From: an uncultured cyanobacterium | GTDB taxonomy: Bacteria; Cyanobacteriota; Cyanobacteriia; PCC-6307; Cyanobiaceae | DNA: 45,907 bases | Direction of reading: 5' to 3' | Assembly (NCBI GenBank): GCA_903882285.1 | Contig: CAIRWM010000062.1 | Span: 1 to 45,907 of the forward strand | In this document: piece by piece, positions 1-45,907 of the stretch | Layout: each line of letters opens with the position of its first letter | Numbering within the stretch: position 1 is the first letter of the stretch | Program-made: the position numbers and the translations under genes | The notes under the pieces: generated by a model | The model's input: only the letters and a program-made list of their open reading frames with translations | Database searches by the model: none | What the model was told of the DNA's origin: nothing

Positions 1-38
1 CGGTGCTGGGGGGGACGCAGCTGAAACTAGCGGTCTGC

Positions 39-800
39 TCAGGGTGTGGGCCAGTCCACCAGGCCGAGCCGCAGGCCCACAACGGCGGCGTGGGTGCGGT
101 CGCGGGCCGGCAGTTTCATCAGCACGTTGCGGATGTGGGTTTTCACCGTGTCGATCGACACATACAGCTGGCCGGCGATCTCTGCGTTGCTCTCGCCCCT
201 CACCAGCCTTGCCAACACCTCGAGCTCTCTGGTGCTGAGCGACTGAAGCGGCCGCTCGAGGGGGTCACTGCCGCTGTGGCGCATCTGAGGGTCGAGGGCG
301 TGGTCGATGAACACGCCTCCGGCGCAGACGCTGCGGATCGCTGCGATGCCGCCGCCCAGGCCTAGGTGCGCCTCCAGCAGGATGCCGTGGCAGCCGGCGT
401 CGATGGCGCCCTGGATGTGGCTGCGCCGCCGCTCCTGGCTGATCAGCAGCAGGATGCGGGTGCGCGGGTACTGACTCCTGACCGCCAGCACCAGCGCGAT
501 GCCGCAGCCGGCCTCGAGCCGATCGCTCACGATCAAGAGATCGGGCTGGTGCGCCCCAACCAGGGCCAGTCCCTCCAGTTCGGTGGTCGCTGCTCCAAGG
601 ATGTGGTCGCTGCTGCCCACCAGGAGGCTGATCTGGGCCCGGCTCGCCAGGCAGAGCACCAGCGACCGATGGCCCAGCAGGTCCCTGGTGCGGGCATGGT
701 TGGCCCGCACCTGGGCCAGCAACGGGGTGAAGTCCAAAGGGGGGCGCTTCGGAGCCGATCGCAGCTTCCATGCTGATTGCTGCGGTCCGGGCCGGGACAT
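39..800 (-). CDS. LuxR/NarL-type transcriptional regulator with degenerate receiver-like domain
   Basis: Predicted DNA-binding regulator of 253 residues. The C-terminal ~66 residues (about 188-253) are a clear LuxR helix-turn-helix, with the LSTRELEVL...SNAEIA...VSIDTVKTHIRNVLMKL pattern. The region before it has the alternating strand/helix look of a response-regulator receiver (PDLLIVSDRLE, then RILLLIS, then GILLEAH). The switch lysine expected after the fourth strand is replaced: the sequence reads LLEAH. Phosphorylation by a histidine kinase is therefore doubtful. I chose the ATG at 800; the frame stays open to 890, but that would overlap the divergent DUF1825 start at 889. Targets cannot be inferred. 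Confidence 0.82.
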   Translation of the reverse strand: MSRPGPQQSAWKLRSAPKRPPLDFTPLLAQVRANHARTRDLLGHRSLVLCLASRAQISLLVGSSDHILGAATTELEGLALVGAHQPDLLIVSDRLEAGCGIALVLAVRSQYPRTRILLLISQERRRSHIQGAIDAGCHGILLEAHLGLGGGIAAIRSVCAGGVFIDHALDPQMRHSGSDPLERPLQSLSTRELEVLARLVRGESNAEIAGQLYVSIDTVKTHIRNVLMKLPARDRTHAAVVGLRLGLVDWPTP

Positions 801-888
801 GCTCCGGCGAGGATGCGTGGATCCGCACTTTCGGGCTGCCGGCGTCCTGCTCAGAATTGCTGGACCATGCCATCCGTCCAGCGCCGCC

Positions 889-1212
889 ATGGCCTTCTTC
901 GAGTCCGAAATCGTCCAGGACGAAGCGAAGCGTCTGTTCAGCGATTACCAGAATCTGATGCAGCTCGGAGGCGAATACGGCAAGTTCGATCGCGAAGGTA
1001 AGAAGCTCTATATCGAGCGGATGGAAGAAATGATGGGTCGCTATCGGATCTTCATGAAGCGCTTCGAACTCTCCGAGGATTTCCAGGCCAAGCTCACGGT
1101 GGAGCAGCTGCGCACCCAGCTCGGGCAGTTCGGTCTCACGCCGGAAACGATGTTCGAGCAGATGCAGCGCACGCTCGAGCGCATGAAGGACGAGCTGCAG
1201 AAGCAGGTCTGA
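889..1212 (+). CDS. DUF1825 family protein
   Basis: Small soluble protein of 107 residues, highly charged and predicted almost wholly alpha-helical, starting MAFFESEIVQDEAKRLF. It matches the cyanobacterial DUF1825 family in length and in its conserved FFESEIVQ, YGKFDREGK and YIERMEEMMGRYRIFMKRFELS segments. The family has no established function that I know of. The start is fixed by the ATG at 889, which lies 89 bases from the divergent regulator's start. The stop is followed at once by the decayed 3' end of an opposite-strand binding-protein relic, so the downstream border looks like an old deletion junction. Confidence 0.9.
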   Translation: MAFFESEIVQDEAKRLFSDYQNLMQLGGEYGKFDREGKKLYIERMEEMMGRYRIFMKRFELSEDFQAKLTVEQLRTQLGQFGLTPETMFEQMQRTLERMKDELQKQV

Positions 1213-1215
1213 GGT

Positions 1216-2186
1216 GGGACTGGTCTGGGCCTGGCGGCTCGGGTTCGCCCCCGCCCGATGAAGGGCCTCCGTCAGCAGACGGGCGTCGAGGAAGCCCTCC
1301 AGGCTCGTGAAGCCGAGCTGGGGATGGGGCTGATGCAGGCACATCAGGCGCAGACACTGCGCCACCACCGGCACCCGCCGGTCCCAGGGGAAGGGCACCA
1401 CCTGGTTGACACCGATGCCGCTGGCCATGCCTACCTGCAGGGAGTTTTGCAGACCACCGGTCTCCACGAGGGAGACGTTCATCAGCTGGGCCGTGCTGCC
1501 CAGGCGCTCCAGGCTGCGGCTGAAGGCCGCCGAGCTGGGATAGGCGCTGATGAGCACCACGGCGCTCGAGTCCTTGGGATGCAGCTGCCGGGCCGGCGCC
1601 TCGGTGGCGGTGGAGTTGCGCTGCACGCCGGCGACCGCTACCGATTGCAGGCCATGGCGGGCCAGGGCGCTGCGGGTGGCGCGCAGGCCGTCCTCGCCGA
1701 AGGCATCTTCCTGGTGCAACACGGTGATCCTGTGGCGATAAGCGCGCACCAGATCGTCAACGATCCGGTCGATTTCGGCCTGGTAGCTGGCCCTCAGGTT
1801 GAACACCATCGGCCGGAAGGACTCCCGCAGCAGGCGGGCGCCGGTGAGGGGGGCCACCAGCGGAATCAGGGCCTGCTCCACCAGGGGCAGGATCGCCTTC
1901 ACCGTCGGCGTTCCCACGTAGCAGAACAGGGCAAAGTTGCGCTCCTCTCCGATCAGCTGGCGCGTGTTGCGCAGTGTCAGCGCCGGTTCGTAACGGTCAT
2001 CGCACCTTCGCGGTAATCGCGGCCCAGCTGGGCGGAGGGTCCGCTCAACGGCGCCGACTGACCCAGGACGAGTTCGGCGCTCGTCGTTGGCGCCGTGGTC
2101 AGCCGGGTGGGGGTGGCCGCCGGCGCCGCGACTGGCGCTAGGGACGCAAGCCAGGGCAGCAGCAGAACGATGCCGCCCCGCGCCAT
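1216..2186 (-). pseudogene. Decayed periplasmic type-I binding protein (ABC-type amino-acid receptor family)
   Basis: Relic of a Peripla_BP_6-like receptor, the LivJ-type fold. The ATG at 2186 opens a good signal peptide (MARGGIVLLLPWLASLAP) and the typical mature start VLGQSAPLSGPSAQLGRDYREGA. Near 1995-2002 the reading frame changes: this frame runs into a stop at 1977, while homology resumes one frame over with DDRYEPALTLRNTRQLIGEE...YVGTPTVKAILPLVEQ...PLTGARLLRE. About 25-30 residues that normally join these parts are absent, so a deletion caused the shift. The homology ends at about 1230 with LTEALHRAG, short of the usual C-terminus. A functional protein is unlikely. The gene faces the ion-channel-like relic head to head. 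Confidence 0.8.
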
Positions 2187-3192
2187 TGACGTCAGCCCGT
2201 TCACTGGCAACCATCCGTTGCGGAAGCAGAAGCGTTGCAACCTCGTCGCCATCAGCTCGGTGGTGCTGGCGACGATTCTGGCTCTGCTGGCCATCGCCCG
2301 GATCGATGTCACGCAGGTGTTCAGCCGCGACGCCCAGCGTCTCTCCGCTTCCGCGCGGTCGCTGAACATCGATCCGCGCCAGTTTCCCCCCAGCGGCTTT
2401 GTGTGGCTGTGCTGGGATGAACCACTGCAGCGCTATCTGGAGGCCAGCGGCGCCACCATCGATCAGCGCTTTGCCCTGGTCAACACGTTGATCACCGATG
2501 CTCCGCCGCAGTTGCAGCCGGTGGATCAGAAGCCGCAAGAGCTCGCCGATGGCAGCTGCTATTAGCTGTTCACCTTTCGGGGCCGCTACTACCTCGATCG
2601 AGCCAGCTTTCGCTACTACCCCTTCATGAGCGTCAGCCTGCCGCTGTCGCTGGAGGTCGACGACGTCGACGGCGCCCTCGGGTACCAGCAGTTGCGCCTC
2701 GAACCGGACATCCGCAACAGCGGCATGGGCCCCTACGCCAAGATCATCGATTGGCTGAATCAGGGCTGGTCGATTGCCGAGTATCGCCACCACTACGCCA
2801 GTAATTTCGGCCTCGGGGGGGCTGAAAGCGATGACAGCCTGATCCTGTTCGAGATCTCCTTTGGCACCTCGGCCTGGGCCTCCTTCTGGCGGCTGCTGTT
2901 GACCCTTGTGTCCCTGCAGCAGACCTATCGCAACGAACTGCCCGTCCTGCCTTCCCTCACCTTCCTGGATCAGGTGAATGTGGCGTCCTATGTGGTTACC
3001 CTGGTGGCCTTCGTGCTGATGATCAGGATCGGTCGCCGTTACGCGGAGGTTGAGGAGATGGAGGAGGGGCCTGTCCGCGACACCCTGCAGGGGCGGCTCG
3101 AGGGCCTCGACAACAGATGGGCCCTGGTGGTGGTCGCTTTCAGCGCCACCGCCATTGCGATCTGCTGGATGTTGATCCCGGCCGGAGCCTGA
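2170..3192 (+). pseudogene. Broken pentameric ligand-gated ion channel-like membrane protein (in-frame amber plus missing membrane segment)
   Basis: One frame runs from about 2170 (or TTG 2218) to 3192, interrupted only by TAG at 2563-2565. Order of parts: an N-terminal membrane anchor (VAISSVVLATILALLAIARI); an extracellular beta-rich part with a Pro-loop-like FRGRYYLDRASFRYYPF; then SAWASFWRLLL; then TLVSLQQTYRNELPVLPSL and TFLDQVNVASYVVTLVAFVL, which fit M2-M3 of prokaryotic Cys-loop channels; an acidic loop; and a last membrane helix ([19 protein letters not shown]). GLIC has the same order, with LP..PY.TYIDQ after M2. M1 and the first part of M2 seem deleted near 2895-2905, leaving three helices after the ectodomain instead of four. 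The family call rests on motif reading only. Confidence 0.6.
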
Positions 3193-3281
3193 AGACGATT
3201 CACCGCCACCAGGGCCTTCAGGGCCGGCGGTCGCCCGTGCGTACGATCCGCCCTGTCGGCATCTCCGGCTTCCTCGAGTCC

Positions 3282-4562
3282 ATGGTTGAGCAGTCCAGCC
3301 CCCTAGCGATGAGTGCCGCCCTGCCGGCCTGGCTCAGCCGCGGTCTGGCGGATCTCTTCCCCGCGGCGCTGGCCTTGGAGGCGGCGGCCGATCCGGATCA
3401 GACCCTCGCCGCCCGCCTGGCGGAGGCGGCGGTCGCCGGCCGGCCCATGCGCATCAAGCTCGGCATCGATCCCACCGGCACCGACATTCACCTGGGCCAC
3501 AGCCTCCTGTTCCGCAAGCTGCGCGCCTTCCAGGACGCCGGCCACACGGCGGTGCTGATCATCGGAGACTTCACTGCCCGCATCGGCGATCCCACCGGCA
3601 AGAGCGCCACCCGTGTCCAGCTCAGTGCCGCCGACGTGGAGGCCAACGCCGAGACCTACCTGGTGCAGCTGGGGCTCGGCCAGCCCCCCGAGCGGGCACT
3701 GCTCGACTTCACCACGCCCGGACGCTTGGAAGTGCGTCGCAACAGCGAGTGGCTGGCGGGTATGGACCTGCCTGCGGTGATCGACCTGCTCGGTCTCAGT
3801 ACCGTGGGTCAGATGCTGGCCAAGGAGGACTTCGCCCGTCGCTACGGCGCGGGCACGCCGATCAGCCTGCACGAATTTCTCTATCCCCTGCTGCAGGGGT
3901 ATGACTCGGTGGCGGTGCGCTCGGATGTGGAGCTGGGTGGCACCGATCAGAAGTTCAACGTGGCCATGGGCCGCGACCTGCAGCGCCAACATGGCCAGCG
4001 GCCCCAGTTCGGCCTGCTGCTGCCGATCCTGCCGGGGCTCGACGGCGTGCAAAAAATGAGCAAGAGCCTGGGCAACACCGTGGGCCTGCGCGAGGACCCG
4101 CTATCGATGTACTCCAAGCTTGAGAAGGTGCCCGACGCCCTCGTCGACGACTACCTCACCCTGCTCACCGACCTGGAGCTGGCGGCGCTGCCCGCCAACC
4201 CCCGCGAGCGGCAGAAGGCGATGGCGCTGCAGGTGACGGCCGATCGCCACGGCCTGGAGGCGGCCCGCCGGGCCCAGCGCGACGCGGCGATGCTGGTGGG
4301 CGGAGCCACGGCCATCGCCGAAGACGTGCCCGAGGTCTCCCTGGCGGCGGTGAACTTCCCGGCCAAGGCCTTTTATCTGTTGGCAGCAGTGGGGCTGTGC
4401 GCCAGCAGTTCCGAGGCGCGGCGGGCGATCAAGGGCGGCGGCGTCAAGCTCGACGGCGCGAAGCTCAGCGATCCCAATCAAGAGTTCGCTCAGGCGGCGG
4501 CGCTGGAGGGCCGGGTGCTGCAGCTGGGCAAGAAGACCTTCCGGCGGCTGGTGGCGGGATGA
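3282..4562 (+). CDS. tyrS: Tyrosyl-tRNA synthetase
   Basis: Charges tRNA-Tyr with tyrosine using ATP in the cytosol. This is a class I synthetase of 426 residues: the HIGH-type motif reads HLGH (70-73), the second is KMSKS (258-262), and IKLGIDPTG and the [10 protein letters not shown] tyrosine-pocket segment lie between. A C-terminal S4-like RNA-binding domain follows ([18 protein letters not shown]). ATG 3282 gives a length close to the family's, and a TACGAT -10-like hexamer at 3242-3247 would leave a short leader. ATG 3309 (417 residues) is the alternative. The stop overlaps the pyrF start by ATGA, so the two are translationally coupled. Confidence 0.96.
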
Positions 4563-5290
4563 GGCCCCCCGCCGACCTCTCTGATTCAGCCGAGCGGCTG
4601 ATCCTGGCCCTGGATCGCCCCGATGCCGCCGCGGCCCTGGCCCTGGCGGCGGCGATTCCTGATCTGCGCTGGGTGAAGGTGGGCCTGGAACTTTTCACCG
4701 CCGCCGGCCCGTCTGTGGTGCAGCGGCTGCGCGATCAGGGCCAGCGGGTGTTTCTCGACCTGAAGTTCCACGACATCCCCGCCACCATGGCCGGCGCCTG
4801 CCGCAGTGCGGCGCGGCTCGGGGCGGAGCTGATCACGGTGCATGCCTGGGCCGGTCGCGAGGCCCTTGCGGCTGCTCAGGCGGCGGCCGCGGAGGGGGCG
4901 GCTGCCGCCGGTCTGCCCGCGCCGACCCTGCTGGCGGTTACGGTGCTGACCAGCTGGGATCCCGGCCGTTTCGCCGCCGAGCTGGCGATCGACGAGCCCG
5001 TGGCCGACTACGTGCCGCGCCTGGCGGCGCTGGCCGCGGCGGCGGGCATTGCCGGGGCTGTGTGCTCGCCCGTGGAGGTGGCGCGCCTGCGCGCGGACCA
5101 TCCGGCTCCGTTTCGCCTGATCACCCCCGGCATCCGGCCGAGCGGGGCCGCCCGCGGCGACCAGCAGCGGGTGATGACGCCCGCCCAGGCGATCGCTGCC
5201 GGCGCAAGCCAGCTGGTGATCGGCCGGCCGATCAGTGCAGCCCCCGACCCGGCGGCCGCCTTCGCGGCCTGCTGCCGCGAGCTGGGCTGA
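4559..5290 (+). CDS. pyrF: Orotidine 5'-phosphate decarboxylase
   Basis: Last step of de novo UMP synthesis: decarboxylates OMP to UMP. The 243 residues form a single TIM-barrel domain. The catalytic segment [13 protein letters not shown] carries Asp67, Lys69 and Asp72, and the phosphate-binding end shows [10 protein letters not shown] and [21 protein letters not shown] at the N-terminus is the usual first strand and helix. The ATG sits inside the tyrS stop (ATGA), so its expression probably depends on tyrS translation. The protein is unusually alanine-rich, in line with the GC-rich codon use of the whole window. Confidence 0.95.
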
Positions 5291-5389
5291 AGGCCTCGTC
5301 TGGGTCACGTCTGCCGTTTCCAGCTGAGAGAGTGGCAAAGAGCTCGTCGCAGGCGCGCTGGGAGCGTGAGAAATTAATTAAGCGTTGCC

Positions 5390-6559
5390 TTGCGGCCCGT
5401 GATCGAGACCAGCGTCGGTTCGCGCCAGCGTCTCGAGGCGGTCGCCTCCCGCTTTGCTCTGCCGGGGCCGGTGGTCGCAATCCGAGAGCTAGGCAACGGA
5501 AATGTTAACGACACCTATCTGGTGACGGTGCGACCTGCGGGAAAGGCTGAGAAGCACCTTGTGCTTCAGCGCATCAACACGCGCGTTTTCTCCCGTCCCG
5601 ACCTGGTGATGGGCAACATCCTGCGGCTCGGCGACCACGTCGAGGCCCTGCGGCGCCGGGGGGCGCGCCGAGCCGCCCGGCGTTGGGAGGTCCCCCGGGC
5701 GCTGCCAGCCCTCGATGGCGTTCACCACTGGGTGGAGGAGGGGGGCGATGTCTGGCGCACGATCACCTTCGTGGAGGGCTCCCGCTCCTTCGACACCATC
5801 GGCGATCCGGCCCAGGCCCGCGAAGTGGGGCTGGGACTGGGGCAGTTCCACGCCCTGATCAGTGATCTGCCGGTCGCCGAGCTGGCGGACACCCTGGAGG
5901 GTTTCCACGTCACCCCTGGCTACTTGGCCCAGTTCCAGAGGGTGTTGCGCCGCACCGCCGTGCCGCTGACGCCCCAGGCGCAGCACTGCATCGCCTTTAT
6001 CCGAGCGCGGGAGGCCTTCGTCTCGGTGCTCGAGGACGCCAAGGCCGCGGGGCGGCTGCCGTTGCGGCCGATCCACGGCGACCCGAAGATCAACAACGTG
6101 ATGATGGATGTCGACAGCGGGGCGGCGATCGCCCTAGTCGATCTCGATACCGTCAAGCCCGGTCTGGTCCATTACGACATCGGCGACTGCCTGCGCTCCG
6201 GCTGTAACCGCCTCGGAGAGGAGACGGACGACTGGCGCTCCGTGCAGTTCGACCTGACGCTGTGCGAGGCGCTGCTGGAGGGCTACGGCGCGGTCGCCCA
6301 TCAGTTCCTCACCCCCGCTGACTATGACCACCTCTTCGATGCGATCCGGCTGATCGCCTTCGAGCTCGGTCTGCGCTTCTTTACCGACCACCTCGCCGGT
6401 GACGTCTACTTCAAGATCAGCCGTCCCGGTCACAACTTGCAGCGCGCCCTCGTGCAGTTCCGCCTCACCGAGAGCATCGAGGCCCAGGCGCCGCAGATCC
6501 GCGCCATCGTCGAGCGGCTGCGGCTGGCCGCTCACGCCGTCCCGCCTGCCGCGGCATGA
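5390..6559 (+). CDS. Aminoglycoside phosphotransferase-family kinase, N-acetylhexosamine kinase-like
   Basis: Predicted small-molecule kinase of 389 residues. ELGNGNVNDTYLV forms the nucleotide-binding loop, HGDPKINNV (229-237) is the Brenner catalytic loop, and LVDLDTV is the metal-binding Asp segment. The whole resembles sugar kinases such as N-acetylhexosamine 1-kinase (NahK) more than antibiotic-resistance enzymes, but the substrate is inferred. The start is TTG 5390; GTG 5399 is equally possible. Both lie just after an AT-rich stretch with TTAATTAA at 5374-5381 that may hold the -10 element, so the leader would be very short or absent. The stop overlaps the next gene by ATGA. Confidence 0.82.
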   Translation: MRPVIETSVGSRQRLEAVASRFALPGPVVAIRELGNGNVNDTYLVTVRPAGKAEKHLVLQRINTRVFSRPDLVMGNILRLGDHVEALRRRGARRAARRWEVPRALPALDGVHHWVEEGGDVWRTITFVEGSRSFDTIGDPAQAREVGLGLGQFHALISDLPVAELADTLEGFHVTPGYLAQFQRVLRRTAVPLTPQAQHCIAFIRAREAFVSVLEDAKAAGRLPLRPIHGDPKINNVMMDVDSGAAIALVDLDTVKPGLVHYDIGDCLRSGCNRLGEETDDWRSVQFDLTLCEALLEGYGAVAHQFLTPADYDHLFDAIRLIAFELGLRFFTDHLAGDVYFKISRPGHNLQRALVQFRLTESIEAQAPQIRAIVERLRLAAHAVPPAAA

Positions 6560-7089
6560 GCGGCCAGCCGTTCACGCTGATGCCCTTCGCCTGGTCGGGG
6601 CCGCCGCTCGCCCTGGGCGGTACCGTGGTGCGGTCCGGGTCCCGGCTGCTGTTCGAGTACATGCTGCAGGGCCCTCTGGAGCAGCTGTGCCTGGCGCCCC
6701 CGGCCGCCACCCCCGAGCGCCGCGATGGCCTCTGGCAGACCACCTGCCTGGAGGCCTTCCTGGCGCTGCCGGCCAGCTCCGCCTACTGGGAGATCAACCT
6801 CTCGCCGGCGGGGCACTGGAACATCTACCGCCTGGAGGCCTACCGCCAGGGACTGACGCCCGACCCCGCCATGACCGCCCTGCCCTTTGCCGTGACCCGC
6901 GAGGATGATGGTCTTCGCCTGGTCGTGAAGCTCGAACTGCCGCCTGCTCTGGCGGCGGATCAGCCCCTGGCTCTGGGCCTGGCGGCCGTGATCGAGCCGC
7001 ATCAGGGCGCGCTGGGCTACTGGGCCCTGGCCCACCCTGGCCCCGAGCCGGATTTCCATCACCGCGACGGCTTTCTGCTGCGTCTCTGA
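6556..7089 (+). CDS. DOMON-like domain protein
   Basis: Protein of 177 residues without a signal peptide. The central segment DGLWQTTCLEAFLALPASS...WEINLSPAGHWNIYRLEAYR matches the DOMON-like beta-sandwich family, whose DOMON relatives bind sugars or haem. The C-terminus (PDFHHRDGFLLRL) is also typical of these short cyanobacterial proteins. The ATG overlaps the stop of the kinase-like gene (ATGA). The coupling suggests that the two proteins serve one pathway, possibly binding and phosphorylating a sugar. That role is inference. Confidence 0.75.
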   Translation: MSGQPFTLMPFAWSGPPLALGGTVVRSGSRLLFEYMLQGPLEQLCLAPPAATPERRDGLWQTTCLEAFLALPASSAYWEINLSPAGHWNIYRLEAYRQGLTPDPAMTALPFAVTREDDGLRLVVKLELPPALAADQPLALGLAAVIEPHQGALGYWALAHPGPEPDFHHRDGFLLRL

Positions 7090-7094
7090 TCCGC

Positions 7095-7104
7095 CCTCGC
7101 GAGG
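7095..7104. terminator. Perfect 10-bp palindrome between convergent genes
   Basis: CCTCGCGAGG is fully self-complementary and lies between the stop of the DOMON-like gene (7089) and the stop of the small minus-strand gene (7110). It has no loop and no T-run, so it is only a weak candidate for a bidirectional end signal. Confidence 0.2.
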
Positions 7105-7109
7105 CGCCC

Positions 7110-7283
7110 TCAGGGGGTGCCGTAGGCGATCTGGCAGACCGCATTGAGCAGCTGCGCCTGGGCGCCGATCGGCTGCGCCGTTGCGCCGAGCCGGGACCCG
7201 CCCAGCAGCAGCAGGGCCAGCCAGGCCTCCAGGAGTGACGTTCCAGGCTGGACTGGGGGGCGGTTGGTCAGGGGGCGGTGCAT
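7110..7283 (-). CDS. Small exported protein, 57 residues
   Basis: A short gene below the usual length cut-off. Reading the minus strand from ATG at 7283-7281 gives 57 residues. A hydrophobic stretch (LLEAWLALLLLGGSRLGATA) ends in a plausible signal-peptidase site before QPIGAQAQLLNAVCQIAYGTP. The mature part would be only about 20 residues with one cysteine. It lies about 100 bases downstream of the DciA-like gene on the same strand and may share its transcript. A second small exported protein at 35172 has a similar build, with LNRELGKLCSDP after its signal. Function unknown. Confidence 0.55.
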   Translation of the reverse strand: MHRPLTNRPPVQPGTSLLEAWLALLLLGGSRLGATAQPIGAQAQLLNAVCQIAYGTP

Positions 7284-7386
7284 CGGTTCAAAGGAGGCTC
7301 CCCCATGGCTAGCGGCATGGGGCCACCTCTCCCCAGCGTCGCCGACTTTGCCGGCCTGGGTGGGACATGGCCGGCGGGGCTGACCT

Positions 7387-7989
7387 TCAGGGATGGGCCC
7401 CTACGGAGTCAGCCCCTGAAAGGGGTGCTCCCTGGGGGCCGTCGCCGGTGCCGGGCCGTGGGCTCTGGGCGGCGAGGGTTTCGCGGCGGCAGAAGCTGCA
7501 GTGCCCCCAGTGGCCCATTTCGCCTGCGGGGGCCGGTCGGCCGCAGGAGGGACAGTCGGCCATGCCGTGCACGTCGCTCCGGCTGGGGTGGGCGGCCCAG
7601 ACCTCGGCCTCGTTGGCGCTACCGGCGCTGGGGGGCGGGACGAGGTGGTGCTGCTGCACACGGATGTCCCGCACCGGGAAGCCGGCGCCGCGCAGGGCGC
7701 CCAGCAGTTGGTGGCGGTTGTACTGCAGGGCCTGGAGCCAGGGGCCCGGCGCCGCGCCGACGCTGAGCAGGCCGGCCTGCAGCTGCAGCGGCCGGCAGTG
7801 GGCGGCCAGCTGGGGGCCGGCGATGCGCGGCCAGGCCTGCCAGAGGGCGGCGAGGTGGCCGTCGCGCTGCCAGTCGCGCTGCAGGATCGCCAGGCAGGTG
7901 GCCACGGCACTGGCTGGGGGGCGGGGGGCCGGCACCAGTAGGGAGAGGTTGCCGATCGTGCGGGTCTGCTGCCGGGGTGCCTGGGGCAT
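7387..7989 (-). CDS. DciA-like (DUF721) protein with C-terminal zinc-ribbon motif
   Basis: Protein of 200 residues. Residues about 28-115 are a DUF721 domain (LQRDWQRDGHLAALWQAWPRIAGPQLAAHCRPLQLQ...ALQYNRHQLLGALR), the family that includes DciA, the replicative helicase loader/operator of bacteria lacking DnaC or DnaI. A Cys4 cluster follows: CPSCG (Cys146, 149) and CSFC (Cys164, 167), a zinc-ribbon geometry not part of minimal DciA. A tail of about 30 Pro/Gly-rich residues ends the protein. The role in loading DnaB is inferred from the family; the zinc module may bind DNA or a partner. The start at 7989 leaves 113 bases to the divergent vipp1. Confidence 0.8.
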   Translation of the reverse strand: MPQAPRQQTRTIGNLSLLVPAPRPPASAVATCLAILQRDWQRDGHLAALWQAWPRIAGPQLAAHCRPLQLQAGLLSVGAAPGPWLQALQYNRHQLLGALRGAGFPVRDIRVQQHHLVPPPSAGSANEAEVWAAHPSRSDVHGMADCPSCGRPAPAGEMGHWGHCSFCRRETLAAQSPRPGTGDGPQGAPLSGADSVGAHP

Positions 7990-8070
7990 GCGATCAGGTT
8001 AGGGGGACCCGGCGGCTGCGGGTGCGGCAATCCGGTGCTCGTTGCCGCGGCCCGCTCACGTCCTGGTGGC

Positions 8071-8076
8071 TACTGT
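8071..8076 (+). promoter_or_regulatory. Candidate -10 element for vipp1
   Basis: TACTGT lies 26 bases before the vipp1 ATG in the 113-base divergent gap. I see no convincing -35 at the right distance, so the call is weak. Confidence 0.25.
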
Positions 8077-8102
8077 CTGGGCTTGCCCCACCCCCCTGAT
8101 CC

Positions 8103-8876
8103 ATGGGCTTTTTTGATCGGCTCAGCCGTCTGCTGCGCGCCAACCTCAACGACCTGGTGAGCAAGGCGGAGGATCCGGCCAAGATTCTCGATCAGTCGGT
8201 GGCCGACATGCAGGCCGACCTGGTCAAGCTGCGCCAGGCCGTCGCTACGGCGATCGCCAGCCAGAAGCGCCTGCAGAACCAGGCCGATCAGGCCAGCTCC
8301 CAGGATCGCTTCTGGATGGGCAAGGCCGAGCTGGCCCTCAAGGAAAGCCGCGAGGATCTGGCCCGCGAGGCCCTCACCCGCCGCAAGACCTACTCCGAGA
8401 CCGCCACGGCCCTAAACGCCCAGATCGCCAGCCAGGCCAGCCAGGTCGAGACCCTCAAGAAGAGTCTTACCGCGCTAGAGGGCAAGATCGCTGAAGCCAA
8501 GACCAAAAAAGACATGCTTAAGGCCCGCCACCAGGCGGCCCAGGCTCAGGAGCAACTGCAGAGCGCCGTCAGTGGCCTCGGCACCAACACCTCGATGGCT
8601 GCCTTTGAGCAGATGGAGGAGAAGGTGCTGGCGATGGAGGCCCGCAGCCAGGCGGCCGCCGAGCTGGCCGGTGCCGATCTGGAGAGCCAGTTCGCCGCCC
8701 TGGAGGGCAGCACGGTCGATGAGGAGCTGGCGGCGCTCAAGACCCGCATGGAGGGGGGCTCCAACCCGATCGCCCTGCCGGCGGACAACGGCCCCGTGCC
8801 CCAGCTGGAGCCCGTGCAGGTGGCGGAGGTCGATGCGGAGCTGGAGCAACTGCGTAAGTCGATCGACAAGCTCTGA
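8103..8876 (+). CDS. vipp1: Vipp1 (IM30), PspA-family membrane-remodelling protein
   Basis: Peripheral membrane protein needed for thylakoid biogenesis and membrane repair in cyanobacteria and plastids. It is 257 residues long, mostly coiled coil, opening with the amphipathic helix MGFFDRLSRLLRANLNDLVSKAEDP. The PspA body ends near residue 220. A linker and a short extra helix (VAEVDAELEQLRKSIDKL) follow, and this C-terminal extension separates Vipp1 from PspA proper. ESCRT-III-like ring or rod assembly is known for the family. The thioredoxin gene follows after 80 bases with its own -10-like site. Confidence 0.93.
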   Translation: MGFFDRLSRLLRANLNDLVSKAEDPAKILDQSVADMQADLVKLRQAVATAIASQKRLQNQADQASSQDRFWMGKAELALKESREDLAREALTRRKTYSETATALNAQIASQASQVETLKKSLTALEGKIAEAKTKKDMLKARHQAAQAQEQLQSAVSGLGTNTSMAAFEQMEEKVLAMEARSQAAAELAGADLESQFAALEGSTVDEELAALKTRMEGGSNPIALPADNGPVPQLEPVQVAEVDAELEQLRKSIDKL

Positions 8877-8928
8877 ACCGCTCCGATCGGTTGATCGGCG
8901 CAACGCCCTCCGCAACACCGCAACTCCA

Positions 8929-8934
8929 TACAAT
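8929..8934 (+). promoter_or_regulatory. Candidate -10 element for the thioredoxin gene
   Basis: TACAAT stands out in GC-rich sequence between vipp1 and the thioredoxin gene. A start site about 7 bases downstream would give a leader of roughly 16 bases to TTG 8957, which supports that start over TTG 8891. No clear -35 is visible. Confidence 0.4.
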
Positions 8935-8956
8935 CGGCCCAGCCGAGAGCAGGATT

Positions 8957-9295
8957 TTGTCGAGCGACGTCAACAGCGCCGTACGTGAACTCACCGACTC
9001 CAACTTCGGCCACGAGGTGCTCGAGTCTCCGGGCGCCGTGCTGGTGGATGTCTGGGCGGCCTGGTGCGGTCCATGCCGCCTGATGGCACCCTTGATGGAC
9101 TGGGCGGCGACGGAGTACACCGGCCGCCTCACCGTCGGCAAGCTGGAGGCCGACGGCAATCCCATCAGCCGTGATGCCCAGCGGGTGCAGGGGCTGCCGG
9201 CCCTGATCCTGTTCCGGGGCGGCATCGAGGTGGCGCGTCATGAAGGCGCAATGGCCAGGTCCCAGCTGCAGGCCTTCCTGGATGCCCATCTCTGA
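8957..9295 (+). CDS. Thioredoxin
   Basis: Thiol-disulfide oxidoreductase of 112 residues. The active site is WCGPC (Cys37, Cys40) after VLVDVWAAW. The cis-proline region reads VQGLPALILFRGG, with Ala where classic thioredoxins have Thr after the proline. The start is TTG 8957 (SSDVNSAVRELTDSNFG), because a TACAAT -10-like element at 8929 would put the transcript start just upstream; an earlier TTG at 8891 would precede that site. The end overlaps the aminotransferase start by 14 bases, so both are probably made from one transcript. Confidence 0.9.
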   Translation: MSSDVNSAVRELTDSNFGHEVLESPGAVLVDVWAAWCGPCRLMAPLMDWAATEYTGRLTVGKLEADGNPISRDAQRVQGLPALILFRGGIEVARHEGAMARSQLQAFLDAHL

Positions 9296-10508
9296 ACGTC
9301 TGTCGCACCTGGGCAGCGGCGTGTTCGCCCGCAACGACCAGCGCAAGGTGGCCTACGTCGGCCGCCGGGCTTCCCGGGTCATCGATGCCGAGCTGACGGG
9401 CCGGGTTGACCTGTTGCCGCCCTTGCTCGACCTCTCCCTGGGCTCCACCGATCTGCAGCCCCCCACCGCGGCGATTGAGGCGATCGCAGCGGCTCTGGGC
9501 CGGCCCGAGAGTGCGGGCTACTGCTTGCATGCCGCCACCCTGCCTTTCCGGGAGGCGGTGGCCGCCTGGGCCGCTCGCCGTTTCGGTGCCGCGGTGGATC
9601 CGCAGACGGAGGTGCTGCTACTCGTCGGTTCTCAGGAGGGCACGGCGCACCTGCCGCTGGCGGTGCTGAATCCCGGCGATGCCGCCCTGCTGCTTGATCC
9701 CTACTATCCCTCCCACATGGGGGGTCTGCGCTTGGCCTCGGCCCGGCCGGTGCTGCTGCCGCTTGAGGCTGAGGCCGGCTGGCGGCCCGATTTCGAGCGC
9801 CTCTCCCCCTCGCAGTGGGAGACGCTCAAGCTGATGGTGCTGGGTTTTCCTCACAATCCCACCGCCACTACGGGAGAACAGGCCTGGCTGGATGCCGCTG
9901 TGGCCAAGGCCTGCCAGCACGGGGTGGTGCTTGCCCATGACAATCCCTACGTGGATCTGGCCCTGGAGGGGGAGGCGCCGGCCCTGTTGCGCCATCCCGA
10001 CTGGCGCCGCTGCGGCATCGAGTTCTTCTCCTTTTCCAAGAGCTGGTGCCTCGGCGGCTACCGGCTGGCCTTCGCGATCGGTGCCGAGTGGCTGATTACC
10101 GCCCTGCGCCAGCTCAAGGGAGTGGTGGATTTCAACCAGTCCCTGGCCCTTCAGGCCGGTGCCATCGCGGCGTTGGAGCAGGCGCCGGAATGGCCGCAGC
10201 GGCTGCGGCACGTGTACCGCGAGCGTCGCGACCGCATGGCAGCCGCCCTGGAGGCGGAGGGATGGCCGCTACGCCGTCCCTCGATGGCGCTCTATCTCTG
10301 GCTGCAGCTGCCGCAGGTGGCTCGGCAGAGGGGCATGGATTCGGAGTCCTTTTGCGCCGCCCTGCTGGAGGGCACGGGGGTCTGCCTCACCCCAGGCCAT
10401 GGCTTCGGCCCGGGGGGGGAGGGCTGGCAGCGGCTGGCGCTGGTCCATCCGGTCGAGGATCTGGAGGCGGGGGCGCGCCGCATCGGCGCCTGGTTGCAGC
10501 GGCTGTGA
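9282..10508 (+). CDS. Class I/II pyridoxal-phosphate aminotransferase
   Basis: PLP enzyme of 408 residues. The Schiff-base lysine is Lys253 in EFFSFSKSWCLGGYRLAF. Other fold-type I marks are VLGFPHNPTATTG (substrate/PLP Asn) and LAHDNPYVDLA (PLP Asp-Tyr). It resembles the LL-diaminopimelate or N-succinyl-diaminopimelate aminotransferase group, but the amino-group donor and acceptor cannot be told from sequence alone. ATG 9282 lies within the 3' end of the thioredoxin gene. The stop overlaps the biotin-ligase GTG (GTGA). Confidence 0.88.
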   Translation: MPISERLSHLGSGVFARNDQRKVAYVGRRASRVIDAELTGRVDLLPPLLDLSLGSTDLQPPTAAIEAIAAALGRPESAGYCLHAATLPFREAVAAWAARRFGAAVDPQTEVLLLVGSQEGTAHLPLAVLNPGDAALLLDPYYPSHMGGLRLASARPVLLPLEAEAGWRPDFERLSPSQWETLKLMVLGFPHNPTATTGEQAWLDAAVAKACQHGVVLAHDNPYVDLALEGEAPALLRHPDWRRCGIEFFSFSKSWCLGGYRLAFAIGAEWLITALRQLKGVVDFNQSLALQAGAIAALEQAPEWPQRLRHVYRERRDRMAAALEAEGWPLRRPSMALYLWLQLPQVARQRGMDSESFCAALLEGTGVCLTPGHGFGPGGEGWQRLALVHPVEDLEAGARRIGAWLQRL

Positions 10509-11314
10509 CCAGGCCGCTCTCGGCGGGGGCTCTCGCCGCCGGGCGACGGCGCCTGGGTCCCACCGGTCACGGCCCGGTTGCTCCGCTGGCCTGGCAGTTG
10601 CGGGTCCTGCCGGTGTGCGCCAGCACCGAGCGGCAGCTTGATGCCTGGCTGGATCGTCGCCTGCCCGGCAGGGACAGTCCGGCGCTGCAGGCTCCGATGG
10701 CCGTGCTGGCGGAGCATCAGCGTTTCGCTCAGGGCCAGCAGGGCCGCACCTGGCTGTCGCCGCCCGGGGGGGTGTGGCTGAGTGCAGCCCTGCCCTGGCC
10801 CGCCGATCCGGTGCAGGCGGCCGTCCCCGGCCTGGCGGCGGCCGTGGGGGTGGCACTGCAGCTGGAGGCCCTCGGCCTGCCGGTGCGGATCAAGTGGCCC
10901 AACGACCTGCTGCTGGAACGTCCTGGCCGGCCGCCCGCCAAGCTGGCTGGCCTGCTGCCGCGGCTGCGGCTGCGGGGCGGCCGGATCCGCTGGGCCCGGG
11001 TGGGGCTCGGACTCAACGGCTGCAATCCGGTGCCACCGGTGGGGGTGAATCTGGTGGCGGCCCTAGGCCGGGCCGGGGCCGCGCCCCGCCGCCTGGCGCC
11101 CCGGGTGCTGGCGGGGCTGGAGTGGGCGATGGCGGCCGCCGGCCAGCCCGAGCGGGTGTGGCGTCTGGCGGACCAGCGGCTGTGGCTGCCGCCGCAGCCG
11201 CTGCGGATCCACGGCGAGGACTGGCAGCCCCTGGCCCTGGCCCGCGATGGCGGGCTGCTGCTGGCCAGCGGCGCCCGGCGCCGGGTTCTGCAGCGCAGCT
11301 TCGAGGGGATCTGA
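10505..11314 (+). CDS. birA: Biotin--[acetyl-CoA-carboxylase] ligase
   Basis: Attaches biotin to the carrier domain of acetyl-CoA carboxylase through biotinyl-AMP. The 269 residues are catalytic domain only, with no N-terminal helix-turn-helix, so it is a monofunctional ligase rather than an operon repressor like E. coli BirA. The adenylate loop appears as AQGQQGRTWLSPPGGVWLSAAL, a variant of GRGRxGRxW. KWPNDLLL (130-137) and KLAGLLPRL follow. GTG 10505 overlaps the aminotransferase stop. It is the last gene before a 190-base gap. Confidence 0.88.
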   Translation: MTRPLSAGALAAGRRRLGPTGHGPVAPLAWQLRVLPVCASTERQLDAWLDRRLPGRDSPALQAPMAVLAEHQRFAQGQQGRTWLSPPGGVWLSAALPWPADPVQAAVPGLAAAVGVALQLEALGLPVRIKWPNDLLLERPGRPPAKLAGLLPRLRLRGGRIRWARVGLGLNGCNPVPPVGVNLVAALGRAGAAPRRLAPRVLAGLEWAMAAAGQPERVWRLADQRLWLPPQPLRIHGEDWQPLALARDGGLLLASGARRRVLQRSFEGI

Positions 11315-11381
11315 GCCGGACGCCGGACGCCGGTTGCCGGGCCGGCGCCGGGCGGTGGGGCGTTCGGGCCTCAGGTCCTTA

Positions 11382-11396
11382 AATTGCTACACAATT
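11382..11396. promoter_or_regulatory. AT-rich inverted repeat ahead of the M23 gene
   Basis: AATTG and CAATT flank five bases (CTACA) in an otherwise very GC-rich 190-base gap. It could be an operator or part of the promoter of the M23 peptidase gene. Nothing else supports it. Confidence 0.25.
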
Positions 11397-11431
11397 CCAA
11401 GGGTTGGATTCCACTCACTACACCCAGCCGC

Positions 11432-11479
11432 CCGCGACACCTCCAGTCCGCGACACCTCCACACGGCGACACCGTCGCT
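11432..11479 (+). repeat. Three tandem copies of a 16-base unit in the M23 leader
   Basis: Units start at 11432, 11448 and 11464. The first two share CCGCGACACCTCCA exactly; the third keeps CGACACC and its frame. The block ends 25 bases before the ATG at 11505. A period of 16 is not a multiple of 3, so it is not coding. Confidence 0.7.
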
Positions 11480-11504
11480 CCTTATTCCCTGGTTTTCTCC
11501 GTCC

Positions 11505-12878
11505 ATGGCCGCCAAGACTCTGCACGTTCTTCTGGCCCTGAGCGCCCTTTCGGCGGCTCCTCTTCTCGGCGTGCCGCTGGGACTGGCCCAGAGCGTCGAG
11601 GTCGCCGCCCCAGCCGCACCGGCGTCGGCCGCAGCTCCGGAACCTGCGGCGGTGGTCCCTCCCGAGCCGGGGCCCTCCGCCAGCGAGTCGGTGGCGCCGC
11701 CACCCAGCACTCCGATCGCCGCCCCCCTCACCCCGGCGCCTGCGGCGGCTGAGGCCCCCTGGCGGCCCGGTCCGGAGCAGCGTCAGAACCTGCCCCCCCG
11801 CCGTTTCGATGCCTCGATCGATGCTCTGGTGCGCGATGGGGTGGTTACCCCGGCCGAGCGGGTGAGGGTGCGTGGCGGCATGGTCGCCCCCGGTAGCGCC
11901 CTGCAGCGTCAGGCCTGCACCAGCGGCGCCCTCTCAGCGCAGGAGTGCAGCAGCGGCGTGGTGCTGCGCGGCCGGGGCCGCTCCCCGGAGCTGCTCGCCT
12001 ATCCGGGCGGATCGGCCGCCCCCGGTGCCGATGCTGGCGGCTCGGCCGGGAACTTCGTTGGCGGTTTCAGCACCGATGCCGCCCCGCTGCCGCCGATCTC
12101 GGTGCCGGTCACGGCTCTGCTCTCCGGCGCAGGCGGCAGCTTCCGCCTCACTGATGTCTTCGGCCGCACCCCCCGTCCCGCGGCGATCGGCGGCAATGGC
12201 AACGTCCGGCTGCTCTTTCCGCTGATCGGTTCGGCGATCACCACCAGTGAGTTCGGCTGGCGTCTGCACCCGGTGATGGGCAGCTGGCTGATGCACGCCG
12301 GCAAGGATCTGGCCGCCCCTGAGGGCACCCCTGTGGTCGCTGCTCTCACCGGCCGGGTGGTGATGAGCGGTCTGGCCGGTGGCTACGGCCTGGCGATCGA
12401 GGTTGAACACGACCGACCCCGCCGCCGCACCCTCTACGGCCACCTGTCCGAGCTCTATGTGAAGGAGGGCCAGATGGTGAAGCAGGGCGAGGTGATCGGC
12501 CGGGTTGGCAGCACCGGCCTGAGCACCGGACCGCACCTGCACTTTGAACTGCGCGTCGCCGAAGACGGCGGCTGGGTGGCGGTCGATCCGGGCGACCTGG
12601 ATCCGGGCGGTTCGATGATCGCTGGCCTCCCCGGCCTGGCGGGGGGTGCGGGCTGGAACGGCCAGAACAGCGGCGTGCCCACCGATGCGGTGGCGCTGCT
12701 GATGGGTCAGCTGATCCAGACCCTGGAGCGCCCCCGCTCTCCCCTGCCCCTGCCCACTGCTGGGCAGCTGCCGGCTCGCTTGCCTGCCTCCGGCGCCCTG
12801 CCCGCCCCGGCGCCTTTGCGGGCTGGTACGGCAGCACCGCTCACCCCTACCGAGCGACTCGAGCGCGAGCGTGGCTGA
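11505..12878 (+). CDS. M23-family (LytM-like) peptidoglycan endopeptidase, exported
   Basis: Exported protein of 457 residues. The signal peptide is MAAKTLHVLLALSALSAAPLLG...LAQS. About 60 Ala/Pro-rich residues follow, probably an unstructured linker, then a short helical region (RFDASIDALVRDGVVTPAE) and the C-terminal peptidase. Zinc-site motifs: HPVMGSWLMHAGKD (His255, His264, Asp268) and TGPHLHFEL (344-346 HLH). All four expected ligands and catalytic residues seem present, so it should be active, unlike EnvC/NlpD-type activators. A second Pro/Ala-rich tail ends the protein. Likely role: cell-wall remodelling in the periplasm. Confidence 0.9.
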   Translation: MAAKTLHVLLALSALSAAPLLGVPLGLAQSVEVAAPAAPASAAAPEPAAVVPPEPGPSASESVAPPPSTPIAAPLTPAPAAAEAPWRPGPEQRQNLPPRRFDASIDALVRDGVVTPAERVRVRGGMVAPGSALQRQACTSGALSAQECSSGVVLRGRGRSPELLAYPGGSAAPGADAGGSAGNFVGGFSTDAAPLPPISVPVTALLSGAGGSFRLTDVFGRTPRPAAIGGNGNVRLLFPLIGSAITTSEFGWRLHPVMGSWLMHAGKDLAAPEGTPVVAALTGRVVMSGLAGGYGLAIEVEHDRPRRRTLYGHLSELYVKEGQMVKQGEVIGRVGSTGLSTGPHLHFELRVAEDGGWVAVDPGDLDPGGSMIAGLPGLAGGAGWNGQNSGVPTDAVALLMGQLIQTLERPRSPLPLPTAGQLPARLPASGALPAPAPLRAGTAAPLTPTERLERERG

Positions 12879-12893
12879 GGCTAGTCCTTGGGG

Positions 12894-12917
12894 CTGAGCC
12901 TTGACCACGGGGCTCAG
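12894..12917. terminator. Hairpin between convergent M23 and ABC ATPase genes
   Basis: CTGAGCC (12894-12900) and GGCTCAG (12911-12917) form a perfect 7-bp stem around a 10-base loop in the 55-base gap between two convergent genes. There is no T-run, so it is only a candidate end signal for either strand. Confidence 0.35.
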
Positions 12918-12933
12918 ACGCCGTCCTGAGGCT

Positions 12934-13688
12934 TAGATGTGGCGAATCAAGTCGCCGAGGCCGTCGATGATGTGGCCGTCCTTGAACTGCAGCACGCGCT
13001 GGGCGCGATCGGCCACATCGTGCTCGTGGGTGACCATCAGGATCGTCATGCCCTGGCGATGCAGGTCGTCGAAGAGATCCAGCACCTCCCGGGTCGTGCT
13101 TGAGTCAAGGGCACCGGTGGGTTCGTCGGCCAGCAGCAGGGCGGGCTGGTTGATGATCGCTCGGGCCACAGCCACCCGCTGTTGCTGGCCGCCTGAGAGC
13201 TGGTTCGGGCGGTTGTCGAGTCGTTGGCCCAGGCCCACCCGCTGCAGGGCGGCCACCGCCCGCTCGCGCCTCTGGTGGGCCTGCACGCCGGCATAGATCA
13301 TCGGCAGCATGACGTTCTCGAGGGCGCTGAGCTGGGGCAGCAGGTGGAACTGCTGGAATACGAAGCCCAGGTCGCGGTTGCGCAGGTCGGCCAGCTGGTC
13401 GTCGTCGAGGTGCTCCACCGGGGTGCCATTGAGCCGGTAGGTGCCGGCGCTGGGACGGTCGAGGCAGCCGAGGATGTTCATCGCCGTGCTCTTGCCCGAG
13501 CCCGACGAACCCATCATCGCCAGGTACTCGCCCCGGTTGACGCTGAGGCAGAGGTTGTCGAGGGCCCGCACCTCCGTATCGCCGCTGCCGTAGATCTTGG
13601 TGATGTGATCGAGGGTGGCGACAGGGCTGCCCGGGGGGCTGCTCGGGGCGCTTCGGTGGTTGTCAGCCACGCCGAAGGGGGACGTCAT
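12934..13688 (-). CDS. MacB/LolD/DevA-type ABC transporter ATP-binding protein
   Basis: ATPase subunit of 251 residues. Walker A is GSSGSGKST (60-68), the signature is LSGGQ (164-168), Walker B is LLLADE (184-189), and the H-loop lies in MVTHEHD. The sequence is of the MacB/LolD/DevA class, which drives export or lipoprotein release with an FtsX-like permease. No such permease is next to it here: ndhB lies upstream and the M23 gene converges. In heterocystous cyanobacteria DevA exports glycolipids; here the partner and cargo are unknown. The Ala/Ser/Pro-rich first 20 residues may be non-essential. Confidence 0.88.
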
Positions 13689-13703
13689 CGGGACTTGGTG
13701 CGA

Positions 13704-15341
13704 TCAGCCCAGCGGCAGTCCGCTGGTGCTGGCGATGGCCTGCTGCAGGATCGGTGTGCCGGCCACGGTGGAACTGGCCAACTCAAATAGGGGGCTGGAG
13801 AGGATGCCGCCCACGGCGGTGACGATGACGCAGCCCACCAGGGCGGCGCGCAACGGCTTCATGCCGGCCAGAGACCAGCTGATCTCGGGGTAGCTCTTGA
13901 CCGCATCGGAAGCCTCCTGCGGTTCCTTCACCACCATCATCTTGATGACCGAGATGTAGTAGTAGATCGAGACCACCGAGGTGACGAGGCCCACCACCAC
14001 CAGCAGGTACTGGTGATCGGCCCAACCGGCAAAAAAAAGATAGATCTTGCCGAAGAAACCCAGCATCGGTGGGATGCCACCCAGCGATAGCAAGCAGAGG
14101 CTCAGCCCCAGGGTAATCAAAGGATCCTTCTGGTAGAGGCCGGCGTAGTCGGCGATCCGGTCACTGCCGGTGCGCAGCGAGAAGAGAATGATGCAGGCGA
14201 AGGCTCCGAGATTCATGAACAGATAGGTGGCCATGTAGAGCACCATCGCCGCGAAGCCGTCTTCGGTGCCACAGACCAGGCCGATCATCACGAAGCCGGC
14301 CTGACCGATCGAGCTGTAAGCCAGCATCCGTTTCATGGAGGTCTGGGCCAGCGCCACCACATTGCCCAGCACCATGCTCAGCACCGCCAGCACCGTGAAC
14401 AGGAACTTCCACTGGGTGTCGAAGCTGTCGAAGCAGCCCACCAGGATGCGTAGGGCGAGGGCGAAACCGGCGGCCTTGGAGCCCACCGAGAGGAAGGCCA
14501 CCACGGGGGTTGGGGAGCCCTCATAGACGTCTGGGGTCCACTGGTGGAAGGGAACGGCGGCGATCTTGAAGGCAACGGTGGCCAGCACGAACACCAGGGA
14601 CAGGGCGGCAATGGGAGCGTCGGCGGTGCGCAGGGCCAGTCCCACCGACTCCAGGCTGGTAGCGCCGCCGCTGAGGCCATAGAGCAGCGAGGCTCCATAG
14701 AGGAACACGGCGGCGGCGGCGGACCCCACCAGCAGGTACTTGAGCGCCGCCTCGGAGCTGCGGGCATCCCGCTTCATGTACCCCGAGAGCAGATAACTGG
14801 AGACCGAGAGGGTCTCCAGTGAAATGAAGATGCTGACCAGGTCGGTGGCGCCGCACAGGACCATGGCGCCCAGAGTGGCGGCCAGCAGGATCGCGGCGTA
14901 TTCCCCCACCGGCGTGCCGCTGCGCTCGACATAGCGCCAACTGAGCAGCAGGGAGATCAGGGTGGAGGCGGCCACCACAGCCCGGAAGGCGATGGCCAGG
15001 TTGTCGGCGAGGAAAGCGCCAAGGAAGGAGGGCTCGAGCGATCCGTTCCACTGCAGGGCCAGGAGCAGCAGAGAACTGCCCAGGCCGGCATAACAGATCG
15101 GCGGTACCCAGCGACTGGCGGCTTTTTCGCCGGCCAGGTCGACCACCAGGCAGGCGAGCAGTGCAATCAGCACCGCGGCTTCGGGGGCGATGGCGGCGGC
15201 GTTGAGCTGCAGGTTGAGGCTGCCGGTGCTCAGACCGGAGCCGATCGCGGCCGTGGCGTCGGCGGCTCTGCTGGCGACCAGGGACACGTCAGCCACGGCT
15301 GAAAAGGCTTCTGTGCAGCGGACTGTAGCGGTCGCCGCCAT
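13704..15341 (-). CDS. ndhB: NAD(P)H-quinone oxidoreductase subunit 2 (NdhB)
   Basis: Proton-pumping membrane subunit of the NDH-1 complex, used in respiration, cyclic electron flow and CO2 uptake. It has 545 residues and about 14 membrane helices. Characteristic segments are [66 protein letters not shown] and [20 protein letters not shown], which carry the antiporter-type Glu and Lys residues. The N-terminus is uncertain: ATG 15341 gives a 30-residue Ala/Ser-rich lead, while GTG 15296 or 15287 would start nearer the first helix. Its 5' end faces topA. Confidence 0.96.
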
Positions 15342-15447
15342 GGGGCGCCTGACCGCTGCGAGGCCCGTCTCGGGGCCTCATCTCGGCACCATCCTCGTCG
15401 CTCCGGCCGCCGATGCGATAAAGAAGGAAGCGGTTCACCGCCTTCCC

Positions 15448-18225
15448 GTGGCCCACACCCTGGTCATCGTCGAGAGCCCCACCAAGGCCCGGACCATCCG
15501 GGGCTTCCTGCCCAGGGACTTCAAGGTGGAGGCCTCGATGGGGCACGTGCGCGACCTGCCCAACAACGCCAGCGAGATTCCGGCAGCCCACAAGGGCGAG
15601 AAGTGGGCCAATCTCGGCGTCAACACCGCCAACGACTTCGAGCCCCTCTACGTGGTGCCGAAGGACAAGAAGAAGGTGGTCAAGGAACTCAAAGACGCCC
15701 TCAAGGGCGCCGATCAGCTGCTGCTGGCGACGGACGAGGACCGGGAGGGGGAAAGCATCAGCTGGCACCTGCTGCAGCTGCTGCAGCCGAAGGTGCCGGT
15801 GAAGCGGATGGTGTTCCACGAGATCACCAAGGAGGCGATAGGCCGCGCCCTAGAGCAGACCCGTGATCTCGACATGGAGCTGGTTCAAGCCCAGGAGACG
15901 CGACGCATCCTGGATCGCCTGGTGGGCTACACGCTCTCGCCGCTGCTGTGGAAGAAGGTGGCGTGGGGTCTGAGCGCCGGCCGCGTGCAGTCGGTGGCGG
16001 TGCGCCTGCTGGTGCAGCGCGAGCGGGCCCGCCGGGCCTTCCGCAGCGGCAGCTACTGGGATCTCAAGGCCCGGCTGGAACAGGGCGGCACCGGCTTTGA
16101 GGCCAAGCTCAGCCATCTGGGCGGCGTGAAGGTCGCCGGTGGCTCCGATTTCGACGAAAATACCGGCGGCCTCAAGGCCGGCAGCAAGGTGCGCCTACTG
16201 GAGGAGTCTGAGGCGTGCCAGCTGCGCGATGCGGTGCTGGCGGCCCCCTGGCGCGTGGCGGCGGTGGAGGCGAAGCCCACGGTTCGCAAGCCGGTGGCCC
16301 CCTTCACCACGAGCACCCTGCAGCAGGAGGCCAACCGCAAGCTGCGGCTCTCGGCCCGCGAGACGATGCGCACGGCCCAGGGGCTCTACGAGCGGGGCTT
16401 CATCACGTACATGCGCACCGACTCGGTGCACCTCAGCGACCAGGCGATCAGTGCCGCTCGCAGCTGCGTGCAGTCCAAGTACGGCATGGACTACCTCAGC
16501 CCGGGTCCGCGCCAGTTCTCCACCAAGGCCCGCAACGCCCAGGAGGCCCACGAGGCGATCCGGCCAGCCGGGGAGAGCTTCCGCGACCCCGGCAGCACCG
16601 GCCTCGATGGCCGCGATCTGGCGCTCTATGAATTGATCTGGAAGCGCACGGTGGCCTCCCAGATGGCCGACGCCCGGCTCACCATGTTGAGCGTGGATCT
16701 GGAGGTGGATGGCGGCGCGCTGGGGCTGGCCGGTTTCCGGGCCAACGGCAAGCGCATCGACTTCGCCGGCTTCTTCCGCGCCTACGTGGAGGGCAGTGAC
16801 GACCCCGACGCGGCGCTGGAGGGGCAGGAGGTGCTGCTACCGGCGCTGGCGGTGGGCGATGCGCCCTCCTGCCGGGCGGTGGAGGCCCTCGGTCACCAGA
16901 CCCAGCCCCCCGCCCGCTATAGCGAAGCGGCGCTGGTGAAGATGCTGGAGAAGGAGGGCATCGGCCGACCCTCCACCTACGCCTCGATCATCGGCACCAT
17001 CGTGGATCGCGGCTACGCCACGCTCCAGAACAACGCCCTTACCCCGAGCTTCACCGCCTTTGCGGTCACGGCGCTGCTGGAGGAGCACTTCCCCGATCTG
17101 GTCGACACCGGCTTCACGGCCCGGATGGAGAACACCCTTGATGAGATCTCCCACGGTCAGGTGCGCTGGCTCCCCTACCTGGAGGGTTTTTACAAGGGCG
17201 ATCAGGGACTTGAGACCCAGGTTCAGCAGCGCGAGGGCGATATCGATCCCGGAGCCTCGCGCACGGTGGAGCTTGAGGGGCTCCCCTGCGTGGTGCGCAT
17301 CGGCCGCTTCGGCGCCTATCTGGAGACAAAGCGCGTCGCTGACGACGGCAGTGAGGAACTGCTCAAGGCCACCCTCCCCGCCGAGATCACCCCGGGCGAC
17401 CTCGATGCCGAGAAGGCCGAGTTGATCCTTCGCCAGAAGGCGGAGGGTCCCGAATCGTTGGGTGAGGATCCGGAGACAGGAGATGCCATCTATTTGCTGT
17501 TCGGCCAGTACGGGCCCTACCTGCAGCGCGGTCAGGTGAGCGAGGAGACCCCCAAGCCCAAGCGCGCCTCGCTGCCCAAGGGGGTCAAGCCGGAAGAGAT
17601 GAGCCTGGAGGATGCCCTCGGCCTGCTGCGGCTGCCGCGCCTGCTCGGCGAGCACCCCGACGGCGGCAAGGTGCAGGCGGGTCTGGGCCGCTTCGGCCCC
17701 TATGTGGTGCACGACAAGGGCAAGGGGGAGAAGGACTACCGCTCGCTCAAGGCCGAGGACGACGTGCTGGCGATCGGCCTGAGCCGGGCGCTGGAGCTGC
17801 TGGCGATGCCGAAGAAGGGCCGCGGCGGCCGCACGGCGCTCAAGGATCTGGGCATCCCCGCTGGAGGCGATGAAACCATCCAGTTGTTTGATGGTCCCTA
17901 CGGTCTCTATGTGAAGCAGGGCAAGGTCAACGCCTCGCTGTCGGAGGGCACCACGGCCGACACCATCACCCTGGAGCAGGCGGTGGAACTCCTGGTCGCC
18001 AAGGCCAGCAGCGGCAAGGCCAGCAGCGCCAAGGCCAAGGCTCGCAAGCCCGCCGCCACCAAGGCCACGGGCACCCGCAAGGCCACCGGCACAGCCAAGG
18101 CGACGACCCAACCCTCCACCAAATCCCCCGCCAAACCTGCCGCTGCTCGCAAGTCTCCCGCCACCACCAAGACAGGACGGCTGCGCGCCAGTGCCGTGCG
18201 GGTGATCAAGCCGGCGGGCGGTTGA
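15448..18225 (+). CDS. topA: DNA topoisomerase I
   Basis: Type IA topoisomerase of 925 residues that relaxes negative supercoils. Toprim domain: [15 protein letters not shown] and [11 protein letters not shown]. Active-site Tyr321 lies in [39 protein letters not shown] is the usual core. In place of Cys4 zinc fingers it has four C-terminal repeat modules built on [29 protein letters not shown] and [11 protein letters not shown] Lys/Ala/Ser/Thr-rich tail of about 70 residues follows, histone-H1-like in composition. The start is GTG 15448 ([10 protein letters not shown]). Its stop touches the next gene's ATG. Confidence 0.95.
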
Positions 18226-18818
18226 TGGAGTTGCCGCCGTCCCGCCTTTCCGGCGGAGGTCTGCTGATCTCGCTGCTCACGCTGCTGCTGGCGGGCTGCA
18301 GTGGTACTCCCTACGGCGAGGCTCTCTCGGGCAGCTTCTCCGCTGCTCCGGCCTCCCCGGCAGCCCCTTCCGGTTCAGCAGCCTCTCTGAGCACGGCGAC
18401 GTCTGCGGCCAAGTCCCTCCGGCCTGCACCGAGCTCCCCAGGCAGCGGCGGCGCGAGGCCGGGGGCCGCCGGCAGCCCGGGCGGCACAAGTCCGGCTTCC
18501 CCCACGGCGGCAACGCGCTCCCCTATCTCCGCCCCGGTCACCGCCTCCGGTCCAGCCGCTGGTACGGCGGCTGCCGCAGGTCGGTCCGTGCCCTCTCGTC
18601 CCGCTTCGTATCGCGTCACGATCCTGTTGCCCCAGGCCGATGCCTCGGCCCCGGCGGAGGGGCTCACCAAGGCTCTGCGTGCGGCCGGGGTGCCCTTTGA
18701 GGTGGAGGCGATCGAGCGCACCGGCGCCGGTGCCGCAAGCGGCAACTCCTCCTCGGCCGCCCCCACTGCCCCCGCCCCAGCGGCGCCCACGGTGCGTCCG
18801 GCGCCCCTGCCGCGCTGA
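18225..18818 (+). CDS. Predicted lipoprotein of unknown function
   Basis: Protein of 197 residues. The lipoprotein signal LLISLLTLLLAGC puts the lipidated cysteine at 25. About 100 residues of low-complexity Ala/Pro/Ser/Gly follow. The only ordered-looking part is near 125-170 (ASYRVTILLPQADASAPAEGLTKALRAAGVPFEVEAIERTG), which has the strand-helix-strand look of a small alpha/beta domain. The ATG shares its first base with the topA stop, and the end overlaps the DUF2232 gene (ATGA), so it sits inside a coupled run. I do not recognise a family. Confidence 0.72.
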   Translation: MELPPSRLSGGGLLISLLTLLLAGCSGTPYGEALSGSFSAAPASPAAPSGSAASLSTATSAAKSLRPAPSSPGSGGARPGAAGSPGGTSPASPTAATRSPISAPVTASGPAAGTAAAAGRSVPSRPASYRVTILLPQADASAPAEGLTKALRAAGVPFEVEAIERTGAGAASGNSSSAAPTAPAPAAPTVRPAPLPR

Positions 18819-19474
18819 TGGCCGCTCCGTCACCCCGCCGTCTCAGTGACCGCCAGGCGCGTCAGTTGGTCGACACTGCCTATCTCGCGGCGGCCACAGC
18901 CCTGCTCTGGGTGGCGCTTTACTACCTGCCGGTGGGTAGTCCCCTGTTCCGCCTAGCGCTGCCGCTGCCGCTGGCGCTGCTGCAGCTGCGTCACGGCTGG
19001 CGCTGTGCCGTCGAGGGCGTGGCCGTCACGGCACTGCTGCTGGTGGCGCTGATGGGGCCGATTCGTGGCCCGCTAGTGCTGTTCCCCTATGGTTTTTTGG
19101 CCCTGTGGCTGGGCTGGGGCTGGCGGCGGCGGCTGAGCTGGTGGCTCACCCTGTCGCTCGGGGGCCTGATCGGGGCCGTCGGCTTCCTGGTACGGGTGGC
19201 GGTGCTCTCGGTGCTGGTGGGCGAGAACCTCTGGGTACTGATCACCTCCGCGGCGGCCGGCCTGCTGGAGCGTCTGTCCGGGGTGCTGGGGCTGGGGCCC
19301 GGCTTCGACCTGGTTCAGGTGCAGCTGGCCGCCCTGCTGCTGGTGTTGATCCAGAACCTGTTGGTGGTGTTCTGCCTCCATGCCGTTGCCTACTGGATCT
19401 TTCCGCGTCTGCAGGCCCCGATCAGCGAGCCGCCGCCGGCATTGCGCGCCCTGGTGGCCCTCGATCCCCTGTGA
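18818..19474 (+). CDS. DUF2232 (YybS-like) integral membrane protein
   Basis: Protein of 218 residues with about six membrane helices. The cytoplasmic N-terminus contains SDRQARQLVDTAYLAAATALLWVALYYLPVGSPLFRLALPLPLALLQLRHG, the recognisable DUF2232 opening, then GPLVLFPYGFLALWLGWGWRR. Relatives include Bacillus YybS and are distantly like ECF-transporter substrate subunits, but no substrate is established. ATGA overlap upstream and GTGA overlap with the CobT-like gene downstream link it to both neighbours. Confidence 0.8.
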   Translation: MAAPSPRRLSDRQARQLVDTAYLAAATALLWVALYYLPVGSPLFRLALPLPLALLQLRHGWRCAVEGVAVTALLLVALMGPIRGPLVLFPYGFLALWLGWGWRRRLSWWLTLSLGGLIGAVGFLVRVAVLSVLVGENLWVLITSAAAGLLERLSGVLGLGPGFDLVQVQLAALLLVLIQNLLVVFCLHAVAYWIFPRLQAPISEPPPALRALVALDPL

Positions 19475-20670
19475 CGGCCCTGCGTCGCCTGGCGGGGAGC
19501 GAGGCGACGGCCGAGGGCTGGAGCGAGGCCTGGCGGCAGCGTTGGAGTGCGAGTGAGGTGCTGCTGCTGCTGGCCGCCACCGATACGGCGGCGGTGGAGG
19601 GCATTTCGGCGGCTGGGGCCACCCCCGTCTCCCGCCGCCAGACTGCCGCCGCCGATGCCGAGCTGCTGGCTCTGGGGCCGGCGGCGGCGCGGCCCCACGC
19701 CCTGCCCCCTCTGCCGGCCGGGGTGACCCCTGCGCTGATCAGCCAGGTGGCGCTGGAGGGCCTGGGCCTGCAGCCCCTGCTGCTCGACCTCGGCTGTCCC
19801 GTGGCCCCGGCCGTGCCCCATCTGCGGCTGCCGTACCCCGCTGGTGTCGGCGCTGCCCGCTGCCTGAGCAGCGGTGCCGCCATGACACGCCAGCGGGTGG
19901 AGGCCCTGCTGGCCCTCGGCCGCCGCTGGGGCGAACGGCTGGCGGCCGCGGGTCGCCCTCTGGTGCTGGCCGAGTGCGTGCCGGGCGGCACCACTACGGC
20001 CCAGGGGGTGCTCACCGGGCTGGGGCTGGAGGTGGGAGGCCTGGTCAGTGGCAGTCTGCGGCGCGCTGCCCATGCCCTCAAGGCCGATCTGGTGGCCCGT
20101 GGCCTGGCGGCGGCCCAGCTGGATCGTCTGGCCGCTGCCGACCATCGGGGCGGCCAGGCGGACGGACCGAGCCCGGAGGTGGCCTGTCGGGCGATGGCGG
20201 CCTTCGGCGATCCGATGCAGCCCCTGGCGGCGGCGCTGGTGCTGGCCGCCACGGCGGCCGAGCCGCCCTTGCCGGTGCTGTTGGCCGGCGGCAGCCAGAT
20301 GGCGGCGGTGCTGGCCCTGGCCCTGGCCCTGGCCCCCCCGGAGCAGCGGCCGCCCCTGACGGCGGCCACGGCGGTGGCCACCACCGCCTGGGTGGCGGGT
20401 GAGGCCGACAGCGACCTGGTGCTGCTGCTGCAGCGCATCGGCGAGCGCTGGGGGGTAGCACCGTTGGCCTTCGCCGCTGATCTGCGTTTCGTCGAGGGCT
20501 GCCACCCGGCCCTGCTTGACTACGAGCGGGGCTATGTCAAGGAGGGGGTGGGGGCCGGCGGCCTGGCCCTCCTCTGGCAGCTCAGCGGCCGTTCGCCCGA
20601 GGCTCTGGCGGCGGCCTGCGACCGGGCCTGTCGCAGCTTGCTCGGCTCGCCTGGCCAGACCGGGGTCTGA
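19471..20670 (+). CDS. CobT-like nicotinate-nucleotide--dimethylbenzimidazole phosphoribosyltransferase family protein
   Basis: Protein of 399 residues. It resembles the cyanobacterial/archaeal branch of the CobT family, with LAECVPGGTTTAQGVLTGLGLEVGG in the middle and VLLAGGSQMAAVLALALAL plus DYERGYVKEGVGAGGL towards the end. Classical CobT activates the lower-ligand base of cobalamin with nicotinate mononucleotide. Marine picocyanobacteria are known to make pseudocobalamin with adenine as lower base, so the true substrate here is open. GTG 19471 overlaps the DUF2232 stop. Confidence 0.8.
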   Translation: MTALRRLAGSEATAEGWSEAWRQRWSASEVLLLLAATDTAAVEGISAAGATPVSRRQTAAADAELLALGPAAARPHALPPLPAGVTPALISQVALEGLGLQPLLLDLGCPVAPAVPHLRLPYPAGVGAARCLSSGAAMTRQRVEALLALGRRWGERLAAAGRPLVLAECVPGGTTTAQGVLTGLGLEVGGLVSGSLRRAAHALKADLVARGLAAAQLDRLAAADHRGGQADGPSPEVACRAMAAFGDPMQPLAAALVLAATAAEPPLPVLLAGGSQMAAVLALALALAPPEQRPPLTAATAVATTAWVAGEADSDLVLLLQRIGERWGVAPLAFAADLRFVEGCHPALLDYERGYVKEGVGAGGLALLWQLSGRSPEALAAACDRACRSLLGSPGQTGV

Positions 20671-20689
20671 GTCCTGACCCGCCAGCGCC

Positions 20690-20695
20690 TACGGT
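20690..20695 (+). promoter_or_regulatory. Candidate -10 element directly before the solute-binding gene
   Basis: TACGGT lies only six bases before the ATG at 20702. If used, transcription would start at or within a base or two of the start codon, giving a leaderless mRNA. No ribosome-binding site is visible upstream of the ATG, which fits. Confidence 0.3.
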
Positions 20696-20701
20696 CGCTG
20701 C

Positions 20702-21736
20702 ATGGTCCTACCTTCCCTTCGCCGCCGCCAGGTGCTGCAGCTGGGAGCCCTGGCCGGGCTCGGACTGCTGGGGGGCTGCCGGCGGCAGGATCCCCAGCTG
20801 CTGGCCAGCCGTGGCGATCTTTCCACGGCCTGGGGCGCGGCCCTGCCCAGGCCCTGGTCCCTGCGCCTCCTCGACGACCCCGCTGCGGTGGTCGCTGCCC
20901 TGCGTCCAAAGCCGGGGCAGCCCGCCGATCCCCGGGCGGCTCTGCTGCAGCTCTCCGATGGCTGGGCCACCGCTCTGCCGGCCTCCCTGCTGCAGCCGAT
21001 CGGCAGTGCCGCCCTGCAGGACCGTCTGACGTCCTGGTCTGCGCCGCTCAGTCGTCTGTTCGCGCCGCCCGGGTCGCCCCGGCTTGCCTTCCCCTGGTCG
21101 TTTTCGCCCTGGGTGCTGCTGCTTCGCAACCGTCCCGACCTGGCCCGCCGCCGCGCCGAGGGCTGGGATCTGCTGCTCGATCCCAGCCTCGCCGGTCAGC
21201 TGGTGCTGCCGTCGAGCCCGCGCGTCACGATCGCTTTGGTGGATGGGGATGCGGAGCGGCTGGCGCGCCTTCGGCGCTCAGCCCTCGCCTACGATGACCG
21301 CGGCGCGCTGAACCTGCTGCTGGCCAGCGATGCTCAGGCGGCGGTGCTACCGTTGCAGCGTGTGATTCCGCTGCTGCGCCGCGATCCCAGGCTTGCGGCA
21401 ATCCTGCCTGCGAGTGGCTCGCCCCTGAGCTGGAGCCTGTTGCTGCGGCCGGCGGGATCTGATCAGGTACCACCGCTCGAGTGGCTGGCGGAGGTGCTGC
21501 AGCCGCCGCTGTTGCCCAAGTTGCTCGCTGCGGGCTGGGTGCCGCCCCTGCCCCCGGCCACCCTGCAGCAGGCGGCCCGGGCCTTCCCGCCGCCTCTGGC
21601 GGAGCTGCTGGCGCCGCCGGCGGAGTTGCTGGCCCGCTGCCACAGCCTGCCGCCACTGGTGCCCGGTGAACGGCAGGCTCTGCAGGCGCTCTGGGATGGA
21701 GCCGCTCCCCAGGGCATGGCCGCGGCTGGCCGTTAG
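20702..21736 (+). CDS. Solute-binding lipoprotein of the PotD/spermidine-type fold (divergent)
   Basis: Exported protein of 344 residues. The N-terminus RRRQVLQLGALAGLGLLGGC combines a twin-arginine-like RRR with a lipobox (Cys26), so it is probably a lipoprotein, perhaps Tat-exported. The body resembles extracellular solute-binding proteins of ABC transporters (FPWSFSPWVLLLRNRPDLARRR...GWDLLLDPSLAGQLVLPSSPRVTIALV). No ATPase or permease lies nearby, so the ligand is unknown. The stop overlaps the convergent reductase stop at 21733-21735. Confidence 0.75.
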   Translation: MVLPSLRRRQVLQLGALAGLGLLGGCRRQDPQLLASRGDLSTAWGAALPRPWSLRLLDDPAAVVAALRPKPGQPADPRAALLQLSDGWATALPASLLQPIGSAALQDRLTSWSAPLSRLFAPPGSPRLAFPWSFSPWVLLLRNRPDLARRRAEGWDLLLDPSLAGQLVLPSSPRVTIALVDGDAERLARLRRSALAYDDRGALNLLLASDAQAAVLPLQRVIPLLRRDPRLAAILPASGSPLSWSLLLRPAGSDQVPPLEWLAEVLQPPLLPKLLAAGWVPPLPPATLQQAARAFPPPLAELLAPPAELLARCHSLPPLVPGERQALQALWDGAAPQGMAAAGR

Positions 21737-22890
21737 CCCCAGAGTCGCCGCCGTGGCCCCGCCGCCAGGCGGCGGTGCGTGTCGCTCAGGAGGTCGGGGA
21801 TCGCCAGCTCGTGCGGGCAGCGCGGCATGCAGCTACCGCAGCGCTGGCAGGCGGAGGCATCGAGCGCCTCCCACCAGTGGCCCGCGCGGCCGATGAGGTT
21901 GTAGCGTTCGCTGGCGAAGGCCTCCATGCCGTGGCCGACCGCCAGGTTGCGCAGGCGCAGCAGCGCCGGGATCGGCACTTCGATGGGGCAGGGCAGGCAG
22001 GCGCGGCACTGGCCGCACTGCTCGGCTCCCAGGCGCTGTTGTCCCGCCGCCGCCAGACGGGCCAGGGCCTCCTCTTCTGCGCTCGTGAGGGGGCCGGCGG
22101 CGGCCGCCAGGCGGTGGGCCCAGACCAGATCGCCCGGCTCCGCCGCCCCCAGGGAGAGGGTGCTGATTCCCTCGGCCAGCAGAAAGCGGTAAGCAAGCTC
22201 CAGCGGGGCGAACGGGGCGCAGTCGGCCTGCAGTTCCGGCGGCGGGGCGTAGAGGCGTCCGCCCTTGTCGGCCGGGGAGATCGCCATCACGCCGATCCCC
22301 TCGGTCAGGGCGGCCCGGGCCAGGGGCAGGCGCTCGCGGTCGAACAGGTGCAGGTGGAGGCTGCAAAAGCCGAAGCGGCCCGAGGCCAGGGCGGCGGCGA
22401 TCAGGTCGGTGCCGCCATGGCTGGAGAAGCCCACCTGGGCTACCAGGCCCTCGCCGCGGGCCCAGTCCAGCAAAGCGGCGCCGGGGCCGTCCAGGGCCCA
22501 GCTCAGGTGCTCGGCGGTGTTGAGGCCATGCACCGCCAGGTTGTCGAGCGGCGGCCGCCCAGGCGGCGGCGGACCGAGCCGTTCCAGGCTGGCGAGCAGC
22601 TGCCGGCGTCCCTCGGCCAGATCGGGGCCCGGCAGCAGCTTGCTGGTGATGACCAGTTGCGCCCTGGCCTGCGAATCCTGCTCCTGCAGCTGGCGCAGCA
22701 CTTGGCCGAGGAAAGTCTCGGCTGGTCCGTAGGCCGGGGCCGTCTCGATGTGGTTGATGCCGGCCTGCAGGGCTGCCGTCAGCACGTCCGCCAGGGGCCG
22801 GGGCCCGGCCAGGGCCCGCATCGTGCCGAGGGTGAACAGGGAGACGGCCCGACCCCGGCCGAAGGGCCGGCGCTCCGGCTCAGTCGCCAC
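21733..22890 (-). CDS. Aldo/keto reductase with C-terminal [4Fe-4S] ferredoxin-like domain
   Basis: Protein of 385 residues. An aldo/keto reductase barrel covers about residues 10-270. Its tetrad positions read Glu49 (ETAPAYG, where Asp is usual), Tyr54, Lys84 (VITSKLLPG) and His121 (LAVHGLN). The C-terminus has two cysteine clusters, CGQCRACLPCP (292-301) and CQRCGSCMPRCP (348-358), as in ferredoxin-type dicluster domains. It may link NAD(P)H to an iron-sulfur electron chain; the substrate is unknown. I prefer GTG 22890 (VATEPERRPFGRG), because the ATG at 22956 would overlap DUF151 by 77 bases. Confidence 0.86.
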   Translation of the reverse strand: MATEPERRPFGRGRAVSLFTLGTMRALAGPRPLADVLTAALQAGINHIETAPAYGPAETFLGQVLRQLQEQDSQARAQLVITSKLLPGPDLAEGRRQLLASLERLGPPPPGRPPLDNLAVHGLNTAEHLSWALDGPGAALLDWARGEGLVAQVGFSSHGGTDLIAAALASGRFGFCSLHLHLFDRERLPLARAALTEGIGVMAISPADKGGRLYAPPPELQADCAPFAPLELAYRFLLAEGISTLSLGAAEPGDLVWAHRLAAAAGPLTSAEEEALARLAAAGQQRLGAEQCGQCRACLPCPIEVPIPALLRLRNLAVGHGMEAFASERYNLIGRAGHWWEALDASACQRCGSCMPRCPHELAIPDLLSDTHRRLAAGPRRRLWG

Positions 22891-23479
22891 TCTCACTCCC
22901 ACTGCCACCCCCCGTGTCTGGCTCCTCGGCGTCCGGGGCCTCCCCGGGGCTGTCATCGGAGGGCGGCGGCTCGTCGGCTTCCGGGCGGGCCTTGCCGAGA
23001 TGGCGGATCAGTTCGGCGGGACTGGTGCGATCGAGGAAGCGGCGGAAATCCTCCTTCTCCTCCTCGTCGGCTTCGGCGTCGACGGGAATCGAGGCGTCCG
23101 CGACCACCTCCTCCAGCATCCAGATGCTGCTGTCGGTGCGCAGGGCCAGGGCGATGGCATCGCTGGGGCGAGCGTCGAGCTCGTTGGCTTCGCCAGCCGC
23201 GTTCTGCAGCTTGAGCACGGCGCGGAAGGTGTTGTCCTCGATCGTATGGATGATCACCCGCTCCAGCGTCAGGCCGCCGGCCGCCATCAGGTTCACCATC
23301 AGGTCGTGGCTGAGGGGCCGCGGCGGACGCTCCCCGTTAAGGGCGGCCAGGATGTTCTGGGCCTGGGCCTGGTCGATCCAGATCGGCACCTGGCGGCGGC
23401 CCGACGGATCGCGCAGCAGCACGATCGGACTGCGGCTGGCCGCATCCAGGGCGATCCCCGCAACGCGCATCTCGACCAT
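22880..23479 (-). CDS. Bifunctional nuclease family (DUF151) protein
   Basis: Protein of 199 residues. The DUF151 domain covers about 1-150: MVEMRVAGIALDAASRSPIVLLRD, RRQVPIWIDQAQAQNILAALNG, then RPSDAIALALRTDSSIWMLEEV. Plant and bacterial members have reported RNase/DNase activity; the role in cyanobacteria is not established. An acidic, Pro/Gly/Ser-rich tail follows. The start is ATG 23479, with AGGAG (plus-strand CTCCT at 23491-23495) 11 bases upstream. Its 3' end overlaps the reductase GTG by 11 bases, so the two form an operon. Confidence 0.88.
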   Translation of the reverse strand: MVEMRVAGIALDAASRSPIVLLRDPSGRRQVPIWIDQAQAQNILAALNGERPPRPLSHDLMVNLMAAGGLTLERVIIHTIEDNTFRAVLKLQNAAGEANELDARPSDAIALALRTDSSIWMLEEVVADASIPVDAEADEEEKEDFRRFLDRTSPAELIRHLGKARPEADEPPPSDDSPGEAPDAEEPDTGGGSGSESGD

Positions 23480-23509
23480 GGCAGGGTCCGCTCCTGGCTC
23501 TCGCACCTT

Positions 23510-23542
23510 CCCCTTATCCGATTATGGCTAGAGGATGAGGGG
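23510..23542. promoter_or_regulatory. Imperfect inverted repeat in the DUF151/ribE divergent promoter
   Basis: CCCCTTATCC (23510-23519) and GGATGAGGGG (23533-23542) pair in 9 of 10 positions around 13 bases. The loop contains ATTATG, read as CATAAT on the minus strand, a good -10 for DUF151. It lies in the only 69 bases between two divergent genes and so could serve both as an operator. Confidence 0.4.
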
Positions 23543-23548
23543 TAAGCG

Positions 23549-24259
23549 ATGTTCACCGGACTGGTGCAGGCCATCGGCCGCCTGGAGGGTTGCTCCGAGG
23601 GCGTCCAGGTGCGCCTGGAGCAGCCGGGCGGCCTCGGAGCCCTGGTCCTCGGTGACAGCGTTGCCGTCGACGGTGTCTGTCTCACGGTGGCGCAGCTGCT
23701 CGGGGCCGGCGGCTGCGACGGCTTTCGCGCCGATGTCAGCCGCGAGACCCTGCAGCGCAGTGCCCTGGCCGCCCGTACCTCGGCCGGCGCCCGGGTCAAC
23801 CTGGAGCCGGCCCTGCGGGTGGGAGACCGGCTTGGCGGCCATCTGGTCAGCGGTCATGTCGACGGTCTGGGCACGGTGCGTGCCATCCAGCGCGACGGCA
23901 GCGCCTGGCGCCTGGAACTGGCCTGGAACGACCCGACCTACGGGCGCTATGTCTGCGAGAAGGCCTCGGTGGCCGTGGATGGCATCAGTCTCACCGTGGC
24001 CGGCTGCGACGCTGACGGGGCCGGCTTCTGGCTGGCCGTGATCCCCCACACCTGGTGCCAGACCACCCTCACGGACCGCCGCCCCGGCGATGCGGTCAAT
24101 CTCGAGGCCGATCTGCTCGCCAAGTACACCGAACGCCTGCTCAAGGCTGGGGCGGTGAGCGTCCATGGCCACCCGGGCAGTGGCGGGGGAAAGAGCGGCG
24201 GGGGGAGCCATTCAGGGGAGATCAGTGCGGCCTGGCTGGTGGAGCAGGGCTGGGGCTAA
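23549..24259 (+). CDS. ribE: Riboflavin synthase, alpha chain
   Basis: Dismutates two molecules of 6,7-dimethyl-8-ribityllumazine to riboflavin. The 236 residues show the family's internal duplication: MFTGLVQAIGRLE with DSVAVDGVCLTVA and then GHLVSGHVDGLGTV in one half, and VAVDGISLTVAG with AVIPHTWCQTTL in the other. The end is longer than usual and carries a Gly/Ser/His-rich insert (HPGSGGGKSGGGSHSG) before EISAAWLVEQGWG. AGGGG about 7 bases upstream supports the ATG. I see no FMN riboswitch in the 69 bases before it. Confidence 0.93.
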   Translation: MFTGLVQAIGRLEGCSEGVQVRLEQPGGLGALVLGDSVAVDGVCLTVAQLLGAGGCDGFRADVSRETLQRSALAARTSAGARVNLEPALRVGDRLGGHLVSGHVDGLGTVRAIQRDGSAWRLELAWNDPTYGRYVCEKASVAVDGISLTVAGCDADGAGFWLAVIPHTWCQTTLTDRRPGDAVNLEADLLAKYTERLLKAGAVSVHGHPGSGGGKSGGGSHSGEISAAWLVEQGWG

Positions 24260-24374
24260 GCCGACCCAGGCCCTGAGCCGGAGCCGGCCTATCAACCCGT
24301 CACAGTTCCGGGTCGAAGCCGTTGTCAAACCGCCGTGGCGTGGTCACGCTGCCGGCACACTCTGTTGCCCTGCC

Positions 24375-24995
24375 ATGGCCCCGGAATCCCCCCACCCCGC
24401 CTCGGAGTTCAGTCCGGTTCGGACGGGTGAGGCCCTGCGCGGCCTCACCATTGCCGAGGGCATCCTGCTGCTGGTGCTGGGCGTGATGGCCCTGATCTTT
24501 CCACTTGTCGCCTCGTTCTGGGTGACGGCAGTGGTGGCGATCGCTTTCGTGGTCGGCGGCCTGGTGGGTTGGGTGAACACCCTCACCCGCGCCGGCCGGC
24601 TGTGGGGGGTGATCGCCTTCTGGCGGCTGGTGGTGTCCACCCTCTTCCTGGTGGCGGGCTTCTGGATGATTTCCCAGATGCGCACCGGTCCCCTGGCGGC
24701 GGCGGCCCAGGTGGCCAGCCTGGCGCTGGCGATCGGGATCGTCTTTCTGTTTGAGGGGGTGGTCGCGACCTTCGTGGCGCTGAGCCACCGTCAGGTGAAG
24801 GGATGGGGCTGGGGTCTGGCCAACGGGATCGTCACTCTGGTCCTCGGTGTGCTGATCCTGACCATGAACCCGGCCAGCCTGCTGGGGGTCATCGGCATGC
24901 TGGTGGGGATCAGCTTCATCTTCAGCGGCATCGACCTGCTCACCTTCAGCGCCAGCTTTCACCCCGAGCGCCTGGAGGGACGCGACACGGTCTGA
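24375..24995 (+). CDS. HdeD-family integral membrane protein
   Basis: Protein of 206 residues with six predicted membrane helices in three pairs, the DUF308/HdeD arrangement. Examples are IAEGILLLVLGVMALIFP followed by VTAVVAIAFVVGGLVGWV, and ANGIVTLVLGVLILTMNP followed by LLGVIGMLVGISFIFSGIDLL. E. coli HdeD is linked to acid resistance; the molecular function is not known. The ATG at 24375 follows a 115-base gap in which I see no clear signal. It converges with the cyAbrB gene across 7 bases. Confidence 0.85.
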   Translation: MAPESPHPASEFSPVRTGEALRGLTIAEGILLLVLGVMALIFPLVASFWVTAVVAIAFVVGGLVGWVNTLTRAGRLWGVIAFWRLVVSTLFLVAGFWMISQMRTGPLAAAAQVASLALAIGIVFLFEGVVATFVALSHRQVKGWGWGLANGIVTLVLGVLILTMNPASLLGVIGMLVGISFIFSGIDLLTFSASFHPERLEGRDTV

Positions 24996-25002
24996 GACCA
25001 AA

Positions 25003-25443
25003 TCAGGAGGCTGGCTCCTCTCCCTCGAGCGGCAGCAGCCAGATCGATCCGGTTTCCCGGTGCAGCTCGATGCGGAATTCCTGCCCGGGCTCCAGGCCCA
25101 TGCGCCGGGTGTAGGACTGGCCGATCAGCAGGTTGCCGTTGCCGTGGACCCGGGTGCGAAATTCCGCCTGGCGTCCCTTGCTGAGCCCACCGCCAGCGGT
25201 GCCGCCCGGCACCTTGTAGCCCTTCGCCGCCACCAGGGCGCGGTAAAAGCTCTTCTTGAGCACCCGACCGCTGGGCCCCACGTAGCCGCAGGCCCGGGCG
25301 ATCTGGTCCTCGGGGCGATTGCTGAGCGAACGCGCTTTGTCCAGGAGGGCCTTGCCCTCCAGCATCAGACCGGATCCGCTGAGGGGAGCGGGATCGGCAT
25401 CATCTCCGGTTTTGAAGGCAGCCATCGGCTGAGCCGTCATCAC
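25003..25443 (-). CDS. cyAbrB-family transcriptional regulator
   Basis: Cyanobacterial AbrB-like regulator of 146 residues. The N-terminal half is the conserved cyanobacterial part (LTGKALLDKARSLSNRP-like; here LEGKALLDKARSLSNRPEDQIARACGYV). The C-terminal swapped-hairpin DNA-binding domain reads FRTRVHGNGNLLIGQSYTRRMGLEPGQEFRIELHRETGSIWLLPL, the reverse of the order in Bacillus AbrB. Known cyAbrBs (Sll0359, Sll0822) affect carbon, nitrogen and hydrogenase genes. Two adjacent ATGs (25443, 25440) are possible starts. It lies downstream of ctaE on the same strand after 108 bases. Confidence 0.92.
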   Translation of the reverse strand: MMTAQPMAAFKTGDDADPAPLSGSGLMLEGKALLDKARSLSNRPEDQIARACGYVGPSGRVLKKSFYRALVAAKGYKVPGGTAGGGLSKGRQAEFRTRVHGNGNLLIGQSYTRRMGLEPGQEFRIELHRETGSIWLLPLEGEEPAS

Positions 25444-25551
25444 ATCATGGACTCAATTGTGGCGATGTCTTTGCCGATTCGACAAGAAAGACGTTTCTCC
25501 CCGGCAGACGGTGTTGCCGGATGTCTCCAGGGCTGAAAACGGCCAGGGTCC

Positions 25552-26217
25552 CTAGAGCAGATAGAGGATGCCGTAGAGCACCACCCAGATCCCGTCGACG
25601 AAGTGCCAGTAGAGCTCGGCAGCTTCGAGGCCGAAGTGATCCTGCTGGTTGATGCGACCACCCGGTCGAGCCTGGGCCCAGACGATCAGGATGCAGATCA
25701 CTCCCAGGGTGACGTGCAGTCCGTGGAAGCCTGTCAGCGCATAAAACGTGCTGGCGAAGAGGTTGTCGGTGAGTCCGAAAGGAAGGTTGAAATATTCCAC
25801 CATTTGGCCGGCTAGGAAGGCGGCACCGAGCACGCCGGTGCCGAGCAGCCAGGAGCGGCAGCCGCTGCCGTTGCCGTCGCGCAGGTTGCTGCCGGCCCGG
25901 TGGAAGGTGACGCTGCTCAGCACCAGCAGCACGGTGTTGATCGTGGGCAGCAGCAGTTCGAGTTCGTAGCTGGATCCCTCCGGCAGGGGATTCACGGCTC
26001 GGAAGGTGAGATAAGCGGCGAAGAAGCCAGCGAAGGTCATGCCATCGGCCACCAGGAAGGTGGCCAGGCCGAAAAGGCGCAGATCGGGATGGGCCGCGTG
26101 CCCGTCGGCGTGGGTCTCGCCACGCTGAGCCTCGTCAAGGACGGTCTCGGGAAGAGAAGGGGGAGCCGACTCGGCTTGGAGATCGGTGGGGCCGCTGCCC
26201 GGTGCGAGGCTGGTCAT
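25552..26217 (-). CDS. ctaE: Cytochrome c oxidase subunit III
   Basis: Subunit III of the aa3-type terminal oxidase, which stabilises the subunit I proton path. It is 221 residues long with a 45-residue soluble N-terminus and five membrane helices, as in bacterial short forms lacking the first two helices. Typical pieces are FYALTGFHGLHVTLGVICI and ELYWHFVDGIWVVLYGILYLL, the family's C-terminal signature. Its ATG overlaps the ctaD stop (ATGA). Confidence 0.95.
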   Translation of the reverse strand: MTSLAPGSGPTDLQAESAPPSLPETVLDEAQRGETHADGHAAHPDLRLFGLATFLVADGMTFAGFFAAYLTFRAVNPLPEGSSYELELLLPTINTVLLVLSSVTFHRAGSNLRDGNGSGCRSWLLGTGVLGAAFLAGQMVEYFNLPFGLTDNLFASTFYALTGFHGLHVTLGVICILIVWAQARPGGRINQQDHFGLEAAELYWHFVDGIWVVLYGILYLL

Positions 26218-27884
26218 CGTCGGCCTCCTGTCCAGAGCTCACGGCCGGTGGTGACCTTCAGGTCGAGCTGCCCTTCCGGAATGCCATAGCCGTAGGGGTG
26301 GGTCACTAGGGGGGCTTCCCCTGGCCAGTTCTCCACCGGTGGAGGCGATGTGGTGAGCCACTCAGGCGTGAGGGCGTTCCAGGGGTTGTCGCCGGCCACT
26401 TCGCCGCGGAAGGCGCTCCACACAACGTTGATCAAGAAAGGCAGGGTGCTGATGGCCATCAACAGAGCCCCGATACTGCTCACCTGGTTGAGGGTGGTGA
26501 AGGCCGGGTCGTACTCGGCCACCCGCCGCGGCATGCCATTGAGGCCGAGCCAGTGCTGGGGGGCGAAGCAGAGGTTGAAGCCGATGAAGGTAAGCAGGAA
26601 GTGCAGGCGTCCCAGATCTTCATTGAGCATGCGGCCGGTAAATTTTGGATACCAGTGATAAACGGAGGCAAAAATGATGAACACGGTGCCGCCGTAAACT
26701 ATGTAGTGAAAATGGCCGACAACAAAATAGGTATCGTGAACGTGAATGTCGAATGGGACCTGAGCCAGGGCAACACCGGTGATACCCCCGAACACGAAAT
26801 TGACAATGAAAGCGCAGGAAAACAACATGGCACTGTTGAGAGCGAGCTTCCCTCCCCATAGGGTGGCGAGCCAGTTGAAAAACTTGATGCCGGTGGGTAC
26901 GGCGATGAAGGACGTGGCGATCGTGAAGAAAAGGCGCATCCAGGGGGGAGTACCGCTGGTGAACATGTGGTGGGCCCAGACAATCAGTCCAAGAACAACG
27001 ATGCCCAGGATGGAATACACCATAGTGGTGTAGCCGAACAGGGGTTTGCGGGCGTGGATCGGCAAAATTTCGCTGACCAGCCCGAATGCCGGCAGCACCA
27101 TGATGTACACCGCCGGATGGGAATAGAACCAGAACAGGTGCTGGTACACCACCACGTTGCCGCCCAGGGCGGGGTTGAAAAAGCCAGTGTGGGCAATGAT
27201 GTCGAAACTCAGCAGGATAAGGGTCCCGGCCAGCACCGGCGTTGAGAGCACCACCAGGATGCTGGTGCCAAGCATGGCCCAGCAGTACATTGGCAATTGC
27301 ATCATCTTCAGGCCGGGCCTGCGCAGCTTCCAGATGGTGGCGATGAAGTTGATGCCGCCGAAGATTGAGCTGCCGCCGAGCAGCAGCACACTTAGGATCC
27401 AGATCACCTGGCCGAGCGCTGGGGTGGTCAGGCTCAGAGGCGGATAGGCGGTCCAGCCCGACTGGGCGGCGCCGCCGGCAATGAAGTAGCTGCTGATCAG
27501 CAGGATGCCGGCGGGGGGAATCAGCCAGAAAGCCACGGCATTCAAACGTGGGAAGGCCATGTCGCGGGCACCGACATAAAAGGGGATGAGGTAGTTCCCG
27601 AAGGCACCGTTCACCACCGGCACGATCCAGAGAAAAATCATCACCGTGCCGTGAAGGGTGAGGACTTCGTTATAGGTTTCGCGGCTGACGAAATCACTGA
27701 TCGGGCTGGCCAGTTCGGTGCGGATCACGCCGGCCAGGGCGCCGCCGATCAGGTAAAAGACGAAGCCCGTGACCAGATACTGAAGCCCGATCACCTTGTG
27801 ATCAAGGCTGAAACTCAGGTATTTCAGCCAGCCCTGGGGCTGCAGTCCCTGGGGCTCGAAATCTGATGGGGAAGCGAGCGTCAT
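26214..27884 (-). CDS. ctaD: Cytochrome c oxidase subunit I
   Basis: Catalytic subunit of the haem-copper oxidase, 556 residues and 12 membrane helices. Low-spin haem ligands lie in LHGTVMIFLWIVP and GHFHYIVYGG; the CuB/Tyr cross-link helix reads LFWFYSHPAVYIMVLPAFG, and the second CuB histidines are in LIVWAHHMFTSG. This fits the A-type oxidases. It lies between ctaC (4-base gap) and ctaE (ATGA overlap). The enzyme reduces O2 to water in the thylakoid or plasma membrane, taking electrons from plastocyanin or cytochrome c6. Confidence 0.97.
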   Translation of the reverse strand: MTLASPSDFEPQGLQPQGWLKYLSFSLDHKVIGLQYLVTGFVFYLIGGALAGVIRTELASPISDFVSRETYNEVLTLHGTVMIFLWIVPVVNGAFGNYLIPFYVGARDMAFPRLNAVAFWLIPPAGILLISSYFIAGGAAQSGWTAYPPLSLTTPALGQVIWILSVLLLGGSSIFGGINFIATIWKLRRPGLKMMQLPMYCWAMLGTSILVVLSTPVLAGTLILLSFDIIAHTGFFNPALGGNVVVYQHLFWFYSHPAVYIMVLPAFGLVSEILPIHARKPLFGYTTMVYSILGIVVLGLIVWAHHMFTSGTPPWMRLFFTIATSFIAVPTGIKFFNWLATLWGGKLALNSAMLFSCAFIVNFVFGGITGVALAQVPFDIHVHDTYFVVGHFHYIVYGGTVFIIFASVYHWYPKFTGRMLNEDLGRLHFLLTFIGFNLCFAPQHWLGLNGMPRRVAEYDPAFTTLNQVSSIGALLMAISTLPFLINVVWSAFRGEVAGDNPWNALTPEWLTTSPPPVENWPGEAPLVTHPYGYGIPEGQLDLKVTTGRELWTGGRR

Positions 27885-27888
27885 CGGA

Positions 27889-28752
27889 TCAGGCGGTAGG
27901 GTGGAGCGGCGCGCTGGCCACGGTGGCAGGAGCAGGGGTGTTCTTGGTCAGCCAGGCATCAAAGGCATCGCTCTCATGCACCACAACGGTGGAGCGCATG
28001 CCTCCGTGGTACGGGCCACAGAGTTCGGCGCAGACGATCGGATAGCTGCCCGGCTTGGTAGCGGTGAAGGTGAGTACCGTCTGCTGGCCGGGAATCACGT
28101 CCTGCTTGAGCCGGAACTGGGGCACCCAAAAAGCGTGGATCACGTCGTTGGCCTTCATGCGCAGTTCCACGGGGCGATTGGCGGGGATGTGCAGTTCGCC
28201 ACTGGTGATGTCGCCCTCTGGATAGTGAAAAATGAAGGCAAACTGCATGGCGGTGAGCTCCACCGGCAGGGCGCCGGCGCTGCCGGCCTGGCCGATGCCG
28301 GCCCAGACGCGGGCCTGCTGGGTGCCGCCGTCAGCAGCGGCGCTGGAGTCGCTGGCCATGGCCATGCCATGCATCGCACCGTGGTCGTTGAGCGGTGTCA
28401 TGCCGCCCATGCGTTCATAGATGTCGTAGCTGTAGATGCCGACGAACAGCACCACGATGGCTGGAATCGCCGTCCAGACGATCTCCATCGGCAGATTTCC
28501 CTCGATCGCAACGCCATCGGAGCGATCGCCGCGGCGGCGGCGGAAGCGCACCAGGCTGAACACCAACAGCCCGGCGATCCCCAGGAACAGGATTGTGCCA
28601 ATGCTGAACAAAACCTGAAACAGGGAGTCATAAACAGGGGCATTGGCACTGGCGTCCAGCGGCAGTAGCTGGACGTTCTGACCCACCCAGAGGCCAGTGA
28701 GGACAAGGACCATGCCCACCAGGAGGGTGATCAGGGTCGGAGGAATCGCCAC
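27889..28752 (-). CDS. ctaC: Cytochrome c oxidase subunit II
   Basis: Carries the CuA entry site for electrons. It has 287 residues: two membrane helices (LITLLVGMVLVLTGLWVGQN; VLFSIGTILFLGIAGLLVFSLV), then a cupredoxin domain with MKANDVIHAFWVPQFRLKQD and the CuA loop CAELCGPYHGGM (Cys241, Glu243, Cys245, His249, Met252). A Met/His-rich stretch (MGGMTPLNDHGAMHGMAMA) lies between membrane part and cupredoxin. I chose GTG 28752 because GAAGG lies 10 bases upstream of it and the protein then opens AIPPTLITLL; GTG 28776 is the alternative. Confidence 0.94.
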   Translation of the reverse strand: MAIPPTLITLLVGMVLVLTGLWVGQNVQLLPLDASANAPVYDSLFQVLFSIGTILFLGIAGLLVFSLVRFRRRRGDRSDGVAIEGNLPMEIVWTAIPAIVVLFVGIYSYDIYERMGGMTPLNDHGAMHGMAMASDSSAAADGGTQQARVWAGIGQAGSAGALPVELTAMQFAFIFHYPEGDITSGELHIPANRPVELRMKANDVIHAFWVPQFRLKQDVIPGQQTVLTFTATKPGSYPIVCAELCGPYHGGMRSTVVVHESDAFDAWLTKNTPAPATVASAPLHPTA

Positions 28753-28920
28753 GGTTCGAAAGCCTTCGACGACCACCCTATGAAAATCGGACGGGCCTAG
28801 AGAGCAATTCTGTAGTGAAGGCGTCGATTGCGAGTAAAATTCACATCCTGTCGATGAGATGTGCGGGATCGCTCATCTGCGCAAACTCGCTAAGTTAAGC
28901 CACCTCTCTTCATTGCGGCG

Positions 28921-29976
28921 ATGCCTCTGCGCTCACTGCCGCCGCCTTCCTTGCTCGCTCCAGTCGTCTCCTCCTCCGTGCCTGCGGCCTCCGCCCCTGG
29001 GGATAGCGATGCCGTGCTTCGGCCGCCAGCCCCCCTGGCGCGGACCTTGGAGCTTCTGACTTCCCATTTGGTCGTGGCTCTGGTGGCCCTGGTGGCCATC
29101 GGTGGTGCCACTCGGGTGATGGAGGCCGGCCTGGCCTGCCCCGACTGGCCCCTCTGCTACGGCGTGCTGCTGCCCAGCCGTCAGATGAATCTCCAGGTTT
29201 TCTTGGAATGGTTTCACCGGCTGGATGCCTTTCTTGTCGGGATGGCTCTGCTGGTGCTCTCCGCTCTGAGCTTGCGCTTCCGAGCCTGGCTGCCCCACTG
29301 GCTCCCCTGGGCGAGCGGCGGCGCCCTAGCCCTCGTGGCCGTGCAGGGCGGGCTCGGGGCGCTGACGGTGCTGAGGTTGTTGGAGTCCTCCACGGTCACG
29401 GCCCACCTCGCCACGGCTCTGCTGCTGGTGCTGCTGCTCAGCGCTGTCCATCAGAAGCTGTCCGTCGCCCTCGCCAAGCGCGACCCCGGCTCCGTGCAGC
29501 CGCTTCCCCCCCTGCCCCTGTGGTGGAGCGGCCTGGCTCTCGTGGCCGGAGGCCTGGTGCTCGCTCAATGCGTTCTCGGCGGGGCCATGGCCAGCCAGTG
29601 GGCAGCTGATCGCTGTTTCAGCGCCGGCGACGGCTGCCGCTGGCTCCTGGCCCATAGGCTCGGGGCCTATCCCGCTGCCCTCACCGTGTTCGGGCTGGCT
29701 CTGGGCTCCTTTGCCCTGCCGCGCCAGCGCCGCGGCCTAAGGGGGTTTGCGGCGGCGGCGGCGGTTCTGGTGCTCGCTCAGGTGCTCCTCGGGGTGCTCG
29801 CCCTTCGTCTCCAGCTGGCCGTGCCCGCCGTCACCGTCTCGCACCAGCTGGTCGCCGCCCTGCTAGTGGCCGTGATCGGCGCCATTGGCGGCCGCACCCT
29901 CTCTGGTTCCGCCCGTACCACCGGAGCCCTCCAGTCCCCAACGTCCCCGTCTCCCCTCGAGGTGGCCCATGGTTAG
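28921..29976 (+). CDS. ctaA: Haem A synthase (CtaA/COX15)
   Basis: Oxidises the C8 methyl of haem O to the formyl of haem A. It has 351 residues and eight membrane helices after a 35-residue Pro/Ser-rich start. Four histidines stand in the expected places: [28 protein letters not shown] and [10 protein letters not shown]. The Cys pair of the first loop is in [10 protein letters not shown]. It starts a plus-strand run with ctaB, overlapping it by 8 bases, and faces the oxidase structural genes across about 170 bases. Confidence 0.94.
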
Positions 29977-30967
29977 CGCCACGGCCCTGATTCCCCCGGC
30001 CCAGGCCGCCGTCAACACCAGTCCGGATGTGCCCCGTTCGGTGCGGCTGCCTGCCTGGCTAGAGGTGGCCAAGCCCCGCCTGATCCCCCTGCTGCTTGCC
30101 ACCACGATCGGCGGGATGGTTCTCAGCACGGCCTGGCCGCTGGAGCCGCTGCGCATTCTCTTGACCCTGCTGGGCGGGGCCATGGCCTCTGCGGCGGCCG
30201 GAGTTCTCAATTGCCTTTGGGAGCAGGAACTCGATGGGCGCATGCAGCGCACCAGTCGTCGTGCCCTGCCGTCGGGACGGTTGGCCCAGCGCCAGGCCTT
30301 CGCCCTGGCGATCGCCCTGACGTTGGTCTCCACGGCCGTGCTGGTGATCGGTGTGAATCCCTTGGCGGCTTCGCTCGCCCTGCTGGGGCTCTGCAGCTAC
30401 GTTCTGCTCTACACCGCCCTGCTGAAGCCCCGAACCGCTCAGAACATCGTGATCGGCGGCGTCGCCGGCGCCATTCCGCCGTTGGTGGGAGCGGCGGCGG
30501 CAACGGGTCATCTCAACTGGGGCGGCTGGTGGCTGTTTGCCCTGGTGATGGTCTGGACCCCGGCCCACTTCTGGGCCCTCGCTCTGCTGCTGCGTGACGA
30601 CTACCGCTCGGTCGGAATCCCGATGCTGCCGGTGGTAAAGGGGGTGGCCGTCACCGCCCGGGCGATCAGCCACTACAGCTGGATCACCGTGGCGATGAGC
30701 GCCCTTGGGGTGTTGGTTCTGCCCAGCGGCGGCTGGCTCTATGGCCTGCTGGTGATTCCGTTCAACGCCCGTCTGCTGCAACTGAGCAACGATCTCTCCC
30801 GGGCTCCGGAGGATCCCCAGCGGGCCCGCAACCTGTTCCGCTGGTCGATCCTTTACCTCTTCGGCATCTGTTTGTTGCTGGTGCTGGCCCGCACCCCCGA
30901 GGCCTCCTTGGCTGATCTGCCCGGGCTGCTGGCCGCCCTGCCTCTTTCGGTGGCGGGGGCTGCCTAG
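29969..30967 (+). CDS. ctaB: Haem O synthase (protohaem IX farnesyltransferase)
   Basis: Adds a farnesyl group to haem B; UbiA-superfamily membrane enzyme of 332 residues with about nine helices. The first prenyl-diphosphate motif reads [23 protein letters not shown], with Glu where the first Asp is usual but the second Asp and MxRT kept. The second is [36 protein letters not shown] is the typical opening. ATG 29969 lies within the ctaA end. The stop falls in a short direct duplication (TGCCTAG twice, 30961 and 30970). Confidence 0.94.
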
Positions 30968-31002
30968 ATTGCCTAGTCCAGGCGTCGTGGAGTGAATCGG
31001 GC

Positions 31003-32028
31003 TTGATTGAGCTGCAGCACCTCAGCAAGAGTTTCGGCGGTGGCCGCAAGAGTGCATCGATCCAGGCGCTCGACGATCTCTGTCTGAGTGTCTCGAGCGG
31101 CAGTCTCTACGGGCTTCTTGGGCCCAATGGGGCCGGCAAGACCACCTGCTTGCGCATCCTTTGCACTCTGCTGTCTCCCGACGCCGGCAGCGTCCAGGTG
31201 GCCGGGCTGGATGCCCTGGCCCAGCCCCGGGCCGTACGCCGCTTGCTCGGCTATGTGGCCCAGGACGTGGCCATCGACAAGATCCTCAGCGGACGTGAAC
31301 TGCTCCAGCTGCAGGGCGATCTCTATCACCTGCCAAGCGCGGAGCGGAACAGCCGCATCGGCGAGCTGATTGAGCTGCTGGGGATGCGGGAGTGGATCGA
31401 GCGGCGCTGCGGCACCTATTCGGGCGGCATGCGCCGCCGACTCGATCTCGCCGCCGGCCTGCTGCACCGTCCCCGGGTGCTGGTGCTCGATGAGCCCACG
31501 GTGGGCCTCGACATCGAGAGCCGCGCCGCCATCTGGCAGGTGTTGCAGCAGCTGCGCGCCGAGGGCACCACCGTGCTGCTCAGCAGCCACTATCTTGAGG
31601 AGGTGGATGCCTTGGCCGATCGCCTTGCGATCCTCGAAGGCGGCCGCGTGATCGCGGAAGGCTCGCCCAGCGAGCTGAAGAGCGCTCTCGGTGGCGATCG
31701 CGTCACCCTGCGGGTGCGGGAGTTCAGCGATGCAGGTGAGGCGGCCCGGGTGCAGGACCTGCTGCGCGGCTGCCCCGGAGTGCGCCAGGTGGTGGTCAAC
31801 CGCTCCCAGGGCTATTCCCTCAACCTGGTGGTGGAGCGCAGTGATGTAATCGAGCTGCTGCGTCGTCAGCTCGCCGAGGCCGATCTGCCGGTCTTTGCTC
31901 TCGCGCAGAGTCGCCCCAGTCTTGACGATGTCTACTTGCAGGCCACCGGCCGCACCCTCATGGATGCCGAGCTCTCCGTGGCCGGCCTGCGCGACCCCAA
32001 GGCCGAGCGCAAGCAGAGCATGCGCTGA
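31003..32028 (+). CDS. ABC-2-type exporter, ATP-binding protein (DrrA/CcmA class)
   Basis: ATPase of 341 residues. Walker A is GPNGAGKTT (40-48), the signature is YSGGMRRRLDLAAG, Walker B is VLVLDEPTVGLD, and the switch lies in LLSSHYLEE. A C-terminal extension (LGGDRVTLRVREFSDAG...LDDVYLQATGRTL) is typical of drug/polyketide exporters of the DrrA class. The start is TTG 31003 (IELQHLSKSF), 35 bases after ctaB, with no better codon near. With the permease at 32096 it makes one exporter. The position behind ctaAB suggests co-transcription; the cargo is unknown. Confidence 0.9.
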   Translation: MIELQHLSKSFGGGRKSASIQALDDLCLSVSSGSLYGLLGPNGAGKTTCLRILCTLLSPDAGSVQVAGLDALAQPRAVRRLLGYVAQDVAIDKILSGRELLQLQGDLYHLPSAERNSRIGELIELLGMREWIERRCGTYSGGMRRRLDLAAGLLHRPRVLVLDEPTVGLDIESRAAIWQVLQQLRAEGTTVLLSSHYLEEVDALADRLAILEGGRVIAEGSPSELKSALGGDRVTLRVREFSDAGEAARVQDLLRGCPGVRQVVVNRSQGYSLNLVVERSDVIELLRRQLAEADLPVFALAQSRPSLDDVYLQATGRTLMDAELSVAGLRDPKAERKQSMR

Positions 32029-32042
32029 GCATTTCCCCCTGT

Positions 32043-32090
32043 CGAGACCGTCCTCTTTCGAGACCGCCCAGTTCCGAGACCATTCCCCCC
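32043..32090 (+). repeat. Three 16-base-spaced CGAGACC repeats between exporter genes
   Basis: CGAGACC occurs at 32043, 32059 and 32075, exactly 16 bases apart, and a partial AGACC touches the permease ATG at 32096. Between the first two copies 12 of 16 bases match. The block fills most of the 67-base gap between the exporter's ATPase and permease genes. Confidence 0.7.
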
Positions 32091-32095
32091 AGACC

Positions 32096-32959
32096 ATGAC
32101 CAGCGCCACCCCCGCCCTGAGCTCCCTGGCCGCCCCGGAGCCGGAAACCTCCGCCTTCGCTGAGATCAGCCAGGAAACCCTGGCCCTCACCCGTCGCCTG
32201 TTCGTTCAGCTGGCCCGCCGCCCCTCGACGCTGGTCGCCGGTGTGCTGCAGCCGCTGATCTGGCTGGTGCTCTTCGGGGCCCTGTTCGCCAACGCTCCCG
32301 CCGGCATGCTCCCGGGGGGCATGAGCTACGGACGCTTCCTCGGTGCCGGCGTGATCGTGTTCACCGCTTTCAGTGCCGCTCTCAATGCCGGCCTGCCGGT
32401 GATGTTCGATCGGGAGTTCGGCTTTCTCAACCGCCTGCTGGTGGCACCGCTGCGCTCGCGCAGTTCGATCGTGCTGGCCTCGGTGCTCTACATCACCAGC
32501 CTCAGCCTGGTTCAGAGCCTGGCGATCATGGTCACCGCTGCGGCACTGGGCTACGGCTGGCCGGGCGCCGCCGGGCTGGTGCTGGTGTTGGCCACGCTGC
32601 TGCTGCTCACCGTCGCGGTGACGGCCTTGAGCCTGGGGCTGGCCTTCGCCCTGCCGGGCCACATCGAACTGATCGCGGTGATCTTCGTGGCCAACCTGCC
32701 GCTGCTGTTCGCCAGCACGGCACTCGCACCGATTTCGTTCATGCCGGCCTGGTTGGGCTGGCTAGCGGCCCTGAATCCCCTTACCTTCGCGATTGAACCG
32801 ATCCGCGCCGCCTACAACGGGTCCTTCCGCCTCACCGACGTGGTGCTGACGGCCCCCTACGGCTCCCTCTCCGCCGCCACCTGCCTCGGCATCCTGGCGG
32901 CCCTGGCGCTGCTTCTGTTCCTGGCGATCCGCCCGCTGCTGGATCGCAAACTCACCTAG
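32096..32959 (+). CDS. ABC-2-type exporter permease
   Basis: Membrane subunit of 287 residues with six helices: a cytoplasmic N-terminus ending LALTRRLFVQLARRPSTLVAGVLQPLIWLVLFGALF, then YGRFLGAGVIVFTAFSAALNAGLPVMFDREFGFLNRLLVAPLRS, the ABC-2 coupling region. LLFASTALAPISFMPAWLGWLAALNPLTFAIEPIR is the class signature near the end. It pairs with the ATPase at 31003. ATG 32096 fits the usual length; the frame stays open upstream but that part is the other gene's shadow. Confidence 0.9.
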   Translation: MTSATPALSSLAAPEPETSAFAEISQETLALTRRLFVQLARRPSTLVAGVLQPLIWLVLFGALFANAPAGMLPGGMSYGRFLGAGVIVFTAFSAALNAGLPVMFDREFGFLNRLLVAPLRSRSSIVLASVLYITSLSLVQSLAIMVTAAALGYGWPGAAGLVLVLATLLLLTVAVTALSLGLAFALPGHIELIAVIFVANLPLLFASTALAPISFMPAWLGWLAALNPLTFAIEPIRAAYNGSFRLTDVVLTAPYGSLSAATCLGILAALALLLFLAIRPLLDRKLT

Positions 32960-32970
32960 AGCCTCCCGCC

Positions 32971-34299
32971 GTGTCTCTGTCTCCGAACGCTCCTGCTCCC
33001 CGACCCGCGGCCCCGGCTCCCCGTCCCGATCTCGAAGCCCTGTTGCTGTCGGCGGTACGCCAACGCGACCACCAAGCTGCAGCCTGGCTGGTGCAGCAGT
33101 GGGTGCATCGCCGTAGCGTCGGCTCCCTGGAGCACTTCCAGTTGGAGATCTTGGCCCCCGGTGAGGGCACCGAGGCCTTCGACTGGCTCTGCCAGCTGAT
33201 TGACGAGGGGCCCTTGGCAGTAGCAGCGCCAGCGGCATTAGCAGCACCACTGGCGGTGGCAGAGACTTCCTCAGCAGCGGTGGCGATCCCGGCCCCCCCG
33301 CCTGGAGATGTGGAGGCCCGGGCGATTGCGGCGGTGGACGCGGCCTTCGACGCTCTGGCCGCCGAATTTCCCCAGTTCCGGCTGCCCGACCCCGCGGATC
33401 AGTTCGTTGTGGTAGGGGCACCTGATGGCGCCACCTCGGTGAATGTGCAGTTGGAGCCGTCTGTTGCGCCAGAGCGCCCGATTGCGTCAGAGCAGCCGAT
33501 GACCGCGTCGGCTCAGATCTCCCAGACGCTCAGCCCGGAGCTCCTGAGCGCCGACATCGATCTCGACGAGCCTCCGGCGGTGTTGGAGGAACCGCCTGCC
33601 GAACTCTTCGAGGATCCGATCCTGTTCCCACTCGCCGCCAGCGATCCGCTGGCCGGACGGCGCTTCTCCTTCGAGATTCCCCAGGCTCCCGTCGAGTCGG
33701 CCATCGCCGAGCCCCCATCGGGACCCCCCCACCACTCGGCGCCCGAGGTCACCTCAGAGGACACATCAGAGCCCGTGGCGGGGGATGGGCCTGCAGCTCT
33801 GGCTGAGGCCGCTCAACAGGATGCCCCGCTGGCCCGCCTGCGCCATCGCCTGCGGCGGGGACTCTCGCTGACGCGGGTCCGGACGCTGATGCGCGATTGC
33901 CTCGACGAGGCGGTGGCCAGTCTCAACCCGCCCCAGGCCGAGCCTCTTGATGCAGTGATGGATACGGGTGCGGCTGAAGATTTCGCCTGCCAGGACGAGG
34001 GGGTCGCGACCCCCTCGCCATCGGCAGCGGCCTCGGCCTTGGCATCGCCCCTGGTGACTGCCATCGCCAGCGTGGAGCCCTCGGCACCAGCACCAGCTTT
34101 CGCGCCGCTGGCGCTGGCGATGGCTGCGGTGCAGGACGTGGCGGCGCATGATGTGGCCGCACCCCTCTCACCGGCCGCCCAGCTGCGCCAGCGCCTGAGA
34201 TCTCGTCGGGTCGACACCCGGCCGGCGCCGGCTCCGGCCTCGTTGTCCGATCTGCGCGCGTGGTTGCCCAGTGTCGACGACGTTTCCCGCGCCTCCTGA
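32971..34299 (+). CDS. Acidic, Ala/Pro-rich protein of unknown function
   Basis: I do not recognise a family for these 442 residues. There is no signal peptide or membrane helix. The N-terminal ~75 residues look folded and helical (DLEALLLSAVRQRDHQAAAWLVQQWVHRRS...EAFDWLCQLID). About 180 low-complexity acidic Pro/Glu/Ala residues follow. Two basic helical islands then appear, LARLRHRLRRGLSLTRVRTLMRDCLDEAVASL (about 285-316) and LRQRLRSRRVDTRPAPAPASLSDLRAWLPSVDD at the end. The layout suggests a scaffold or adaptor with several short binding segments. GTG 32971 is the only start near; it lies 11 bases after the exporter permease. Confidence 0.7.
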   Translation: MSLSPNAPAPRPAAPAPRPDLEALLLSAVRQRDHQAAAWLVQQWVHRRSVGSLEHFQLEILAPGEGTEAFDWLCQLIDEGPLAVAAPAALAAPLAVAETSSAAVAIPAPPPGDVEARAIAAVDAAFDALAAEFPQFRLPDPADQFVVVGAPDGATSVNVQLEPSVAPERPIASEQPMTASAQISQTLSPELLSADIDLDEPPAVLEEPPAELFEDPILFPLAASDPLAGRRFSFEIPQAPVESAIAEPPSGPPHHSAPEVTSEDTSEPVAGDGPAALAEAAQQDAPLARLRHRLRRGLSLTRVRTLMRDCLDEAVASLNPPQAEPLDAVMDTGAAEDFACQDEGVATPSPSAAASALASPLVTAIASVEPSAPAPAFAPLALAMAAVQDVAAHDVAAPLSPAAQLRQRLRSRRVDTRPAPAPASLSDLRAWLPSVDDVSRAS

Positions 34300-34305
34300 A
34301 TCCCC

Positions 34306-35010
34306 ATGCGTCACTCCGATCAGGGCCGGCTTTTGAGGGCTGCGCTGTCCGGAGGCCTGATCGTCTCCGTGCAGGCCCCCGAAGGATCGCCGATGCGCGA
34401 TCCCCAGGTCATTGCGGCCATGGCCGAAGCCAGCTTGAGCAACGGGGCCATCGGTGTGCGGTTGGAGAGTCCGGAACATATCGGCGCGGTGCGACGCCGC
34501 TGCCCGCAGGCCCTGATCGTGGGGCTCTGGAAGCGCACGTTCGCCGGCAGTGCCGTCTACATCACGCCAGGCTGGGAGGAGATCCGCTCTGTCTGGGCGG
34601 CGGGAGCGGATGTGGTTGCCATTGACGCCACCGAGCGCCCTCGCCCGAACGGCCAGCGTCTGGAGGAGCTGATCAGCCGCAGCCGCGAGGAGCTGGGGGC
34701 GCCGCTGATGGCTGACGTGGACAGCGTGGCCAACGGGCTGAGAGCGGCGGAGCTGGGCTGCGCCTGGGTGGGCACCACCCTGTACGGCTACACCAAAGCC
34801 ACCGGCCCTTGCCAGCCACCGGCCTGGGATCTGTTGGCGCCGTTGCGCCGGCAGCTGCCGGACGCGGTGGCGCTGATTTGCGAGGGCGGCATTGCCAGTG
34901 CCCAGCAGGCTGTCCGCGCCCAGGGGGAGGGGGCCGACGCGGTGGTGGTTGGCACGGCGATCACCGGCGTGGACCTGCAGGTAAGCGCCTACGTGCGGGC
35001 GATGAGCTGA
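34306..35010 (+). CDS. nanE: Putative N-acetylmannosamine-6-phosphate 2-epimerase
   Basis: Interconverts ManNAc-6-phosphate and GlcNAc-6-phosphate. TIM-barrel protein of 234 residues with the NanE signatures: LSGGLIVSVQAPEGSPMRDP, LIVGLWKR, VVAIDATERPRPNG, MADVDSVANGLRAAELGCAWVGTTLYGYT and ICEGGI. No other sialic-acid gene lies nearby. Its only possible metabolic partner in the window is the hexosamine-kinase-like gene at 5390, far away. It starts 6 bases after the unknown acidic protein and probably shares its transcript. Confidence 0.9.
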   Translation: MRHSDQGRLLRAALSGGLIVSVQAPEGSPMRDPQVIAAMAEASLSNGAIGVRLESPEHIGAVRRRCPQALIVGLWKRTFAGSAVYITPGWEEIRSVWAAGADVVAIDATERPRPNGQRLEELISRSREELGAPLMADVDSVANGLRAAELGCAWVGTTLYGYTKATGPCQPPAWDLLAPLRRQLPDAVALICEGGIASAQQAVRAQGEGADAVVVGTAITGVDLQVSAYVRAMS

Positions 35011-35160
35011 TCGTGCAGTCCGGGTTCGCTTCTCCGAACTGAGAGGAAGCTGAAACGCAAAGGTTTTGTGCTGTCAGGTACATCGGCACCGTTGCCTGTG
35101 CACCATGGAAAAGCGTTCGTCGCCAGCTGCTGCGGCCAGTTCGGCGGCTGTCCAAGTTCC

Positions 35161-35166
35161 AGGAGG
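35161..35166 (+). promoter_or_regulatory. Strong Shine-Dalgarno site
   Basis: A perfect AGGAGG stands five bases before ATG 35172. Such sites are rare in this window, and it decides the start of the small secreted protein in favour of 35172 over the GTG at 35166 inside the site. Confidence 0.75.
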
Positions 35167-35171
35167 TGCCC

Positions 35172-35399
35172 ATGTCGCCTGTCCACACGTTCCGTTGTCT
35201 GCGGTCCGGCTTTCTGCTCCCCCTGGCCTGTGGTGGTTTGACCCTGTTTGGGTCGGTGTTCTTCGGCATGCCGATGACCTCGACTCATCTGGCCCAGATG
35301 CAGGCGCTCAACCGCGAACTGGGCAAGCTCTGCAGCGATCCTCCCCAGAAGGCGATCACCGTGTGCCGCATTCATGCGCGACTGGTGAGCGCCCTCTGA
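35172..35399 (+). CDS. Small secreted protein, 75 residues
   Basis: A basic start and one hydrophobic stretch (FLLPLACGGLTLFGSVFFG) form a signal peptide or anchor. The mature part, about 40 residues, is helical with two cysteines (ALNRELGKLCSDPPQKAITVCRIHARL) that could pair. No family recognised. The perfect AGGAGG site suggests that it is well translated. It converges with groEL2, only 7 bases between stops, and follows a 160-base gap after nanE in which I see no clear promoter. Confidence 0.7.
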   Translation: MSPVHTFRCLRSGFLLPLACGGLTLFGSVFFGMPMTSTHLAQMQALNRELGKLCSDPPQKAITVCRIHARLVSAL

Positions 35400-35406
35400 G
35401 AGGGGC

Positions 35407-37509
<2,103 letters not shown>

Positions 37510-38280
37510 TCAGCGCATCACCATGCCGCCATCCACCTGAAGCACCTGGCCAGTGATGTAGGCGGCGGCCGGATCGGCGGCCAGGAAGCGCACGGCGCCG
37601 GCCACCTCCGCCGCAGAGCCCATCCGGCCCAAAGGAATCGCCTTGAGGATCGGCTCCTTGTCGAGCTCGGCGGTCATGTCGCTCTCGATGAAGCCCGGGG
37701 CCACCGCATTGACGGTGACGCCGCGGGACGCGAATTCAGCGGCATTGCTGCGGGTCAGGCCAAGCAGGCCTGCCTTGGCGGCGCTGTAGTTGGCCTGGCC
37801 GGCGTTGCCCATCAGGGCCACCACCGAGGTGATGTTGATGATGCGGCCCGCGCGGGTCTTGAGCATCCCCTTACTGACGGCCCGGGTGCAGAGGAAGACG
37901 CCGGTGAGGTTGAGGTCAATCACGCTCTGCCAGTCGGCCGTCTTCATGCGCATCAGCAGACCATCGCGGGTGATGCCGGCGTTGTTGATGAGTACGTCGA
38001 TGCGCCCCTCCCGCTCCAGCACCGCCTTGACCATCGCCTCCACCTGGTCCTCGTCGCCCACGTTGGCCTGGTGGCTCCAGGCCCGGCCACCGGCCGCCTC
38101 GATGGCCCCCACCACCTCGGCGGCGGCCTCCGGCGAGCTGGCGTAGTTGACCACGACAGTGAAGCCAGCGGCCCCGAGGGTGTGGGCGATGGCCCGGCCG
38201 ATGCCGCGGCTGGCCCCGGTGACCAGGGCCACCTGGCCGGCGCAGGTGATGGGGCCGGGCAGGTGGTCGGCGCTGGTCAT
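37510..38280 (-). CDS. fabG: 3-oxoacyl-[acyl-carrier-protein] reductase
   Basis: NADPH-dependent reductase of the fatty-acid elongation cycle, a short-chain dehydrogenase of 256 residues. The cofactor loop is TGASRGIG (21-28), then NNAGITRD (99-106); the catalytic Ser152, Tyr165 and Lys169 are in ITSVVALMGNAGQANYSAAKAG. The end, PAAAYITGQVLQVDGGMVM, is typical of FabG. The first 14 residues are an extension beyond the usual start. It follows the K+ channel gene on the same strand after 56 bases. Confidence 0.93.
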   Translation of the reverse strand: MTSADHLPGPITCAGQVALVTGASRGIGRAIAHTLGAAGFTVVVNYASSPEAAAEVVGAIEAAGGRAWSHQANVGDEDQVEAMVKAVLEREGRIDVLINNAGITRDGLLMRMKTADWQSVIDLNLTGVFLCTRAVSKGMLKTRAGRIINITSVVALMGNAGQANYSAAKAGLLGLTRSNAAEFASRGVTVNAVAPGFIESDMTAELDKEPILKAIPLGRMGSAAEVAGAVRFLAADPAAAYITGQVLQVDGGMVMR

Positions 38281-38336
38281 CGGGGGCGGGCGGTTGCGCG
38301 GCGATCGTATGGCCGCACGGGGATCGGCAGCCGCGT

Positions 38337-39500
38337 TCAGCCGGTCATGTGGCTCTGCTCCACCACGGCGTCGCCGAGTAACTCGCGGAAGCGGGCCAGC
38401 TGCACCTTGCTGCCCATCACCACCATCAGTTGGCCGGCCACCACCGTGACCTCGCCGCCGGGATTGGCGATCAGCTCCGGCCCGCCCTTGGTGTACAGGC
38501 CGCCGCGCGAGGCGTAGGGGTTGCTGACCGCCGGTTCGGGGTTGCGCACCGCCAGCACCAGGGCGCCGGTGCGCTGGCGGATGTGCAGGTCCTGCAGGCT
38601 CCGCTCCAGCAGGGGGCCGAGCCGCTGCGGGTCGGTACTGAGCTGAAACTCCTCCACTTCGCAGTCGGAGCCGGCCAGCAGATCCATGAAATCCACCGAC
38701 AGGGGCCGCAGGGCCGTGGCAGCCATGGTGCGCCCACCGGCCACATAGGGGCTGATCACCCGGTCGGCGCCGGCCTGGCGCAGCTTGCGTTCGGCCTCTT
38801 CACTGTCTGAGCGCGCGATCAGCCGCACCTTCGGGGCGATGGCGCGGGCGCTCAGCACCACGTAGACGTTCGCCGCATCGTTGGGCAGGGCGGCCACCAG
38901 GCTGCGGCAGCGCAGAATACCCGCCTCAAGCAGGGTTTCGTCGAGGGTGGCGTCGGCAAGCAGCACCGGCAGGCCCTTCTCCTCCGCGGCCTCGCGCCGC
39001 TCCGTGTCCATCTCGACGATGAGCAGCGGGATGCCCTCCTGGCCGAGCTGGGCCGCGATTTCGCGCCCGATGCGGCCGTAGCCGCAGAGAATCACGTGGT
39101 CTTGCATGGTTTGCACCCAGTCGAGAAATCGGCGTTGCCGTACGCGGCGGAAGTAGCCCGTTTCCGAGAGGCCCAAGAGGCTCTGAATGCCCAGTTGGAC
39201 CACGACCAAACCGCCGATGATCGAGAAGACCGTCACCACTCGGCCCGCGTGGGTCAGTGGCTCCACTTCGCCGTAGCCGATCGTGGGAATCGTGATCGCC
39301 ACCATCCAGTAGCAGTCGCCCCAGTCCCAGCCCTCGGTGATCCGGTAGCCCACGGCACTGGCGTTCACTACAAGCACCAGGGCCAGCAGTGGCACCAGCC
39401 AGGGCCGGCGGGACCGGCTGGTGGGGGGGCGCCGCCGCCAGCGGGGAAGGGAGAGCCGGAATCGCTCTTCCAGCGGTGCCCGGCCGCGGCTCAGCGCCAT
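38337..39500 (-). CDS. Two-helix potassium channel with RCK (TrkA-N/TrkA-C) domains
   Basis: K+ channel subunit of 387 residues of the MthK-like layout. A basic N-terminus precedes helix 1 (WLVPLLALVLVVNASAVGY). The pore loop ends in TIGYGE (73-78), with the K+-filter GYG; helix 2 is VVTVFSIIGGLVVVQLGIQSL. The RCK domain starts HVILCGYGRIGREIAAQLG (GYGRIG 140-145), and a TrkA-C-type domain runs to the end (GGLYTKGGPELIANPGGEVTVVAGQLMVVMG). Gating by a nucleotide or ion is known for RCK channels; the ligand here is unknown. Confidence 0.9.
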   Translation of the reverse strand: MALSRGRAPLEERFRLSLPRWRRRPPTSRSRRPWLVPLLALVLVVNASAVGYRITEGWDWGDCYWMVAITIPTIGYGEVEPLTHAGRVVTVFSIIGGLVVVQLGIQSLLGLSETGYFRRVRQRRFLDWVQTMQDHVILCGYGRIGREIAAQLGQEGIPLLIVEMDTERREAAEEKGLPVLLADATLDETLLEAGILRCRSLVAALPNDAANVYVVLSARAIAPKVRLIARSDSEEAERKLRQAGADRVISPYVAGGRTMAATALRPLSVDFMDLLAGSDCEVEEFQLSTDPQRLGPLLERSLQDLHIRQRTGALVLAVRNPEPAVSNPYASRGGLYTKGGPELIANPGGEVTVVAGQLMVVMGSKVQLARFRELLGDAVVEQSHMTG

Positions 39501-39506
39501 GGCGTC

Positions 39507-40349
39507 TCAGCCCAGCCCGAGGGCTGAGAGCACGTGGTCGCTGGAGAGGGCACGCAGGCCTGAGGGAGCTGTGAGTCCTTTTACGCCGGCCCTCTCCGGC
39601 AGGCTGTCGTCGTTGCGGCCAAGGGCCACCAGTGGCACACCACAGAGCAGGGCCAGCTCTTCGGTGAGCGGATCACTGGCCAGCACCACATCGCTGGCGG
39701 CCACCAGGGCGGCCCGCTGCAGCGCATGGGCGGCATCGGCAGCAGGCACCTCGAGGGCACGCAGGGTTGGCAGACTGTTACGGATCCTGCCGGGCAGCTC
39801 CTGCCAGGACTCGGTAGGCCAGTCGCCTGGAACGCCGGCGGGACTGAGCAGCAACACCGGCCCGTCGCCGCCGGGAAGACGGGCCTCTGCCTCCGCCAGG
39901 GAGTCTCTGGGCAGGACGATCCGGAAGGCATCGGCGTCAAGGCTCACCCCGATCGGCCGCAGGTAGGCCGCCAGGGCCTGGCTTGGCCAGCCGCCGCTGG
40001 CGGGGGTCACCTTGTCGGTGGCGGAGAAGCCGCTGGCCGCAATCCGGGCCGGAATGTGGCTCATAGACAGCATCAGGTCGACCTGGCGTCCGGCAGCCAG
40101 GTTGATGCAGGCCTGGAAGTCGGGTTCGCGCACCGAGCCGAGCAGGTTGGCCCAGTCGGCGAGGGTGGCATCGTTGAAGTTGAACGGAATCAGCTTCTCG
40201 ACGGCGGGCAGCAGCTTCCAGACCCCGGCCACGGCCGGCGAGCAGGCCACCTGCATGGCGAAGTTCAGCTGCTGGGCCACGGCGGCCACGGCGGGCATGG
40301 CCTGCAGCTGGCTGACGGCGTCCCCCGGGATCAGAAACAGTGCGCGCAT
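39507..40349 (-). CDS. Glycosyltransferase family 9 protein (heptosyltransferase-like)
   Basis: Protein of 280 residues. [27 protein letters not shown] is the usual GT9 opening, and [26 protein letters not shown] the nucleotide-sugar domain opening. The final [32 protein letters not shown] matches the family's C-terminal donor site, with SDPLTEELA in place of the common D(S/T)GxxHxA. Since the last motif is altered, activity may differ from LPS heptosyl transfer. It lies just upstream of, and in line with, the K+ channel gene (6-base gap). Confidence 0.8.
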
Positions 40350-40377
40350 CGGCTGGAGGCGGAGCCAGGCGGCCTGA

Positions 40378-40383
40378 TTGTAT
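40378..40383 (+). promoter_or_regulatory. Candidate -10 element for ispD
   Basis: TTGTAT overlaps an upstream ATG at 40382. A start near 40390 would make that ATG untranslatable and leave a leader of about 34 bases to GTG 40424. Confidence 0.3.
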
Positions 40384-40411
40384 GGACCGAGTCCGGAATC
40401 TTCCGCTCGAT

Positions 40412-40417
40412 GGGGAG
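40412..40417 (+). promoter_or_regulatory. Shine-Dalgarno site deciding the ispD start
   Basis: GGGGAG lies six bases before GTG 40424. It favours that start over ATG 40382, which has no such site. Confidence 0.55.
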
Positions 40418-40423
40418 TTGCCT

Positions 40424-41110
40424 GTGCATTTGCTGATCGCCGCGGCCGGCAGCGGCCGCCGCATGGGAGCCGCCGGCAACAAGCTGCTGCTGGAGGTGGC
40501 TGGCCGGCCGGTGCTCGCCTGGACCCTCGACGCCGCGCTGCAGTGCCCGGCGATCTCCTGGATCGGAATCGTCGGGCAGGCGGTGGATGCCATCACGGTG
40601 GCCGCGATCGTGGCCGCGGCCCGACCCGATCGGCCCGTGCTGTGGATTCTGGGCGGGGACACCCGACAGGAGTCGGTGCGGCGGGGGCTGGAGGCCCTGC
40701 CGCCTGAAGCGCAAGGGGTGCTGATCCATGACGGGGCCCGCTGTCTGGTGGAGCCGGAGCTGCTCGAGCGCTGTGGGGCGGCGGTGCGTGGCGGCGCCGC
40801 GGTGATCGCCGCCACGCCGGTCACCGACACCATCAAGCAGGTCAACGGGGCCGGCATTATCACGGCCACGCCCGAACGCCGCTTTCTCTGGGCGGCCCAG
40901 ACCCCCCAGGGCTTCCCGGTGCAGCGGCTGCGCCAGGCCCATGCCCAGGCCGAGGCCGAGGGCTGGAGCGTCACCGACGACGCGGCTCTGTTCGAGCGGC
41001 TGGGCCTGCCCGTCGCGGTGCTGGAGGCTCCTCCCTCCAACATCAAGCTCACCACTCCCTTTGACCTCACCATCGCCGAGGCGTTGCTGGCGGAGCGGCA
41101 CCAGCGATGA
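40424..41110 (+). CDS. ispD: 2-C-methyl-D-erythritol 4-phosphate cytidylyltransferase
   Basis: Third step of the MEP isoprenoid pathway: joins CTP and MEP to CDP-ME. The 228 residues show every family motif: [12 protein letters not shown] (CTP loop), [38 protein letters not shown] and [12 protein letters not shown] 40424 ([10 protein letters not shown]) is preferred because of the GGGGAG site and because the family usually starts right at this strand. ATG 40382 would add 14 residues. It diverges from the GT9 gene. Confidence 0.94.
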
Positions 41111-41196
41111 CGGCACCCCAGTGTCGGCCTGGGACGGTTGGGTGACTGTCACAGGCATTGCTCGGACTGGCTGCCCCATGGCGAGCCTTTGCAAGA

Positions 41197-41946
41197 ATGC
41201 CTCATAATCCCGTGACACCAGGAACCTTGGAAAGCTCCGCCGCAAGCGCTGGGTCGACACCGCTGTGTTTTGGGGTCCGTTCCTTGATCGGACTACCCGT
41301 TCTCGTGGCGGTTGCTCTTCATGGTCTGCCGGTGCGTGCATTGCCCAATGCCTCCGTTCAGCTGTTCCGCATCGACGACGGCGGGGTCAAGGCGATGCCT
41401 GCCTTCAGTGCGGCCCTGGAGGCGGCCAGGCCGGCCAGGGGGCCCGCCGCCACAGTGCTGGCCCAGGCCGGTGCAGCCCCGGCCGGCAACGTGACCGTGC
41501 TCAAGGAAAGCAGCAACGAATTGACGATTCGCTTTGCGGATGCCCTGCCCAGCAATCTCTCGGCGCCCATGTCCCTGCGTCGCGTCAATGCCGATGGCAC
41601 GGTGGGCGATGAGCTGGAGCTGATCCCCCTGGAATCCCCTGCCGTCCGGATCTCGCCGGATCGTCGCGTGCTGACGATCACTCCCACCTATTCGATCCGC
41701 CAGGGCGAGTCGGTGATTGTCCTGCTGCCCACCGGGCAGGACTACGTGCTGCCGGCCCGCCTGACGCCCTGCATCTTCCAGCAGCCCATCGCGGCCTTGC
41801 CGCTCTCCCAGCCCGTCTCTGTAGTGGCCAAGCCCTTCCCCTGGTGGATCATTCCGGTCGCAGCCGGAGTGGGTGTGGGCATCTGTGCTGTCGCCGGTTG
41901 CTTCAGCGACAACGGTGGTGGTGGTAATAATCCCAGTTCCCAGTGA
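41197..41946 (+). CDS. Exported, C-terminally anchored protein of unknown function
   Basis: Protein of 249 residues. A long signal region (VRSLIGLPVLVAVALHGLPVRA) is followed by a beta-rich domain at about 95-205 (NVTVLKESSNELTIRF..., LRRVNADGTVGDELELIPL, VRISPDRRVLTITPT, GESVIVLLPTGQDYVLPA). A membrane helix, WWIIPVAAGVGVGICAVAG, then precedes a Cys/Gly/Asn tail. The start is uncertain: ATG 41197 has a CATAAT -10-like site just inside it, so GTG 41212 or TTG 41227 may be used. No family recognised. Confidence 0.65.
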   Translation: MPHNPVTPGTLESSAASAGSTPLCFGVRSLIGLPVLVAVALHGLPVRALPNASVQLFRIDDGGVKAMPAFSAALEAARPARGPAATVLAQAGAAPAGNVTVLKESSNELTIRFADALPSNLSAPMSLRRVNADGTVGDELELIPLESPAVRISPDRRVLTITPTYSIRQGESVIVLLPTGQDYVLPARLTPCIFQQPIAALPLSQPVSVVAKPFPWWIIPVAAGVGVGICAVAGCFSDNGGGGNNPSSQ

Positions 41947-42003
41947 TCGGGAGTCAAGCCCACTGATCGTTCCGGTCTGTTATTCCGTCTGCCCCATCCT
42001 CCA

Positions 42004-42327
42004 ATGATCCCCTCCTTCAATCCCCGGCCCTCGCTGGGCCTACCGGCCGTGGCGATGCTCGCCCTGACCTGCGCCGCCGAAGCCAGTCTGCTGGTGCTTC
42101 CCTCCCAGGCCGCAGGACCCGCTGCCTTCCAGCCCGACTGCCTCAAGGCCCGGGGCGTTGCCACCTCCGAGTCCGGGGCCGCCCGCTTCGATGCAGCTGC
42201 GTCGTCCAGGTCAGGCGCACCACTTTTGCTGGCGCAAAATGTGGTCGATTTGCCCGCCTGCACCTACACGCCGCTCACCCCGTCCATGGCGCCTGAGCCG
42301 GCCCTGCCGATCCGCGGTCTCTGGTGA
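42004..42327 (+). CDS. Small exported protein, 107 residues
   Basis: The signal peptide (LPAVAMLALTCAAEASLLVLPSQAAG) is followed by about 70 residues without clear structure. Two cysteines stand in FQPDCLKARG and LPACTYTPLTP, which could pair. No family recognised. It lies between the anchored protein at 41197 and mscS, all on the plus strand, and is followed within 10 bases by the strong hairpin at 42336. Confidence 0.55.
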   Translation: MIPSFNPRPSLGLPAVAMLALTCAAEASLLVLPSQAAGPAAFQPDCLKARGVATSESGAARFDAAASSRSGAPLLLAQNVVDLPACTYTPLTPSMAPEPALPIRGLW

Positions 42328-42335
42328 TCGCGCTG

Positions 42336-42369
42336 CTCAGGAGACCGGGCCATAGGCCTGGCTCCTGAG
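42336..42369 (+). terminator. Long stable hairpin between the small exported protein and mscS
   Basis: CTCAGGAG (42336-42343) pairs perfectly with CTCCTGAG (42362-42369). Inside, CCGGGCC and GGCCTGG pair with one G-T, leaving one bulged A and a three-base loop: 15 pairs in all. No T-run follows. It starts 9 bases after the upstream stop, so it could end transcription, stall RNA polymerase or protect an RNA end. Confidence 0.5.
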
Positions 42370-42430
42370 TCAGACTCCCGACAAGATCCGCACCTGGCCC
42401 TCTGTTCCAGGAAGGTGCCCTGAGACTCCG

Positions 42431-44125
42431 ATGAGGTTGCCAGTTTCTTGGCGTCACCGGCCTGGCTGGTCCCTGCTTCTGGCCATGCTTCTGGTGTTCG
42501 CCCCAGCCGGCGAGCTTCTGTCGGCGCCCCAGATCGCGGCGCCGACCTATGGCGACCTCTCATCCCGGCCGGCCCCGGCCTGGGTGACCCTTGATGGACG
42601 GCCCGTTCTGGAGATCCGTTCCGCCGCCGGCGTCAATACGCCGGCAGTTGCTGCGCGCCTGGCCAGCGCCGCCCTGCGCGATCTGGCTGAGAACAGTGTC
42701 ATCCCGCCCGAGCGCCTCGTGGTGCGGGAGGACCCTCCCTATTCGATGGTGGGGGTCCTGGCCGCCGATGGCCGCTTTGAGCCGCGCCTGGCGGTCGACG
42801 ATCGGGCCGCGGCTGCCTTCGGTCTGACGCGGCAGGACGTGGCGGAGCAGTACCGCGACAGTCTGCGCGGAGCGATCCGCCAGTACCGCAGCAGCCACAG
42901 CCTGGCGTCCTGGCTGCGGGGCACGGCCCTGGCCCTCCTTGTGCTGGGGGTCTACCTGCTCTGGCTGCGGGGCCAGTCGCGGCTCAACCGGTGGCTGGGC
43001 CGCTGGATCGCCCAGCGGGATCCGCCCGTTCTCGGCGGGCTGCGCCTCGGCGGCAGCCGGCTGCTCTCCGCTGAACAGGCCCGCTCCAGCCTGCAGGGGG
43101 CGCGGCGGCTTCTGCACTGGCTGCTGCTGGTGCTGATCAGTTATCTGCTGATTCCCTTGCTGCTCGGCCAGTTCCCGCCCACCCAGGCCGTGGCGGAGGG
43201 GCTGCGGGCCCACCTGTTGCGGGTTGTGAGCCGCCTGCTGATGGCGGTAGTGAACGCCATTCCCAACCTGCTGGCGATCCTGCTGATCCTGCTGCTGACG
43301 CGTCTGGCGATGCAGGCCTGCCAGGCCTGGTTTGCGGCGATCGAGCGGGGGCAGCTGCAGTTTTCCGGCTTCTACCGGGAATGGGCCAGGCCCACGGGCC
43401 GCCTGGTGGCTGCGGCGATCCTGGTGGCCGGCCTGGTGATCGCCTATCCCTACGTGCCCGGTTCTGGCAGCAAGGTGTTTCAGGGGGCCGGCCTGTTCGT
43501 GGGCGTGCTGGCGGCCCTGGGGTCGAGCGCCGTGGCCAGCAACGTGATCAGCGGCCTGATGCTGATCTACACCCGGGCGTTCCGCGAGGGGGATCGGGTC
43601 GACATCAATGGCGTGGTGGGCCTGGTCCAGGATCGCGACCTGCTGGTGACCCGCATCCAGACGCCGCGCAACGAGCTGGTCAGCATTCCCAATGCCACGG
43701 TGATCGCCGCCTCGATCACCAACTTCAGCTTCGCCAGGCGCGAAATCCAGCAGCCTGTGGCGATCGCCACCACGATCACGATCGGCTACGACGTCCCGTG
43801 GCGCCAGGTGCACGGCCTGCTGCTCGAGGCGGCCCGCCGTTGCACCGGAATCGCCGACGTGCCGGCTCCGGTCGTGCTGCAGACGGCCCTCAACGACTTC
43901 CACATCAGCTACGAGCTCAACGCTTGCCTTGCCGATGTGGGCCTCTATCGCGAGACCCTTTCGGAGCTGCTGGGGGCGATTCAGGACAGCTTTGCCGCCG
44001 CTGATGTGGAGATCCTCTCCCCCGGGTACCAGGCCCTCCGTGACGGCAAGCCCCGCACCGTGCCTCTCCCTGGGCCCCTCCCCTCTCCTCCCCAGCCCCC
44101 ATCGGACTTGGGGACGTCCCCCTGA
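42431..44125 (+). CDS. MscS-family mechanosensitive ion channel
   Basis: Protein of 564 residues. A signal peptide and a periplasmic domain of about 125 residues come first, then five membrane helices (RGTALALLVLGVYLLWL; LLHWLLLVLISYLLIPLL; LLMAVVNAIPNLLAILLILLLTRL; RLVAAAILVAGLVIAYPY; and the pore helix). The pore helix and beta domain read FVGVLAALGSSAVASNVISGLMLIYTRAFREGDRVDINGVVGLVQDRDLLVTRIQTPRNELVSIPNATV, the family core. Opening on membrane tension releases solutes in hypo-osmotic shock. It converges with the LD-carboxypeptidase gene across 2 bases. Confidence 0.92.
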   Translation: MRLPVSWRHRPGWSLLLAMLLVFAPAGELLSAPQIAAPTYGDLSSRPAPAWVTLDGRPVLEIRSAAGVNTPAVAARLASAALRDLAENSVIPPERLVVREDPPYSMVGVLAADGRFEPRLAVDDRAAAAFGLTRQDVAEQYRDSLRGAIRQYRSSHSLASWLRGTALALLVLGVYLLWLRGQSRLNRWLGRWIAQRDPPVLGGLRLGGSRLLSAEQARSSLQGARRLLHWLLLVLISYLLIPLLLGQFPPTQAVAEGLRAHLLRVVSRLLMAVVNAIPNLLAILLILLLTRLAMQACQAWFAAIERGQLQFSGFYREWARPTGRLVAAAILVAGLVIAYPYVPGSGSKVFQGAGLFVGVLAALGSSAVASNVISGLMLIYTRAFREGDRVDINGVVGLVQDRDLLVTRIQTPRNELVSIPNATVIAASITNFSFARREIQQPVAIATTITIGYDVPWRQVHGLLLEAARRCTGIADVPAPVVLQTALNDFHISYELNACLADVGLYRETLSELLGAIQDSFAAADVEILSPGYQALRDGKPRTVPLPGPLPSPPQPPSDLGTSP

Positions 44126-44127
44126 GC

Positions 44128-45039
44128 TCAGCCACAGAGGCTCAGGTGGCCCCGGCCGCCGTCGAGGCGGGCCCGCGCGCCCAGGGGCAGGGCGCCGTTG
44201 CCGGGGCTGTGGCCCACGGGCAGATGGGCCACCACGGGGATGGCGAGATCGAGGGTGCGCTCCCGCAGCACCTGCTCCAGATCGAAGCGCCGCTCAGCGG
44301 GTTCATCGGCGCGGCTGTCGGCCTCCGCGCAGCCCTCGAAGCTGCCGAAGCCGATGCCGCCCAGGCGCTGCAGCGCGCCACAGAGCCGCCAATGGGTGAG
44401 CATGCGCTCGATCCGGTAGGGGGCCTCACCCACGTCTTCGAGGATCAGGATCGCGCCGTCGAGCGGCGGTAGGTGGGGGGTACCCAGCAGGTGGGTGGCC
44501 ACGGTCAGATTGCCCACCAGCAGCGACCCTTCCACCATGCCGCCGCGCCAGCCGACGCCTTCGAGATCGGCCACCGGCTCGCCGAACAGCAGGGCCCGCA
44601 GGCGTTCGCGGCTCCACTCCGGCTCGCTGGCCAGGGTGGTGAGCATTGGTCCGTGCACGCCGCCGCCAAGGCCCCGCCTCACCCGCTCGAAAAGCAGGGA
44701 GGTGACGTCCGAGAAGCCAAGCAGCCAGCCGGGAGGCTGGGGCAGATCACCTTCCAGCAGACGCGCCGAGCCCCAGCCCCCGCGCACACAGGCATGCAGG
44801 CTGGCCATGGAGTCGGCGTCCAGATCCTGGCGGCGCTGGGCATCGCTGCCGGCCAGGTAGCCCCAGCGGCGGGCCAGCAGGGCAGCGGGATCGATGGCCA
44901 CGTCCAGGCCCCACTGCCGCAGCACGGCTAGGCCGGCCTCAAGGCGGCCGCTGTCTTCTAGGGCAGAGCTGGCGGCCACCAGGCGCACCACATCGCCGCG
45001 GTGCAGGGGAGTGGGCAGGGCCAGGCAGGGGGCGCTCAC
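44128..45039 (-). CDS. LD-carboxypeptidase (S66 family)
   Basis: Removes the terminal D-Ala from muropeptide tetrapeptides in peptidoglycan recycling. It has 303 residues, with no signal peptide, so it is cytosolic. Active site: Ser110 in LLGFSDVTSLLF, Glu in LEDVGEAPYRIERML (about 201), and His277 in PVGHSPGNGALPLG. CVRGGWGSARLLE before the serine is also typical. GTG 45039 overlaps the UbiA-gene stop (GTGA); the longer open frame upstream is only an overlap with that gene. Confidence 0.9.
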   Translation of the reverse strand: MSAPCLALPTPLHRGDVVRLVAASSALEDSGRLEAGLAVLRQWGLDVAIDPAALLARRWGYLAGSDAQRRQDLDADSMASLHACVRGGWGSARLLEGDLPQPPGWLLGFSDVTSLLFERVRRGLGGGVHGPMLTTLASEPEWSRERLRALLFGEPVADLEGVGWRGGMVEGSLLVGNLTVATHLLGTPHLPPLDGAILILEDVGEAPYRIERMLTHWRLCGALQRLGGIGFGSFEGCAEADSRADEPAERRFDLEQVLRERTLDLAIPVVAHLPVGHSPGNGALPLGARARLDGGRGHLSLCG

Positions 45040-45907
45040 AGCTGGGGCAGCATCAGGGCCAGCAGCAGCAGGGCACCGAGACGCACCTGGCGGCTGAAGT
45101 GGCGCCCGTAGGCAATGCGGGGTAGATCGGGGCGGCGCAGCAGCGCCGCTTCCCGCAGCATGCCGGCGCTGGCCACGGCCCAGGGCAGCCAGAACAGGGG
45201 CAGGGCCACCCCCTGCAGCAGGGCGGCGGCGGCTAGGGCCACGGCCGTGGTCGCATAGCAGAGAGCCACGGCGACTGGCGCCCGATCCCCCAGGCTGAGA
45301 GCACTGCTGCGCACGCCCACCAGCCGGTCGTCGTGGCGGTCGCTCATGGCGTAGACGGTGTCGAAGCCGAAGGTCCAGGTCAAGGTGGCGAGCCAGGTGA
45401 GCCAGAGGGCTGCACCTTGAAGGGAGCCGCTGGCGGCGGCCCAGGGGATCAGCACGGCGAAGCCCCAGCAGAGGGCCAGCACCAGCTGGGGGTAGGCGAA
45501 CCAGCGCTTGGCCGAGGGGTAGAGCAGCACTGGCGGGAGGGCCGCCACAGCCAGGACCAGGCAGAGGCCGCGGCTGTCGGCGGGTAGGGCAAGCACCACC
45601 GCCAGGGCAGCCAGCAGGCAGAGCAGCAGCAGGGCCAAGGCGATGGCGACGCTCACCCGGCCGTCGGCGAGGGGGCGGTTGCGGGTGCGCTCCACCAGTG
45701 GGTCGATGCGACGGTCCCAGAGGTCGTTGGCGATGCAGCCGGCACCGCTCACTGCCAGGCCGCCCAGCACGATCCAGCCCACCAGCTCCGGTGGCGGCGG
45801 TGCGAATGGCTGCAGCCACAGGGCCCAGCCAGCGGGGATCAAGAGAATCAACCGGCCACTGGGTTTGTGCCAGCGCAGCAGTTCCAGCCAGGCGCCCAGG
45901 GTCCCAC
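45036..45907 (-). CDS. UbiA-family 4-hydroxybenzoate polyprenyltransferase (cut by window edge)
   Basis: Membrane prenyltransferase; the start lies beyond the right edge, and reading from the edge gives LGAWLELLRWHKPSGRLILLIPAGWALW. Two Asp-rich motifs bind the prenyl diphosphate through Mg2+: NDLWDRRID and YAMSDRHDD. RTRNRPLADGR follows the first, as in 4-hydroxybenzoate transferases. In cyanobacteria this enzyme takes part in plastoquinone synthesis; that role is inferred from the lineage. At least eight helices remain. It is coupled to the LD-carboxypeptidase gene. Confidence 0.9.
   Translation of the reverse strand, partial: GTLGAWLELLRWHKPSGRLILLIPAGWALWLQPFAPPPPELVGWIVLGGLAVSGAGCIANDLWDRRIDPLVERTRNRPLADGRVSVAIALALLLLCLLAALAVVLALPADSRGLCLVLAVAALPPVLLYPSAKRWFAYPQLVLALCWGFAVLIPWAAASGSLQGAALWLTWLATLTWTFGFDTVYAMSDRHDDRLVGVRSSALSLGDRAPVAVALCYATTAVALAAAALLQGVALPLFWLPWAVASAGMLREAALLRRPDLPRIAYGRHFSRQVRLGALLLLALMLPQL

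Follow-up and report, generated by a model that had tools for sequence, protein, structure and literature searches.

In prokaryotes, periplasmic binding domains of type I (PBP-I) are fused to pentameric ligand-gated (Pro-loop) channels in the alpha-proteobacteria Magnetospirillum and Bradyrhizobium, and stand-alone PBP-II or Cache genes lie in conserved neighbourhoods of channel genes (Tasneem et al., PMC549065). Channels of Synechococcus have been listed by Jaiteh et al. (PMC4795631), according to whom no member of this channel family has a known biological role in any unicellular organism.

Here we describe a cyanobacterial locus in which a stand-alone PBP-I gene and a channel gene, lying on opposite strands, are both broken. 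It was found in the window, by which we mean the whole 45,907-nucleotide stretch of DNA that was analysed, a contig of an uncultured cyanobacterium. The best explanation of the findings as a whole, to which we assign a probability of about 0.78, is that the window carries a dead pair, that the intact pair is kept and inherited together in related genomes, and that the binding protein acts on the channel.

Locus and syntenic slot

Two decayed genes in divergent order occupy positions 1216-3192 of the window (Table 1). An earlier note, made from the sequence without database searches, had placed a damaged minus-strand binding protein back to back with a damaged plus-strand channel; its coordinates and strands were borne out, both genes being broken, and its reading of the locus was largely right. 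We hold the identity of the two genes and their decay to be practically certain.

The flanking genes are those of a recurrent slot. The DUF1825 gene that marks one side was found in 57/60 genomes searched. On the opposite side, tyrS, named from sequence motifs and synteny, is ~81-84% identical to its relatives. The LuxR-type gene is likewise placed in G007 and G016. G021, G020, G011 and G016 all run from DUF1825 (+) through the binding protein (-) and the channel (+) to tyrS (+), with tyrS following the channel immediately or separated from it by inserted genes; G032 has the same pair, its channel being cut by the contig end. The gene order in the window is that of these intact relatives, and the relic thus occupies the orthologous slot.

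At two loci a short tyrS-like fragment lies right behind the channel (L034:10906-11094 and L040:8415-8597), followed by inserted genes and then by a full tyrS. The L034 insert between fragment and full tyrS carries a gene for a PLP-dependent decarboxylase, and a second channel is also among the inserted genes. The fragments are perhaps insertion scars.

Table 1. Features of the decayed locus and its flanks, in window coordinates
Feature	Position	Strand	Basis or remark
LuxR-type response regulator gene, flank	39..890	-	GerE E 1.4e-17
DUF1825 gene, intact, marker of the slot	889..1212	+	PF08855 E 1e-50
Loss of ~135 bp, binding-protein 3′ end	1211..1225	-	DNA alignment to L033 and protein alignment
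Binding-protein core, C-terminus absent	1225..1994 (open frame 1228-2004)	-	Peripla_BP_6 profile positions 48-303, E 3.2e-24
70-bp frameshifting deletion, binding protein	1994..1995 (between the two)	-	Alignment to L033 (intact G021)
Binding-protein N-terminal piece (putative signal peptide, first strand)	1995..2186 (from about 1980)	-	Frame differs from that of the core
Channel relic	2218..3192	+	Open from 2170 to 3192 save one TAG
153-bp in-frame deletion, channel	2397..2398 (between the two)	+	Near-copies of CCAGCGG at the junction
Premature TAG, channel	2563-2565	+	Gln in all near orthologues (YYQLFT)
96-bp in-frame deletion, channel	2901..2902 (between the two)	+	Close to a CTGCTG repeat
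tyrS (tyrosyl-tRNA synthetase), intact, opposite side of the slot	3282..4562	+	Open frame

Family assignment

The binding protein matches Peripla_BP_6 above the Pfam cut-off, as had been anticipated (86.7 bits for the relic and 182-194 for intact copies, with a cut-off of 31.7). Its structural model, of moderate quality (pLDDT 70), has the two-lobed fold and finds 4kv7 in Foldseek at 8.5e-23 with a TM score of 0.75; 4kv7 and 3lop are the nearest solved relatives. The family is that of the binding proteins of branched-chain amino acid transporters, so that candidate ligands would be amino acids or further small carboxylates; the decarboxylase genes near some pairs are only a hint to the ligand. 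The protein is predicted to be secreted, a putative signal peptide being recognizable by eye.

Searched alone, the channel relic matched no channel family in Pfam, and in a single-sequence search of the PDB it matched ELIC at only E 0.12, so that its identity had to be drawn from intact relatives and a profile. To intact orthologues of 420 aa it aligns with E <1e-160, at 62-64% identity with gaps counted and ~78% over aligned residues; chance resemblance of the frame is thereby ruled out. A profile of 13 sequences, comprising 12 intact homologues (distant paralogues included) and the relic, reached ELIC at 2.1e-18 and GLIC at about 3e-11 (best 4.9e-12), in both cases across the ligand-binding and membrane domains. 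The membrane protein thus belongs with ELIC and GLIC rather than with another family, the outcome that the earlier note had named as fatal to its reading. Its forecast of Pfam hits for the channel fared less well: intact channels scored 21-22 bits against Neur_chan_memb (1.8e-4 to 4.7e-4), under the cut-off of 28.1, and Neur_chan_LBD gave no match in the Pfam scan of these channels. Prokaryotic channels may lie beyond the reach of the two models.

The Pro-loop residues P201-F202 are invariant in the 13 sequences, relic included, and intact orthologues have four C-terminal helices (M1-M4) in a low-confidence AlphaFold model and in the matching sequence. The 50 Foldseek matches listed for the channel are all to members of this family, GLIC and ELIC with DeCLIC at rank 50, at E values down to 6e-11; the model behind them is poor (pLDDT 52, TM ~0.3), too weak to count as evidence by itself. 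Counting from the M2-M3 proline, the aligned M2 helices have an invariant Asp at the inner mouth and Leu at 9′, a pattern that resembles that of cation-selective members.

Pairing in related genomes

In the genus sample, 60 genomes were searched for intact channel orthologues, which turned up at ~77% identity, and a binding-protein orthologue was present in exactly the same 9 genomes as the channel orthologue. The named loci, which cover Cyanobium strains and marine Synechococcus single-cell genomes and include two pairs in L097, have the divergent pair in 13/14, the contig of the other (L096) beginning within the channel. The intact neighbours that the earlier note proposed to look for in Cyanobium and Synechococcus therefore exist, and the two genes are far from never adjoining in relatives. 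One record (L091) is titled Bifidobacterium breve, yet its genes are cyanobacterial, and the bin looks mislabelled.

The family sample, of 400 genomes, yielded 73 places with the binding protein, spread over 57 genomes. The gene was adjacent to a channel and divergent from it at 53 places, adjacent and convergent at 6 and not adjacent at 14; a tandem arrangement was found at none of the 73. The non-adjacent places belong mostly to a stand-alone group of 45-52% identity or are contig-end fragments. Chance adjacency is ruled out, 59/73 places being next to a channel. The tail-to-tail arrangement, with 30-92 bp between the genes, is that of a paralogous pair in G132, G271, G286, G255, G292 and G369 (e.g. 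L158:4836-7285).

Pairs lie in several contexts: between DUF1825 and tyrS, with an ABC1-type kinase and an Orn/Lys/Arg decarboxylase, with a sigma factor, and with a Na/Ca exchanger (L103). The exchanger gene (L103:7581-8726, in marine Synechococcus AG-679-C18) adjoins the binding protein on the same strand. No ABC permease gene was noted next to the pairs, whose neighbours were scanned in part. Spacers between divergent genes are nearly zero, and at L097:5878, L099:10042, L100:2091, L101:9991 and L103:9991 the putative start codons overlap in CATG. As a special device this overlap was discarded: 3 of the 5 pairs fall in one clade, and C precedes ATG in 29% of cases anyway.

Binding-protein and channel trees of 34 pairs have 21/31 splits in common, with a Mantel r of 0.94 against a maximum of 0.66 in 2000 permutations, and in genomes with two pairs the partners stay matched. 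Physically linked genes share their history in any case, so the agreement, which is partly due to linkage and to common species history, backs inheritance as a unit and not contact. Together with adjacency in two orientations, the congruent trees strongly support the view that the two genes form an evolutionary unit. In that sense the single signalling unit of the earlier note stands; a physical complex is a proposal.

There are exceptions. The phylum sample was searched by channel and hence was unselected for the binding protein; 11/14 of its channels of at least 54% identity have the partner, the window copy counted. G105, G211 and G223 have the channel (54-65% identity) but no binding protein next to it; the partner is thus no strict requirement. 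The genes around the G105 channel agree, by eye, with the usual slot, which suggests that G105 lost the binding protein alone. A general rule of pairing for every channel was rejected, since, within the same genomes, channels of most other subfamilies lack a neighbouring binding protein.

Adjacency of the intact genes in dozens of related genomes makes it probable that receptor and channel work as one sensing unit. In the periplasm the binding protein would pick up a small solute; once loaded, it would dock on the outer domain of the channel or pass the ligand to that domain, and the cation pore would then open and shift the membrane potential or ion levels. We infer the cation selectivity, the interaction of the two proteins and the reason for their loss, and regard regulation of a cation-selective channel by the loaded binding protein as an even bet.

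The alternative that survives best, though well short of even odds, is a pair that is co-regulated or co-inherited and plays parallel roles without protein contact, the binding protein sensing or scavenging a solute on behalf of another partner and the channel answering to its own ligand. Divergent genes with almost no spacer are probably under common control, and both the channels of G105, G211 and G223 and the binding proteins of the 45-52% group do stand alone; yet adjacency is also kept at the 6 tail-to-tail places, where a shared promoter is absent, and no ABC permease was noted in the part of the pairs' neighbourhoods that was scanned. It is very unlikely that the binding protein serves an ABC transporter whose genes lie elsewhere, its place beside the channel having no functional meaning. 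The transporter type of its family would suit that role, but the adjacency recurs at 59/73 places, in several contexts and two orientations, and the trees are congruent.

Decay of the pair

The binding-protein core retains 83.6% DNA identity to the intact G021 gene and 81-84% protein identity to orthologues. In the same G021 alignment the N-terminal region (1995-2199) has 71% DNA identity; the piece begins with an ATG at 2184-2186, and its translation contains LVLGQSAPLSGPSAQLGRDYREGA, matching intact orthologues. The loss at the 3′ end took the C-terminus (~43 aa), the stop and part of the spacer toward DUF1825.

The channel probably starts with the TTG at 2218, where orthologues have GTG; the ATG at 2170, from which the earlier note read the frame, is without counterpart in near orthologues. 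The relic keeps the N-terminal helix, part of the ligand-binding domain, the Pro-loop (SFRYYPFMSVSLP), the M2-M3 junction, M3 and M4. Decay of the channel had been correctly recognized, but the internal stop was proposed to replace Glu, which the Gln of the orthologues contradicts, and both in-frame deletions were missed. The first removed 51 codons, covering the linker and the first strands of the ligand-binding domain, and the second 32 codons, covering the greater part of M1, the loop between M1 and M2, and the first half of the M2 helix. Because of the second, a pore could not be expected to form from the window channel, and with several disabling lesions in both genes the locus yields no such channel.

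Ka/Ks is 0.25-0.31 for the window binding protein against 0.13-0.26 among intact copies, and 0.17-0.20 against 0.10-0.16 for the channel. These increases are small, and a modest rise fits a fairly recent loss following long constraint. In the channel relic 10/117 otherwise invariant residues are changed; some intact copies reach 6-8%, so this test does not set the relic cleanly apart, and the call of decay rests on the lesions.

It is hardly credible that the shortened frames still make a useful protein, such as a membrane protein without a channel, read from 2626-3192. Neither channel deletion breaks the frame, and past the stop 188 aa stay open, but M2 lacks its pore half, M1 is mostly gone and the ligand-binding domain is incomplete, the binding protein is frameshifted, and the matching locus in G028 has lost other parts. 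The least probable reading is that assembly introduced the lesions and that the living cell has intact genes, for although this is a draft genome of 147 contigs and ~90% completeness, there are two frameshifts or losses, two large deletions, a stop, raised Ka/Ks and the replaced invariant residues (10/117, with some intact copies at 6-8%), and two deletion junctions coincide with short direct repeats, where real deletions often fall.

The source genome (G000) has a second, different channel that is also broken (contig C101, L049 ~8855-9600; frameshifts, a stop and M2 missing) and a third, on C78 (L048:5443-6609), that appears intact.

Two relatives have damage at the corresponding genes. G028 (L040:7431-8396) holds a distinct relic of both, a 1.3-kb block over their 5′ parts being gone and further pieces of the binding protein missing. 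In G007 a deletion of 37 bp (L038:8893-8894) throws the channel out of frame, and the binding protein is intact. The window shares no lesion with G028 or G007, so the decay looks independent in the three; a common earlier silent inactivation is possible. The earlier claim that the genes decayed together holds for the window and G028, but not for G007, where the channel alone is broken, nor for G105, G211 and G223, where the channel is found without an adjacent partner. Joint decay is common, yet no rule. We further infer that function was lost first and that decay came afterwards.

From the relics it follows that some lineages can do without the module, and from G007 that a genome can lose the channel and keep an intact binding protein. 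For the intact module, the conserved partner gene offers a concrete lead on the role of the channel, through the ligand of the binding protein and the opening of the channel by the loaded protein. Carriers of the pair include marine Synechococcus and culturable Cyanobium, and deletion and complementation may therefore be feasible.

Comparison with known systems

By profile, GLIC (Gloeobacter violaceus) and ELIC (Erwinia/Dickeya chrysanthemi) belong to the same family as the cyanobacterial channels over both domains, and the Pro-loop PF and the M2-M3 junction are conserved. Unlike GLIC and ELIC, the cyanobacterial channel has an N-terminal extension of ~60 residues ahead of the ligand-binding domain, and the helix in it looks uncleaved. 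The cyanobacterial channel gene adjoins a binding-protein gene; the comparison with GLIC and ELIC is one of proteins. On the side of the binding protein, 4kv7 (Rhodopirellula) and 3lop (Ralstonia), at ~31% identity, are annotated as ABC-type binding proteins. We know of no channel link for either.

DeCLIC, likewise a prokaryotic channel, also has an additional sensing part in the periplasm (PMC9897478), but its extra domains are fused jelly-roll lobes, whereas the cyanobacterial partner is a separate PBP-I protein. The PBP-II and Cache neighbourhoods (PMC549065) also place a separate solute-binding gene beside a channel gene; they differ in that the cyanobacterial gene is of the PBP-I type and is divergent from the channel or, in one group of paralogues, convergent. 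Operonic PBP-II and fused PBP-I were thus already known, and for the stand-alone PBP-I pair no description was found in the literature searched, which lay mostly outside subscription journals.

A further likeness is to the PBP-I channels of Magnetospirillum and Bradyrhizobium, where PBP-I is also tied to a channel, fused there and encoded here by a separate gene on the opposite strand. Tentatively, and with somewhat less than even confidence, we suggest that a channel of the nicotinic family is gated by a diffusible type-I binding protein as its ligand sensor, and not just by its own outer domain, and that the pair is a picocyanobacterial two-part relative of these fused channels, family-wide and repeatedly lost.
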